DNA from: Thiotrichaceae bacterium
GTDB lineage: Bacteria; Pseudomonadota; Gammaproteobacteria; Thiotrichales; Thiotrichaceae
Direction of reading: 5' to 3'
Assembly: GCA_026991755.1 (NCBI GenBank)
Contig: JALXAX010000155.1
Location: 1 to 43,882, forward strand
Length of the DNA: 43,882 nucleotides
The notes under the pieces are model-generated. The model saw only the letters and a program-made list of their open reading frames with translations, ran no database searches and had not been told where the DNA came from. Below are positions 1 to 43,882 of this stretch, one piece after another. Every line of letters starts with the position of its first letter. Within the stretch, counting starts at the first letter, position 1. The position numbers were made by a program, and so were the translations under genes.

Positions 1-401
1 TGGTGGTTTCTGTTATGCCGTTGATGGTTTCTTGTTGTTCTGTGCGGTTGCCATTTTTGTCGTAGCGGTAGGTGTAGGCGTTGTGGGTCTGGTTGCCTTG
101 TCGATGGGTGATGCTTTTGGTGCGTTTGTTTTGGTAGTAGGTTGTTATGCTTTGTAGGCCGTTGGGGTTGTCAATACGGGTTTGTAGCCCGGTTTTGTCG
201 TGCTGGTAGGTGGTGATTTGTCCGGCTATGCTGACGGTGGTTAGCTGGTTGAGTGCGTTGTAGCTGTAGTCGGTTGCGTTGTAGGTGTAGTCGGTTGCGT
301 TGTAGGTGTAGTCGGTTGCGTTGTTGTCGGGGTCTATGATGCGTTTTCGGTTGCCGTTATGGTCGTAGCCGTAGCGTATTTTACGGTTGCAATAACTGGG
401 G
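1..401 (-). pseudogene. Rhs/YD-repeat protein fragment, cut by the window edge
   Basis: Reading the minus strand gives an open frame with repeated YD-type motifs such as RYGYDHNGNRKRI and YTYRYDKNGNRTE, the signature of Rhs/YD-repeat proteins (secreted polymorphic toxins or wall-associated proteins). The 3' part runs off the left edge of the window. On the 5' side the similarity stops abruptly near 401, where an IS630 transposase fragment begins in another frame, so the gene appears truncated by transposition. No start codon, signal peptide or toxin tip can be seen. Family assignment is fairly safe; whether a functional gene lies outside the window cannot be judged. Confidence 0.7.
266..328. 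repeat. 21-bp tandem repeat, three units, inside the Rhs fragment
   Basis: The unit GTAGTCGGTTGCGTTGTAGG plus one base occurs three times head to tail, the last copy diverging at its end. On the minus strand each unit encodes the seven residues NATDYTY or NATDYSY, so the repeat stays in frame and looks like recent slippage expansion in the YD-repeat protein. Confidence 0.85.
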
Positions 402-408
402 TCAGTTT

Positions 409-592
409 TCAAGTAGGCGTTTTTCCAATGGGCGCATAGCCCCATGGATAATGATCCTGACTGGAAACCCCCGCTTCATCACCCCAATGAATTTCAGCAT
501 TCTCATTTTGTGCTTTTTGTTTGATATGGGGATAGCTTTCATCCAGCCACTGCTTAACAGCTTTGGGTTCTTGTTCGTAAGCTTTTTAACGG
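409..592 (-). pseudogene. IS630-family transposase fragment
   Basis: The minus strand encodes about 60 residues from AYEQEPKAVKQWLDE through NAEIHWGDEAG to YAPIGKTPT and a stop at 409. These are typical of the middle of IS630 transposases around the second catalytic acid (the DE of WGDEAG). Both flanks are missing: the left side runs into the Rhs fragment and the right side into an IS66 fragment. It is a dead remnant. Confidence 0.75.
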
Positions 593-870
593 GACGTTGT
601 TGGAGTAAACCCCTCATTCTGCGTTGATAGATACCCTGTTTTTCAGCATCATGTGCATAACGATGATGGATGCGAATAACGACATGACTCAGCAGCAAGA
701 GACGCTGACCGATTTCTCCAGCCAGACCTTTGCGCTCACTGATTTGAATAAAATGACGAATCAGGTGCGCCCAGCACAATTGTCAACGATGGGCAGGAAC
801 ATCATTATAGCCCGCGTAATGATCCGTCACCAGATAGCCAATATGGTTATGAAGTCACTGATTCAGGTTA
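593..870 (-). pseudogene. IS66-family transposase (TnpC) fragment with an in-frame stop
   Basis: Minus-strand reading gives HIGYLVTDHYAGYND, then a TGA stop, then QLCWAHLIRHFIQISERKG. This is the DDE-core stretch of IS66 TnpC, where family members read roughly DGYAGYN followed by RQLCWAHLLR. The stop codon replaces the residue just before QLCWAH. The fragment joins the IS630 fragment directly near 593, so this is a composite scar of nested insertions. Confidence 0.7.
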
Positions 871-986
871 TTAACACCCAGCGTTCGAGGTGCTAGAAAG
901 TTGAGCGTTTAGCGAGAAAACCTGCACTGGAGAAGCTTATTTAAAAAAATAATGTACCTAGAACTTTAATCCAATGTTCTAAGAAT

Positions 987-1147
987 AAGACCTTTGCACG
1001 AAAGAAATGACGAATAAAATTGGCTTAAATTCCCATCTATTTCTGTTAAAAAATTCGGTCAATAGCTCGACTAACATCCTCTTTTTTAGCAAAAATAGAG
1101 AAAATTACGCTCATTTTTCTCTCGTCATTCTTTCATGCAAAGGTCTC
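987..1147. repeat. MITE-like element of about 160 bp with inverted ends
   Basis: The left end GACCTTTGCACGAAAG (989-1004) and the right end CTTTCATGCAAAGGTC (1130-1145) are near-perfect inverted repeats, extending inward through ATGACGA/TCGTCAT. No reading frame of note lies between them. A related sequence in the opposite orientation starts at 43379 and shares both the terminal motif and an internal stretch (CGAGCTATTG...). Together with the AT-rich sequence after it, this fills the gene-free interval 897-1286. Confidence 0.75.
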
Positions 1148-1286
1148 AAAATAAATTAACAAAAGACTAACCTATACCTTTCACATTTCAAAAAAAGCTA
1201 TCCACATAACTATTAGTATGAGAGTATACTCGTGCGATTCCGCACCCACTATATGTTTTTAAACGAATTATCATTAACAGGAGTAA

Positions 1287-2750
1287 ATGATGATAGAACC
1301 CAAACACTTTAATGTACCCATACTTTTACTTGCACTAAGTAGCTTAGTTTCTTGTAACAATAGTAATTCAAATATCACCAGTACCTCTGATGCTCAACTC
1401 AAGCAAGTTATTGCATCACGGGGACTAACAGGAAACCCTATTACTACCAATACTCCAAGTATTTCTAGCAAAGAAGCTCAGTTAGGAATGGAGTTGTTTT
1501 ACTCAAAGTCTCTTGGTGGTGATAGAGACAGCGCATGTGTAACCTGTCATCACCCCACCTTAGGAGGAGGTGACAACTTAACCTTACCCATAGGAACAGA
1601 GGCTGAAACCCCTGATCTTCTTGGCCCAGGTCGCGTTCAGCTTCAAAGCGGGACAAACTATGATGCTGGTCCTACTGTACCAAGGAATGCCCCTACTACT
1701 TTCAATTTAGCAGCTTGGAAGAAAGCCTTATTCCATGACGGTCGTGTAGAAAGTTTAGGAGCTTCTGGAATCAGAACACCGGATAGTGCATTTGGCACAG
1801 TTGATGCGAAAGGAGGAGAAAACCTGGCACAGGCACAAGCACGCTTTCCTGTTACCTCACCCGAAGAAATGAAAGCCTTCAACAATAATGATAAAGATAA
1901 CCAACAAATGCGAGATTTCTTAGCACAACGCCTAGGAGGCTATGGTGCAGGTGCAGGTGTTTTGCAGGATACGGATTTCTGGTTAAACAAATTCAGAACC
2001 GTATTCAACTCTCCATCTGGCTCTGCTTCTGAGCTCATTACAGAGCAAAATATATCTTTTCTTATTGGCGAATTCGAACGCTCGCAAGTCTTTGTCGATA
2101 CACCTTGGAAGAGTTATGTAGACGGTGATACAACGGCCATTTCTGAAGATGCTAAAAAAGGAGCACTGCTTTTCTTTAGCACCAAAGAAGATGGAGGAGC
2201 TAACTGTTCTAGCTGTCATAGTGGGGACTTCTTCACTGATGAAGCCTATCATAATCTAGCTATGCCTCAAATAGGTAGAGGAAAAGGTGATGGCAATGAT
2301 GGCTCTAATGACTTTGGTCGTTTCCGTGAGACAAAACAAGAATCTGACAAGTTTGCTTTCAGAACGCCAACATTAACCAATGTTGAAGTAACAGGACCAT
2401 GGACGCATGCAGGTTCTTACACTTCATTGTCAAATGTGATTAAACATCACTTAGACCCACAAAGCGCGATCGATAACTATGATATTAACCAGCTTACACA
2501 GCAAGGTATTCAGACTGGGAACATGCAAGCCAATACTCAGTTAGCCATCGACTCAGCAAACTTTGAATCCATAGATACTACACTAACTGATACACAAGTA
2601 GGCTATCTAGTGACCTTTTTGAAAACACTCACTGATCCATGTGTTAAAGATAGGCAGTGTCTTTCAAGCTGGATTCTTGATCCCGAAGTCAATAATGATC
2701 CTAATGGCGACCAGCTTAATGCAGTAGACATTAATAACACTACGCTGTAA
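1287..2750 (+). CDS. Di-heme cytochrome c peroxidase / MauG-family lipoprotein
   Basis: The protein begins with a hydrophobic leader ending in LVSC (Cys23), a lipobox, so it should be a lipid-anchored periplasmic protein. Two heme c motifs, CVTCH (84-88) and CSSCH (307-311), sit about 220 residues apart as in bacterial cytochrome c peroxidases and MauG relatives, which reduce H2O2 or oxidise a partner through a di-heme centre. FRTPTLTNVEVTGPWTHAG around residues 365-385 matches the conserved C-terminal peroxidase segment. At 487 residues it is longer than classical CcpA (about 330), with an extra N-terminal region and a short polar tail. AGGAG lies at 1279-1283, so the second Met (1290) may be the real start. 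It stands alone, followed by a hairpin. The substrate is unknown. Confidence 0.85.
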   Translation: MMIEPKHFNVPILLLALSSLVSCNNSNSNITSTSDAQLKQVIASRGLTGNPITTNTPSISSKEAQLGMELFYSKSLGGDRDSACVTCHHPTLGGGDNLTLPIGTEAETPDLLGPGRVQLQSGTNYDAGPTVPRNAPTTFNLAAWKKALFHDGRVESLGASGIRTPDSAFGTVDAKGGENLAQAQARFPVTSPEEMKAFNNNDKDNQQMRDFLAQRLGGYGAGAGVLQDTDFWLNKFRTVFNSPSGSASELITEQNISFLIGEFERSQVFVDTPWKSYVDGDTTAISEDAKKGALLFFSTKEDGGANCSSCHSGDFFTDEAYHNLAMPQIGRGKGDGNDGSNDFGRFRETKQESDKFAFRTPTLTNVEVTGPWTHAGSYTSLSNVIKHHLDPQSAIDNYDINQLTQQGIQTGNMQANTQLAIDSANFESIDTTLTDTQVGYLVTFLKTLTDPCVKDRQCLSSWILDPEVNNDPNGDQLNAVDINNTTL

Positions 2751-2767
2751 TAGCGTTACAAGTAAGT

Positions 2768-2801
2768 CTATGTGCATCACGAAAAATTGTGGTGCACATA
2801 G
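2768..2801 (+). terminator. Hairpin after the di-heme peroxidase gene
   Basis: CTATGTGCATCAC (2768-2780) pairs with GTGGTGCACATAG (2789-2801), 13 bp with one wobble, 18 bases after the stop codon. The following CCTTGTGATCCCTCTTTGT is only moderately T-rich, so termination efficiency is uncertain. Confidence 0.6.
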
Positions 2802-3520
2802 CCTTGTGATCCCTCTTTGTAATAACTCATCAGCTAAGTCTTCTAACAGCCCGATGAATCTAAATGTATAATTTGTTGTACCTTCAGATCAACAGCCCGT
2901 CACCAAAAAAACCTAATGTGCTGCCTTCTTTCACTTTCATAGTCATAGAGTGAAAAATCAATAGCTGCTTCTTCAAATTTTAGGGTGCCACAGTTGGCAT
3001 CAACACATTTATTTAGAGCCTTCTCAGAAACTCGGACTCCATTTGATCTAAGTTTCCAGAAAAAATACAAACCAGGTTCAAAATAAGTCGATCTTTTGTC
3101 GGATGCAATAAACCAATGACACACAGCAAACAACCTATCGTTCGCCTTTTTTCAGAATAAACATCCCATAGTTTTGAAAACACTCAGGCTCATGACACAT
3201 AAGATAATTGGACTCCCCTCACCCTACCACTGAGAGCACGGTAAATTTTGGTTGTTACCACACAAACCAAAAAAAGAGTCACACCATAAAGTACTATTAT
3301 TCTGGCAGATTAACAAAAAATGTTATTCAAATCTGTGTTGTTAAGGAAGCCCTGATTAAGAAGAGCAAAGTTATTTCAAATAAAGAAATAAAGGCCTGTG
3401 ATTTTGATGCATGACCCTCCTCCTAGAAAGCAACCGCTGTTTTTTTAAGTCTGTGCTACCTCCAACTATTGGACAATAGTTTCATATGAGTAAGATGAGA
3501 TCAGAAGTCCTACTATTGAT
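2802..3520. other. Gene-poor interval with no recognisable gene
   Basis: Two short open frames exist (about 77 codons on the minus strand near 2900-3133 and 68 codons on the plus strand near 3208-3414). Neither resembles a family I know and neither has a convincing ribosome binding site. The interval separates the converging peroxidase and CHAT genes and may be decayed coding DNA. Confidence 0.5.
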
Positions 3521-3584
3521 GTCTTTAACCGTTGAAGTCTTTAACCGTTGAAGTCTTTAACCGTTGAAGTCTTTAACCATTGAG
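3521..3584. repeat. Four tandem copies of a 16-bp unit
   Basis: GTCTTTAACCGTTGAA is repeated at 3521, 3537, 3553 and, with two changes, 3569. The array ends 19 bases before the stop codon end of the CHAT gene, so it lies in that gene's 3' untranslated region. No function can be assigned. Confidence 0.9.
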
Positions 3585-3602
3585 GCCGTAAGCACTGTAA
3601 AA

Positions 3603-6600
3603 TCAATCTACTGCATCTAATTCTTTTGCCACCTCATAAAGTATCTCTGATTTGGTTTTACTTGTTTTTTTCTTCTTACTACCCTTTACTTCAACTACTT
3701 CAACTACTTCAACGATAGATAAAATCTTTGCAAGTACTCTTAGGTTTTTGATAACCGAGTCCATCTGCCTGTCTGAGGCAGGTATATTTTCAATACTACT
3801 CAAATACGACTTGGTAAAGTATGCATGGGTTCTCTGGCCTTTGTAACCTAATAACCACGCTGTCACTTCGGCATCGACAGGCATAACCGCGTCAAAGAAG
3901 TCACCACTTTCCTTGTAATTTTTTCTCGCAACATCTGCACACAGCAGGGCAAGATGAATATCTGATTTTCTGTTTTCTTTACCAGTTAGCCCTACAAAAG
4001 AGCCATATTGTAAATAATTAAGTGTGTTATAAGGTGATGATTCAGGATGGCGATTACCTGCGGATTGATAGGCTTTAGCACATTTTTCCAAGGCATCCTC
4101 AATCTTTTTAGTTAGTCTACCTCGACCCTTACTAATCAATAGTTCAACATAGCTTTTATAAGCGCTACCTAGCAGTGCCGCCCGCTCCATATTCTGTATG
4201 CGACTCTCTTCATCTGCATTGGAAGCCACTACCTCATTCAACGATGCAAGACGGTGAATAGCACTTAGTATTAACGCTTCACCTTTCGTTGTATCCACCT
4301 GTTCTGCACCTGCTCTCGCTTCCATATTGGCTAATTGCTCAATGGTTTTTATCGCAACAATACCTTTATTGTCTTCCATGCTAATCGCACGAATGTAGTA
4401 ATCACGCGCCACTTCAAAGCCTTCTTTTGCAATATCTGCATAGACCTTGCCAAGCATTTCTAATATTTCAGGAAACTCAAACCATGCTGATGGCGCGCGC
4501 ATACGCAAACGAGATATGGTGTCGTCCAGCGATTTAATATCCTGTTTCTGAAAACCAGGTTGTCTGCCTTTCATCAAGACTCTTTGCAGCTCATGATGTA
4601 ACTCTTCTAACGCGGTAAACTTCATACTGGAGTTCATACCCGCTGCTTTCTCAGAGTCCAACCTAAAGCTAGGGTCTCCATAGGCTTGATAAGCGCCCCA
4701 TGTATTGGTGTTTGGATAGTTGAGATAAGTCTCTTTACGCGCAATAAACACCGCCTCACCAAAAGCGGTGTTATTGCCCAGCATTTCTTCAAAGAAGGTA
4801 TCTGCAAATTGACAGGCTGCCGAATCATCCACAGCCCAGCCCGCTGCAACGATACAGCGCACGCCTATTTCGATGAGTTCTTGCGAAATGCTATACGCCA
4901 AACGGTTATATTCTGCTTGGGTAGTTATTTGACCAATATGACAACAGTTTAAAAACACCAGCTCTGGCACTACTTCCATCTGGCCTATTTCTGCGGCGGT
5001 AATTAAAGAGCCTTCAGATAGCACAACTCCCGTGCGATGCTTGCCATCAATATGTTTTTCTTTGTATACGCCATGCCCTGATATAACTAATATCTTATAG
5101 GGACGGCTTAACAGCTTGTGCAAAACATCCAGAGCTTCAGCACCTGCAAGGGAATAACTGATGTTATCGTAGAGATAATCAGATTTTAGGAGCTTGTCAT
5201 AAACAAGCTCGCCTTCTTTATCTGCACCGTCTAAAGGAGGTAGTTCTTCATCGCCGGGTTTGCCAAAGTATTCTGTATACCCTTGAGTAGATGGGTTTAC
5301 GATAATACAGGCTGTTTTCAACGATGTAGTGCGTACATTCTGGCGGAATTTAGAGGTCGCCAATTGTCGAACCATGGCTGTTTTAAACACTAAAGGTTCA
5401 CAGTTATCACCCTGCAACAGTTCCCAAGGAAGGTTGGCGGTGTAATTATCTACTTGTAGTACCAAACGATCCAATTCACGCATCATCGGTTTTGAATCAT
5501 GCGGAATCATTAGCTCAAACAAGGTGCGCGCTAGTTGTCGATTAAAACGAGATTGCTTAACCTGCTTTTTGACAATATTCTCCAGCAAACCTGGCTGGCG
5601 TTGCAGTGCAATTGATTCAGATCGCGCACGTTCTGCGACCAGAACGTAACGTAATTTATCAGGGTACTGTCGAATTACGGGCTTATTAAGCGCTTCATTA
5701 TTAGGCTTGATATAGTCCTCATAATCATCACCCAGCAATTCCTTCAATACATCACCTGCATTAACAGCAGGATTATTCTCATAACATTCTGCTGGACATT
5801 GTTGCTCTTTTTTATCCGCATCTGTAACGATCAAACGTGGCCAATAACTACCGCCATCTTCCGCCCATAAACGGTTAACCGCACCCACACCTACTTGTAA
5901 TTCATTATTCACTTGCAGATGAATATCCATTCTATCCAAACTACCCGCCAAGCGGTTTTGTAAAGCACGGATAGAATGAGCTGCGGTAATCGCAATATCA
6001 CGATACAACTCAATAAATTCAATCTTGGAGATAGCAATGTTGGAAGATTTCAACTTGGTGTTCGCCTCACAAACACCTTTGACAACAGCTGCCAGTGATT
6101 CACCAATACTGATATTAGCGGTTGAGTTTTGACCAATCAGTAAGCTGGTCATCTCGATTTCATTATCACCACACGCATCAGGCGCTTCTTGCGCTCGTAG
6201 CAAGTATTGGATAACACCTGTACGCACTGACTCCGTTAAACCAGACGACGACAAGCGACCATTTAGCTCTCCCAGCCCGACCACAATGGCACCGCGTTGT
6301 GTTTTGCGTTTAATGTCTTCCGCACTTTTGGGGATAATAACGACGGTGGAAGTACCGATAGCATCTGGGTAGACATCCAATGATTTGCGTTTAGTGAGTT
6401 TGCCATCTACCAAACTATCCAATGCTGCCTCACCACCACTGATCACATCACTATAGTAATGACCGCATAAAACAGGGGATGAGCAATACCTCAAATCACC
6501 CGCACGCACTGATACTTCTAAGACACTTTTAGAGCGTGCAGGGGCAAGCTCACGACCACTACTGCCCATTATGGCTCGTAGCACATCTTCTTCTGAAGGG

Positions 6601-9545
6601 ATAATGGGTGGCGGGGCATCTAAAATAAAGGTTTCATCACCACTGCCTCGCGACATGGGTAAGCTTCGTTCCAAACCATCGGTTGTGCCTTTGCTCACCA
6701 AGTCTTCTATCGCATCAAAGTATTGCTTTTTAGCCGTTAGATCACCATGGCTAACAGGCATGTACCACAGGTTTTCTTCTGATAAGTTACTAAGCTTGCC
6801 CGACTTCCAGGTAACGGATCCATCACCTGCGTAGGTATACAACATCTGTAGACGATCATTGCCTCTTCGTACAACACCACAAGGGGTTTTAACACCCTGA
6901 CCAAAAACATAACTGACTCGTTCGGGGTTTAGAATTTCGTTTTTTTCTAAACGATTTGCCCAAAGTTCTTTTACCTCATTAAGTAGTTCATCAGATGGTA
7001 CGCCCACAATCTGATTATCAAACCACCTATCTCTATTAAGCGTCTTTAATTCTTTCCAGTAGTCTTGCTTATAATATTGATCCGTGGCAATGCTTAGACG
7101 GTTTCCTGTATCGGAAAAACCAGGGCGCGGTAGCAACGAAACAGCTCCAGGGAACTTGCTTACGATATCAAGAATATACTGCAAATTATGACCCCATTTG
7201 AGATCAAGCTTCGCCAGCATCCGAGTAGAGTCATTTTTGCCCAGTAAATTATGAACCATCAAATGTGAGCCATTATTCGGTGTGCCTAACATGACTAATC
7301 GCCCACCCGATTCAACGATTTTGTCCCATTTATCTTTATGGGTCTGCATCATGACCCTAACCACCAAGCCACCCATACTATGTGCCACGATGTTAATCGC
7401 CTGACCATTACTGATATTAATCGCTTCGTCTATTTTTTCGACTAGTTCTTCAGCACATTTTTCCAGTGAAGTACGCCAGTCGTAGGGGCTTCGAATAACG
7501 CGATAGCTATTGGATAAATGATCAGACAGTTTGCCGTAAAACATTCCAAAAATGTCTTCGCTTTTTATACGGTTATCATCAGGGTCTGCGATACTGTCAA
7601 AGTGGCCTTGTGCCAAACTAATGGGGTCAAACCAGATTCTATTACCTGAACCTGATGCATCCCCTTTGCGCCCCACTTCCAAATGTGAGCCCATAATGCC
7701 AGGTACTAATATCAACACAGGTTTGGTTTTGTCTGCTGCACCACCGCGTGTTTTTACTCTCGCATCGCGTTCTGACCATGGGATTCTTTCACCATCCGTT
7801 AACGGCGCAAAGGCTGTGATTTTAGTAACATCATCTTTAACCATCCAATCACGCATGGCCTCGCGTGTGTTCTGATTAATGAAATAACGAAAATGCGTGA
7901 CGGATGAAGCTTGGTCATACAGATAATAGGTACTTTTACTATTAGCTAGACCCGCATACATCGAGTCCGTATCAATCACCAGATCATTATCATTCTGATC
8001 AAACAGGCGCCAATCACAGAATAAATTAGCTATTCTTCTACGGAAATTGGACAGACCAAAACCATCGAATCGCGTATCACCTGCTATGACGCCAATCTCT
8101 GTAGTATCGTGTAGATACACTTCGCTGTGAGCTAAAAAGCCCACGATGGGGGAGTCAATACACATCGCCGCAATGCCTGGCACTTTATGCGCATCAATAC
8201 GTCGACCTGCTATTTCCAGCAACAGTCGTTTGAGTACGGCTATGGCACTTGAAGCACCACCACCGACACTTTTGGCAGCCACTGGTCCACCGATTGCACC
8301 CGCTACCGCACCGACTAAAGCAGCTCCAGAATATTGAATCAATGTAGCGAAATCAGAAAGTGCGGCATCCAGATTATCGGAGAGAAAGCGTGTACCACGC
8401 CCAGGGCAAGCCGCTCTTACATAGCGCTTAACCACTATGTTTTTCTTATTTAATAACCTGAGTAGTTTACTAAGGCGCTCTCGTTCTGCTTTTTCTTCTG
8501 CCAGCAGACCTTCAACATCATCACTTTTAGAAGTATCAATGGTGTAATGCTGAATGACTGATTCGTTGATATTTCGCCCTAAGGACAACAAATCAGCAAT
8601 CAAGCCGCCACGAGAATGCGCCATAACAGATAAATTGGCGTTGTCGGGTAATGCCTCTGCCAACTCCAAGGCATTCTCTATCGGGCTTTGCGAGAAGGTT
8701 CGATGCTCGTAGGCAAAAATCCCCCCTGAAAATTTTTGCTGTAGCTGTTTCCAGCTAGTTTCATCCGTGCGCAAGCCATTAAAGGCACTTTCACAATAAG
8801 AGGCCGTGCCATGAATCAGCACCAACATGGGTTCTCCCTTGCGGGCTTTTTCCATGCACGATGTGTTTTGCTCACAGCGGTCTGTCTCGTCTATGCTTTT
8901 ATTAGCCCATTGGTAGAGACCTGAGTTACCCGCAAGTCGCGACTCGATGACCCACATCAAGGCTTTTGCACCTAGAAAAGAACCAACCTCATAAGCCTTG
9001 TCTTCGGCAAACTCAATAGCCGCATTCTTCGACCAGCCCTTGGCTAGCTTGATCGCTTTTTCTAGAAATTCATCATCAGGTAATTCTAGCTGGGTGATAG
9101 ACTTCCAAAAGACCTCACTTAATCCACCACGCGTACCACTACTACTTAAGTCACGAAATTGAGCAAAGTCGATTTCCTCAATGACCTCACCATCTACCGT
9201 TTTAGTGATGATCGCCTCTGGACGAATCCTTTCAATATCTTCAGCCAGCTTATCTGAGCGAATAAAAATAGTGGAGCCATCCTCTGCTTCAATGGCTAAT
9301 AGCTGGTTTTCACCACTATCTATCCCCTTCTCGGTAACCTTTTCACCACGACTCACTGAGCCTATTTTGAAAACTTCCTTTACAGTTATACCTGCTAGTA
9401 AAGGGTCAACCTCGCTTTCTCCAGAGCGCGTTCTAGTTTGCAAGAAGTTAGGGAGCGCGACCTTATTTTTCCCTCGGCTGCCACTGCCTCCCTTGTCAGA
9501 AACTGGGAATTTAATATTTTTAGGTTTCATGTCTTTTTTGCTCAT
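3603..9545 (-). CDS. Giant CHAT-domain protease with two alpha/beta-hydrolase (lipase-like) domains
   Basis: A 1980-residue protein with several parts. Residues 240-330 resemble an alpha/beta hydrolase, with LIHGT (H245) and the nucleophile elbow AHSRGG (S311). Residues 608-830 form a second, LCAT/PGAP1-like hydrolase with LVPGIMGS (oxyanion region) and AHSMGG (S723). Residues 985-1250 include RGAIVVGLGELNG, an unidentified block. Residues 1400-1630 form a CHAT (caspase-like) protease with the dyad H1491 in VISGHG and C1535 in LNCCH, and the usual YGDP ending. A helical, possibly TPR-like tail follows. There is no signal peptide, so it is probably cytoplasmic. AAGGAT lies 6 bases before the ATG at 9545. 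It is the last gene after caspase and TIR genes on the same strand, with a MITE between. CHAT proteases are known effectors in bacterial immunity (for example Craspase). An inducible lipase/protease toxin is an inference. Confidence 0.85.
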   Translation of the reverse strand: MSKKDMKPKNIKFPVSDKGGSGSRGKNKVALPNFLQTRTRSGESEVDPLLAGITVKEVFKIGSVSRGEKVTEKGIDSGENQLLAIEAEDGSTIFIRSDKLAEDIERIRPEAIITKTVDGEVIEEIDFAQFRDLSSSGTRGGLSEVFWKSITQLELPDDEFLEKAIKLAKGWSKNAAIEFAEDKAYEVGSFLGAKALMWVIESRLAGNSGLYQWANKSIDETDRCEQNTSCMEKARKGEPMLVLIHGTASYCESAFNGLRTDETSWKQLQQKFSGGIFAYEHRTFSQSPIENALELAEALPDNANLSVMAHSRGGLIADLLSLGRNINESVIQHYTIDTSKSDDVEGLLAEEKAERERLSKLLRLLNKKNIVVKRYVRAACPGRGTRFLSDNLDAALSDFATLIQYSGAALVGAVAGAIGGPVAAKSVGGGASSAIAVLKRLLLEIAGRRIDAHKVPGIAAMCIDSPIVGFLAHSEVYLHDTTEIGVIAGDTRFDGFGLSNFRRRIANLFCDWRLFDQNDNDLVIDTDSMYAGLANSKSTYYLYDQASSVTHFRYFINQNTREAMRDWMVKDDVTKITAFAPLTDGERIPWSERDARVKTRGGAADKTKPVLILVPGIMGSHLEVGRKGDASGSGNRIWFDPISLAQGHFDSIADPDDNRIKSEDIFGMFYGKLSDHLSNSYRVIRSPYDWRTSLEKCAEELVEKIDEAINISNGQAINIVAHSMGGLVVRVMMQTHKDKWDKIVESGGRLVMLGTPNNGSHLMVHNLLGKNDSTRMLAKLDLKWGHNLQYILDIVSKFPGAVSLLPRPGFSDTGNRLSIATDQYYKQDYWKELKTLNRDRWFDNQIVGVPSDELLNEVKELWANRLEKNEILNPERVSYVFGQGVKTPCGVVRRGNDRLQMLYTYAGDGSVTWKSGKLSNLSEENLWYMPVSHGDLTAKKQYFDAIEDLVSKGTTDGLERSLPMSRGSGDETFILDAPPPIIPSEEDVLRAIMGSSGRELAPARSKSVLEVSVRAGDLRYCSSPVLCGHYYSDVISGGEAALDSLVDGKLTKRKSLDVYPDAIGTSTVVIIPKSAEDIKRKTQRGAIVVGLGELNGRLSSSGLTESVRTGVIQYLLRAQEAPDACGDNEIEMTSLLIGQNSTANISIGESLAAVVKGVCEANTKLKSSNIAISKIEFIELYRDIAITAAHSIRALQNRLAGSLDRMDIHLQVNNELQVGVGAVNRLWAEDGGSYWPRLIVTDADKKEQQCPAECYENNPAVNAGDVLKELLGDDYEDYIKPNNEALNKPVIRQYPDKLRYVLVAERARSESIALQRQPGLLENIVKKQVKQSRFNRQLARTLFELMIPHDSKPMMRELDRLVLQVDNYTANLPWELLQGDNCEPLVFKTAMVRQLATSKFRQNVRTTSLKTACIIVNPSTQGYTEYFGKPGDEELPPLDGADKEGELVYDKLLKSDYLYDNISYSLAGAEALDVLHKLLSRPYKILVISGHGVYKEKHIDGKHRTGVVLSEGSLITAAEIGQMEVVPELVFLNCCHIGQITTQAEYNRLAYSISQELIEIGVRCIVAAGWAVDDSAACQFADTFFEEMLGNNTAFGEAVFIARKETYLNYPNTNTWGAYQAYGDPSFRLDSEKAAGMNSSMKFTALEELHHELQRVLMKGRQPGFQKQDIKSLDDTISRLRMRAPSAWFEFPEILEMLGKVYADIAKEGFEVARDYYIRAISMEDNKGIVAIKTIEQLANMEARAGAEQVDTTKGEALILSAIHRLASLNEVVASNADEESRIQNMERAALLGSAYKSYVELLISKGRGRLTKKIEDALEKCAKAYQSAGNRHPESSPYNTLNYLQYGSFVGLTGKENRKSDIHLALLCADVARKNYKESGDFFDAVMPVDAEVTAWLLGYKGQRTHAYFTKSYLSSIENIPASDRQMDSVIKNLRVLAKILSIVEVVEVVEVKGSKKKKTSKTKSEILYEVAKELDAVD

Positions 9546-9610
9546 GTTTTATCCTTATTACTAGCCCTGATTAATAACCCTGATTAGCCTCGTAACTTCG
9601 CATAGCTCTC

Positions 9611-9775
9611 TAGGAGGCTGTCCGAGAACTAAGAAGCTACTGCAAACCCCATGATCATCATAATCTAAACTTATTGGAATCGTTAAATAGAACGACTATT
9701 CGCCTCATCCAATAAGTCCAGCTTATGATAATCCTGTGATTTTCGCTACGCTTCTTATTCTCGGACAGCCTCCTA
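9611..9775. repeat. 165-bp MITE with TA target duplication (IS630/mariner-like ends)
   Basis: TAGGAGGCTGTCCGAGAA at 9611 and TTCTCGGACAGCCTCCTA ending at 9775 are inverted repeats extending to about 25 bp, bounded by TA on both sides. There is no coding content. It lies between the TIR and CHAT genes and accounts for most of the 260-bp gap between them. A piece of the same family is present at 30516-30559. Confidence 0.85.
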
Positions 9776-9805
9776 GTACTCCATCAAACCTAAGTTGCTG
9801 GAGTA

Positions 9806-10975
9806 CTAATACATCGACAACCATTTAGCTAACTTCGCTATTAATTCGTCAGGGGATATTTCCTCTCCCACAGCTCCTTCAGCCATTGCCAGCTCATGTC
9901 GAGAAGCACGTTTATCTTTATCAAATTCTCCGTGATATATAATGACAGGTATGTTGTAGCCTGCTTCTTTAAGTGCTCTCAAAAGCTTTATGCCAGCGCT
10001 CGGGGCATCTGCTAGCGCTTCTGGACGACTCCAGTCACAGATGATTAGATCAATACCTTCCTCATCATCAGCCAGATAAGCAAGTGCTTGTTGAGTAGAG
10101 TCCAACGTAATCACTTCTATCTGCAATTTAGCTAAGGCAGCGATTTCCCATTGATTATTTTGGGCTTGGTTATCTACCCACAAAATACGCTTTTGCTCAG
10201 GGTTATTAATGAGTTCGAGTGCCGACTGGCTAATAATTTGTTTATTGATTGATGTGGTTTTACGCTGTTTTGCTGCGGTATCTATATCAAGGGTGAAATC
10301 ATTAACAATCTTTAACAGGATGGGATCATCATCATTGTGCAAGGTACTAACTGATATATTCTTGGGTGCTTCAGTATCATCAAAATCATCGAAAATTTTA
10401 GGGGTTTCCTCAGTAGAAAAAAGCTCAGGGTTTTGCTCTAAATCATCAATGCCAAACGGAGCGTCAACTCCTCTTGTAACGGACTGTGCTGGTGCGGCAA
10501 TTTCATCCACTTCTGGATGGTTCGCCTGAATCTCCTTAACCACCTTTCTTATGCCTTTAGCAACACTTGTCCAGGCCTCATCACGATTATTCCAAGAAGT
10601 AACCGGTTTGAAATCTTTGGGTAGACCCTGCAATGCAGCAAAAGGCGCGCCTTCAATATCGACAGATCTAAGCATAATGGGGACTACGCTGGCTTCATGG
10701 TTTTGATGGCGCTTCATCGCTATTTCAAGTTCATTCCCCCAGATATAATCCGATTGGATAAAATCACTACTGATCAATAGCAAAATTAAATCGGCATTCT
10801 TTAAATGATCATTAATTTCATTATCCCAAGAATCACCTGCTACTATCTTCCTATCGTGCCACGAACGAACCACCCCTCGTCGTTCCATGATTTTTAAATG
10901 ACCCACTAGCTCATTACGCAAGCCTTCATCTTCATGCGCGTAGCTATAAAATAGATAGACTGGTTTTTCTCCCAT
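9806..10975 (-). CDS. TIR-domain protein fused to a response-regulator-like receiver domain
   Basis: Residues 1-150 are a bacterial TIR domain: VYLFYSYAHEDE at the start, then SDYIWGNELEIAMKRH with E82 at the position of the catalytic glutamate of NAD-cleaving TIRs, then VVPIMLRSVD and GLPKDFKPVTSW. An acidic linker follows (about 155-255). Residues 262-389 look like a receiver (REC) domain: ILWVDNQ (D268), IICDW with D314 at the phosphoacceptor position, and a C-terminal helix. The usual Thr/Ser and Lys of true receivers are not obvious, so it may be a pseudo-receiver. AAGGG precedes the ATG. The gene starts 27 bases after the caspase gene, suggesting co-transcription. TIR enzymes commonly degrade NAD+ or make signal nucleotides in defence; that activity here is inferred. 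Confidence 0.85.
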   Translation of the reverse strand: MGEKPVYLFYSYAHEDEGLRNELVGHLKIMERRGVVRSWHDRKIVAGDSWDNEINDHLKNADLILLLISSDFIQSDYIWGNELEIAMKRHQNHEASVVPIMLRSVDIEGAPFAALQGLPKDFKPVTSWNNRDEAWTSVAKGIRKVVKEIQANHPEVDEIAAPAQSVTRGVDAPFGIDDLEQNPELFSTEETPKIFDDFDDTEAPKNISVSTLHNDDDPILLKIVNDFTLDIDTAAKQRKTTSINKQIISQSALELINNPEQKRILWVDNQAQNNQWEIAALAKLQIEVITLDSTQQALAYLADDEEGIDLIICDWSRPEALADAPSAGIKLLRALKEAGYNIPVIIYHGEFDKDKRASRHELAMAEGAVGEEISPDELIAKLAKWLSMY

Positions 10976-11002
10976 TGCTTACCCTTTCTATTAATTCACA
11001 AA

Positions 11003-11827
11003 TTAAGTAAATATTTTACGAAGACGTGCTTTCTTATTACCCATTATTTGTGGACTTTGCGGGTACTTTGATGAAGGTAAATATCGAGAATAAGCTCTAT
11101 GCCAATCCGCATAAGTAGCATCCGCTTTCATTTTCTTTAATGTCTTGAGTGCATAATGAGTAAATGCTCCACAAGGACGATTATTTATCACTCCATCGTA
11201 ACTATAATTGTAAACGCCCTCTTCACACCCCGAAAGTAACAAATCACCCTCGTCTTTATTGAGTCCCGCTTTAAAGACAGAAGCACCACTCACTAATTTT
11301 TTGCGCACCCCTCTAGATAACGCTTCAGGCAACTTATCTTTAGATGTCCAATTAGCTACAGGCATAAATCGAGGTCGAATCTCATCGTCATCGCTTGGGG
11401 CTGCCCGTGTTACCGTGCCTGAATGACAACTATCAGATATTAAGAGAAGACTAACACCCTGCTTTCTCGCATCAAAAAGCGTTCTAATTTCATCATCTGT
11501 TAATGCATTTTGATTGCTATGAATATCATAGGGACATAACGCTTCATCCAATCCATCTACCTCATCGCCGTTGCTATCCACTACATAAGTTCCATGTCCT
11601 GCAAAAGTAATAACTAAGCTATCGGCTTCTTTACTCTGTTCTATCAAACTAGAAATAGCTTCGATGATATTGGCTTTTGTCGCTTCTTCATCTAGTAATA
11701 ATTGGGTATCAAAATCAAAAGTCGCTAAAGCCTTCGACCAGTCAGTCGCATCATTAACACAACCTTTTAAAGCCATTTTAGTGCCTGGATAATTATTGAT
11801 GCCAATACAGAGTCCTTTTTTAGCCAT
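11003..11827 (-). CDS. Caspase-family (peptidase C14, metacaspase-like) protease
   Basis: A compact 274-residue caspase fold. MAKKGLCIGINNYPG opens the first strand, the catalytic His is H78 in TFAGHGT, and the catalytic Cys is C134 in LISDSCHSG, a canonical p20 dyad. Acidic residues typical of the Arg/Lys-specific S1 pocket may be present but cannot be assigned from sequence alone. There is no leader peptide and no accessory domain, so it is essentially a bare protease. It is the first gene of the caspase, TIR-REC, CHAT set. Bacterial caspases act in conflict systems, for example by cleaving gasdermins or partner proteins. No gasdermin-like gene is visible in this window. The substrate could be the neighbouring TIR or CHAT protein, which is an inference. 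Confidence 0.88.
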   Translation of the reverse strand: MAKKGLCIGINNYPGTKMALKGCVNDATDWSKALATFDFDTQLLLDEEATKANIIEAISSLIEQSKEADSLVITFAGHGTYVVDSNGDEVDGLDEALCPYDIHSNQNALTDDEIRTLFDARKQGVSLLLISDSCHSGTVTRAAPSDDDEIRPRFMPVANWTSKDKLPEALSRGVRKKLVSGASVFKAGLNKDEGDLLLSGCEEGVYNYSYDGVINNRPCGAFTHYALKTLKKMKADATYADWHRAYSRYLPSSKYPQSPQIMGNKKARLRKIFT

Positions 11828-11928
11828 TGCAACACCCCTGATAAATGAATTCCCGCAATTATTAAGATGAGATTTTTCCTGAGGATCATATATATTGTAG
11901 TACTGATTTGTAGAGGGAGTAGTGATTT

Positions 11929-12510
11929 TTAACGACCTACTACCCTCCTTCGAAAACCAATTAAAATAATCAACAATAAAGACGTAATCCCAATAACAGC
12001 AGGAAACAGTACTGTAGTTACTGAGTAGTGCTCTAAAGCCAAAATAACGACACCATTTCGTATAACAAAAAGTCCAAAGAACAATAATGGTTCTGAATGC
12101 GGCTTAGCATAAGCCTTCCTGGCCGTAGGACCAAAGCCAAGCACATCCACAACCGTTAGAATAATAACTGCCCAGAGTGGATCAGCTGTGAAATACCAAA
12201 AGGGTAAAGACGAGAGAGCCAATATGAAAAACACCTTATCTAGTCGAGTAATAGTGATATCAGTTCGCTTCGTATAAGCCAGATAAGCGATAAACAAGGT
12301 ACTAATTCCCGATACACCAATAACCCACGCTCCTGCCCCACCTCCATCCTCACGTTGAGCCAGAAAAACAACACATGTAGTCGAACCCCAGATAACCCAG
12401 GAAAAAACATGTGGCTTGGTGTCGCCCTTAATAATTGAACGAATATAGGGAAAAAAGGCTGCAAATGTTAAGACGATAGCGACAACGGCTAATGTTTCTT
12501 TATAGGGCAT
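11929..12510 (-). CDS. Polytopic membrane protein, PQ-loop/SWEET-like
   Basis: A 193-residue hydrophobic protein with six or seven membrane segments and no leader peptide. The opening FAAFFPYIRSIIKGDTKPHV resembles the first PQ-loop repeat of small transporters, and LGFGPTARKAY near residue 130 looks like the second repeat. Such proteins transport sugars or amino acids or act as sensors; I cannot say which here. Its stop is about 100 bases before the caspase start on the same strand, so it could be read into the caspase/TIR/CHAT locus, though that gap is large enough for a separate promoter. The ribosome binding site before 12510 is weak. Confidence 0.55.
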   Translation of the reverse strand: MPYKETLAVVAIVLTFAAFFPYIRSIIKGDTKPHVFSWVIWGSTTCVVFLAQREDGGGAGAWVIGVSGISTLFIAYLAYTKRTDITITRLDKVFFILALSSLPFWYFTADPLWAVIILTVVDVLGFGPTARKAYAKPHSEPLLFFGLFVIRNGVVILALEHYSVTTVLFPAVIGITSLLLIILIGFRRRVVGR

Positions 12511-12519
12511 CTCTATTAA

Positions 12520-12602
12520 TTCTGGTCGGAGTTGCTGTGAGATAGAATTTGTTAGATTTTTGATAGAAAAGTTAACAATAGCCGTAGCTATTGGTTACTT
12601 TT
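12520..12602. repeat. Dispersed repeat of about 85 bp, copy A
   Basis: CTGGTCGG followed by GAGATAGAATTTGTTAG and GTAGCTATTGGTTACTTTTA is about three-quarters identical by eye to 39221-39307, in the same orientation. It directly abuts the palindromic element at 12605. It is probably an end or relic of a mobile element. Confidence 0.6.
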
Positions 12603-12604
12603 AA

Positions 12605-12763
12605 CTGAATCCGTGACTTCGATGCGGATGGCAGGGGGAAGATATTGGTTTATCACGGGATTTTAAAAAATCTTCGCTTCACCCTTAGGTTAAGCGGGCA
12701 TTTTTTAAACCCGTGATGAATCAATAGCTTATTCACTGTGCCGTAGTTAAGTCACGGATTCAG
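12605..12763. repeat. 159-bp imperfect palindrome, MITE-like
   Basis: CTGAATCCGTGACTT (12605-12619) is the exact reverse complement of AAGTCACGGATTCAG (12749-12763). Pairing resumes inside with TATCACGGG opposite CCCGTGATGA and with TAAAAAAT opposite ATTTTTTA, so a transcript could fold into one long hairpin. There is no coding potential and no obvious target duplication. With the flanking repeat and the IS1 remnant it fills the gene-free interval 12511-12964. Confidence 0.75.
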
Positions 12764-12785
12764 GTTTCATAGAGACCTTAGCAAG

Positions 12786-12915
12786 CAAGTTGTGAAAGCA
12801 GGAAAAAGTATCTCAGGTGTCCAGCGATATAGTTGTCAAAATCAAGAGTGTATCACCAAGACATTTATGCAGAAATATCGCTATAAAGCATATGAACCAG
12901 GAATAAAGAAACAAG
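12786..12915 (+). pseudogene. IS1-family InsA fragment
   Basis: The plus strand reads QVVKAGKSISGVQRYSCQNQ followed by ECITKTFMQKYRYKAYEPG, matching the N-terminal zinc-binding region of IS1 InsA proteins (VKxGxxxxGxQRYxCxNxxC, then TFxxxYxYKAYxPG). The frame then loses similarity before the helix-turn-helix, and no insB is present. It marks the left border of the hydrogenase cluster. Confidence 0.75.
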
Positions 12916-12964
12916 ATACTGTTTTTTTGATCAACTTATTATCGAAGTTATTCCATGCATGTTC

Positions 12965-14437
12965 CTAATGAACTGTGCACACCATGCAAGGATCAAATGA
13001 CCGCACTATATGTTGTATTGCTATCGAATCCTTACCACCTTCGCCCCCTTCATCCCCTTCATCAATGGGTGTGCCTAATAAAGCCTGCTCTAAAGCACCT
13101 GGAATATTGTCTTTATCTCTGGGTGAGAAATTCCACGTGGTCGGGGCTATAATTTGATAATTCAAGATACGCCCATTGCGGATACGAACCCAATGACCCA
13201 AGCTACCTCGCGCTGCTTCGACCAGCCCTTGTCCTTCAGCTTCGTCAGGTATTGGAAGAGTGTGACAAAACGTCTGTTCGGGGTTGATTTGTCGCACCCA
13301 GCTTTCCATTTCTGGAAGGATTCTAGCCAACTCTAAAAGACGTGTAATAACGCGGTTACGTACATTGCTTTGGTGGTTCTTAACCAAATCCAGTGCCAAG
13401 GGGTGCTCGGCAATAGTTTGTCGGGCTAACGCGCCCACTTCAAGCACCCCTTTATCGTAGCGTGGAGCTTTACACCAGCTATAACCATCCGCTTGTTCAG
13501 GGTCTGGCTGCGTATTGCCTTGAAAAGGATGCTTGGGGCCATTTTGCGATAGCATCCAGCTGTGGCTGATGTCTTCTTTTATCAAGTCTGTTTGCAGTGA
13601 ATGCATTGCACCCGATGTCCAAATTCCTTGAGGGAAGAGTGCTTTATGCTGAAAATCATACGCGCCATAGCTCATCAGATTGGCGGGTATTTGCCCTAGT
13701 TGATCTAATTTTAAATCGTCTGCTACCTGTAAAAACTGTGCGAAGTCGCTTTGTGGGTGTAGCTCCATCCACCTTTTCAGTGCATCGTCGTTCTCTAATG
13801 TACTGATGTTTTCTAGTTGATCCGCAAATAACTGTGATTCTAAAAACTGCCGAAAGCTCATTAGAATGGCTAACAGTTCGACTTTATTTGCCGAACTTGC
13901 CGACGTTGTCGTTCCACCAGGTTGTAGGCTTAAGCTATGAGGCCACTTACCTGCGAGGATTCCAGTGATATGCATAAATTCGGCACGTGCTTTTAACATG
14001 CTTATCGTGGCTGTGCCTGTTTGCGCACGAAATCGTTCTGCAATTTCAGCATGCCAGCTTTTACCCTGATAGGCTTCACGCGCAAAATCAGGCATAAAAA
14101 ATAAATAAAAGTGCGTTAGGTGATCAGCAAGATTCTCGCAAGCTAGTATAAGATTAGTCACTAATTGACCATTGACAGGTTTCGTATCCAGTGTAATGCC
14201 CTGTGCATCCGCAATAGCGTTAGCACATGCAATCGACTGTGATACCGAGCAAATTCCGCAGATTCTAGGCGTATAAGTCAATGCATCCAGTGGGGGTTTG
14301 CCTTGCAGAATTTGTTCAAAGCCACGATATAAAGGTGAGTTAACCCACGCTTTGCTGACTACGTCATCGGTGATTTCAACTTCTACTTCAAGATCACCTT
14401 CAACACGATTAAATGGACCTAAAAGTTTACGTGTCAT
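12965..14437 (-). CDS. hupV: H2-sensing (regulatory) [NiFe] hydrogenase, large subunit HupV/HoxC
   Basis: The 490-residue protein has both nickel-binding motifs: RICGICSVSQ (C60, C63) near the start and DPCMVCTVH (C484, C487) at the very end. It stops at the His after the second motif, so it lacks the C-terminal extension that HupD-type proteases cut from catalytic large subunits. That is characteristic of sensory hydrogenases (group 2b). It should bind H2 and signal through HupT. The start overlaps the stop of hupU by 4 bases (14434-14437). The context hupT, hupU, hupV in one transcription unit supports the call. Confidence 0.93.
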   Translation of the reverse strand: MTRKLLGPFNRVEGDLEVEVEITDDVVSKAWVNSPLYRGFEQILQGKPPLDALTYTPRICGICSVSQSIACANAIADAQGITLDTKPVNGQLVTNLILACENLADHLTHFYLFFMPDFAREAYQGKSWHAEIAERFRAQTGTATISMLKARAEFMHITGILAGKWPHSLSLQPGGTTTSASSANKVELLAILMSFRQFLESQLFADQLENISTLENDDALKRWMELHPQSDFAQFLQVADDLKLDQLGQIPANLMSYGAYDFQHKALFPQGIWTSGAMHSLQTDLIKEDISHSWMLSQNGPKHPFQGNTQPDPEQADGYSWCKAPRYDKGVLEVGALARQTIAEHPLALDLVKNHQSNVRNRVITRLLELARILPEMESWVRQINPEQTFCHTLPIPDEAEGQGLVEAARGSLGHWVRIRNGRILNYQIIAPTTWNFSPRDKDNIPGALEQALLGTPIDEGDEGGEGGKDSIAIQHIVRSFDPCMVCTVH

Positions 14438-15423
14438 GAGGTTTTACTCCCAGGTGGCGTGGTAATTTTCTTGGCGGTTGCATTGTCTTTTAAGCGTTGC
14501 GGGGTAGCCGCTTTTGACAAGGAAGCTAAAGCAACAAACCATGCTTTGGGCATATCCGTTGGCAAACCCACAGGAATTCCTGCAATTTTCGGGGTTTCAG
14601 TAAAGCTTTTGCGAGGTTCTTCAAACTCAGGTGCGGTGCAATTAATACAGGGGTAGCCGCCATCAAGGCAAGAGCCTTTGCCATTCCACGGGCGAATATT
14701 ACAGTCAGCCCGTGCTTGTGTGCCAATACAGCCTTTGTGTTCCATCATGCAACCCATATCACCCAGCACCTCTGCACTGGCTTTGTATTCATAGTATTCA
14801 TTTCGCGCACAGCCGTGATGAACAAGATGATCCGTATAGGCGCGTGGGCGATTCAGTTCATCAAGATGAGATAACGTGAGATCACCCATCGCTAGCTGTG
14901 ACAGCATATCCGTTACCCAATCAGGATGCGTTGGGCAACCTGCAATATTAATCACAGGAAATTGATGTGTAGACTGCCAATCTGCACCTAATAACCCACC
15001 TCTTTCCCTACCCTCATATTGCAAGCCACAAGCATCACCAGGATTACTACCTGCTGAGGTGATCCCTCCAAAAGCAGCGCAAGAGCCAATGGCAACCGTA
15101 TAATGAGCTTTTTTAGCAAGCTCTTCTAGCCATATCATCATGGATTTTCCTGTCCCTGCCAGCATGTGGAAACGACCTGTGCCGTTTGGACCACGCATCA
15201 CAGAGCCTTCTAAACATAAGGCATGTAAGGGGATAGTATCCGCAAGAATATCATTGAGCAGTGTGACAAATTCATCCGCAGAAGCTTCACTCAGTGAGGG
15301 ATGCCAAAGCATATTGATGTTTGCGCTTTTAAAACGCGTCATCACATCAGGCGATTCGGCATTGAGTAGCGACATACTACAGCCACCACAACCGCCCGAT
15401 TGTAACCAGAGGATATTAAACAT
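14434..15423 (-). CDS. hupU: H2-sensing [NiFe] hydrogenase, small subunit HupU/HoxB
   Basis: From the ATG at 15423 the product is 329 residues and starts MFNILWLQSGGCGGCSMSLL, with the first Fe-S cysteines at C12 and C15. No Tat signal precedes them, unlike HupS, as expected of the cytoplasmic sensor. Further cluster ligands lie in GSCAAFGG, AGCPTHPDW, HGCARNEYYEY and a Cys-rich stretch near NCTAPEFEEP. A longer open frame starts at 15456 but its first residues (MHATSL) come from a REP palindrome. The 15423 start has a GAAGG site about 10 bases upstream and overlaps the hupT stop by 8 bases, suggesting coupled translation. Confidence 0.92.
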   Translation of the reverse strand: MFNILWLQSGGCGGCSMSLLNAESPDVMTRFKSANINMLWHPSLSEASADEFVTLLNDILADTIPLHALCLEGSVMRGPNGTGRFHMLAGTGKSMMIWLEELAKKAHYTVAIGSCAAFGGITSAGSNPGDACGLQYEGRERGGLLGADWQSTHQFPVINIAGCPTHPDWVTDMLSQLAMGDLTLSHLDELNRPRAYTDHLVHHGCARNEYYEYKASAEVLGDMGCMMEHKGCIGTQARADCNIRPWNGKGSCLDGGYPCINCTAPEFEEPRKSFTETPKIAGIPVGLPTDMPKAWFVALASLSKAATPQRLKDNATAKKITTPPGSKTS

Positions 15424-16816
15424 GCTTATCAACCTTCGTAGAGACGTTGCATGCAACGTCTCTACCTACAGGCAGACTTAGCGTAAATACCGCTCCGCCG
15501 TCAGCATGATTTTCCACAAGGAGACTACCGTTACACTGTTCCGTTGCTAAGCCATAGCTGATATATAAACCTAAACCTGTACCTTTACCTACGGGTTTCG
15601 TAGTAAAAAAAGGATCGAATACAGAAAGCATATTTTCCTCAGAGATGCCAGAACCATTGTCTCTGATAACTATATCCACGCTCTCTTCTGCTTCGATTAG
15701 TGTTATCTCTAGTACAGCGTCTCCTTTGTGATCCTTGGCTTCAAGCGCATCTAGTGCATTTTGTAACAGGTTCATCAGTATCTGATGGATATAGCCCTCA
15801 TTAGCGGTAATATTCAGCGCTTCTGGCATTGAAGTAATCAATTTTGGTTTGTTGCGTGCCGAGTGCAAAACCCAATGAACAGCACTGTGAATAAGATTAA
15901 TTAAATTAAAGCTCGCCACCTCGTTCTGTTTAGGCGTAGAGAAGCGACGTAACTCTTCAACTATATTTTTGACGCGCTCTGATCCTTCTAAAGAACCTTC
16001 GAGCAGGGGTTTAATATCACCTAATATATGGTCAATTTTAAGCGTTTTTCTTAAATGATTACGCTCTTCAATGCTAATGTTGTTATGCACCCCGTCAAGG
16101 TATTCACGCATACGTTTTTCATAGCCTTGCAATACATACATATTACCAAAGACAAAACTAATCGGGTTATTCAGCTCGTGAGCCACACCTGCAATCAAAC
16201 GCCCCAGAGAAGCCATTTTTTCTGATTGGATCAGTTGTTGCTGAGTTGCTTTTAAGGCTTCGTGGGTTTCTTTTAATTGACGATAAGCACGGCGGATTTC
16301 ATCCAGAGGTCGACCTGTTAACACTGAGCCAAGTAAACGGCCTTTAACATCATAATGGGCTTTACAGGTAACTGCCATGGGAACTGAATCTGCATCGTGA
16401 TTGAGCATATCCACCTCGCAATCGACCAGATTTCCAGAACGAATTTTTTCAGGGAACTCATCAATCTGCGGAGCTGAACTAGCAGGAAAGAGACTACTCA
16501 GTGGCTCACCTTTAAGCGCTTCGCTAGTCTTGCCGATAAGGTTTTCGAGGGTACGATTAACGCGTTGAATCTTGCCGTTAATATCCGTCACAACCAATAC
16601 ATCATGCATGGAAGACAAGACACTTTCGATAAACTGTTGGGCTTGTTCTAATTCAGCGTTTTTCTCTTCCAACTCCACTTGAGAGTTGACTAAATCCGCA
16701 TAAATTTCATCCATGCGCTGAACCACTTCAACCCATGCGTCATCAGACATCGCGGGGTTGAGGTGCTGGGCATCCGGGACTTGGGAGGTTAATGATTGAG
16801 AGTGTTGGGTTGGCAT
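15416..16816 (-). CDS. hupT: Sensor histidine kinase HupT
   Basis: The 466-residue soluble kinase has an N-terminal coiled coil (about 35-65), a PAS domain (about 62-175), a second coiled coil, the phosphoacceptor box VAHELNNPIS (H213), the N box ILMNLLQNALDAL (near 347), DNGSGIS (387-392) and the F/G2 boxes FFTTKPVGKGTGLGL. In Rhodobacter and Ralstonia, HupT/HoxJ phosphorylates HupR/HoxA and is controlled by HupUV. The last 16 residues, from GRDVACNVST onward, are encoded by a REP palindrome (15438-15465) and the short sequence after it, so the natural end was probably near LSLPV. There is no clear ribosome binding site at 16816; Met23 is an alternative start. Confidence 0.9.
   Translation of the reverse strand: MPTQHSQSLTSQVPDAQHLNPAMSDDAWVEVVQRMDEIYADLVNSQVELEEKNAELEQAQQFIESVLSSMHDVLVVTDINGKIQRVNRTLENLIGKTSEALKGEPLSSLFPASSAPQIDEFPEKIRSGNLVDCEVDMLNHDADSVPMAVTCKAHYDVKGRLLGSVLTGRPLDEIRRAYRQLKETHEALKATQQQLIQSEKMASLGRLIAGVAHELNNPISFVFGNMYVLQGYEKRMREYLDGVHNNISIEERNHLRKTLKIDHILGDIKPLLEGSLEGSERVKNIVEELRRFSTPKQNEVASFNLINLIHSAVHWVLHSARNKPKLITSMPEALNITANEGYIHQILMNLLQNALDALEAKDHKGDAVLEITLIEAEESVDIVIRDNGSGISEENMLSVFDPFFTTKPVGKGTGLGLYISYGLATEQCNGSLLVENHADGGAVFTLSLPVGRDVACNVSTKVDKHV
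15438..15465. repeat. REP palindrome copy 1 (hupT 3' end / hupU leader)
   Basis: Perfect 28-bp palindrome with arms GTAGAGACGTTGCA and its complement. It lies within the 3' end of the hupT frame and just upstream of the hupU start, and the hupT frame stays open through it. Confidence 0.95.
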
Positions 16817-16845
16817 GGTTTATTTATAATAGCATAGCGTTACAC

Positions 16846-16873
16846 GTAGAGACGTAGCATGCTACGTCTCTAC
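16846..16873. repeat. REP palindrome copy 2, variant arm, upstream flank of the RAYT gene
   Basis: Perfect 28-bp palindrome with arm GTAGAGACGTAGCA, differing from the common arm at one base. It lies between hupT (start 16816) and the RAYT gene (start 16925). Confidence 0.95.
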
Positions 16874-16924
16874 AGGTCATCTGAATTGTTATCAATGATT
16901 TGATCATAATGGAGATAATGAGGC

Positions 16925-17467
16925 ATGGATAATAATTTATATAAAAACAAGTATCGAACTCAATCTACTCGCCTCGCTTCATGGGATTATCGCTCAAACG
17001 CTGCTTATTTTATTACGATGTGTTCGCGTAATAAACAGCCTCTATTTGGTTCAGTGATTGATGGAAAAATGCAGTTATCATCCATCGGTGTATTAGCAGA
17101 TGTATGCTGGTACGAGATTAAAAATCACCATCATCATGTTTCATTGGGTGAATTTGTTGTTATGCCGAATCATGTGCACGGTGTATTGCTTTTGGATAAC
17201 CCCGTAGAGACGTTGCATGCAACGTCTCTACCAACGAGTGATAACAGAATGTCAGATATTTCCCCAAAAAAAGGTTCTGTATCCAGCATAATTCGTTCCT
17301 ATAAATCTGCCGTTACTCGACATGCTCATCGGCTAGGGTTTGAGTTCGCATGGCAACCTCGGTTTTATGATCACATTATTCGTAATGAGCGATCGCTTAC
17401 CCAGATACATGACTATATTTTAACTAACCCCCAGAAATGGGCAGATGATCGATTTTTCATTCAATAA
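16925..17467 (+). CDS. REP-associated tyrosine transposase (RAYT, TnpA_REP, Y1/HUH family)
   Basis: The 180-residue protein matches the Y1 transposase family: YFITMCSRNKQPLFG near the start, the HUH metal site MPNHVHGVLLL (H83, H85), and the catalytic Tyr126 in IIRSYKSAVTR, followed by FAWQPRFYDHIIRNE. RAYTs cut and move single-stranded REP hairpins, recognising a GTAG-like tetranucleotide 5' of the hairpin. Its plausible substrate is plain here: palindromes starting GTAG flank it on both sides and occur across the cluster. A complete REP copy lies in frame inside the gene and encodes residues 93-102 (ETLHATSL core) between the HUH site and the catalytic Tyr. It stands alone on the plus strand between hupT and hupR. 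Confidence 0.92.
   Translation: MDNNLYKNKYRTQSTRLASWDYRSNAAYFITMCSRNKQPLFGSVIDGKMQLSSIGVLADVCWYEIKNHHHHVSLGEFVVMPNHVHGVLLLDNPVETLHATSLPTSDNRMSDISPKKGSVSSIIRSYKSAVTRHAHRLGFEFAWQPRFYDHIIRNERSLTQIHDYILTNPQKWADDRFFIQ
17204..17231. repeat. REP palindrome copy 3, inside the RAYT coding sequence
   Basis: Perfect 28-bp palindrome of the common arm (GTAGAGACGTTGCA) within an intact reading frame, in a segment expected to be a variable loop of the transposase. Confidence 0.95.
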
Positions 17468-17474
17468 ATACATC

Positions 17475-17500
17475 GTAGAGACGCAGCATGCTACGTCTAC
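17475..17500. repeat. REP palindrome copy 4, variant, downstream flank of the RAYT gene
   Basis: A 26-bp copy (GTAGAGACGCAGCA with a shortened right arm GCTACGTCTAC). It lies just after the RAYT stop and reaches into the hupR 3' end. The hupR TAG stop (17499-17497) is part of this repeat. Confidence 0.9.
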
Positions 17501-18981
17501 GCACGATTAACAGGCAATTGCACCACTTCCTGATCGGCTTGTTCCAACCCGTATCGCTCCAGTTTGCTACGCAAGCCGACTCTCGACAGCCCTAGCTCCT
17601 CTGAAGCACGGGTTTTGTTCCAACGATGTCTAACCAGTGTTTCTTTGAGAATACGTGATTCCAGTTGTTCTATACGGCTTTTAAGGGTGGCTTGTGAGTC
17701 GCTGTTTACTAGCTTCATATCTTGTCGCATATCATCAGGGGTGGCGCGTAACACATGCGGGGAGATCAGGTTTGCTTCCAGCTTGTCATTTTGCGCCAAT
17801 ACCAGCATCCGCTTTATTTCGTTTTGTAACTCTCGCACATTGCCAGGCCATTGGTAATTTTGTAGGCATTCGATGGCTTCGGTGGTGATACCTTCGACAC
17901 GTTTGCCTAGCTCTCCCATGGTTTGTTCTAACAGGTAGGCCGTGAGATAGGGAATATCTTCCAGCCTGTCTCTAAGTGGAGGTAGTTTAATGGTGAAGGT
18001 TGCCAGTCGGTAAAAAAGGTCTTGACGGAAACGTCCCTGGCGCACTTCCTCCTGAAGGTCTCGATTGGTTGCGGCAATGATGCGTACATCAACGGGTCTG
18101 CGCTTATTACTTCCTAAAGGACGGATTTCTTTTTCTTGTAAAACACGCAAGAGTTTGAGCTGTAGCGCTGGGGTGATGTCACCGATTTCATCGAGAAAGA
18201 TCGTTCCTTCATCAGCACTTTCAAAAAGTCCTATGCGATCTTCAACCGCTCCTGTAAACGCACCACGTTTGTGTCCAAACAACTCGCTTTCCAGTAGTTC
18301 ATCAGGTAAAGCACCGCAGTTTTCGGCCACAAACGGTTCATTTTGGCGCAGGCTATTGTAATGTAAAGCTCGCGCACATAACTCCTTTCCTGTGCCTGAT
18401 TCCCCTGTGATTAATACACTGACATCAAACGGTGCGACTTGTTTCACGGTATCGCAGGTTTGGTTCATTATACTATCGGGGCTGCGAACGATACCTTCCC
18501 ATGTGTGATGGGTTTGCAGGACTTTGCGTTGTACGTCTATGGCTTCTTTGAGCGTTTTGGGCTGGAGCTTTAACTCAATAGATAAACGTTCATTTTTGCG
18601 GTGTAAATTAAATAACTCAACCGCATTTTTGAGCTTCAAAATCACATCATCGGGATGCCAGGGTTTGCTGATGTACTGGTAGATACCGCCTTTATTGATG
18701 GCATTAATAATATCTTCTGAGTCGGTATAGCCAGAAATAATCATGCGAATGGTTTCTGGCCAGCTTTCGCGGATTTGTTCACATAACTCCACACCTGTTA
18801 TCTCAGGCATTCGCTGGTCACACAGTACGACTTGTATCCACTCACGTTCCAAAATGACAAGCGCATCTTTGGCACTAATCGCCGTATGGACATCAAAATG
18901 CTCATGTAAAATACGCTCTAGCGTTTCGATAGAACGGGCTTCATCATCAATGATCAGAATGCTGGGGAGTGGTTTGCTCAT
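17497..18981 (-). CDS. hupR: NtrC-family response regulator HupR/HoxA
   Basis: The 494-residue protein has a receiver domain with ILIIDDE and phosphoacceptor D55 (VVLCDQRMPE), K105 in YISKP, and a sigma-54 AAA+ domain with Walker A GESGTGKE (193-200) and an intact GAFTGA loop (240-245). A Fis-type helix-turn-helix follows (RHRWNKTRASEELGLSRVGL). Intact GAFTGA means it can contact sigma-54, which agrees with the -24/-12 promoter before hupS. HupR/HoxA activates hydrogenase operons under HupT control, often when unphosphorylated. The gene follows hypB by 34 bases. Its stop codon is supplied by a REP element. Confidence 0.93.
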   Translation of the reverse strand: MSKPLPSILIIDDEARSIETLERILHEHFDVHTAISAKDALVILEREWIQVVLCDQRMPEITGVELCEQIRESWPETIRMIISGYTDSEDIINAINKGGIYQYISKPWHPDDVILKLKNAVELFNLHRKNERLSIELKLQPKTLKEAIDVQRKVLQTHHTWEGIVRSPDSIMNQTCDTVKQVAPFDVSVLITGESGTGKELCARALHYNSLRQNEPFVAENCGALPDELLESELFGHKRGAFTGAVEDRIGLFESADEGTIFLDEIGDITPALQLKLLRVLQEKEIRPLGSNKRRPVDVRIIAATNRDLQEEVRQGRFRQDLFYRLATFTIKLPPLRDRLEDIPYLTAYLLEQTMGELGKRVEGITTEAIECLQNYQWPGNVRELQNEIKRMLVLAQNDKLEANLISPHVLRATPDDMRQDMKLVNSDSQATLKSRIEQLESRILKETLVRHRWNKTRASEELGLSRVGLRSKLERYGLEQADQEVVQLPVNRA

Positions 18982-19015
18982 AGTATTTACTCTTACTCTT
19001 TACTCTATGGAACTG

Positions 19016-19951
19016 TTACGTCGATGAAGCCGTTGATAAGGATTCTGTTTTTTCAGCCAAATCGCCACGACCTATCAGGCGCATTTGTCGAGTCATGCGC
19101 AGCCACTGATACCAATCTTCCATGCCTTCGCCTGTGGTTGCCGAAACTTGTAATACCTGAATGCCTGGGTTAACCCGACGGGCATATTCAATACACTTAT
19201 CCACGTCAAACTGTACATAGGGTAGCAGGTCTATTTTATTAAGTAACATAAGGTCGGCGGCATGAAACATATCGGGATATTTGATGGGTTTATCTTCGCC
19301 TTCTGTCACCGAAAGAATGGCGACTTTATGCGCCTCACCCAGGTCAAAGGCGGCAGGGCAAACCAGATTTCCTACGTTTTCAATAAATAATACACCGCCT
19401 TTTTCGGGTTTAAGAGTTTCCAGTGCATGTCCCACCATATGGGCATCAAGGTGACAACCTTTGCCTGTATTGATTTGTAGTGCGGTGACGCCTGTTGCGC
19501 GGATTCTTTCGGCATCATTAGCGGTTTCCTGATCACCTTCAATCACAGACAAGGGCAGTTCATCTTTTAAATCGGTGAGGGAGCGCGTTAGCAATGTGGT
19601 TTTACCAGAGCCTGGGCTAGAGACCAGATTGAGCGTCAGAATGCCATTATCGGTGAAAAAGTGACGGTTTTCATTGGCGTATTCATCATTTTTACCGAGA
19701 ATATTCTGCTCAATTTCGACCATTCTGGTTTGGCTTAAACCGGGTGCATGGGCGTGTGCTGGACCTTTTCCGTAGTGATGATCGTTAGTGTGGCTGTGAT
19801 CATGAGCATGGTCGTGTGAGTGATCATGCGGGTGGTCGTGGCTGTGATCGTGTCCATGAGTATGTTCGTGGTCATGTGGGTGATCATGATCGTGGGCATG
19901 AGCCTTTCCAATTCGGGTTTCGCCTTCACCGCATCCGCATACTGTACACAT
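19016..19951 (-). CDS. hypB: Hydrogenase nickel incorporation GTPase HypB
   Basis: The protein begins [11 protein letters not shown] (N-terminal CxxCGC metal site), then has a long His-Asp-rich stretch (about 18-68) that would store nickel, then the GTPase domain with Walker [11 protein letters not shown] (111-120) and LLNKIDLLP for guanine recognition. HypB delivers nickel with HypA to the hydrogenase large subunit after the iron centre is in place. CAGGAG lies 7 bases before the ATG. It sits between hypA and hupR, separated from hypA by about 225 bases holding repeats. Confidence 0.96.
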
Positions 19952-19988
19952 GGTTTTCTCCTGAGTTTTTGTTCTAATTCAATGATGT

Positions 19989-20016
19989 GTAGAGACGTTG
20001 CATGCAACGTCTCTAC
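19989..20016. repeat. REP palindrome copy 5 (hypA-hypB gap)
   Basis: Perfect 28-bp common-arm palindrome (GTAGAGACGTTGCA), 37 bases upstream of hypB on the transcribed strand. Confidence 0.95.
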
Positions 20017-20030
20017 AATATAAAAAATAG

Positions 20031-20167
20031 GGTAGTGGGTTAAACCTGTAGTTTGTAACTCAAAGCGTAGGTTGGGTTAGCGTAGCGTAACCCAACAAAA
20101 TACCGCGATCTGTCGGGTTACGCTATCGCTAACCCGACCTACAAAAATACAGATTCGACCCACTACC
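20031..20167. repeat. Composite palindromic repeat, BIME-like, second REP family
   Basis: Outer arms GGTAGTGGGTTAAACCTGTA (20031-20050) and TACAGATTCGACCCACTACC (20148-20167) are imperfect inverted repeats. Inside are two hairpin-forming units, GTAGGTTGGGTTAGCG... (20067-20096) and a GTCGGGTTACGC... unit (20112-20142) ending CCTAC. The GTAG start and the WGGGTTAGCG hairpin type are typical of REP/BIME sequences but unrelated to the 28-bp family. Confidence 0.8.
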
Positions 20168-20177
20168 AAAAATAGTT

Positions 20178-20519
20178 TTAATCCACTTCGAGTTCTTTAA
20201 TTTTCATTTCATCACCACTACTAACTTGCAATTGATAACTGCCACATTCAGGACAGGCATCATAGCGTTGCTTGACGGTGACGCTATCAGCACATTGCAT
20301 ACACCATGCCTGTGCGGGTATTTCGTTTATTTGTAGCTCCGCTTGTTCGGCGATAGAGCCACGCATCACGACTTCAAAAGAGAATTCCAATGCTGGAATC
20401 TCTACACCTGATAATACACCAATGTCTAACACGACTCGTTTCACTTTGTTAAATTGCTGGGCTTTGGCTTCTGTTTGTATAATTTGCAGAATACCTTCAC
20501 AGAGTGACATTTCGTGCAT
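20178..20519 (-). CDS. hypA: Hydrogenase nickel chaperone HypA
   Basis: A 113-residue protein beginning MHEMSL, with the nickel-binding His2, and a zinc site formed by CMQC (C73, C76) and CPEC (C89, C92). Length and motifs are typical of HypA/HybF. It works with HypB in nickel insertion. The ATG overlaps the TAA of hupK (TAATG), indicating translational coupling. Confidence 0.96.
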   Translation of the reverse strand: MHEMSLCEGILQIIQTEAKAQQFNKVKRVVLDIGVLSGVEIPALEFSFEVVMRGSIAEQAELQINEIPAQAWCMQCADSVTVKQRYDACPECGSYQLQVSSGDEMKIKELEVD

Positions 20520-21739
20520 TAATGAATCACCTCTTTTGTGACCTGAGCAGTAATTTGAGCTGTATCAATCTGTAGCTGATAGCCCACACAGGGATCAATT
20601 GCATGTACCATCAAATCGGCTTGTTGCTTTAAAAGTATCTCATTGTTTTTCGTGGCACGGTTCACTAACAGGTCTTGCAAACTTTGTTGAGCGACCCCTT
20701 TAGGGTGAAAATTCCATTCGGTAGGGGCGAGAATAATCAACTGCTTTACCGTTTGATTTTCCAGCTCAATATAATGCGTCAATCGTCCTCTTGCTGCTTC
20801 AGTATGCGCCAAGCCTTTTTCGGTACTTAAGGTAGGCTGCAATAAAGCACCTTGCATGAAGAAACGCTGTAACTTTTGCATTAAATCGGCGACTTCAACC
20901 AGTCGTGCCAGCATACGTGTGTATAAACCATTGCCACAGGATGCGCTTAGTTGAGCAATTACCGCATGATGCTTCTGGTTACTAAACCAACTGAACTCCT
21001 GACAGTTGCCCTGCCAGTCGGGTTGGGAGGTAAAGCCTTCTTGTTCTTTTAACAATCTGGCGACCAGTTCTTGATCACTAATAACTCCATCGCCTCCAAT
21101 AACTTCCGCTTCAGCCAAATGAGATGCGCCCAGATTTTTCCAGTCTTTCTGCTGTAACCAATGCATAAATCGAGCTGTTTGAGTCTGCTGTTGTGCTGCC
21201 CAGTTATTCACTGAGTGATGGATGCTATCAAGCCATTCCTCTACCGTGCTTGCAAAAAGTGACCGTTCCAGTGTTTGAGAAAAACCTTGCCATAGTTCTT
21301 GATGTGGCTCTTGTGTATGCGCACTTTCTGAAGGACGACAACTTAAGACAGACTGAGGCTCCAAAGCCTGCATTAAATGATTAATGCCCTGAGCGACATG
21401 GCTTAATGTCGCTCGATCAATGTCTTCATTAATATAAGCGGGCCAATCCAGTAGCAGTCTGAGACAGTGTTCACGCAGACTTTCCAGTGCAATCAATCCT
21501 TCACGTTGTGATTCTATCGTTGCACTGGCGGGTGTTGCTATGGCACTTTCTATGGCTCGCACGGTTGATATGGCTTGAGCCTTGGCGCAGATGCTAAATA
21601 ACAGTGGAATCTTTTCCAGTGTATAAGCAATAGATTTTCCTGCAAACAACCTGCCTACCTGTAGAGGGCGCGTTGAGCGAATACGGCATGTGCCATGAGA
21701 AGGCGATAAGGTGATAGTGAGTTCGCCTTGAATGCTCAC
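20519..21739 (-). CDS. hupK: Hydrogenase assembly protein HupK (large-subunit paralogue)
   Basis: The 406-residue protein resembles a decayed hydrogenase large subunit. LFSICAKAQ near residue 50 corresponds to the first nickel motif with one Cys remaining. AARGRLTHYIEL and IILAPTEWNFHPKG match the conserved C-terminal region. HAIDPCVGYQLQ keeps the first Cys of DPCxxC but not the second. HupK/HoxV proteins are thought to be scaffolds for Fe(CN)2CO assembly before transfer to the large subunit. It overlaps hupJ by 4 bases and hypA by 1 base. Confidence 0.9.
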   Translation of the reverse strand: MSIQGELTITLSPSHGTCRIRSTRPLQVGRLFAGKSIAYTLEKIPLLFSICAKAQAISTVRAIESAIATPASATIESQREGLIALESLREHCLRLLLDWPAYINEDIDRATLSHVAQGINHLMQALEPQSVLSCRPSESAHTQEPHQELWQGFSQTLERSLFASTVEEWLDSIHHSVNNWAAQQQTQTARFMHWLQQKDWKNLGASHLAEAEVIGGDGVISDQELVARLLKEQEGFTSQPDWQGNCQEFSWFSNQKHHAVIAQLSASCGNGLYTRMLARLVEVADLMQKLQRFFMQGALLQPTLSTEKGLAHTEAARGRLTHYIELENQTVKQLIILAPTEWNFHPKGVAQQSLQDLLVNRATKNNEILLKQQADLMVHAIDPCVGYQLQIDTAQITAQVTKEVIH

Positions 21740-22461
21740 ACTTTATCCTTTGCGTTTGTGCTAAAAATTTTGCCTCGTAAGAAATCTCTTCTTGAGGTGG
21801 GTTCATCTATGCCCTTCTCTATACCCTCTATAATGCGTTCAGATAAGCCCTTTTGTGGTTTCTTGGGGCTTTTGGGATTAGCACTAAGGTTAGAATCAGG
21901 GTTAGATGAGTTACTAGCAAAGCCACCGATCACAGCAGGCGCTGCCTTTTCACCTTTCCATATTTGTTCAATTTCGTTATCACGGCTTTGTGATGCAAAA
22001 TCAATATTGTCTTCATTCATAATCGCCGCTAATGCTTCTTTGGCAGTTAATTCAGCGGAGGTTTGATCTTCAAATTCAAACATGGGAGAGAATAAAGAAC
22101 AGCTTTGGTAATGCCCTATTCCTTCTTCGTAACCCACTACAAAATCGTAAGCGCCTGAGGGGAATACATGCGGCTGTATGCTGCCCACTTTTAAGTTTTT
22201 GCTTTGTTCTTTAATTTCAATACCTTGATGATCCACACTTTTTTGTTTATTAGAAGCTTGAAAAGTATCTTGAGAAAGCAGCATCAAGTTCATAAACCAA
22301 GGGGTGATGAGGATACCTAGCTGGTTATTATTCCAGATATGAAAACCTATGGCTTTAACGCTTAGTTTGTCATTCATTACAGGCACTCCATCCATACGCG
22401 TCTGCTGTATTGCAGTGAAGGTAGATTCTAGCGTGCTGTGGATGTCGTGTTGACTAATCAT
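21736..22461 (-). CDS. hupJ: Hydrogenase assembly chaperone HupJ (HybE family)
   Basis: The N-terminal 150 residues match the HybE/HupJ fold (MDGVPVMNDKLSVKAIGFH, LGILITPWFMNLMLL, FPSGAYDF), which binds Tat-type small subunits during maturation. The C-terminal part is low-complexity and ends with TSRRDFLRGKIF, a twin-arginine-like motif often seen at the end of HupJ. I place the start at Met (22461). The frame stays open to an ATG at 22491, but those codons fall in REP copy 6. Neither start has a clear ribosome binding site. The stop overlaps the hupK start by 4 bases. Confidence 0.82.
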   Translation of the reverse strand: MISQHDIHSTLESTFTAIQQTRMDGVPVMNDKLSVKAIGFHIWNNNQLGILITPWFMNLMLLSQDTFQASNKQKSVDHQGIEIKEQSKNLKVGSIQPHVFPSGAYDFVVGYEEGIGHYQSCSLFSPMFEFEDQTSAELTAKEALAAIMNEDNIDFASQSRDNEIEQIWKGEKAAPAVIGGFASNSSNPDSNLSANPKSPKKPQKGLSERIIEGIEKGIDEPTSRRDFLRGKIFSTNAKDKV

Positions 22462-22476
22462 AATCTGGGCATTTGG

Positions 22477-22504
22477 GTAGAGACGTTGCATGCAACGTCT
22501 CTAC
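22477..22504. repeat. REP palindrome copy 6 (hupI-hupJ junction)
   Basis: Perfect 28-bp common-arm palindrome between the hupI stop and the hupJ start. It supplies an in-frame ATG that could extend HupJ. Confidence 0.95.
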
Positions 22505-22511
22505 GCGAATA

Positions 22512-22763
22512 TTAATCAAGGATCACCATAAATTGATCGTTGGTTCCATCACATTCTGGGCAACGCCAGTGATCAGGTAATTGGGAAAAGGGAGTATTAG
22601 CAGGTATTTGCCAATAATCATCGCCTTCTGCGGGATCATAAACTTTCCAACAGATTTTACATTCCATCTTGTCTGTATCTTTGATACGTGAGTTATCGCC
22701 ACCGTATGAGCCTTCAAACGAGCCATCGCCATAGCTGTTGCGGATATGGGTTTCTTTCATCAT
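22512..22763 (-). CDS. hupI: Hydrogenase-associated rubredoxin HupI
   Basis: An 83-residue protein with a rubredoxin domain: MECKICWKVYDPAEGD and WRCPECDGTNDQF provide the four iron ligands (two CxxC knuckles). The N-terminal 30 residues are a Gly/Ser-rich extension. HupI is needed for an active O2-exposed small subunit, probably as an electron donor during Fe-S assembly. AAAGGA precedes the ATG pair. Confidence 0.93.
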   Translation of the reverse strand: MMKETHIRNSYGDGSFEGSYGGDNSRIKDTDKMECKICWKVYDPAEGDDYWQIPANTPFSQLPDHWRCPECDGTNDQFMVILD

Positions 22764-22814
22764 GTGGTGTTCCTTTCGGATTCAGGTTATAGATGTTCAC
22801 GTATTAAATCGGTG

Positions 22815-22842
22815 GTAGAGACGTTGCATGCAACGTCTCTAC
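22815..22842. repeat. REP palindrome copy 7 (hupH-hupI gap)
   Basis: Perfect 28-bp common-arm palindrome, 7 bases after the hupH stop codon on the transcribed strand. Confidence 0.95.
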
Positions 22843-22849
22843 GGGATGT

Positions 22850-23728
22850 CTATACGACTTCTACGTTATAAACTTCTAATATTTCTTTTAAGCGTTCAGC
22901 ACTATCAACAATATCTTCAGGCGCTGCCGTTGCTACTTCAGGCACATCAATCACTTCAATCGTGTTAAGAATAAGCTTGTCTTCTGAATTGAAGAATTTA
23001 ACCCACCAGATATTTTTCTTGGTTGTGCTACCGATTCGACAGTTTCCATAACCACGAGAAAGGATAGTAATCGGCCCTACACCGAGTCGTTCGCCGAGGA
23101 AGTTTAAATCCTCCTGAGAAAGAGGAAGTAGCGTTAGGTTAATCACATGATGCTCTTCACCTGCTTTCCATGTTTGTATTTTTTCTGCCAACTCAATAAT
23201 CAAAGGTGGCGCATTGAGAACATTGGCGGGTAAATTATCGAGATTTGTATCCATCGGTACGGCATCAGCAAATGCCTTATCTCTCACAATCGAGGGAATA
23301 TCGCTGACTTCGATGACATCACTAATCGTGCCTGACTCGTTAGTGCTATGAATACGCCAGATGCCTGTTAAGACAGATTCTTGAATATGTACCGAGGTAT
23401 CACCTTCATAAATAACACTGACTTCGCCTTCATTGAAGATTTGATTAATGAGGTCAATATTTTTAGCATCCATGTCGCTAATATCGAAAACAATAGCGGA
23501 GGTTTTAGTCTGATAACCGCTAATCGCGTGGTATAACTTTACCAGCATCGCTTTGGCTTCTGATAAATCCTCAACCTCTTCTGGTTCAGGGATGACGGGC
23601 ATGTCGTAGGTAAACATTTCTCCGGGGGGCTTCATAAAATCGAAGTTTTCATCACCCTCTACACCTGGCTGTGAACCTTCACCGACGACGGGAATATCTA
23701 TGGGTCTACCGTAATCTTTCATGGGCAT
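22850..23728 (-). CDS. hupH: Hydrogenase expression/formation protein HupH (HyaF family)
   Basis: The product from the ATG at 23728 starts MPMKDYGRPIDIPVVGEGSQ, the usual beginning of HupH/HyaF. The middle has a duplicated-looking module (HIQESVLTGIWRIH and CRIGSTTKKNIWWVKFF) typical of the family. HupH takes part in small-subunit Fe-S cluster maturation. A longer frame opens at 23758 but AAAGGAG sits 8 bases before 23728. The start lies 17 bases after the hupG stop. Confidence 0.9.
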   Translation of the reverse strand: MPMKDYGRPIDIPVVGEGSQPGVEGDENFDFMKPPGEMFTYDMPVIPEPEEVEDLSEAKAMLVKLYHAISGYQTKTSAIVFDISDMDAKNIDLINQIFNEGEVSVIYEGDTSVHIQESVLTGIWRIHSTNESGTISDVIEVSDIPSIVRDKAFADAVPMDTNLDNLPANVLNAPPLIIELAEKIQTWKAGEEHHVINLTLLPLSQEDLNFLGERLGVGPITILSRGYGNCRIGSTTKKNIWWVKFFNSEDKLILNTIEVIDVPEVATAAPEDIVDSAERLKEILEVYNVEVV

Positions 23729-23744
23729 TTTATTTACTCCTTTA

Positions 23745-24173
23745 TCAGTTGCTAACAACAGGTACGCCGATAGAAAGCGGGCGACTGGGTTCTGAGGTCA
23801 ATATGGCTTTAATACGCTCTAGATAATCCGTCCAGTCTTGTATACCCGTAATGGCATCCAGATATTGATCACCCCGCATAAAGACCAGCGCTGGCCATGA
23901 TCGAAAACCATAAAGGGATTGCAGTTTCTTTTCATCCTGACGACTAATAACAGCGGGAGCGAGGCTTGGGAAGACACTGATCAGCTCAGGTAAAACAACG
24001 GCTACATCATTGGTTTCAGGGAAGCGCTTGGTATCTTCACAAAAGAACAGTACCGAATGTTCATGCTGCGATAAAAAATCATTAATAGTGCTTAAATCCA
24101 GCAGTGGGTAATTCAGCTCATCTACGAGTCTGTCTACTAATGGGGCTGGAGTTGGGGCGGGTTTTTCGCGCAT
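23745..24173 (-). CDS. hupG: Hydrogenase maturation thioredoxin-like protein HupG (HyaE family)
   Basis: A 142-residue protein with a thioredoxin-like fold lacking the CxxC pair: VLFFCEDTKRFPETND where the active site would be, and YGFRSWPALVFMRGDQYL with the conserved cis-Pro. HyaE/HupG proteins bind the small-subunit Tat leader and assist maturation. Its ATG follows the hupF stop by 1 base and has CAGGA upstream. Confidence 0.9.
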   Translation of the reverse strand: MREKPAPTPAPLVDRLVDELNYPLLDLSTINDFLSQHEHSVLFFCEDTKRFPETNDVAVVLPELISVFPSLAPAVISRQDEKKLQSLYGFRSWPALVFMRGDQYLDAITGIQDWTDYLERIKAILTSEPSRPLSIGVPVVSN

Positions 24174-24174
24174 A

Positions 24175-24522
24175 TCAAGATTCCTGTACGGGTTTACTGC
24201 TGGTCACCACCTGAGCTTTCAGATGGTCTGGTAATTGGGGTTCACGATCAACCAGGTCAGCAAAAAGATGGTCAATAGTAGCAATGGGGCTGAGAGCATC
24301 TTCATTCATAATATCGCCAATCGCGGTCATAGCCTGACGTACCTGATCGGCATATTCATCGGTCATAACCTCACGGGCAGCGCCCAGAAAATTTAAAATC
24401 CATGTGCCTTTTGGCTGATTCCCCACGAGCATCATGTCAATTAACTCTTGCTTGCCATCGGCTTCGCATAAGGCAAATGTGCCGCGCATTTCAAGCACTT
24501 GCATTGGTACACCCATACACAT
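24175..24522 (-). CDS. hupF: HypC-family chaperone HupF
   Basis: A 115-residue protein starting MCMGVPMQVLEM. Cys2, exposed after Met removal, is the conserved ligand of HypC proteins. It is longer than HypC (about 90) with a C-terminal extension, as usual for HupF, which protects the large subunit of O2-exposed uptake hydrogenases during assembly. The motif LVGNQPKGTWILNFLGAAREVM matches the HypC core. AAAGGG precedes the start. A second, shorter HypC is encoded at 34565. Confidence 0.93.
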   Translation of the reverse strand: MCMGVPMQVLEMRGTFALCEADGKQELIDMMLVGNQPKGTWILNFLGAAREVMTDEYADQVRQAMTAIGDIMNEDALSPIATIDHLFADLVDREPQLPDHLKAQVVTSSKPVQES

Positions 24523-24603
24523 TATGTATTTACCCTTTGTTGCTCGCTTCGTTGCTTGTTTGGTTGCTCGTTTTGTTGTTGCTCGCTCCGATGTCTGGTT
24601 TTA

Positions 24604-25296
24604 TTAATACTGACCTCGATGGTCAACATCGACGCTCATAGGGTTTTCAATCAGAGAGGGCTTGGGATCGAACTCGATACCTTTATCACCTAAAACACGA
24701 GAATCACCCATGCGACAAGCCTCTGCCTCCGAAGGTCGCCCTGCTTCGTATTGCTCCAGCGCAAGCTCAGAAGGTGATAACGCCTCGGAATCGGGGAGTG
24801 GCTTTGTGCGTTTGCTAATCTTAAAACCCAGCTCGCGTAGATAGTTTACGGCAATCTTAACCGCTGGCTCGACCTGTGCTTTAACCGCTGGGCGTAAACT
24901 GCCACCGAAATCTTCCAGTTCGACAGGTTGTACACCAATTAACAGGATTTTTTCTGGATAATCACCCAATAACTCAGAGGTAGAAAGAACCTCTTGAAAC
25001 CCTGTCTGGTGCAAACTCATCTTTTTAGCGCCCATAAAATGGGGTACATCTTCATTTTCGATAAGTTTGATCTCACCGCCTTGTAAGCCATAGTCAATGG
25101 CATCGAAGACCACCAGATAATCACAAGCCTGAACGTGTTGAACCAGATAGATACCTTGTGTGCCACCATCCATAAGCTTGACAGTGTCAGGAAATTCATA
25201 CCGTCGGTTAAGGGTTTCAACACAACGAACACCGAAACCTTCGTCGGCCCATAAGACATTGCCAATACCGAGAACCAATACGTGTTTGTCGCTCAT
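24604..25296 (-). CDS. hupD: Hydrogenase maturation endopeptidase HupD
   Basis: From the ATG at 25296 the protein is 230 residues: VLVLGIGNVLWADEGFG with nickel-probing E19, VVFDAIDYG with D65, and SLHQTGF with H96, the three ligands of the HybD/HupD family. It removes the C-terminal peptide of HupL after nickel insertion. About 55 residues after the protease core, including GRPSEAEACRMGD, form a tail seen in related HupD proteins. The frame is open to 25434, but those codons derive partly from a half REP. 25308 is another possible start. It is followed after 81 bases by hupF. Confidence 0.92.
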   Translation of the reverse strand: MSDKHVLVLGIGNVLWADEGFGVRCVETLNRRYEFPDTVKLMDGGTQGIYLVQHVQACDYLVVFDAIDYGLQGGEIKLIENEDVPHFMGAKKMSLHQTGFQEVLSTSELLGDYPEKILLIGVQPVELEDFGGSLRPAVKAQVEPAVKIAVNYLRELGFKISKRTKPLPDSEALSPSELALEQYEAGRPSEAEACRMGDSRVLGDKGIEFDPKPSLIENPMSVDVDHRGQY

Positions 25297-25430
25297 AGAA
25301 ATGCTCATTAAAAAGGGAAACCAGCTATTAGTGTAATATAGTATTACAGTTTTTATAATAAGTGAAATATTAGTTTCCGTTATAGCTTTTCTTGAGGCTG
25401 ATGTGGGGATACTGGGGGCGTAATGATGAT

Positions 25431-25447
25431 GCATGCAACGTCTCTAC
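25431..25447. repeat. REP half-copy (copy 8)
   Basis: GCATGCAACGTCTCTAC matches the right half of the common palindrome; the left arm is replaced by unrelated sequence. It lies in the hupD leader region. Confidence 0.8.
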
Positions 25448-25465
25448 AATGATGGTCGCGTGCAG

Positions 25466-25777
25466 TTAATGGGGGTACTGGGGCTTTTTATCAAAAACGA
25501 CTTTGTATTGCTGCATATGCTCTTTGAGCATTTTCTCAAACTCAAGCAAATAAAACTCAATAGCCTTATCAATACCTTGTTCGTAAGTTTCTTTATTTTC
25601 AGCCATAGCCGCAGTAATAAACGAGCTAAACCGCGCTGAAGCATAAAGCAAAGAGGCATTGACCAGCTGATGATCTGAGTTTTCACATTCTTTATTGGCC
25701 TGATTTATGAACAAGTCAGCCACTCTTATAAAATCTTTGTCTGCGGCAATTTGTTTGCTCTGTTTGTTATCACTCAT
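25466..25777 (-). CDS. DUF3144-like small helical protein
   Basis: A 103-residue soluble, probably all-helical protein. DFIRVADLFINQANKE, LLYASARFSSF and EKMLKEHMQQY resemble the DUF3144 family of unknown function. There is no signal or membrane segment. It is the first minus-strand gene facing hupS, 170 bases upstream of hupD, and may be the head of the hup operon. The hydrogenase link is only positional. Confidence 0.65.
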   Translation of the reverse strand: MSDNKQSKQIAADKDFIRVADLFINQANKECENSDHQLVNASLLYASARFSSFITAAMAENKETYEQGIDKAIEFYLLEFEKMLKEHMQQYKVVFDKKPQYPH

Positions 25778-25811
25778 GTAGTGGTCTCACTCTATAAATT
25801 TGCAGAATATT

Positions 25812-25839
25812 GTAGAGACGTTGCATGCAACGTCTCTAC
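25812..25839. repeat. REP palindrome copy 9 (DUF3144-like/hupS divergent region)
   Basis: Perfect 28-bp common-arm palindrome, 35 bases upstream of the DUF3144-like start and about 90 bases from the FNR-type box. Confidence 0.95.
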
Positions 25840-25927
25840 AAGCCTATCAGCTTAGCTCACTGCAAAGCAAAATAAGATGAAATGCTACTAAAGCAATCAA
25901 AGCACACCAGTGGAAAGTAAGTTTCCA

Positions 25928-25941
25928 TTGATTTACATCAA
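25928..25941. promoter_or_regulatory. FNR/ANR-type operator
   Basis: TTGATTTACATCAA is an exact match to the FNR/ANR consensus TTGAT-N4-ATCAA. It lies about 115 bases before the predicted sigma-54 start of hupS and about 150 bases before the DUF3144-like gene on the other strand, so it could serve either direction. Anaerobic or low-O2 control is inferred. Confidence 0.75.
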
Positions 25942-26023
25942 GCGCTATCGCAACTACCGCTTGTTCTGAGTAAAATTCACTCAAAATAAAAATAACATCT
26001 TATCTATCAATGCTATGCAGGTA

Positions 26024-26039
26024 TGGCACGATATTTGCA
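26024..26039 (+). promoter_or_regulatory. Sigma-54 (-24/-12) promoter of hupSL
   Basis: TGGCACGATATTTGCA matches the sigma-54 consensus TGGCAC-N5-TTGC with correct GG/GC spacing. The expected start is near 26050, leaving a leader of about 60 bases to the hupS ATG at 26112. It fits control by HupR, which retains the GAFTGA motif. Confidence 0.88.
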
Positions 26040-26111
26040 TCATTAAATACCAAGCACACCATAAAAGCCATTACTGGCCTATTTATCAGGATAGATATAG
26101 AGGAGTTATTT

Positions 26112-27185
26112 ATGACTGAAACATTTTATGAAGTCATGCGTCGTCAGGGAATCTCCCGCCGAAGCTTTTTAAAATACTGTAGCTTAACCGCTGCTGCTTT
26201 GGGCTTATCACCCTCCTACGCAGGGGAAATCGCTAAAGCTATGGAGACCAAGCCACGCATTCCCATTTTATGGTTGCACGGGCTAGAGTGTACGTGTTGT
26301 TCCGAGTCCTTTATTCGTTCAGCTCATCCTTTGGCTAAAGACGTTGTTCTTTCAATGGTATCACTGGATTATGATGACACTATTATGGCCGCAGCAGGCC
26401 ATCAGGCTGAAGCCATTATTGAAGAAACTATTGAAAAATACGATGGTAACTTCATTCTGGCAGTCGAAGGAAATGCTGGGCTAAATCAAGAAGGCATGAA
26501 CTGCATTATCGGAGGTAAGCCTTTTCAAAATCAGTTGCAGCATGCAGCCGATCATTGCAAAGCCATTATTTCATGGGGGTCTTGCGCTTCTTATGGTTGT
26601 GTTCAAGCCGCAGCACCCAACCCTACCCAAGCTGTGCCTACCCATAAATCCATTAAAACCAGCAAGCCTATTATTAAAGTACCAGGCTGCCCTCCTATTG
26701 CTGAAGTCATGACGGCAGTGATTACCTATATTCTCACTTTCGAAAAGTTCCCTGAGCTAGACCGCCAAGGTCGCCCAAAGATGTTTTACAGCCAGCGTAT
26801 TCACGATAAATGTTATCGCCGCCCTCACTTTGATGCGGGTCAGTTTGTTGAGAAATTCGATGATGAAGGCGCTCGTAAGGGCTATTGCTTGTACAAAGTG
26901 GGCTGTAAAGGGCCGACTACTTATAACGCCTGTTCCACTATTCGCTGGAATGAAGGCACCTCCTTCCCCATTCAGGCAGGACATGGCTGCATCGGCTGTT
27001 CCGAAGATGGCTTCTGGGACAAAGGTTCTTGGTACGCCCGTCTAACCGATATCCACCAATTTGGCGTTGAAGGTAATGCGGACGACATTGGCGGTACAGC
27101 TGCGGCTGTTGTGGGTACTGCGATTGCAGCACACGCTGCGGTTTCTGCGGTGAAACGTGCACAGAAAAAAAAGGAGAATGTATAA
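26112..27185 (+). CDS. hupS: Uptake [NiFe] hydrogenase small subunit, O2-tolerant type
   Basis: The 357-residue precursor starts [20 protein letters not shown], a Tat leader (R16-R17), so the folded enzyme is exported to the periplasmic face. ECTCCSES gives C60, C62 and C63; GSCASYGC gives C158 and C163; PGCPP gives C193. The extra C62 and C163 are the two supernumerary ligands of the 4Fe-3S proximal cluster in O2-tolerant group 1d hydrogenases. [11 protein letters not shown] and later Cys bind the distal and medial clusters. The C-terminal hydrophobic stretch ([20 protein letters not shown]) is a membrane anchor. The start at 26112 has GAGGAG 7 bases upstream; the open frame from 26010 precedes the sigma-54 site and is rejected. 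Confidence 0.96.
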
Positions 27186-29003
27186 ATGAGCGTTATTAAC
27201 ACACCCAACGGCTATACGCTGGATAATTCAGGTAAGCGCGTTGTCATCGACCCCGTTACACGCATCGAAGGACACATGCGTTGTGAGGTCAACCTTGATG
27301 AAAATAATGTCATCGTCAATGCGGTTTCAACAGGAACCATGTGGCGTGGACTTGAAGTTATTTTAAGAGGTCGTGACCCTCGTGATGCATGGGCTTTTGT
27401 AGAGCGTATTTGCGGCGTTTGTACGGGCTGTCATGCATTGACTTCGGTACGTGCCGTGGAAGATGCGCTGGATATTAAAATCCCACCCAATGCCCATTTG
27501 ATTCGTGAAATGATGGCAAAGACCTTGCAGGTTCATGACCATGTGGTTCATTTCTATCACTTACATGCTTTGGATTGGGTTAACCCTGTAAATGCGTTAA
27601 AAGCTGATCCGAAAGCAACCTCTGAACTTCAACATGCCGTTTCTCCTCATCACCCCATGTCCAGCCCTGGCTATTTCCGTGATGTACAAACGCGCATCAA
27701 ACGGTTTGTAGAATCAGGTCAATTAGGGCCTTTCAAGAACGGTTACTGGGATAACCCTGCCTATAAGCTACCTCCAGAAGGTGACTTAATGGCGGTGGCT
27801 CATTATCTTGAAGCACTTGATTTACAAAAAGAGTTCGTAAAACTACATACGGTCTTTGGCGGCAAGAACCCGCACCCTAATTATTTGGTAGGCGGTGTGC
27901 CTTGCGCCATCAATATGGATGGTGATATGTCAGCGGGCGCACCCTTGAATATGGAGCGTTTGAACTTTGTTCTGGCGCGTATTCAGGAAATGGTGGACTT
28001 CAACAAAAATGTCTATGTGCCTGATGTTATTGCTATCGCCAGCTTCTACAAAGGACAGCTATGGGGCGGTGGTCTGGGCGCATTAAGCGTAATGGATTAC
28101 GGCGCTTATCCTAAAGTCAACTACGACAAATCAACCGATCAACTCCCAGGTGGCGTTATCCTTAACGGCAACTGGGATGAGGTATTCCCTATTGATCCGC
28201 GTGACACTGAGCAAGTTCAGGAATTTGTTACGCACTCCTGGTACAGCTACCCCGATGAGACGAAAGGACTGCATCCTTGGGATGGTATTACAGAGCCTAA
28301 CTACGACCCAACTGGTCCAAACTTTAAAGGGGCTACTAATAATATTGAGTCACTTGATGAATCTGCTAAATATTCCTGGATTAAATCCCCTCGCTGGAAA
28401 GGTCATGCGGTTGAAGTAGGACCATTGTCTCGCTATGTACTGGCGTATGCTCAAGGTGTTGAATATGTTCAAGAGCAAGTTAATCGTAGCTTAGCTACTT
28501 TCAATAAAATGGCAGGAACCAATGTGGATGCTAAAACGGCACTAAATAGCACGATTGGTCGTACTTTAGCGCGCGCATTAGAGTCTGAATACTGTGCGGA
28601 CATGATGGTTGATGATTGGAATGAGTTAATCCAGAACATCAAAAATGGTGACTCATCAACCGCCAACATGGAAAAGTGGGATCCTTCAACCTGGCCTAAA
28701 GAGGCAAAAGGTGTGGGTACTACGGCGGCTCCACGTGGCGCACTAGGTCACTGGATTGTGATTAAAGATGGCAAAATTGCCAATTACCAATGTGTGGTTC
28801 CAACCACATGGAATGGCTCACCGCGTGATCCAGCTGGAAATATTGGTGCCTTCGAAGCTTCACTGATGGGAACACCTGTTGAGCGAGCTGAAGAGCCTGT
28901 TGAGATTTTGCGAACCTTGCATAGTTTCGACCCCTGTCTCGCCTGTTCAACTCATGTGATGAGTGAAGAAGGCGAAGAACTTGCCAATGTCAAAGTGCGC
29001 TAA
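27186..29003 (+). CDS. hupL: Uptake [NiFe] hydrogenase large subunit
   Basis: A 605-residue catalytic subunit with [11 protein letters not shown] near the start, the first nickel motif [10 protein letters not shown] (C76, C79) and the second DPCLACSTH (C584, C587). After H590 come 15 residues starting VMSEEGEEL, the peptide removed by HupD. It oxidises H2 and passes electrons to HupS and then the quinone pool through HupC. The ATG follows the hupS TAA directly, with AAGGAG 10 bases upstream. Length and sequence fit group 1 membrane-bound enzymes. Confidence 0.97.
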
Positions 29004-29030
29004 CAGTACGCTAATAAAGGAAATCTGATC

Positions 29031-29261
29031 ATGATTAAAAAAACCTTAACCCGATTCTCAACCCGATTATTGCTTGCCCTTCCTGCTTTATTAGTGGCGA
29101 CACAGGCAAATGCTCACTCTGGTGGACATATGGAATTGAGTAGTAGTCAAATACTAAGCCATATGCTCGCCAGCCCTTACCATACTGGAATCATGGTAGC
29201 GGGCTTTATTGCCGTAGCTTTCATTGTTCTAAAGGTATCCCACATCAACCCATCAGACTAG
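29031..29261 (+). CDS. Small exported membrane protein between hupL and hupC, unknown function
   Basis: A 76-residue product with a clear N-terminal signal peptide (MIKKTLTRFSTRLLLALPAL, cleavage likely after ANA), a short His-containing segment (HSGGHMELSSSQILSHML) and one membrane helix (HTGIMVAGFIAVAFIVLKV). It lies 27 bases after hupL and 9 bases before hupC, so it is part of the structural operon. I do not recognise the family. Position and topology suggest an accessory subunit or assembly factor for the HupSLC complex. Confidence 0.75.
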   Translation: MIKKTLTRFSTRLLLALPALLVATQANAHSGGHMELSSSQILSHMLASPYHTGIMVAGFIAVAFIVLKVSHINPSD

Positions 29262-29270
29262 GAGGTTATT

Positions 29271-29996
29271 ATGAGCTTGAGTTCAAATATTGAATCTCAC
29301 TCTGCACATAGTGAACCCGCTGTTTATGTCTATGAAGCGCCGTTGAGACTATGGCATTGGATTAATGCTTTAGCCATAGTTGTCTTGGGTGTTACTGGAT
29401 ATTTCGTAGGCAGTCCGCTACCCGCCATGTCGGGTGAAGCCAGTGACCATTTCCTTATGGGCTATATTCGTTTCGCACACTTTGCGGCGGCTTATATATT
29501 ACTCATTGGCTTTATTGGACGGGTTTATTGGGCCTTTGTCGGCAACCATCACGCACGTGAAATCTTTTTGCCACCGCTACTGAGTAAAGACTTCTGGAGT
29601 GGTGTTATTCATGAGATAAAATGGTACGCTTTTATAGCCAAAGAGCCACGTAAGTACACAGGTCACAATCCATTAGCTGTGTTGTTTATGCACTTCATGT
29701 TTGTATGGGGGATGCTGTTTATGATCGTTACTGGCTTTGCGTTGTATGGAGAAGGCGCAGGTGCTGGATCATGGGCGCATAGCCTGTTCACCACATGGGT
29801 TATTCCCCTGTTCGGACAAAGCATGGATGTACATACCTGGCATCACCTTGGTATGTGGTTCATCATCCTGTTTGCCATGATGCATATCTACGTAGCAATT
29901 CGCGAAGACATCATGTCACGTCAATCATTGGTTAGCGCCATGATTAGTGGCTGGAGAACTTTCAAGGATAAACGTGACGTGGATGATGGGCATTAG
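29271..29996 (+). CDS. hupC: Hydrogenase b-type cytochrome subunit HupC (HyaC)
   Basis: A 241-residue membrane protein with four helices and heme-ligand candidates in LRLWHWINALAI, YIRFAHFAAAYILL and DVHTWHHLGMWFI...MMHIYVAI. It matches the Ni/Fe-hydrogenase cytochrome b family that anchors HupSL and passes electrons to quinone. AGGAGG lies just upstream of the ATG. Confidence 0.95.
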   Translation: MSLSSNIESHSAHSEPAVYVYEAPLRLWHWINALAIVVLGVTGYFVGSPLPAMSGEASDHFLMGYIRFAHFAAAYILLIGFIGRVYWAFVGNHHAREIFLPPLLSKDFWSGVIHEIKWYAFIAKEPRKYTGHNPLAVLFMHFMFVWGMLFMIVTGFALYGEGAGAGSWAHSLFTTWVIPLFGQSMDVHTWHHLGMWFIILFAMMHIYVAIREDIMSRQSLVSAMISGWRTFKDKRDVDDGH

Positions 29997-30010
29997 CAAA
30001 TAATGACAGC

Positions 30011-30038
30011 GTAGAGACGTTGCATGCAAGGTCTCTAC
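30011..30038. repeat. REP palindrome copy 10 (after hupC)
   Basis: A 28-bp common-arm copy with one mismatch (CAAGGTC in place of CAACGTC), 15 bases after the hupC stop. Confidence 0.92.
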
Positions 30039-30084
30039 AAACCGTATTGGCTATGTAGACAACCATTAATTTAAGGAAACATCA

Positions 30085-30453
30085 ATGAAAAAACATATAC
30101 TTAAAACGTTGTGTTTGCAAGCACTTCTTTTTACCAGCATAGGCGTTAATGCGGGTTCTAATAATGGCTACACAACAGCCGCCAACGTCTATTCAGGCTC
30201 TTCATCGCGTACTTGGTATGGCGGTGGTGTGCAACACGTATTAGCTGAATGGAGAAAGGAAGCCGATGCATCTGCTGAACAAGAATCTGTTGTTGAGGAA
30301 GCTGAAGCTGTAAGCTCTGAAGAAGTTGCACCAGCTCCTGCTGAGGTGACAAACAATGAAACTGAAATGCCACCTGAGACTGCAACCACTGAAAGTACAG
30401 AAGCAATACCTGAATCCCCCACTCCTCCTACAGCCCCGTCAATTAATGAATGA
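30085..30453 (+). CDS. Secreted acidic low-complexity protein, unknown
   Basis: A 122-residue product with a signal peptide (cleavage likely after VNA, about residue 23), then a Gly/Ser/Tyr-rich segment (YTTAANVYSGSSSRTWYGGG), then a Glu/Ala/Pro/Thr-rich tail. AAGGAAA precedes the ATG, which supports real translation. It follows hupC after 88 bases containing a REP. No family is recognised. It could be a periplasmic or surface protein; a link to hydrogenase is only by position. Confidence 0.6.
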   Translation: MKKHILKTLCLQALLFTSIGVNAGSNNGYTTAANVYSGSSSRTWYGGGVQHVLAEWRKEADASAEQESVVEEAEAVSSEEVAPAPAEVTNNETEMPPETATTESTEAIPESPTPPTAPSINE

Positions 30454-30515
30454 AAATAGATCGGGACTGAGATGAGTTTTGGCTTAGGAACATTCAGGGA
30501 ATATCATGAGGAGCC

Positions 30516-30559
30516 TAGGAGCCTGTCCGAGAACTAGAAGCGTAGCGAAAATCACAGGA
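30516..30559. repeat. End fragment of the IS630-like MITE
   Basis: TAGGAGCCTGTCCGAGAACT followed by AGAAGCGTAGCGAAAATCAC matches the reverse complement of the right end of the element at 9611-9775, with one substitution in the tip. The other end was not found, so it is a relic. Confidence 0.75.
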
Positions 30560-30988
30560 GCGTAATTTGCTTAAAGGCTTGGGGTGTTTTTTCCTTGATG
30601 GATTCAGGGGTAGCTCTAGCCATTCTGTTTCCTGAGTAACGCGCCGCTTTCATTATCTTTTTGTTGCATTTCAGATAAGAGCGCTGCTTTTTCAGTTAGT
30701 GTAAATCCAAAGTATCTTACATTGATCAATCACAGTCCTAATATGATTTGAATCATATAGTGAGACCTGATTACTTCATGAAACCAACCTATCCTGCTGA
30801 AATCAGGCAATGCCGCCAGCATTGGCGAGGCGGTATTGGGGTCAGAGTAAAATAAACTATCTGCAACAGATAACAATGTTTGCCCCAAATTGCTCAGTCC
30901 CTGTAGAAACAAGAGTAACAGGATAAATTGCACTTCTCGTCAAACACAGGTAACCTGTTATATAACATAACTGTTCGAGATTGGTAGT
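30560..30988. other. Gene-poor interval before vapBC
   Basis: No convincing gene. A minus-strand open frame (30730-30933) and a short in-frame stretch at 30570-30700 (LTEKAALLSEMQQKDNESGA) may be decayed coding DNA but match no family I recognise. Confidence 0.4.
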
Positions 30989-31225
30989 ATGAATTTTAAT
31001 GTGTATCTTGATGATGATACGGCTAAAAGACTTCAGGAAGCAACTGAAGTTAGCAACGAGTCTCGCAATGCCATTATTAGAAAGGCGATTACTTTTTGGT
31101 TAAGTTATTCAAATAAAGATAAATGGTCTGATGATGTTTTGAACTTTCAGGGTATTGAGGATTTCCCAGCATTTGAAAATAATAGAGATGATTTAACCCT
31201 TCCCAACGAAGACCCGCTTTCATGA
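30989..31225 (+). CDS. Ribbon-helix-helix antitoxin of a VapBC-type module
   Basis: A 78-residue protein. The N-terminal MNFNVYLDDDTAKRLQEATE and SRNAIIRKAITFWL form a ribbon-helix-helix DNA-binding unit, and the acidic C-terminal tail (about 45-78) would wrap the toxin. The stop overlaps the start of the PIN-domain gene by 4 bases, the usual antitoxin-toxin arrangement. It probably represses its own promoter. Confidence 0.85.
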   Translation: MNFNVYLDDDTAKRLQEATEVSNESRNAIIRKAITFWLSYSNKDKWSDDVLNFQGIEDFPAFENNRDDLTLPNEDPLS

Positions 31226-31632
31226 AATATCTATTAGATACTTGCGTAATTAGTGATTTTGTTAAAGGTCAACCTAATGTGCTGACACGGCTAAAGCACG
31301 AACAGCCTAATACGATAGCGATTTCCTCTGTCACCCTGATGGAAATAAATTATGGTCTGAAATTAAACCCAGCCAGAGCCAGAAAGATCCAGACGGTTGT
31401 TGATAGCTTGCTGGCAATGATTCACATACAGCCTTATGAACAACAGGACGCTATCACCACCGCCAGTATTCGTAGCCATTTGAAAACAGTGGGTACGCCC
31501 ATTGGTTCTTATGATGTCATGATTGCTGGGGCGGCATTAAGTCGCGGGCTTATCATGGTAACGTCAAATACCAGAGAGTTTGAACGTATCGTCGGGCTTG
31601 ATTTAGAAGACTGGCAAAAGGGCGAGGTTTAA
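31222..31632 (+). CDS. vapC: PIN-domain ribonuclease toxin VapC
   Basis: A 136-residue PIN domain. MKYLLDTCVISDF carries D6, SVTLMEINYG carries E41, GSYDVMIAGAA carries D98, and MVTSNTREF the final Asn/Asp-type position, giving the acidic metal site of VapC RNases. It is located between the hydrogenase structural operon and hypF, where it may stabilise the locus. Confidence 0.9.
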   Translation: MKYLLDTCVISDFVKGQPNVLTRLKHEQPNTIAISSVTLMEINYGLKLNPARARKIQTVVDSLLAMIHIQPYEQQDAITTASIRSHLKTVGTPIGSYDVMIAGAALSRGLIMVTSNTREFERIVGLDLEDWQKGEV

Positions 31633-31705
31633 GGCGGTGTCTCACCAAGTTATTGTGTAGTGTTGCTTCCAAAATTAGGAATTGTTGTCTTTTCTCATGT
31701 ACTTT

Positions 31706-31733
31706 GTAGAGGCGTTGCATGCAACGTCTCTAC
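31706..31733. repeat. REP palindrome copy 11 (after vapC)
   Basis: A 28-bp common-arm copy with one base change in the left arm (GTAGAGGCGTTGCA). Confidence 0.93.
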
Positions 31734-31823
31734 CCACAACATCCACAATAAAAGCCAGAATAATCAATAAACGAAAAGTATTATTACACTTTTACAATAA
31801 AACGTAATATTATATTTCGGTAT

Positions 31824-31989
31824 TTAGGGACGGCGCAACAATAAACCCACCCTTCTTACTTGTCCTTTTACTCCTGATCAAATGATCTCAAATCGTTGCG
31901 TAGCCCTGCTATGCGCCTATTGAGATCATTTGATCAGAAGCAAAAAACCTGCGTAATAATGGGTGGGTTTATTATTGCGCCGTCCCTTA
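31824..31989. repeat. 160-bp palindromic MITE with TTA target duplication
   Basis: GGGACGGCGCAACAATAAAC at 31827 and its near-complement ending GCGCCGTCCC at 31986 form long terminal inverted repeats (about 26 bp). A second inverted pair, CTGATCAAATGATCTCAA (31874) and TTGAGATCATTTGATCAG (31920), lies inside. TTA flanks both ends. The insertion lies in the hypF leader and supplies the first ATG of the extended hypF frame, so it may have displaced the native promoter or start. It fills most of 31633-32022. Confidence 0.85.
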
Positions 31990-32022
31990 GTGATTTACTA
32001 TTCTTTTCTTTTGAGCAATGTT

Positions 32023-34560
32023 GTGAAACCAAACCCCTCTTATCCACCCGCTAAGTTTCTAACTAACACATCACATGCTGAACACATCCGTGTGCGTGGC
32101 ATTGTTCAAGGTGTCGGTTTTCGCCCAACGGTGTGGAAATTAGCACAGCACTATCAGCTAACGGGAACGGTCTGTAATGATGGCGATGGGGTGCTTATTG
32201 AGGTCATCGGTGCTGAGGATTCTATCAATGGCTTTGTTGAATCATTAAGGCTCCACAAGCCTGCTTTGTCGCGTATTGACAGTCTTGAGCGCTTAGCACT
32301 TCAGGACACCCTGTCAGTAGCTACCCGCTTTGATATTATTGAGTCTACGCACTCCACGGCGAATACAGGTATAACTGCCGATGCAGCCACCTGCGATGAT
32401 TGCCTTGATGATGTTTTTAATAACAATCATTCTGATTTAACAGGGAATAAAGCTAAAAAGAATCGTCGCCACCACTACCCTTTTACTAATTGTACACATT
32501 GTGGTCCACGCCTAAGTATTATCCGTGGTATCCCTTATGATAGAGCGCTAACGAGTATGGATGCTTTCAAGATGTGTCCAGCTTGTCAGCAGGAATATGA
32601 TTCTCCCGAAGACAGACGCTTCCATGCACAACCTAACGCTTGTCCTGAGTGTGGCCCGAAGGTGTGGCTAGAAGGCTATAGTGAAAAGAGTAGTGGAAAG
32701 TTAGTTTCCACTTCTGCCACTAGCAACAAACAGGAAGAGCATCACGATTTACCTATCCTACAAGCCGCCTTGTTAATTCGTGAAAAGAATATCGTTGCTA
32801 TTAAAGGCCTTGGAGGGATTCATTTAGCCGCTTGTGCCTGCGCCAGCCCTGATGGTGAAACGAGTGCGGTACAACTGCTGCGTGAACGTAAAAACCGACC
32901 TCGCAAGCCGTTTGCCATTATGGTTAAAGACTTGGAAATGGCTGAGCAGTATTGTTCTATCAATGATGAGGAACGTGCTTTATTACAAAGCCCTGCCGCG
33001 CCGATTGTTTTGCTTGAAAAGCGCGAAGCTAGTCAAAAAGCAATTCAAAGTACTGCCCCAGACAGAAAACTATTAGCGGAAGAAATCGCCCCTGGGCAAA
33101 GCACTCTCGGTGTCATGTTGCCCTACACACCCTTGCATCATCAGTTATTACGCGCATTAGATCAACCTATCGTGTTGACATCAGGCAATACTGCACATGA
33201 GCCGCAATGTATAAGCAATGAGGCTGCGCGATCACAGTTAAAAGGTCTGGCTGACTATTTTTTACTGCATAATCGCGACATTGTAAATCGAGTCGATGAT
33301 TCGGTCGTTCGTTTACTATCAGGTAAACCTCAATTTTATCGTCGTGCCAGAGGCTATGCGCCTGAATCCATTCCACTACCTAAAGGCTTTGAGAAAGCAG
33401 AAGAGATTTTAGCGATGGGAGGAGAGCTTAAAAATACCTTTTGTTTACTTAAAAACGGACAGGCAACCTTATCCCAGCACATGGGCGATCTGGAGAATTT
33501 TTCTACCTTTAAAGATTTCCGCCATAATCTCTCACTCTATGAAAAGCTTTTCCAGCATAAAGCCAAACATATCGCCATTGATGCCCACCCTGAATATATC
33601 CCTAGTAAGCTAGGCAAGGAAATGGCAAAGGCACGAGGATTAAAGCTTCACAGAGTGCAACATCATCATGCGCATATCGCGGCTTGTTTGGCTGATAATG
33701 GTGTGGCTTTACATGACAAGCCCGTATTAGGTATTGCCCTTGATGGGCTTGGTTATGGCCTAGGTTATGGTCGAGCTGACGGTTTAGATGATGGAACTGG
33801 AAGCGATCATCCTCTCTGGGGTGGCGAGTTCTTATTTGCAGACTATAGAAGCTGTAAGCAACTGGCACATTTTAAACCGATTGCCTTATTAGGTGGTTCA
33901 TTTGCCATGAAGCAACCGTGGCGTAATACCTATGCACACTTGCAAGCGTGTTTAGGCTGGGGGTGGGTTAGCCAGCAATACCCTGAATTAGCGTTGGTAA
34001 AGCACTTATCAAGCAAGCCACTATCAACATTTGATGGCATGATGCAGCAAGGCATAAACTGCCCACTGGCATCTTCAGCAGGTCGTTTGTTTGATGCAGT
34101 CGCTGCTGCCGTAGATATTTGCAGGGAAGCGTTACAGTACGAAGGACAAGCAGCTATTGAGCTGGAAGCATCTATTACACCGCAAGCTTGGGCTGAAGCT
34201 GAGACATCGGCCTATAGCTTCTCTCTGGTTAATCATCAACTTGATCCTAGTCCCATGTGGAAAGCTTTGCTCGAAGACCTTTCTAACAGCACTTCAGTTG
34301 CACACATTTCTGCACGCTTTCACAAAGGTTTGTCATTAGCTATACAGCGGTTAGCCTCTGATTTGGCGTTTTATCAAGAAATCAACACCATTGCCTTATC
34401 AGGTGGTGTGTTTCAAAACAAAACATTATTTGAATCCGTAAAGCAGGGGCTGGAGGCGATGGATTTTACTGTGTTACATCACCGAAACGTACCTGCTAAT
34501 GATGGCGGCTTAGCGTTTGGGCAAGCGGTTATCACCGCTGCACAATTTATTAAGGAGTAA
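32023..34560 (+). CDS. hypF: Carbamoyltransferase HypF
   Basis: The domains in order are acylphosphatase (HIRVRGIVQGVGFRPTVW), two zinc fingers (CDDC...CTHC and CPAC...CPEC), a YrdC-like domain (IVAIKGLGGIHLAACA) and a Kae1-like domain (HHHAHIAACLADNG, GIALDGLGYG). HypF makes the CN ligands from carbamoyl phosphate with HypE. I chose the GTG at 32023 (845 residues), 20 residues before the acylphosphatase core; TTG at 32011 is also possible. The in-frame ATG at 31963 lies inside a MITE. No start has a strong ribosome binding site. Confidence 0.93.
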   Translation: MKPNPSYPPAKFLTNTSHAEHIRVRGIVQGVGFRPTVWKLAQHYQLTGTVCNDGDGVLIEVIGAEDSINGFVESLRLHKPALSRIDSLERLALQDTLSVATRFDIIESTHSTANTGITADAATCDDCLDDVFNNNHSDLTGNKAKKNRRHHYPFTNCTHCGPRLSIIRGIPYDRALTSMDAFKMCPACQQEYDSPEDRRFHAQPNACPECGPKVWLEGYSEKSSGKLVSTSATSNKQEEHHDLPILQAALLIREKNIVAIKGLGGIHLAACACASPDGETSAVQLLRERKNRPRKPFAIMVKDLEMAEQYCSINDEERALLQSPAAPIVLLEKREASQKAIQSTAPDRKLLAEEIAPGQSTLGVMLPYTPLHHQLLRALDQPIVLTSGNTAHEPQCISNEAARSQLKGLADYFLLHNRDIVNRVDDSVVRLLSGKPQFYRRARGYAPESIPLPKGFEKAEEILAMGGELKNTFCLLKNGQATLSQHMGDLENFSTFKDFRHNLSLYEKLFQHKAKHIAIDAHPEYIPSKLGKEMAKARGLKLHRVQHHHAHIAACLADNGVALHDKPVLGIALDGLGYGLGYGRADGLDDGTGSDHPLWGGEFLFADYRSCKQLAHFKPIALLGGSFAMKQPWRNTYAHLQACLGWGWVSQQYPELALVKHLSSKPLSTFDGMMQQGINCPLASSAGRLFDAVAAAVDICREALQYEGQAAIELEASITPQAWAEAETSAYSFSLVNHQLDPSPMWKALLEDLSNSTSVAHISARFHKGLSLAIQRLASDLAFYQEINTIALSGGVFQNKTLFESVKQGLEAMDFTVLHHRNVPANDGGLAFGQAVITAAQFIKE

Positions 34561-34564
34561 GGTC

Positions 34565-34843
34565 ATGTGTCTAGGAATTCCTGGTCAAATTATTGAAATT
34601 ACCGACACTGAAAAGCAACTCGCCAAGGTTGATGTATCGGGCATCAAACGCGAGATCAATATTGCCTGCATTATTGACGCAGAACACCCTGTTGATGCAT
34701 GTGTCGGTGATTGGGTGTTAGTCCACGTCGGCTTTGCTATGAGCCGCATTGACGAAGATGAAGCCGCTCGCACGTTAAAAATACTCGAAGAACTCGGTGA
34801 AGTTGAAGAAGAAATGCAAGCGATGCAGCAGGGTGCGCGATGA
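34565..34843 (+). CDS. hypC: Hydrogenase maturation chaperone HypC
   Basis: A 92-residue protein starting MCLGIPGQIIEI, with the functional Cys2 and GDWVLVHVGFAMSRID typical of HypC. It carries the Fe(CN)2CO unit with HypD to the large subunit. A frame open upstream to 34517 is rejected because AAGGAGTAAGG lies just before 34565 and Cys2 must be near the N terminus. It starts 4 bases after hypF and overlaps the next gene by 4 bases. Confidence 0.96.
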   Translation: MCLGIPGQIIEITDTEKQLAKVDVSGIKREINIACIIDAEHPVDACVGDWVLVHVGFAMSRIDEDEAARTLKILEELGEVEEEMQAMQQGAR

Positions 34844-35568
34844 GTAAGAAAACAGCCCGTATAGACAACGAAGACAACGAAGCACATCTTTCCCACCTCT
34901 ATGGTTTTTTATATAACAACCAACAAACACCTGAGCAGAAACGAGAAGGTTTATTAACCTCAATTCAGAAGAAAGTCACTCACAGCATTAACACCAAACA
35001 ACAGTTTTTCGATGACAATGCCGAGTCGTTAATAGATGCAGCGCAAGCGATTGCCGAGGTATATAACCATAATGGACGCATGTTTAGCATGGGTAATGGT
35101 GGCTCTAGCTGTGATGCTGCGCACTTTGCCGTTGAATTTCAACACCCTGTTACCACGGGTAGACCTGCGCTGCCCGCTACCAATTTAATGACCGATATGG
35201 CAATGATCAGCGCTGTCGCAAACGACCTTGGAGTACAGCATGTATTCAGTCGGCAAATCGGTGCACACGGCAGAACGGAAGATGGTCTCATGGGATTCTC
35301 CACCAGTGGAAATTCTAAAGACTTAATGGAAGGTTATCGCAAAGCAAAAGAGCTGGGCATGGTGACCTTCGGCATGGCTGGTGGTGATGGTGGCGAAATG
35401 ATAAGCAGCGGCTTGGTTGATCATTGCCTGGTGGTAGCCACGGATTCTATCCATCGTGTTCAGGAATCTCATGTCACCTGTTATCACATTATCTGGGATT
35501 TGGTGCATACCTTATTATCGGATAACAGGGGTAAAGTTAAGCAGAAATTACCAACAGAAAATAAGTAA
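34840..35568 (+). CDS. SIS-domain sugar-phosphate isomerase (GmhA-like) in the hyp operon
   Basis: The 242-residue protein has a sugar isomerase domain: MGNGGSSCDAAHFAVEF (phosphosugar loop), AISAVANDLG, GFSTSGNSKDLMEGYRKAKE and ESHVTCYHIIWDLV. These resemble D-sedoheptulose-7-phosphate isomerase, which feeds heptose synthesis. An N-terminal extension of about 50 residues (DNEDNEAHLSHLYGFLY) is unusual for GmhA. The ATGA overlap with hypC and position before hypD suggest a role tied to maturation rather than lipopolysaccharide, but that is inference; similar SIS genes occur in some proteobacterial hyp operons. Confidence 0.85.
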   Translation: MSKKTARIDNEDNEAHLSHLYGFLYNNQQTPEQKREGLLTSIQKKVTHSINTKQQFFDDNAESLIDAAQAIAEVYNHNGRMFSMGNGGSSCDAAHFAVEFQHPVTTGRPALPATNLMTDMAMISAVANDLGVQHVFSRQIGAHGRTEDGLMGFSTSGNSKDLMEGYRKAKELGMVTFGMAGGDGGEMISSGLVDHCLVVATDSIHRVQESHVTCYHIIWDLVHTLLSDNRGKVKQKLPTENK

Positions 35569-35596
35569 GTATAGACTTTCACTTGAATCATTTCCC

Positions 35597-35624
35597 GTAG
35601 AGACGTTGCATGCAACGTCTCTAC
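35597..35624. repeat. REP palindrome copy 12 (SIS gene-hypD gap)
   Basis: Perfect 28-bp common-arm palindrome, 28 bases after the SIS-gene stop. Confidence 0.95.
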
Positions 35625-35775
35625 GCAGTGGATGAGAAATTTAATATGTGAACATCTATAGGATTATTATTTAACAAGCTTTTGTTTATAGGACGTGTGA
35701 CTTTAGTCGCGCCAGTCACCACCACGGTGCCGTTTACTATGTGGTTAAAGAGACTGTGAAAGTATCCAGATAGTC

Positions 35776-35890
35776 CCCCTCTCTGAAAAGAGGGGCTAGG
35801 GGAGATTAAAAATGTTGAAAATAAACACCAGAATATCAGTACATTACTAACTTTGTTAAATCCCCCTCAATCCCCCTTTAAAAAGGGGGA
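35776..35890. repeat. Pair of C/G-rich hairpins, dispersed-repeat type
   Basis: CCCCTCT...AGAGGGG (35776-35795) and TCCCCCTTT...AAAGGGGGA (35871-35890) are short hairpins embedded in a CCCCCTC-rich stretch. A similar C/G-rich hairpin ends the window near 43835. With the REP they make up the roughly 370-base gap between the SIS gene and hypD. They could attenuate transcription into hypDE. Confidence 0.65.
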
Positions 35891-35940
35891 AGCTAAAGGC
35901 GAATATTAGTGAAAAACCAAAATAGTGGAGCCAAAACCTG

Positions 35941-37071
35941 ATGAAATTTGTTGATGAATTTCGTGATACGAAAAAAGCCCAAACACTCAAAAAAGCCATC
36001 CATAAGCTAGCGGCAAGGCTTGCTCCCACGCAAACTCGCCCACTACAATTGATGGAATTTTGTGGTGGACATACCCACACCATTTTCCGTTATGGGATAG
36101 AACAAATGCTCCCCGATAGCATAGAAATGGTACACGGCCCAGGTTGCCCCGTGTGCGTCTTGCCGATGGGACGTGTGGATGATTGTGTGGCGTTAGCAGA
36201 GCGCCCTGAAGTAATTTTCACGACCTTTGGTGATGCCATGCGCGTCCCAGGGTCACATAAAAGCTTGTTACAGGCAAAGGCTGACGGTGCTGATATTCGC
36301 ATGACGTATTCACCTATGGATGCACTAGGGTTGGCAAGAAAGAATCCCGATAGAGAAGTGATTTTCTTTGGTCTCGGTTTTGAAACCACCATGCCAAGTA
36401 CGGCATTAACGGTCTTGCAAGCCGAGCGCGAAGGTATTACTAACTTTTCTTTATTTTGCAACCACATTACCACCGTGCCCACTATTAAAGCCGTGCTGGA
36501 TTCGCCCGATATGCAAATAGACGGGTTTTTAGCGCCTGGGCATGTAGCAATGGTGATAGGTGAGCGTCCGTTTGATTTTATTGCCGAAGACTACGAAAAA
36601 CCGCTAGTTATCACTGGCTTTGAGCCACTAGATATTCTGCATTCACTGTGGATGTTATTGCAACAACTAGATGAAAATCGTCACGATGTTGAGAATCAAT
36701 ACACGCGCATAGTGCCTGAAAATGGCAATACTCCCGCGCTTGAAGCCATTAGTAAAGTATTCGAAATTCGTGACTTCTTTGAGTGGCGTGGGTTAGGTTC
36801 TATTGATCATTCAGGGGTAAAAATGAAGCAGGCATACGCGGCTTACGATGCGGAGCAAAAGTTTTCAGTACCGAATCTAAAAATTGCTGACCCAAAATCT
36901 TGTCAATGTGGTGAAGTGGTTAAGGGCGTAATTAAGCCTTGGGATTGCAAAATATTTGGTAAAGAATGTAACCCCGAAACACCGATGGGTGCGCTCATGG
37001 TGTCGTCCGAGGGGGCTTGTGCGGCTTATTATAATAATGGCTACACTCTAAAAACGGGTACTACGGGTTAG
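35941..37071 (+). CDS. hypD: Hydrogenase maturation Fe-S protein HypD
   Basis: The 376-residue protein contains MEFCGGHTHTIFRYG (C41) and GPGCPVCVLPMGRVDD (C69, C72), the sites that bind iron with HypC, and a C-terminal Fe-S motif with CQCGEVVKGVIKPWDCKIFG and NPETPMGALMVSSEGAC. It assembles Fe(CN)2CO. GGAG is found about 10 bases upstream of the ATG. The gap from the SIS gene holds repeats, so hypDE may be partly uncoupled from hypFC. Confidence 0.96.
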   Translation: MKFVDEFRDTKKAQTLKKAIHKLAARLAPTQTRPLQLMEFCGGHTHTIFRYGIEQMLPDSIEMVHGPGCPVCVLPMGRVDDCVALAERPEVIFTTFGDAMRVPGSHKSLLQAKADGADIRMTYSPMDALGLARKNPDREVIFFGLGFETTMPSTALTVLQAEREGITNFSLFCNHITTVPTIKAVLDSPDMQIDGFLAPGHVAMVIGERPFDFIAEDYEKPLVITGFEPLDILHSLWMLLQQLDENRHDVENQYTRIVPENGNTPALEAISKVFEIRDFFEWRGLGSIDHSGVKMKQAYAAYDAEQKFSVPNLKIADPKSCQCGEVVKGVIKPWDCKIFGKECNPETPMGALMVSSEGACAAYYNNGYTLKTGTTG

Positions 37072-37083
37072 CTATCAACGTAT

Positions 37084-37111
37084 GTGGAGGCGTAGCATGC
37101 TACGCCTCTAC
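37084..37111. repeat. REP palindrome copy 13, variant (hypD-hypE gap)
   Basis: A 28-bp copy with arms GTGGAGGCGTAGCA and TGCTACGCCTCTAC. It carries the GTAGC centre of the copies flanking the RAYT gene rather than the common GTTGC centre. It creates an upstream in-frame extension of hypE. Confidence 0.9.
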
Positions 37112-37159
37112 GAGATTGCGATTCATCCAATGAAGAACGTCAGGCAAGGAACACACAAT

Positions 37160-38194
37160 ATGGGTAAGTTTACGGGTAAAACAGTCACACTGGCACACGG
37201 CGCAGGTGGAAAAGCCATGCACGATTTAATCGAACAAATTTTTGTCGCCACGTTTGATAGTCCAGAACTCAGCCAAATGGAAGATCAAGCACGCTTCAGC
37301 CTCGCAGATTTAAACTTACTTGGTGATCGCCTCGCATTAACGACAGACTCCTATGTCGTCGATCCTTTATTCTTCCCAGGTGGCGACATCGGAAAACTAG
37401 CCGTCACGGGTACAATAAACGATCTTGCTGTCGGTGGAGCAACCCCTCTCTATCTCACCTGTGGCATGATCCTAGAAGAAGGTTTCTCCTTTGATGACCT
37501 ACTTATAATAGTACAATCCATGAAAGCAACAGCAGATGAAGCAGGCGTGCGAATCGTCACTGGTGACACCAAAGTAGTACCGCGAGGTGCAGCAGATAAG
37601 CTCTTTATTAATACCGCAGGCGTTGGCGTTATCCCCGAAACCAGCCATATACTGGCTAACCGCGCTGAAGTGGGTGATGTTGTTATTATCAACGGCTATA
37701 TCGGTGATCATGGCGCGGCCATTGTCGATGCACGGGGCGAACTCGCATTAGAAATGAGTACCGTTACCGACTGCCAACCACTCAATGGACTTATCACTGA
37801 CATGCTAAAGGTATGCCCCGATATTCATTGTATGCGCGATGCTACACGTGGCGGTCTGGCAACCGTCCTCAATGAGTTTGCCCAAGGCAGTGATATTGCC
37901 ATCCAACTTGATCAAACCCAAATTCCCGTACGTGAAGAAGTCAAAGGCGTCTGCGAAATACTAGGGCTTGATCCGTTGTATCTCGCCAATGAAGGTAAGC
38001 TAGTGGCTATCGTTGCTAAAGAAAATGCAGATGCTCTGCTCACTGCTATGCAAGCACACCCTGCTGGAAAAGACAGCCACATTATTGGCGTGGTAGAAAA
38101 GTCACCCAAGGGGAAAGTTATCTTGGCTACTGGCTTTGGCGGTAATCGTATTATTGATATGTTGATCGGTGAGCAGTTGCCGAGGATTTGTTAA
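37160..38194 (+). CDS. hypE: Carbamoyl-dehydrating cyanide-synthesis enzyme HypE
   Basis: From the ATG at 37160 (344 residues) the protein starts MGKFTGKTVTLAHGAGGKAM, with the PurM-like ATP-binding fold (TTDSYVVDPLFFPGGDIGKLA, CMRDATRGGLATVLNEF) and the conserved C-terminal LPRIC whose Cys accepts the carbamoyl group from HypF. AAGGA lies 9 bases upstream. The frame opens at 37082, but those residues derive from a REP. Confidence 0.96.
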   Translation: MGKFTGKTVTLAHGAGGKAMHDLIEQIFVATFDSPELSQMEDQARFSLADLNLLGDRLALTTDSYVVDPLFFPGGDIGKLAVTGTINDLAVGGATPLYLTCGMILEEGFSFDDLLIIVQSMKATADEAGVRIVTGDTKVVPRGAADKLFINTAGVGVIPETSHILANRAEVGDVVIINGYIGDHGAAIVDARGELALEMSTVTDCQPLNGLITDMLKVCPDIHCMRDATRGGLATVLNEFAQGSDIAIQLDQTQIPVREEVKGVCEILGLDPLYLANEGKLVAIVAKENADALLTAMQAHPAGKDSHIIGVVEKSPKGKVILATGFGGNRIIDMLIGEQLPRIC

Positions 38195-38268
38195 TGAAAC
38201 TCTGAATGTAACTGTTCAGTTTATCCTCAACTTACCCTCTATTTTCCCCAATAACTGGTTGAAAATAC

Positions 38269-38847
38269 CTACTCGAAATTTATATCTTCATATAAATCAA
38301 CAAGGTTAAAAGTCATCTGGATACTTTTGATCTCAATAACCGCATCACTTGTATCAAAAGTCAGCATTACCCAACGATTATCATCCTGCTTGCGATAAAG
38401 TTCCACATAATACTCACGAGGGTCAATCAAAACATATTCTTCCAGACTTGATAGTTTGCGATAGAGTATAAACTTTTTGCCTCTATCCTTATTTTCAGTG
38501 GAAGGAGACAGAACTTCGATAATAAGTTTGGGTGAGTTCTTAATGTAGTTTTGTTCTGGAAGCTGATCATCTGGGTCACAAGTAACCATAACATCAGGAT
38601 AGAAAAAGGCTTCATCGTCAGCAATTCTGACTTTCATATCAGCCACATAGGTAGAACAACCTGTTCCCCGTAATTGAGACTTTAATAATAAAGCAGTATT
38701 TAGTGTCACTTTAACATGAGCATCTCCAGCTCCTGCCATTGCATGCACTTCACCTTCTATATACTCATGGCGGATGTCAGCTAACGGTTCACCTTCCAGA
38801 TATTCTTCTGCGGTGATTAATAAGTTTTCAGCTACTGCTTGATTCAT
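38269..38847 (-). CDS. Uma2-family (DUF820) restriction-endonuclease-like protein
   Basis: A 192-residue protein with the PD-(D/E)xK core: FFYPDVMVTCDP (D85), LIIEVLSPSTENKDRGKK (E111 and a following basic residue) and RKLSSLEEYVLIDP. Uma2 proteins are very numerous in cyanobacteria and present in some filamentous gammaproteobacteria. Their function is unknown, possibly nuclease or transposon-related. It converges on hypE. Confidence 0.85.
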   Translation of the reverse strand: MNQAVAENLLITAEEYLEGEPLADIRHEYIEGEVHAMAGAGDAHVKVTLNTALLLKSQLRGTGCSTYVADMKVRIADDEAFFYPDVMVTCDPDDQLPEQNYIKNSPKLIIEVLSPSTENKDRGKKFILYRKLSSLEEYVLIDPREYYVELYRKQDDNRWVMLTFDTSDAVIEIKSIQMTFNLVDLYEDINFE

Positions 38848-39014
38848 TATCTTCTACTCATCCATACATGAAGTTAAATTATAAAACATTTTTTGAAGTG
38901 TATCAGAGATTATGTGAACGCTAATGTAACTGACTGCCATTAAGATTATTAGTTGTTATTGATGCACAGATTCGCAATTGTTCTAATCACTTTGTATAAA
39001 TCACAGGCATAAAA

Positions 39015-39054
39015 AAGCCCTATTATAACCATCAAATGACTGATAATAAGGCTT
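39015..39054 (-). terminator. Intrinsic terminator following the tRNA fragment
   Basis: On the minus strand AAGCCTTATTAT pairs with ATAATAGGGCTT across a 16-base loop, followed directly by TTTT. It is positioned just after the CCA end of the tRNA fragment, as for a genuine tRNA gene. Confidence 0.75.
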
Positions 39055-39061
39055 ATATAGA

Positions 39062-39100
39062 TGGTGGTCCTGGAAGGACTCGAACCTTCGACCGACGGAT
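39062..39100 (-). tRNA. 3' fragment of a tRNA (T-arm, acceptor strand and CCA)
   Basis: The minus strand reads a T-stem GAAGG, loop TTCGAGT, CCTTC, then acceptor strand CAGGACC, A and CCA, preceded by CGTCGGTC as a variable loop. The 5' half (GGTCCTG acceptor strand, D-arm and anticodon) is not found upstream, so identity cannot be assigned. Such 3' tRNA pieces commonly mark attachment sites of integrated elements. The rest of 38848-39377 holds only this, its terminator and a dispersed repeat. Confidence 0.75.
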
Positions 39101-39220
39101 ATAAGTGAGCTAAATTATCAAGAGCTGTTACTCCATCACGGCTGACTGGAATAATATGTTTAGATACAAAAGACTGGGTACGTAATTTATAGGACTCTTC
39201 CTTAAATGAATCTCTGAATA

Positions 39221-39307
39221 AGTCTGATCGGGATTTTTATGAGATAGAATTTGTCAGGATTTGATAGATAAGTTAGACATAGTCGTAGTTATTGGTCGCT
39301 TTTATAG
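39221..39307. repeat. Dispersed repeat of about 85 bp, copy B
   Basis: CTGATCGG, then GAGATAGAATTTGTCAGGAT and TAGTTATTGGTCGCTTTTA, parallels 12520-12602 with scattered substitutions, in the same orientation. The two copies bracket the hydrogenase block. Confidence 0.6.
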
Positions 39308-39377
39308 CAAAAAACTGGCAAATCAATAGCCTCAGAAAACGAGCCATGACTTGTTTAGAGGCTCTTAATCATGAACG

Positions 39378-40463
39378 TTATGCCTTACTCATCCCATATA
39401 ACAACCAGTGCAGTCCATAGTAAAGCGCAATGATAATTACCATGGTGATCACAAAAACCAAACCAACCGTAACCGCTGATGAGTAGGGTTTACACCTATG
39501 ATCGAAGAATAAACTTTTCATGGGTACAGGCCCGTTGATTAACATGATAAGTAAGACAAAATTGACTGGAAAGTGTCCTATTGCATCTATTTTTCCAAAA
39601 TAAATATTACCCGTAGTAATTAGTAAATTAGTTAATAACGCAATAACAATGATTCCGTTGTTACCCATTAATAGTAAAAAGAAAAGAGTAAATTCTACAA
39701 ATGCTGCACTGGTAATAAAAAAATCATTATCGAAACCCATTGTAAGGAATGGATACCTTTCGATAAAAGGATAAAACCAATAGGGAAAAGCAAGTTTTTC
39801 TATTGCAGACCACAGAAAAGCAAAAACCAGCGAACCATATAAAATAGGCAGTCGATAAGATTCTAACTGGCTTGTTTTAAAGGCTGTTAAAATAAGGTAT
39901 ATCGCCAAACCTACAAAAGTTAGGTAATCCAGTACATGAAAAATCCCATATTGATAAACAGCATAACCATATAGCGCCAAGATGCCCATACCAGCAATAA
40001 TCAGAGTTCGCGAGAACAACACAGCAATAGCAATAATGAGTTGTATATAGGGAATAAACCAACTATCACTTAATAATTCTGGAGTAAGAATGACCCCTCC
40101 TACTAGCCAGATACCTACGAAAAAAATACCTGTTCCAATGCGTGCAATATTAAGGGAAACATCTTCATGGTGAGCAAAAAAGCTACTGATTAGGTCGAAT
40201 TTTCCAAAGGTCTTACACCAAAAACTGTCCATGATACACGCAAGAACAACGCCCGCAATGGAAAGTATAAATAAGCCAATGACATAAGGCTGATCGATCC
40301 AGTCCATAACTGAACGAGGTGGGTCAGTTATATCAAACTCTACAAACCATTTAATATGAGCATGTGCAAAGACAGGAAGTATTAACAAAAATAAGCCAAC
40401 AAATGTAGGTAGGCTACCCAATACTTTCTTATTATTTCGAGCGTTCATTATGTTTACACTCAT
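39378..40463 (-). CDS. Polytopic membrane protein with exported N terminus (DoxX-like), unknown
   Basis: The 361-residue protein starts with a cleavable-looking hydrophobic segment ending HAHA, then HIKWFVEFDITDPPRSV, then about nine membrane helices. The HxKWF segment followed by helices resembles DoxX-like or quinol-associated membrane proteins, but I cannot assign a family firmly. The start overlaps the stop of the di-heme peroxidase gene by 4 bases, so the two are coupled. It could be the membrane or quinol-linked partner of that cytochrome, which is inference. Confidence 0.6.
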   Translation of the reverse strand: MSVNIMNARNNKKVLGSLPTFVGLFLLILPVFAHAHIKWFVEFDITDPPRSVMDWIDQPYVIGLFILSIAGVVLACIMDSFWCKTFGKFDLISSFFAHHEDVSLNIARIGTGIFFVGIWLVGGVILTPELLSDSWFIPYIQLIIAIAVLFSRTLIIAGMGILALYGYAVYQYGIFHVLDYLTFVGLAIYLILTAFKTSQLESYRLPILYGSLVFAFLWSAIEKLAFPYWFYPFIERYPFLTMGFDNDFFITSAAFVEFTLFFLLLMGNNGIIVIALLTNLLITTGNIYFGKIDAIGHFPVNFVLLIMLINGPVPMKSLFFDHRCKPYSSAVTVGLVFVITMVIIIALYYGLHWLLYGMSKA

Positions 40464-41824
40464 AGCTTATCACCAGTTTCTGTGTTTGACTCACCCGAAT
40501 GTTTTTGGGCTACTGACAAAGTCCTATAACCATTTAAAGACTTCAAAAACACTACAAGGTTTTTTTCTTCAGCTTTAGATAATTCAAGTGATTTTAATAG
40601 TATTTCCTGGTGGTCATTTACACTTTTTCTCTTTGAAATAGTATTATAATAATGAATTACATCCTTCAGGGTTTTAAACTCGCCTGTATGCATATATGGG
40701 AATGTTCTCTCTACATTACGTAGGCTGGGAGTCTTAAATTGTCCACGAAATTCAACATTTAAATACACAAAGTCTAGTTTATTTCGACTACCTTTTTTTA
40801 TGTCAGTAAATTTTCCGTGCCCATTAAAGGGATTAGTCAATAATAGCTGAATGCCATCATACCTGCCTAAATCACCTTGCAAAGATACTGGGCTTAAAAA
40901 AGAGTGATGGAACTCTCCATCTGAAAAGTTGGGACCAAAGTGACAAGTAATGCACTTAGCTTTACCTAAAAAAAGCTTTAATCCCTTAGCCGCAGATACT
41001 GAAAAACCATTATCACTATCAAACAATTCTGTGGGTGTGTTCAGCTTTTCCTTTGTTAATCGAGCAACAAATTGATCAAAAGGTGAGTCCTTAGAAACTA
41101 ATGTTTCTTCAAAAGCCGCAATTGATTTACCCACGTTAGAGAAGAGTGTATTAATTGCATGTTGCACGGGCGGTTTTAACTTCACCCACGCCAAGTGGTC
41201 AGCATTAGTCTTTTCGGTTTCAACGGGTCTTGCCCTAAAGGGCAACTTGGCATGTAATAAGAGGGTAGGAATACGACCAAATATGGCTTCGTACGATTTC
41301 CGAAAGGAAAAATCTGAAATGAGTAATCGGGCAATTTGTACTCTACTACCTCTCATTTCAGATATGTTTTCTATAGGCTGTAACGCTTGACTCCACAAAG
41401 AATCTGCACGTCCATCCCAAAAATACCAGCGATTGTACTTAACGCCCCATAAACTTGGAACATGACGGGTAGAAGGATAAGCAGTTCTCTTAACCGTTAT
41501 TGCATCGTGGGTAGCCCAATCCTCTTTGGGGTTGTGACAAGAAGCACAAGAAATGACACCATCACCCGATAATTTCTTGCTGAAAAAAAGTTGTTTCCCA
41601 AAAGCTATGGCCGAAGCACTACCCGAGACATGATTGCTAACATCAGATGTATTAGTATAACGCTGACTTGAGAGTGTTTTAATTATCTGTATTTCTTTTT
41701 TAGAAAAAGCTGGAAAATCAGAGCTCACCTTAGTTGCTGTAGTTGCTGTAGCGTTAACTGAGAGGAATGCGAAAAATAAAGAGGCAATATAAAAAATACT
41801 TGCCGTTGAAATACGACTGGTCAT
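40460..41824 (-). CDS. Di-heme cytochrome c peroxidase / MauG-family protein
   Basis: The 454-residue protein has a signal peptide (MTSRISTASIFYIASLFFAF) and two heme motifs, CASCH (93-97) and CITCH (291-295). Conserved segments include KQLFFSKKLSGDG, WYFWDGRADSLW, FKTPSLRNVERTFPYMHTG and LVVFLKSL. It differs from the one at 1287 in having a cleavable leader rather than a lipobox and in its central region. It overlaps both neighbours by 4 bases (a YtkA-like lipoprotein before, a membrane protein after), marking a tight operon. It may oxidise or modify a partner rather than only remove H2O2. Confidence 0.86.
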   Translation of the reverse strand: MTSRISTASIFYIASLFFAFLSVNATATTATKVSSDFPAFSKKEIQIIKTLSSQRYTNTSDVSNHVSGSASAIAFGKQLFFSKKLSGDGVISCASCHNPKEDWATHDAITVKRTAYPSTRHVPSLWGVKYNRWYFWDGRADSLWSQALQPIENISEMRGSRVQIARLLISDFSFRKSYEAIFGRIPTLLLHAKLPFRARPVETEKTNADHLAWVKLKPPVQHAINTLFSNVGKSIAAFEETLVSKDSPFDQFVARLTKEKLNTPTELFDSDNGFSVSAAKGLKLFLGKAKCITCHFGPNFSDGEFHHSFLSPVSLQGDLGRYDGIQLLLTNPFNGHGKFTDIKKGSRNKLDFVYLNVEFRGQFKTPSLRNVERTFPYMHTGEFKTLKDVIHYYNTISKRKSVNDHQEILLKSLELSKAEEKNLVVFLKSLNGYRTLSVAQKHSGESNTETGDKL

Positions 41825-42303
41825 GATGCAACTACCAGATTAACTTCTGCTTTATCCGACATAGCTCCACGGCGTATGATAAATCTAAGAAACCATTTCC
41901 CTGGCATATGAAAAAGCATCCCCTCTACCCTGAACTTCCCTTCGCCCAAATTAATTATTCTTGGGATCACATTCATACTATGGTTATGGGCTTTCATACC
42001 TGCATCTATTTCCATATCAAGTGGAAAAGTGAGCGTTTGATAAGTAGCCCCTTTAATTTGCACGTCTAAATCAAAGTATTTGTTTAGTGGCATACTATCT
42101 ATAGCAGGCGAGAATAGTACGGTGTAAGCTTTTCCTTGAGTCTGAAGTTGAGTCGTATTATCTAACTGCACAGCTTCCATTGCCATAACGTCAGAAGGCT
42201 GATTACAGCCTGTCATTAGAATAGCGGGTATTAAAACAAAAATTATTATTTTAAACACACGCACAATTACATGTAGCATTTTCATAGGTGAGATCCTTCT
42301 CAT
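41821..42303 (-). CDS. YtkA/FixH-like periplasmic lipoprotein
   Basis: A 160-residue protein with a hydrophobic leader and lipobox LMTGC (C33). The C-terminal part, from MEIDAGMKAHNHSMNVIPRI through EGMLFHMPGKWFLRFII, has the DAxMxxHxHxM and FHMPGxW pattern of YtkA-like domains. The His and Met residues could bind copper. The first Met gives this length; Met7 is another start. It is the first gene of the three-gene operon and lies about 170 bases after an FNR-like box. Confidence 0.75.
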   Translation of the reverse strand: MRRISPMKMLHVIVRVFKIIIFVLIPAILMTGCNQPSDVMAMEAVQLDNTTQLQTQGKAYTVLFSPAIDSMPLNKYFDLDVQIKGATYQTLTFPLDMEIDAGMKAHNHSMNVIPRIINLGEGKFRVEGMLFHMPGKWFLRFIIRRGAMSDKAEVNLVVAS

Positions 42304-42469
42304 TTTATTCCTTATATTCTAAATAGTTAGCAACTATAAATTTAACCAATCTACGTTTATAAGCACTCTATTTTATTTAGGACATAAAGCTATACTATCT
42401 TAACTCATGTGGCTAAACCAATAAAAAGAATACTAGGATTCAGATATAAAATTGATAAAATGAGGTAAT

Positions 42470-42483
42470 CTGATCTATATCAA
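42470..42483 (-). promoter_or_regulatory. FNR/ANR-like operator upstream of the YtkA-peroxidase operon
   Basis: The minus strand reads TTGATATAGATCAG, one mismatch from TTGAT-N4-ATCAA. It lies about 170 bases upstream of the first gene. Cytochrome c peroxidase genes are under FNR control in several bacteria, which fits. The rest of 42304-42601 shows no gene. Confidence 0.55.
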
Positions 42484-42601
42484 ACCTCACCAAAACAACC
42501 AAACAATACTTGATTCAGTTACTTTATGGGCAACATACCACCCAAGTAGAGTAAGACATTAATACTGCTTACTTAAGGTATACATAATTAAAATTCGCGA
42601 T

Positions 42602-43206
42602 TTAACTATATCCACTTCTTGGCTTTGTAAGAAGTGGGTAAGACCTGGGTTTACGCTTGAGTACCCGAGGCTGTTTCTTTCTTTTTTGCATGCCAACAGG
42701 AAAGGAGGAAATAGCAGTAAATAGGGGCTTTACGAGGTATTTTAATACCTTTCCAGTCATAATGAACAGCCCTGATACCCCTTCGTTAACTAATTGTACT
42801 GCCGTCATGAAACTTATCTTTCTGGGTGTTTTGTGGTTGATTCGTGCTGCTCTGGCAATTAATGATTCATAGGGTAAGCGTTGTCTCGCTTTACAGTAAG
42901 CACCTGTCATGATGGATATGGCTTCCCTTCCTTGCTGTAAACGTTCTGAAAGCACATGCATGACAGCCTGTCGGCATGAACCGTCAGTGCTCAATGTCTG
43001 GAATATAAAAGCTTTGAGGGTGATTAAAGGTGAAAATACCCGATCCCTACTGCTTTCAGAGTGATCAATGATTTGCTCCAATGAATCCTTCGATAAAATA
43101 TTTGAGAAAAGCAGACCAGGGATCTGGAGTACAAAGCATTTGAGTAGTTTTATTTGTTGCTGGACTAATAATTTTGTAAGATGGGACTTGATTAAGCTCT
43201 TTGTTC
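42602..43206 (-). pseudogene. IS4-family transposase with an internal deletion
   Basis: The minus-strand frame gives a typical IS4 N terminus (SPLITLKAFIFQTLSTDGSC, MTGAYCKARQRLP) and then, after a join near GLFIMTGKVLKYL, the family's C-terminal tail (PRVLKRKPRSYPLLTKPR). The whole DDE catalytic core is missing. The frame is open up to about 43206 without an ATG; the first Met is at 43081. It is a non-autonomous relic. Confidence 0.8.
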
Positions 43207-43277
43207 AGATTTTATTTTTGTTAGAAATTCAATTCTATCTGAAACTTACTTAGAGCTTAAACTTTATTTCCAACCCT

Positions 43278-43306
43278 AGCTTGTTGTTTATTATAAACAA
43301 CAAGCT
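43278..43306. other. Perfect 13-bp hairpin
   Basis: AGCTTGTTGTTTA (43278-43290) and TAAACAACAAGCT (43294-43306) pair completely around a TTA loop. No T-run follows. It may be a terminator-like or insertion-end structure near the start side of the IS4 remnant. Confidence 0.7.
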
Positions 43307-43378
43307 CTTAAGTATGCAGTATTAGTCTTAATGATCTCTTCTAATAAAAACCTAAACCCAGAATATAAAATGCTGATT

Positions 43379-43617
43379 GAGACCTTTGCATGAAAGGGTA
43401 ATAGCCGAGCTATTGGCTGAGTTTTTAGACAAAATATGGGAAAATAAACCATCCCCGGGCAAGCCCTCTCGCTTAACGCTCGACTTTCTCGTACCTCGAA
43501 AGCGAGGTATTAATAAGGCTGTTTCTCTTACCCTTTTACGCCCCAAGGGGTGGGGAATCAAACCCAAAGGGACTCAAGCCTTTTTAATCCGTCATATCTT
43601 TACTGTTGCAAAAGTCT
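43379..43617. repeat. Mobile-element remnant related to the MITE at 987-1147
   Basis: It begins GAGACCTTTGCATGAAAG, the same terminus as the element near 1 kb. The next bases (GCCGAGCTATTGGCTGAG) match that element's interior. A degenerate complement of the terminus (TGTTGCAAAAGTCTTT) occurs near 43600-43617. Open frames here on both strands look incidental. This with the hairpin fills 43207-43754. Confidence 0.55.
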
Positions 43618-43754
43618 TTACATACAAGCACCGCCTTCGACTCCACCCAGGTAACAGAGTAGCAACCTGATGTTATGGGCTTCTCTCCCTTATAAGGTGT
43701 CATAATGCACCACTTCAAAATTACATCGATAACAGAAAAAAAGAAGAGTCCAAC

Positions 43755-43826
43755 ATGAAAGATAATGTAATTGGCTTAGATATAGCAAAGAGTATTTTCC
43801 ACTCAGGGCTGTTCAATGCTAAATGA
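43755..43826 (+). pseudogene. IS110-family transposase N-terminal fragment
   Basis: The reading MKDNVIGLDIAKSIFH matches the start of IS110 transposases (VxGxDxAKxxF, including the first RuvC-like Asp). The frame ends at a TGA after 23 codons and is followed by a C/G-rich hairpin repeat, so only the 5' tip remains. Confidence 0.7.
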
Positions 43827-43830
43827 AATA

Positions 43831-43872
43831 AGCTCCCTCTCCCCTTTGGGGGAGGGCTGGGGAGGGGGGAGA
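43831..43872. repeat. C/G-rich hairpin repeat at the window end
   Basis: CCCTCTCCCC and GGGGGAGGG form a hairpin within a longer G-rich run. It resembles the hairpin pair near 35776-35890 and adjoins the truncated IS110 fragment. Confidence 0.6.
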
Positions 43873-43882
43873 TGTTCTAAGG

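Follow-up and report, generated by a model that had tools for sequence, protein, structure and literature searches.

An in-frame palindrome inside a RAYT gene is very probably the cognate REP of the encoded enzyme

The window, i.e., the whole stretch of DNA analysed here (43,882 nucleotides), contains an intact RAYT/TnpA_REP gene whose product is 180 amino acids long (Table 1). This identity, already put forward in the original prediction, is supported by a sequence-profile match to E. coli TnpA_REP and by the predicted fold, which matches the structure of the E. coli enzyme with its REP hairpin (4ER8) with a Z-score of 13.3; the same fold search also matches IS608/ISDra2. The sole family matched by the protein is NCBIfam NF047646, REP_Tyr_transpos (E = 3.2e-15, 56.3 bits, below the curated cut-off of 80 bits, which is a threshold of the model and not a biological trait), and a Pfam search with the protein returned no match. 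The traits of a RAYT were found: a single HUH motif with one catalytic Tyr on a Y1 fold, GTAG-tagged REPs on both flanks of the gene that recur in the genome, and a low copy number, unlike that of an amplified insertion sequence. The source genome holds one close RAYT copy, the second match being 33% identical over a partial length. An insertion sequence of the IS200/IS605 type, expected to occur in multiple near-identical copies and often with tnpB, was considered and rejected: the gene is single copy, and of its neighbouring ORFs one reads as a histidine kinase and the other as a response regulator of the sigma-54 type.

Within this gene lies a double-foot REP, a perfect palindrome of 28 bp. 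As had been predicted, it is placed in frame between the HUH motif and the catalytic Tyr; it begins exactly at codon 94 and extends to codon 102, leaving the frame intact. Its core, TTGCATGCAA, is the commonest in the genome and differs from the flanking core, TAGCATGCTA. In the predicted structure, residues 94-102 are located between a strand (83-90) and a helix (119-136), in a loop modelled as disordered, with pLDDT <50 at residues 98-101. Such a site, disordered and lying after the HUH strand but before the putative recognition helix, suggests that the protein tolerates the insert.

Table 1. Features of the RAYT gene and REP copies in the window (strand "." for palindromes).
Feature	Position	Strand	Remarks
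RAYT/TnpA_REP gene, 180 aa, intact	16925..17467	+	ORF, profile match, fold match
HUH motif H83-V84-H85	17171..17179	+	sequence
Internal double-foot REP, perfect 28-bp palindrome GTAGAGACGTTGCATGCAACGTCTCTAC	17204..17231	.	codes V94-L102 (VETLHATSL)
Codons R124, S125, S128, A129 (key RSSA), helix after loop	17294..17311	+	among the top co-varying with the internal REP core
W143-Q144-P145-R146	17351..17362	+	corresponds to W94, Q95 of E. coli TnpA_REP (GTAG-contacting region)
Catalytic Tyr Y164 (YILTNP)	17414..17416	+	sequence
REP with the exact internal-copy sequence	15438..15465	.	in frame, C-terminal end of histidine-kinase ORF
Upstream flanking REP	16846..16873	.	perfect palindrome, exact core TAGCATGCTA
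Downstream flanking REP	17475..17502	.	core TAGCATGCTA inexact, 3' end degenerate, overlaps 3' end of response-regulator gene
REP copy	19989..20016	.	intergenic
REP copy	22477..22504	.	predicted start of minus-strand ORF
REP copy	22815..22842	.	intergenic
Degenerate REP	25420..25447	.	3 mismatches, predicted ORF start
REP copy	25812..25839	.	intergenic
REP copy	30011..30038	.	1 mismatch, intergenic
REP copy	31706..31733	.	1 mismatch, intergenic
REP copy	35597..35624	.	intergenic
REP variant, core TAGCATGCTA	37084..37111	.	3 mismatches, predicted ORF start

The palindrome is of the enzyme's own kind, as it matches the other REPs of the locus and of the genome. The window contains 13 REP copies at ≤3 mismatches (0.00 expected from shuffles), and pattern searches of the 3.66-Mb genome yield about 49. 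Hence, 13 of the 49 copies are found in 1.2% of the genome, namely the 43.9-kb contig around the sole close RAYT copy (p = 1.9e-14). The copy at 15438-15465 gives the histidine-kinase ORF (15416-16816, minus strand) the tail GRDVACNVSTKVDKHV. Elsewhere, the REP family is represented by one poor copy in each of 2 out of 56 other relatives (from genus to class) and by none in the rest; therefore, it probably came with the RAYT gene or expanded after the arrival of the gene. An orthologous empty site was sought in sister genomes and none was found, the response-regulator homologues there being only 34-41% identical.

In-frame REPs of this kind are already on record. In-frame double-foot REPs, generally located between HuH and Y, have been described as a unique feature of TnpA_Y1 subclass 2.4, in which they belong to a variable insert between β3 and αC whose influence on the protein was suggested to be small (Quentin et al. 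2018, PMC6006769). The gene of the window resembles this subclass in its HUH, Tyr and WQ motifs, its β3-αC insertion with the in-frame REP (residues 94-102), and its double-foot GTAG...CTAC REPs, on the flanks as well as inside the gene. The subclass motifs NH[IFV]H, WQ and YIxNNP read NHVH, WQ and YILTNP here, the last being one position off. Like subclass 2.4 (REPtron-type TnpA_REP), the relatives studied here are scattered over phyla, and we see no difference in kind. Thus, by motifs, loop insert and REP type, we assign the gene at 16925-17467 to subclass 2.4, as a further member with an already published layout. The match of recognition residues, the comparison of loop and flanks, and the sole-copy genomes described below are absent from the main text of that study (Quentin et al. 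2018, PMC6006769).

Other systems share only part of these properties. E. coli TnpA_REP (subclass 2.2, 4ER8) has the same fold, the HUH motif, the GTAG-reading region WQPRF...H..R and a REP-reading helix, onto which residues 124-129 were mapped assuming an ungapped helix; however, it is only 22-27% identical, its HUH-to-W distance is 31 aa instead of 57, and its REPs, which contain a bulge, are imperfect palindromes. The Group 3 TnpA_REP proteins of Stenotrophomonas and Marinomonas are comparable in having perfect-palindrome REPs and enzyme-REP co-evolution, but their REPs are short and single-foot (Corneloup et al. 2021, PMC8266576). Rickettsia RPE and intragenic GTAG REPs likewise are short coding palindromes tolerated in frame, although they are spread over many host genes instead of having a fixed place in a single loop of their cognate transposase (Di Nocera et al. 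2013, PMC3733652). The parts of these last two papers considered here make no mention of an internal REP in a transposase gene.

The relatives of the gene were collected in two steps. A first set of 80 loci from many phyla was obtained using as query peptide stretches that exclude the insert. Profile searches then added genomes with a match among Cyanobacteria (52/292), Bacteroidota (131/395) and Gammaproteobacteria (16/369), for a combined set of 258 non-redundant genes, reduced to 234 for positional counts by leaving out 24 genes lacking the anchors. Since the later search profile contained insert-bearing rows, the set free of this bias is that of the 80 loci. Among its 75 readable closest relatives, 58 (the window's copy counted) have a GTAG-type palindrome between the HUH and W motifs. 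Therefore, with respect to most close homologues, the 28-bp segment does not represent an insertion. The claim that the REP adds about nine residues holds in part: nine residues are encoded, but the linker to W is about equally long with and without a REP (66.5 and 64.5 aa, respectively).

In the 258-gene set, 152 of the 160 coding palindromes fall between the HUH and W motifs, a region comprising 35% of the coding bases (codon-shuffle null, 1.8 in total), and 85 different cores occur. An internal palindrome is present in 146 of 234 genes; none was detected in the other 88, which indicates that it is not essential. The palindromes occupy frames 0, 1 and 2 in 105, 40 and 1 cases, respectively, frame 2 being the one that would read TAG in frame. 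A few relatives present arrangements worth recording. In L051, a second in-frame REP (CDS nt 142-169) sits in an earlier loop and has a core matching that of the usual-loop copy. L065 carries a regular tandem array of four identical REPs 3' of the RAYT gene (2080-2537; spacing 144, 143 and 143 bp). In L073, where the RAYT gene is apparently broken by a frameshift, the core AACGCATGCGTT is found in and upstream of the gene and GTTGCATGCAAC downstream. In genome G785, both exact copies of the core GCAGGGCTCTGC, on C139 and C170, are at RAYT matches (L053, L210).

One could suppose that the protein needs the peptide VETxHAxSL and that the palindrome is its by-product, all the more so as VET...SL recurs in many relatives. 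This is very improbable. The middle residues vary freely with the REP core, 40 genes use the second reading frame and encode RDxxxxVST instead, and the predicted structure shows no order in the loop. Furthermore, the codons are fixed at the DNA level: the stem codons of internal REPs stay REP-like, with GTA in 60 of 61 cases, GAG in 36 of 36 and CTA in 54 of 61.

A more serious rival, and the main one, is a neutral process in which REPs are dropped preferentially near their own gene and, having no use, survive inside it only where the loop is floppy. It is close to the published view of a peripheral loop in which insertions may hardly affect the protein (Quentin et al. 2018, PMC6006769), and it agrees with the low-confidence loop in which the insert sits and with the clustering of REPs at the RAYT gene. 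In the relatives too, flank density drops steeply beyond the first 100 bp. The loop itself, however, is the richest place: in its approximately 117 bp we count 0.65 REPs per gene, as compared to 0.22 upstream and 0.20 downstream, each over the 100 bp next to the gene. This ordering is stable over thresholds and is preserved in the insert-independent set, although the excess is smaller there. Palindrome quality was also compared between the two kinds of copy, but is given no weight here, since internal and flanking REPs were detected at different thresholds. Neutral fall and survival predict at least as many REPs in the adjoining flanks, where an insertion should be tolerated equally well or better; hence, a loop about 2.6 times denser counts against it. 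The absence of synonymous drift in the stem codons is also unfavourable to it, although constant renewal could be an alternative cause.

Donor copies constitute a further difficulty for the neutral process. In at least eight genomes (L006, L026, L035, L041, L043, L045, L050 and L066), the internal REP is the sole exact copy of its core, as counted by a pattern exact on the outer bases in genomes that are partly drafts, so that no other intact same-core copy would be available as donor. In several further genomes, every copy of the core is located at the RAYT gene. The original prediction had named homologues with the same residues at this point but without REPs elsewhere as evidence against its reading, and these eight genomes correspond to that description in spirit, though not to the letter.

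On the other hand, the neutral process finds some support in the turnover of both frame and presence on the tree of the relatives, from which the loop and the key residues were excluded. We count 44 changes of presence, 21 of frame (both minimum counts) and 86 of core, compared with shuffled means of 71, 35 and 121; the states are thus clustered, yet turning over. At least 44 changes of presence and 21 of frame imply that many copies were re-inserted or lost, beyond simple inheritance. The in-loop REP thus goes back neither to one ancient insertion nor to an accident peculiar to this gene; it is an element repeatedly renewed at one place and kept. As for the self-insertion tolerated by the protein that had originally been envisaged, the tolerance of the loop agrees with the low pLDDT, whereas a singular accident is contradicted by the 58 of 75 relatives and by the published trait; overall, that description is too weak.

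The internal REP also matches its enzyme. A REP with the same core occurs within 1.5 kb for 56 of the 146 internal-REP genes, as against 1-5 with shuffled partners. The similarity between internal REPs correlates with that of the helix (partial Mantel r = 0.289) and of the W loop (0.266), and not with that of the Tyr helix (-0.065), the correction being made by overall pairwise identity of the remaining protein and not by a full phylogenetic model. The best co-varying columns include helix positions 125, 129, 128 and 124 together with 145/146; P145 and R146, which adjoin W143 and Q144, co-vary with REP bases 5-8. The associations can be read as keys. In the helix, RSSA goes with GTTGCA or ACGGCA, GSSA mostly with xxGGCA, RGIG with GCAAAA/GCAATG, RWGR with GCGATT, and NASS with GCGCCA; in the W loop, PR goes with GTAG-AGAC and RN with GTAG-GGGC. 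The enzyme of the window combines RSSA with PR, and its internal REP reads GTAG-AGAC-GTTGCA.

The link between key and core persists at <45% protein identity (3.54 of 6, null maximum 2.37). As an independent check, the keys derived from internal REPs were applied to 34 genes devoid of one, and for 19 of them the flanking REPs were predicted at ≥5/6 (null mean 5.9, maximum 11). Between two genes that share 99% of the residues compared, a paired change leaves the palindrome intact, and the flanking copies of one gene retain the old core. Given this co-variation and the prediction of flanking REPs, sequence comparison indicates that enzyme and internal REP very probably form a cognate pair.

A cognate site inside the gene raises the question of autoregulation, in which the enzyme would repress its own synthesis by binding the REP within the gene, either in the DNA or in a hairpin of the mRNA. 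Besides the co-variation, the strong hairpin predicted for the RNA (12-bp stem; local fold z = -2.5) is in favour of it, and a built-in site would explain retention where genomic REPs are missing. Overall, we regard autoregulation as unlikely: the site lies mid-gene, away from the start, and known TnpA_REP enzymes use single-stranded DNA. Action through the mRNA, proposed in the original prediction, finds no support: a hairpin acting as RNA should tolerate G-U pairs, yet on the sense strand internal palindromes have 13 GT/TG mismatches and 26 AC/CA ones. Feedback through binding of the DNA of the gene is possible.

Our preferred reading, to which we give roughly an even chance (about 0.5), is that the in-frame palindrome is a retained and repeatedly renewed cognate REP, most likely serving as a linked substrate or seed. 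According to this proposal, the RAYT gene of the window, a member of TnpA_Y1 subclass 2.4, would hold its own cognate REP as a regular component, in the disordered loop that precedes the REP-reading helix. Helix residues 124, 125, 128 and 129 would read the core bases of the single-stranded REP hairpin, while the W-Q-P-R loop would read the bases on the GTAG side. A matched REP inside the gene would keep enzyme and substrate linked through transfer between genomes or loss of the flanks; the internal copy could seed or re-seed REPs around the gene, act as the seed upon entry into a new genome, and constitute a reserve once the flanking copies decay. We infer, from sequence patterns, both the binding and cleavage of the internal copy by the enzyme and linkage or seeding as the reason for its retention.

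These results bear on the spread of REPs and on the reasons for which RAYTs persist. In a gene carrying its own cognate site, the enzyme-substrate pair can be read from the sequence, with no guessing among genomic REPs, and the family table of about 140 pairs, with 63 distinct half-cores, suggests a simple and testable code of hairpin recognition. The presence of enzyme and substrate in one 0.6-kb package is a suggested reason why the subclass could jump between phyla. More tentatively, and with slightly less confidence than in the preferred reading, every internal-REP gene of the subclass may label itself, its REP being selected as substrate or seed and co-evolving with the four helix residues and the loop. 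If this is true, the protein-DNA recognition of single-strand transposases could be read from these genes as a code, and the pair would have a route by which to invade new genomes together.
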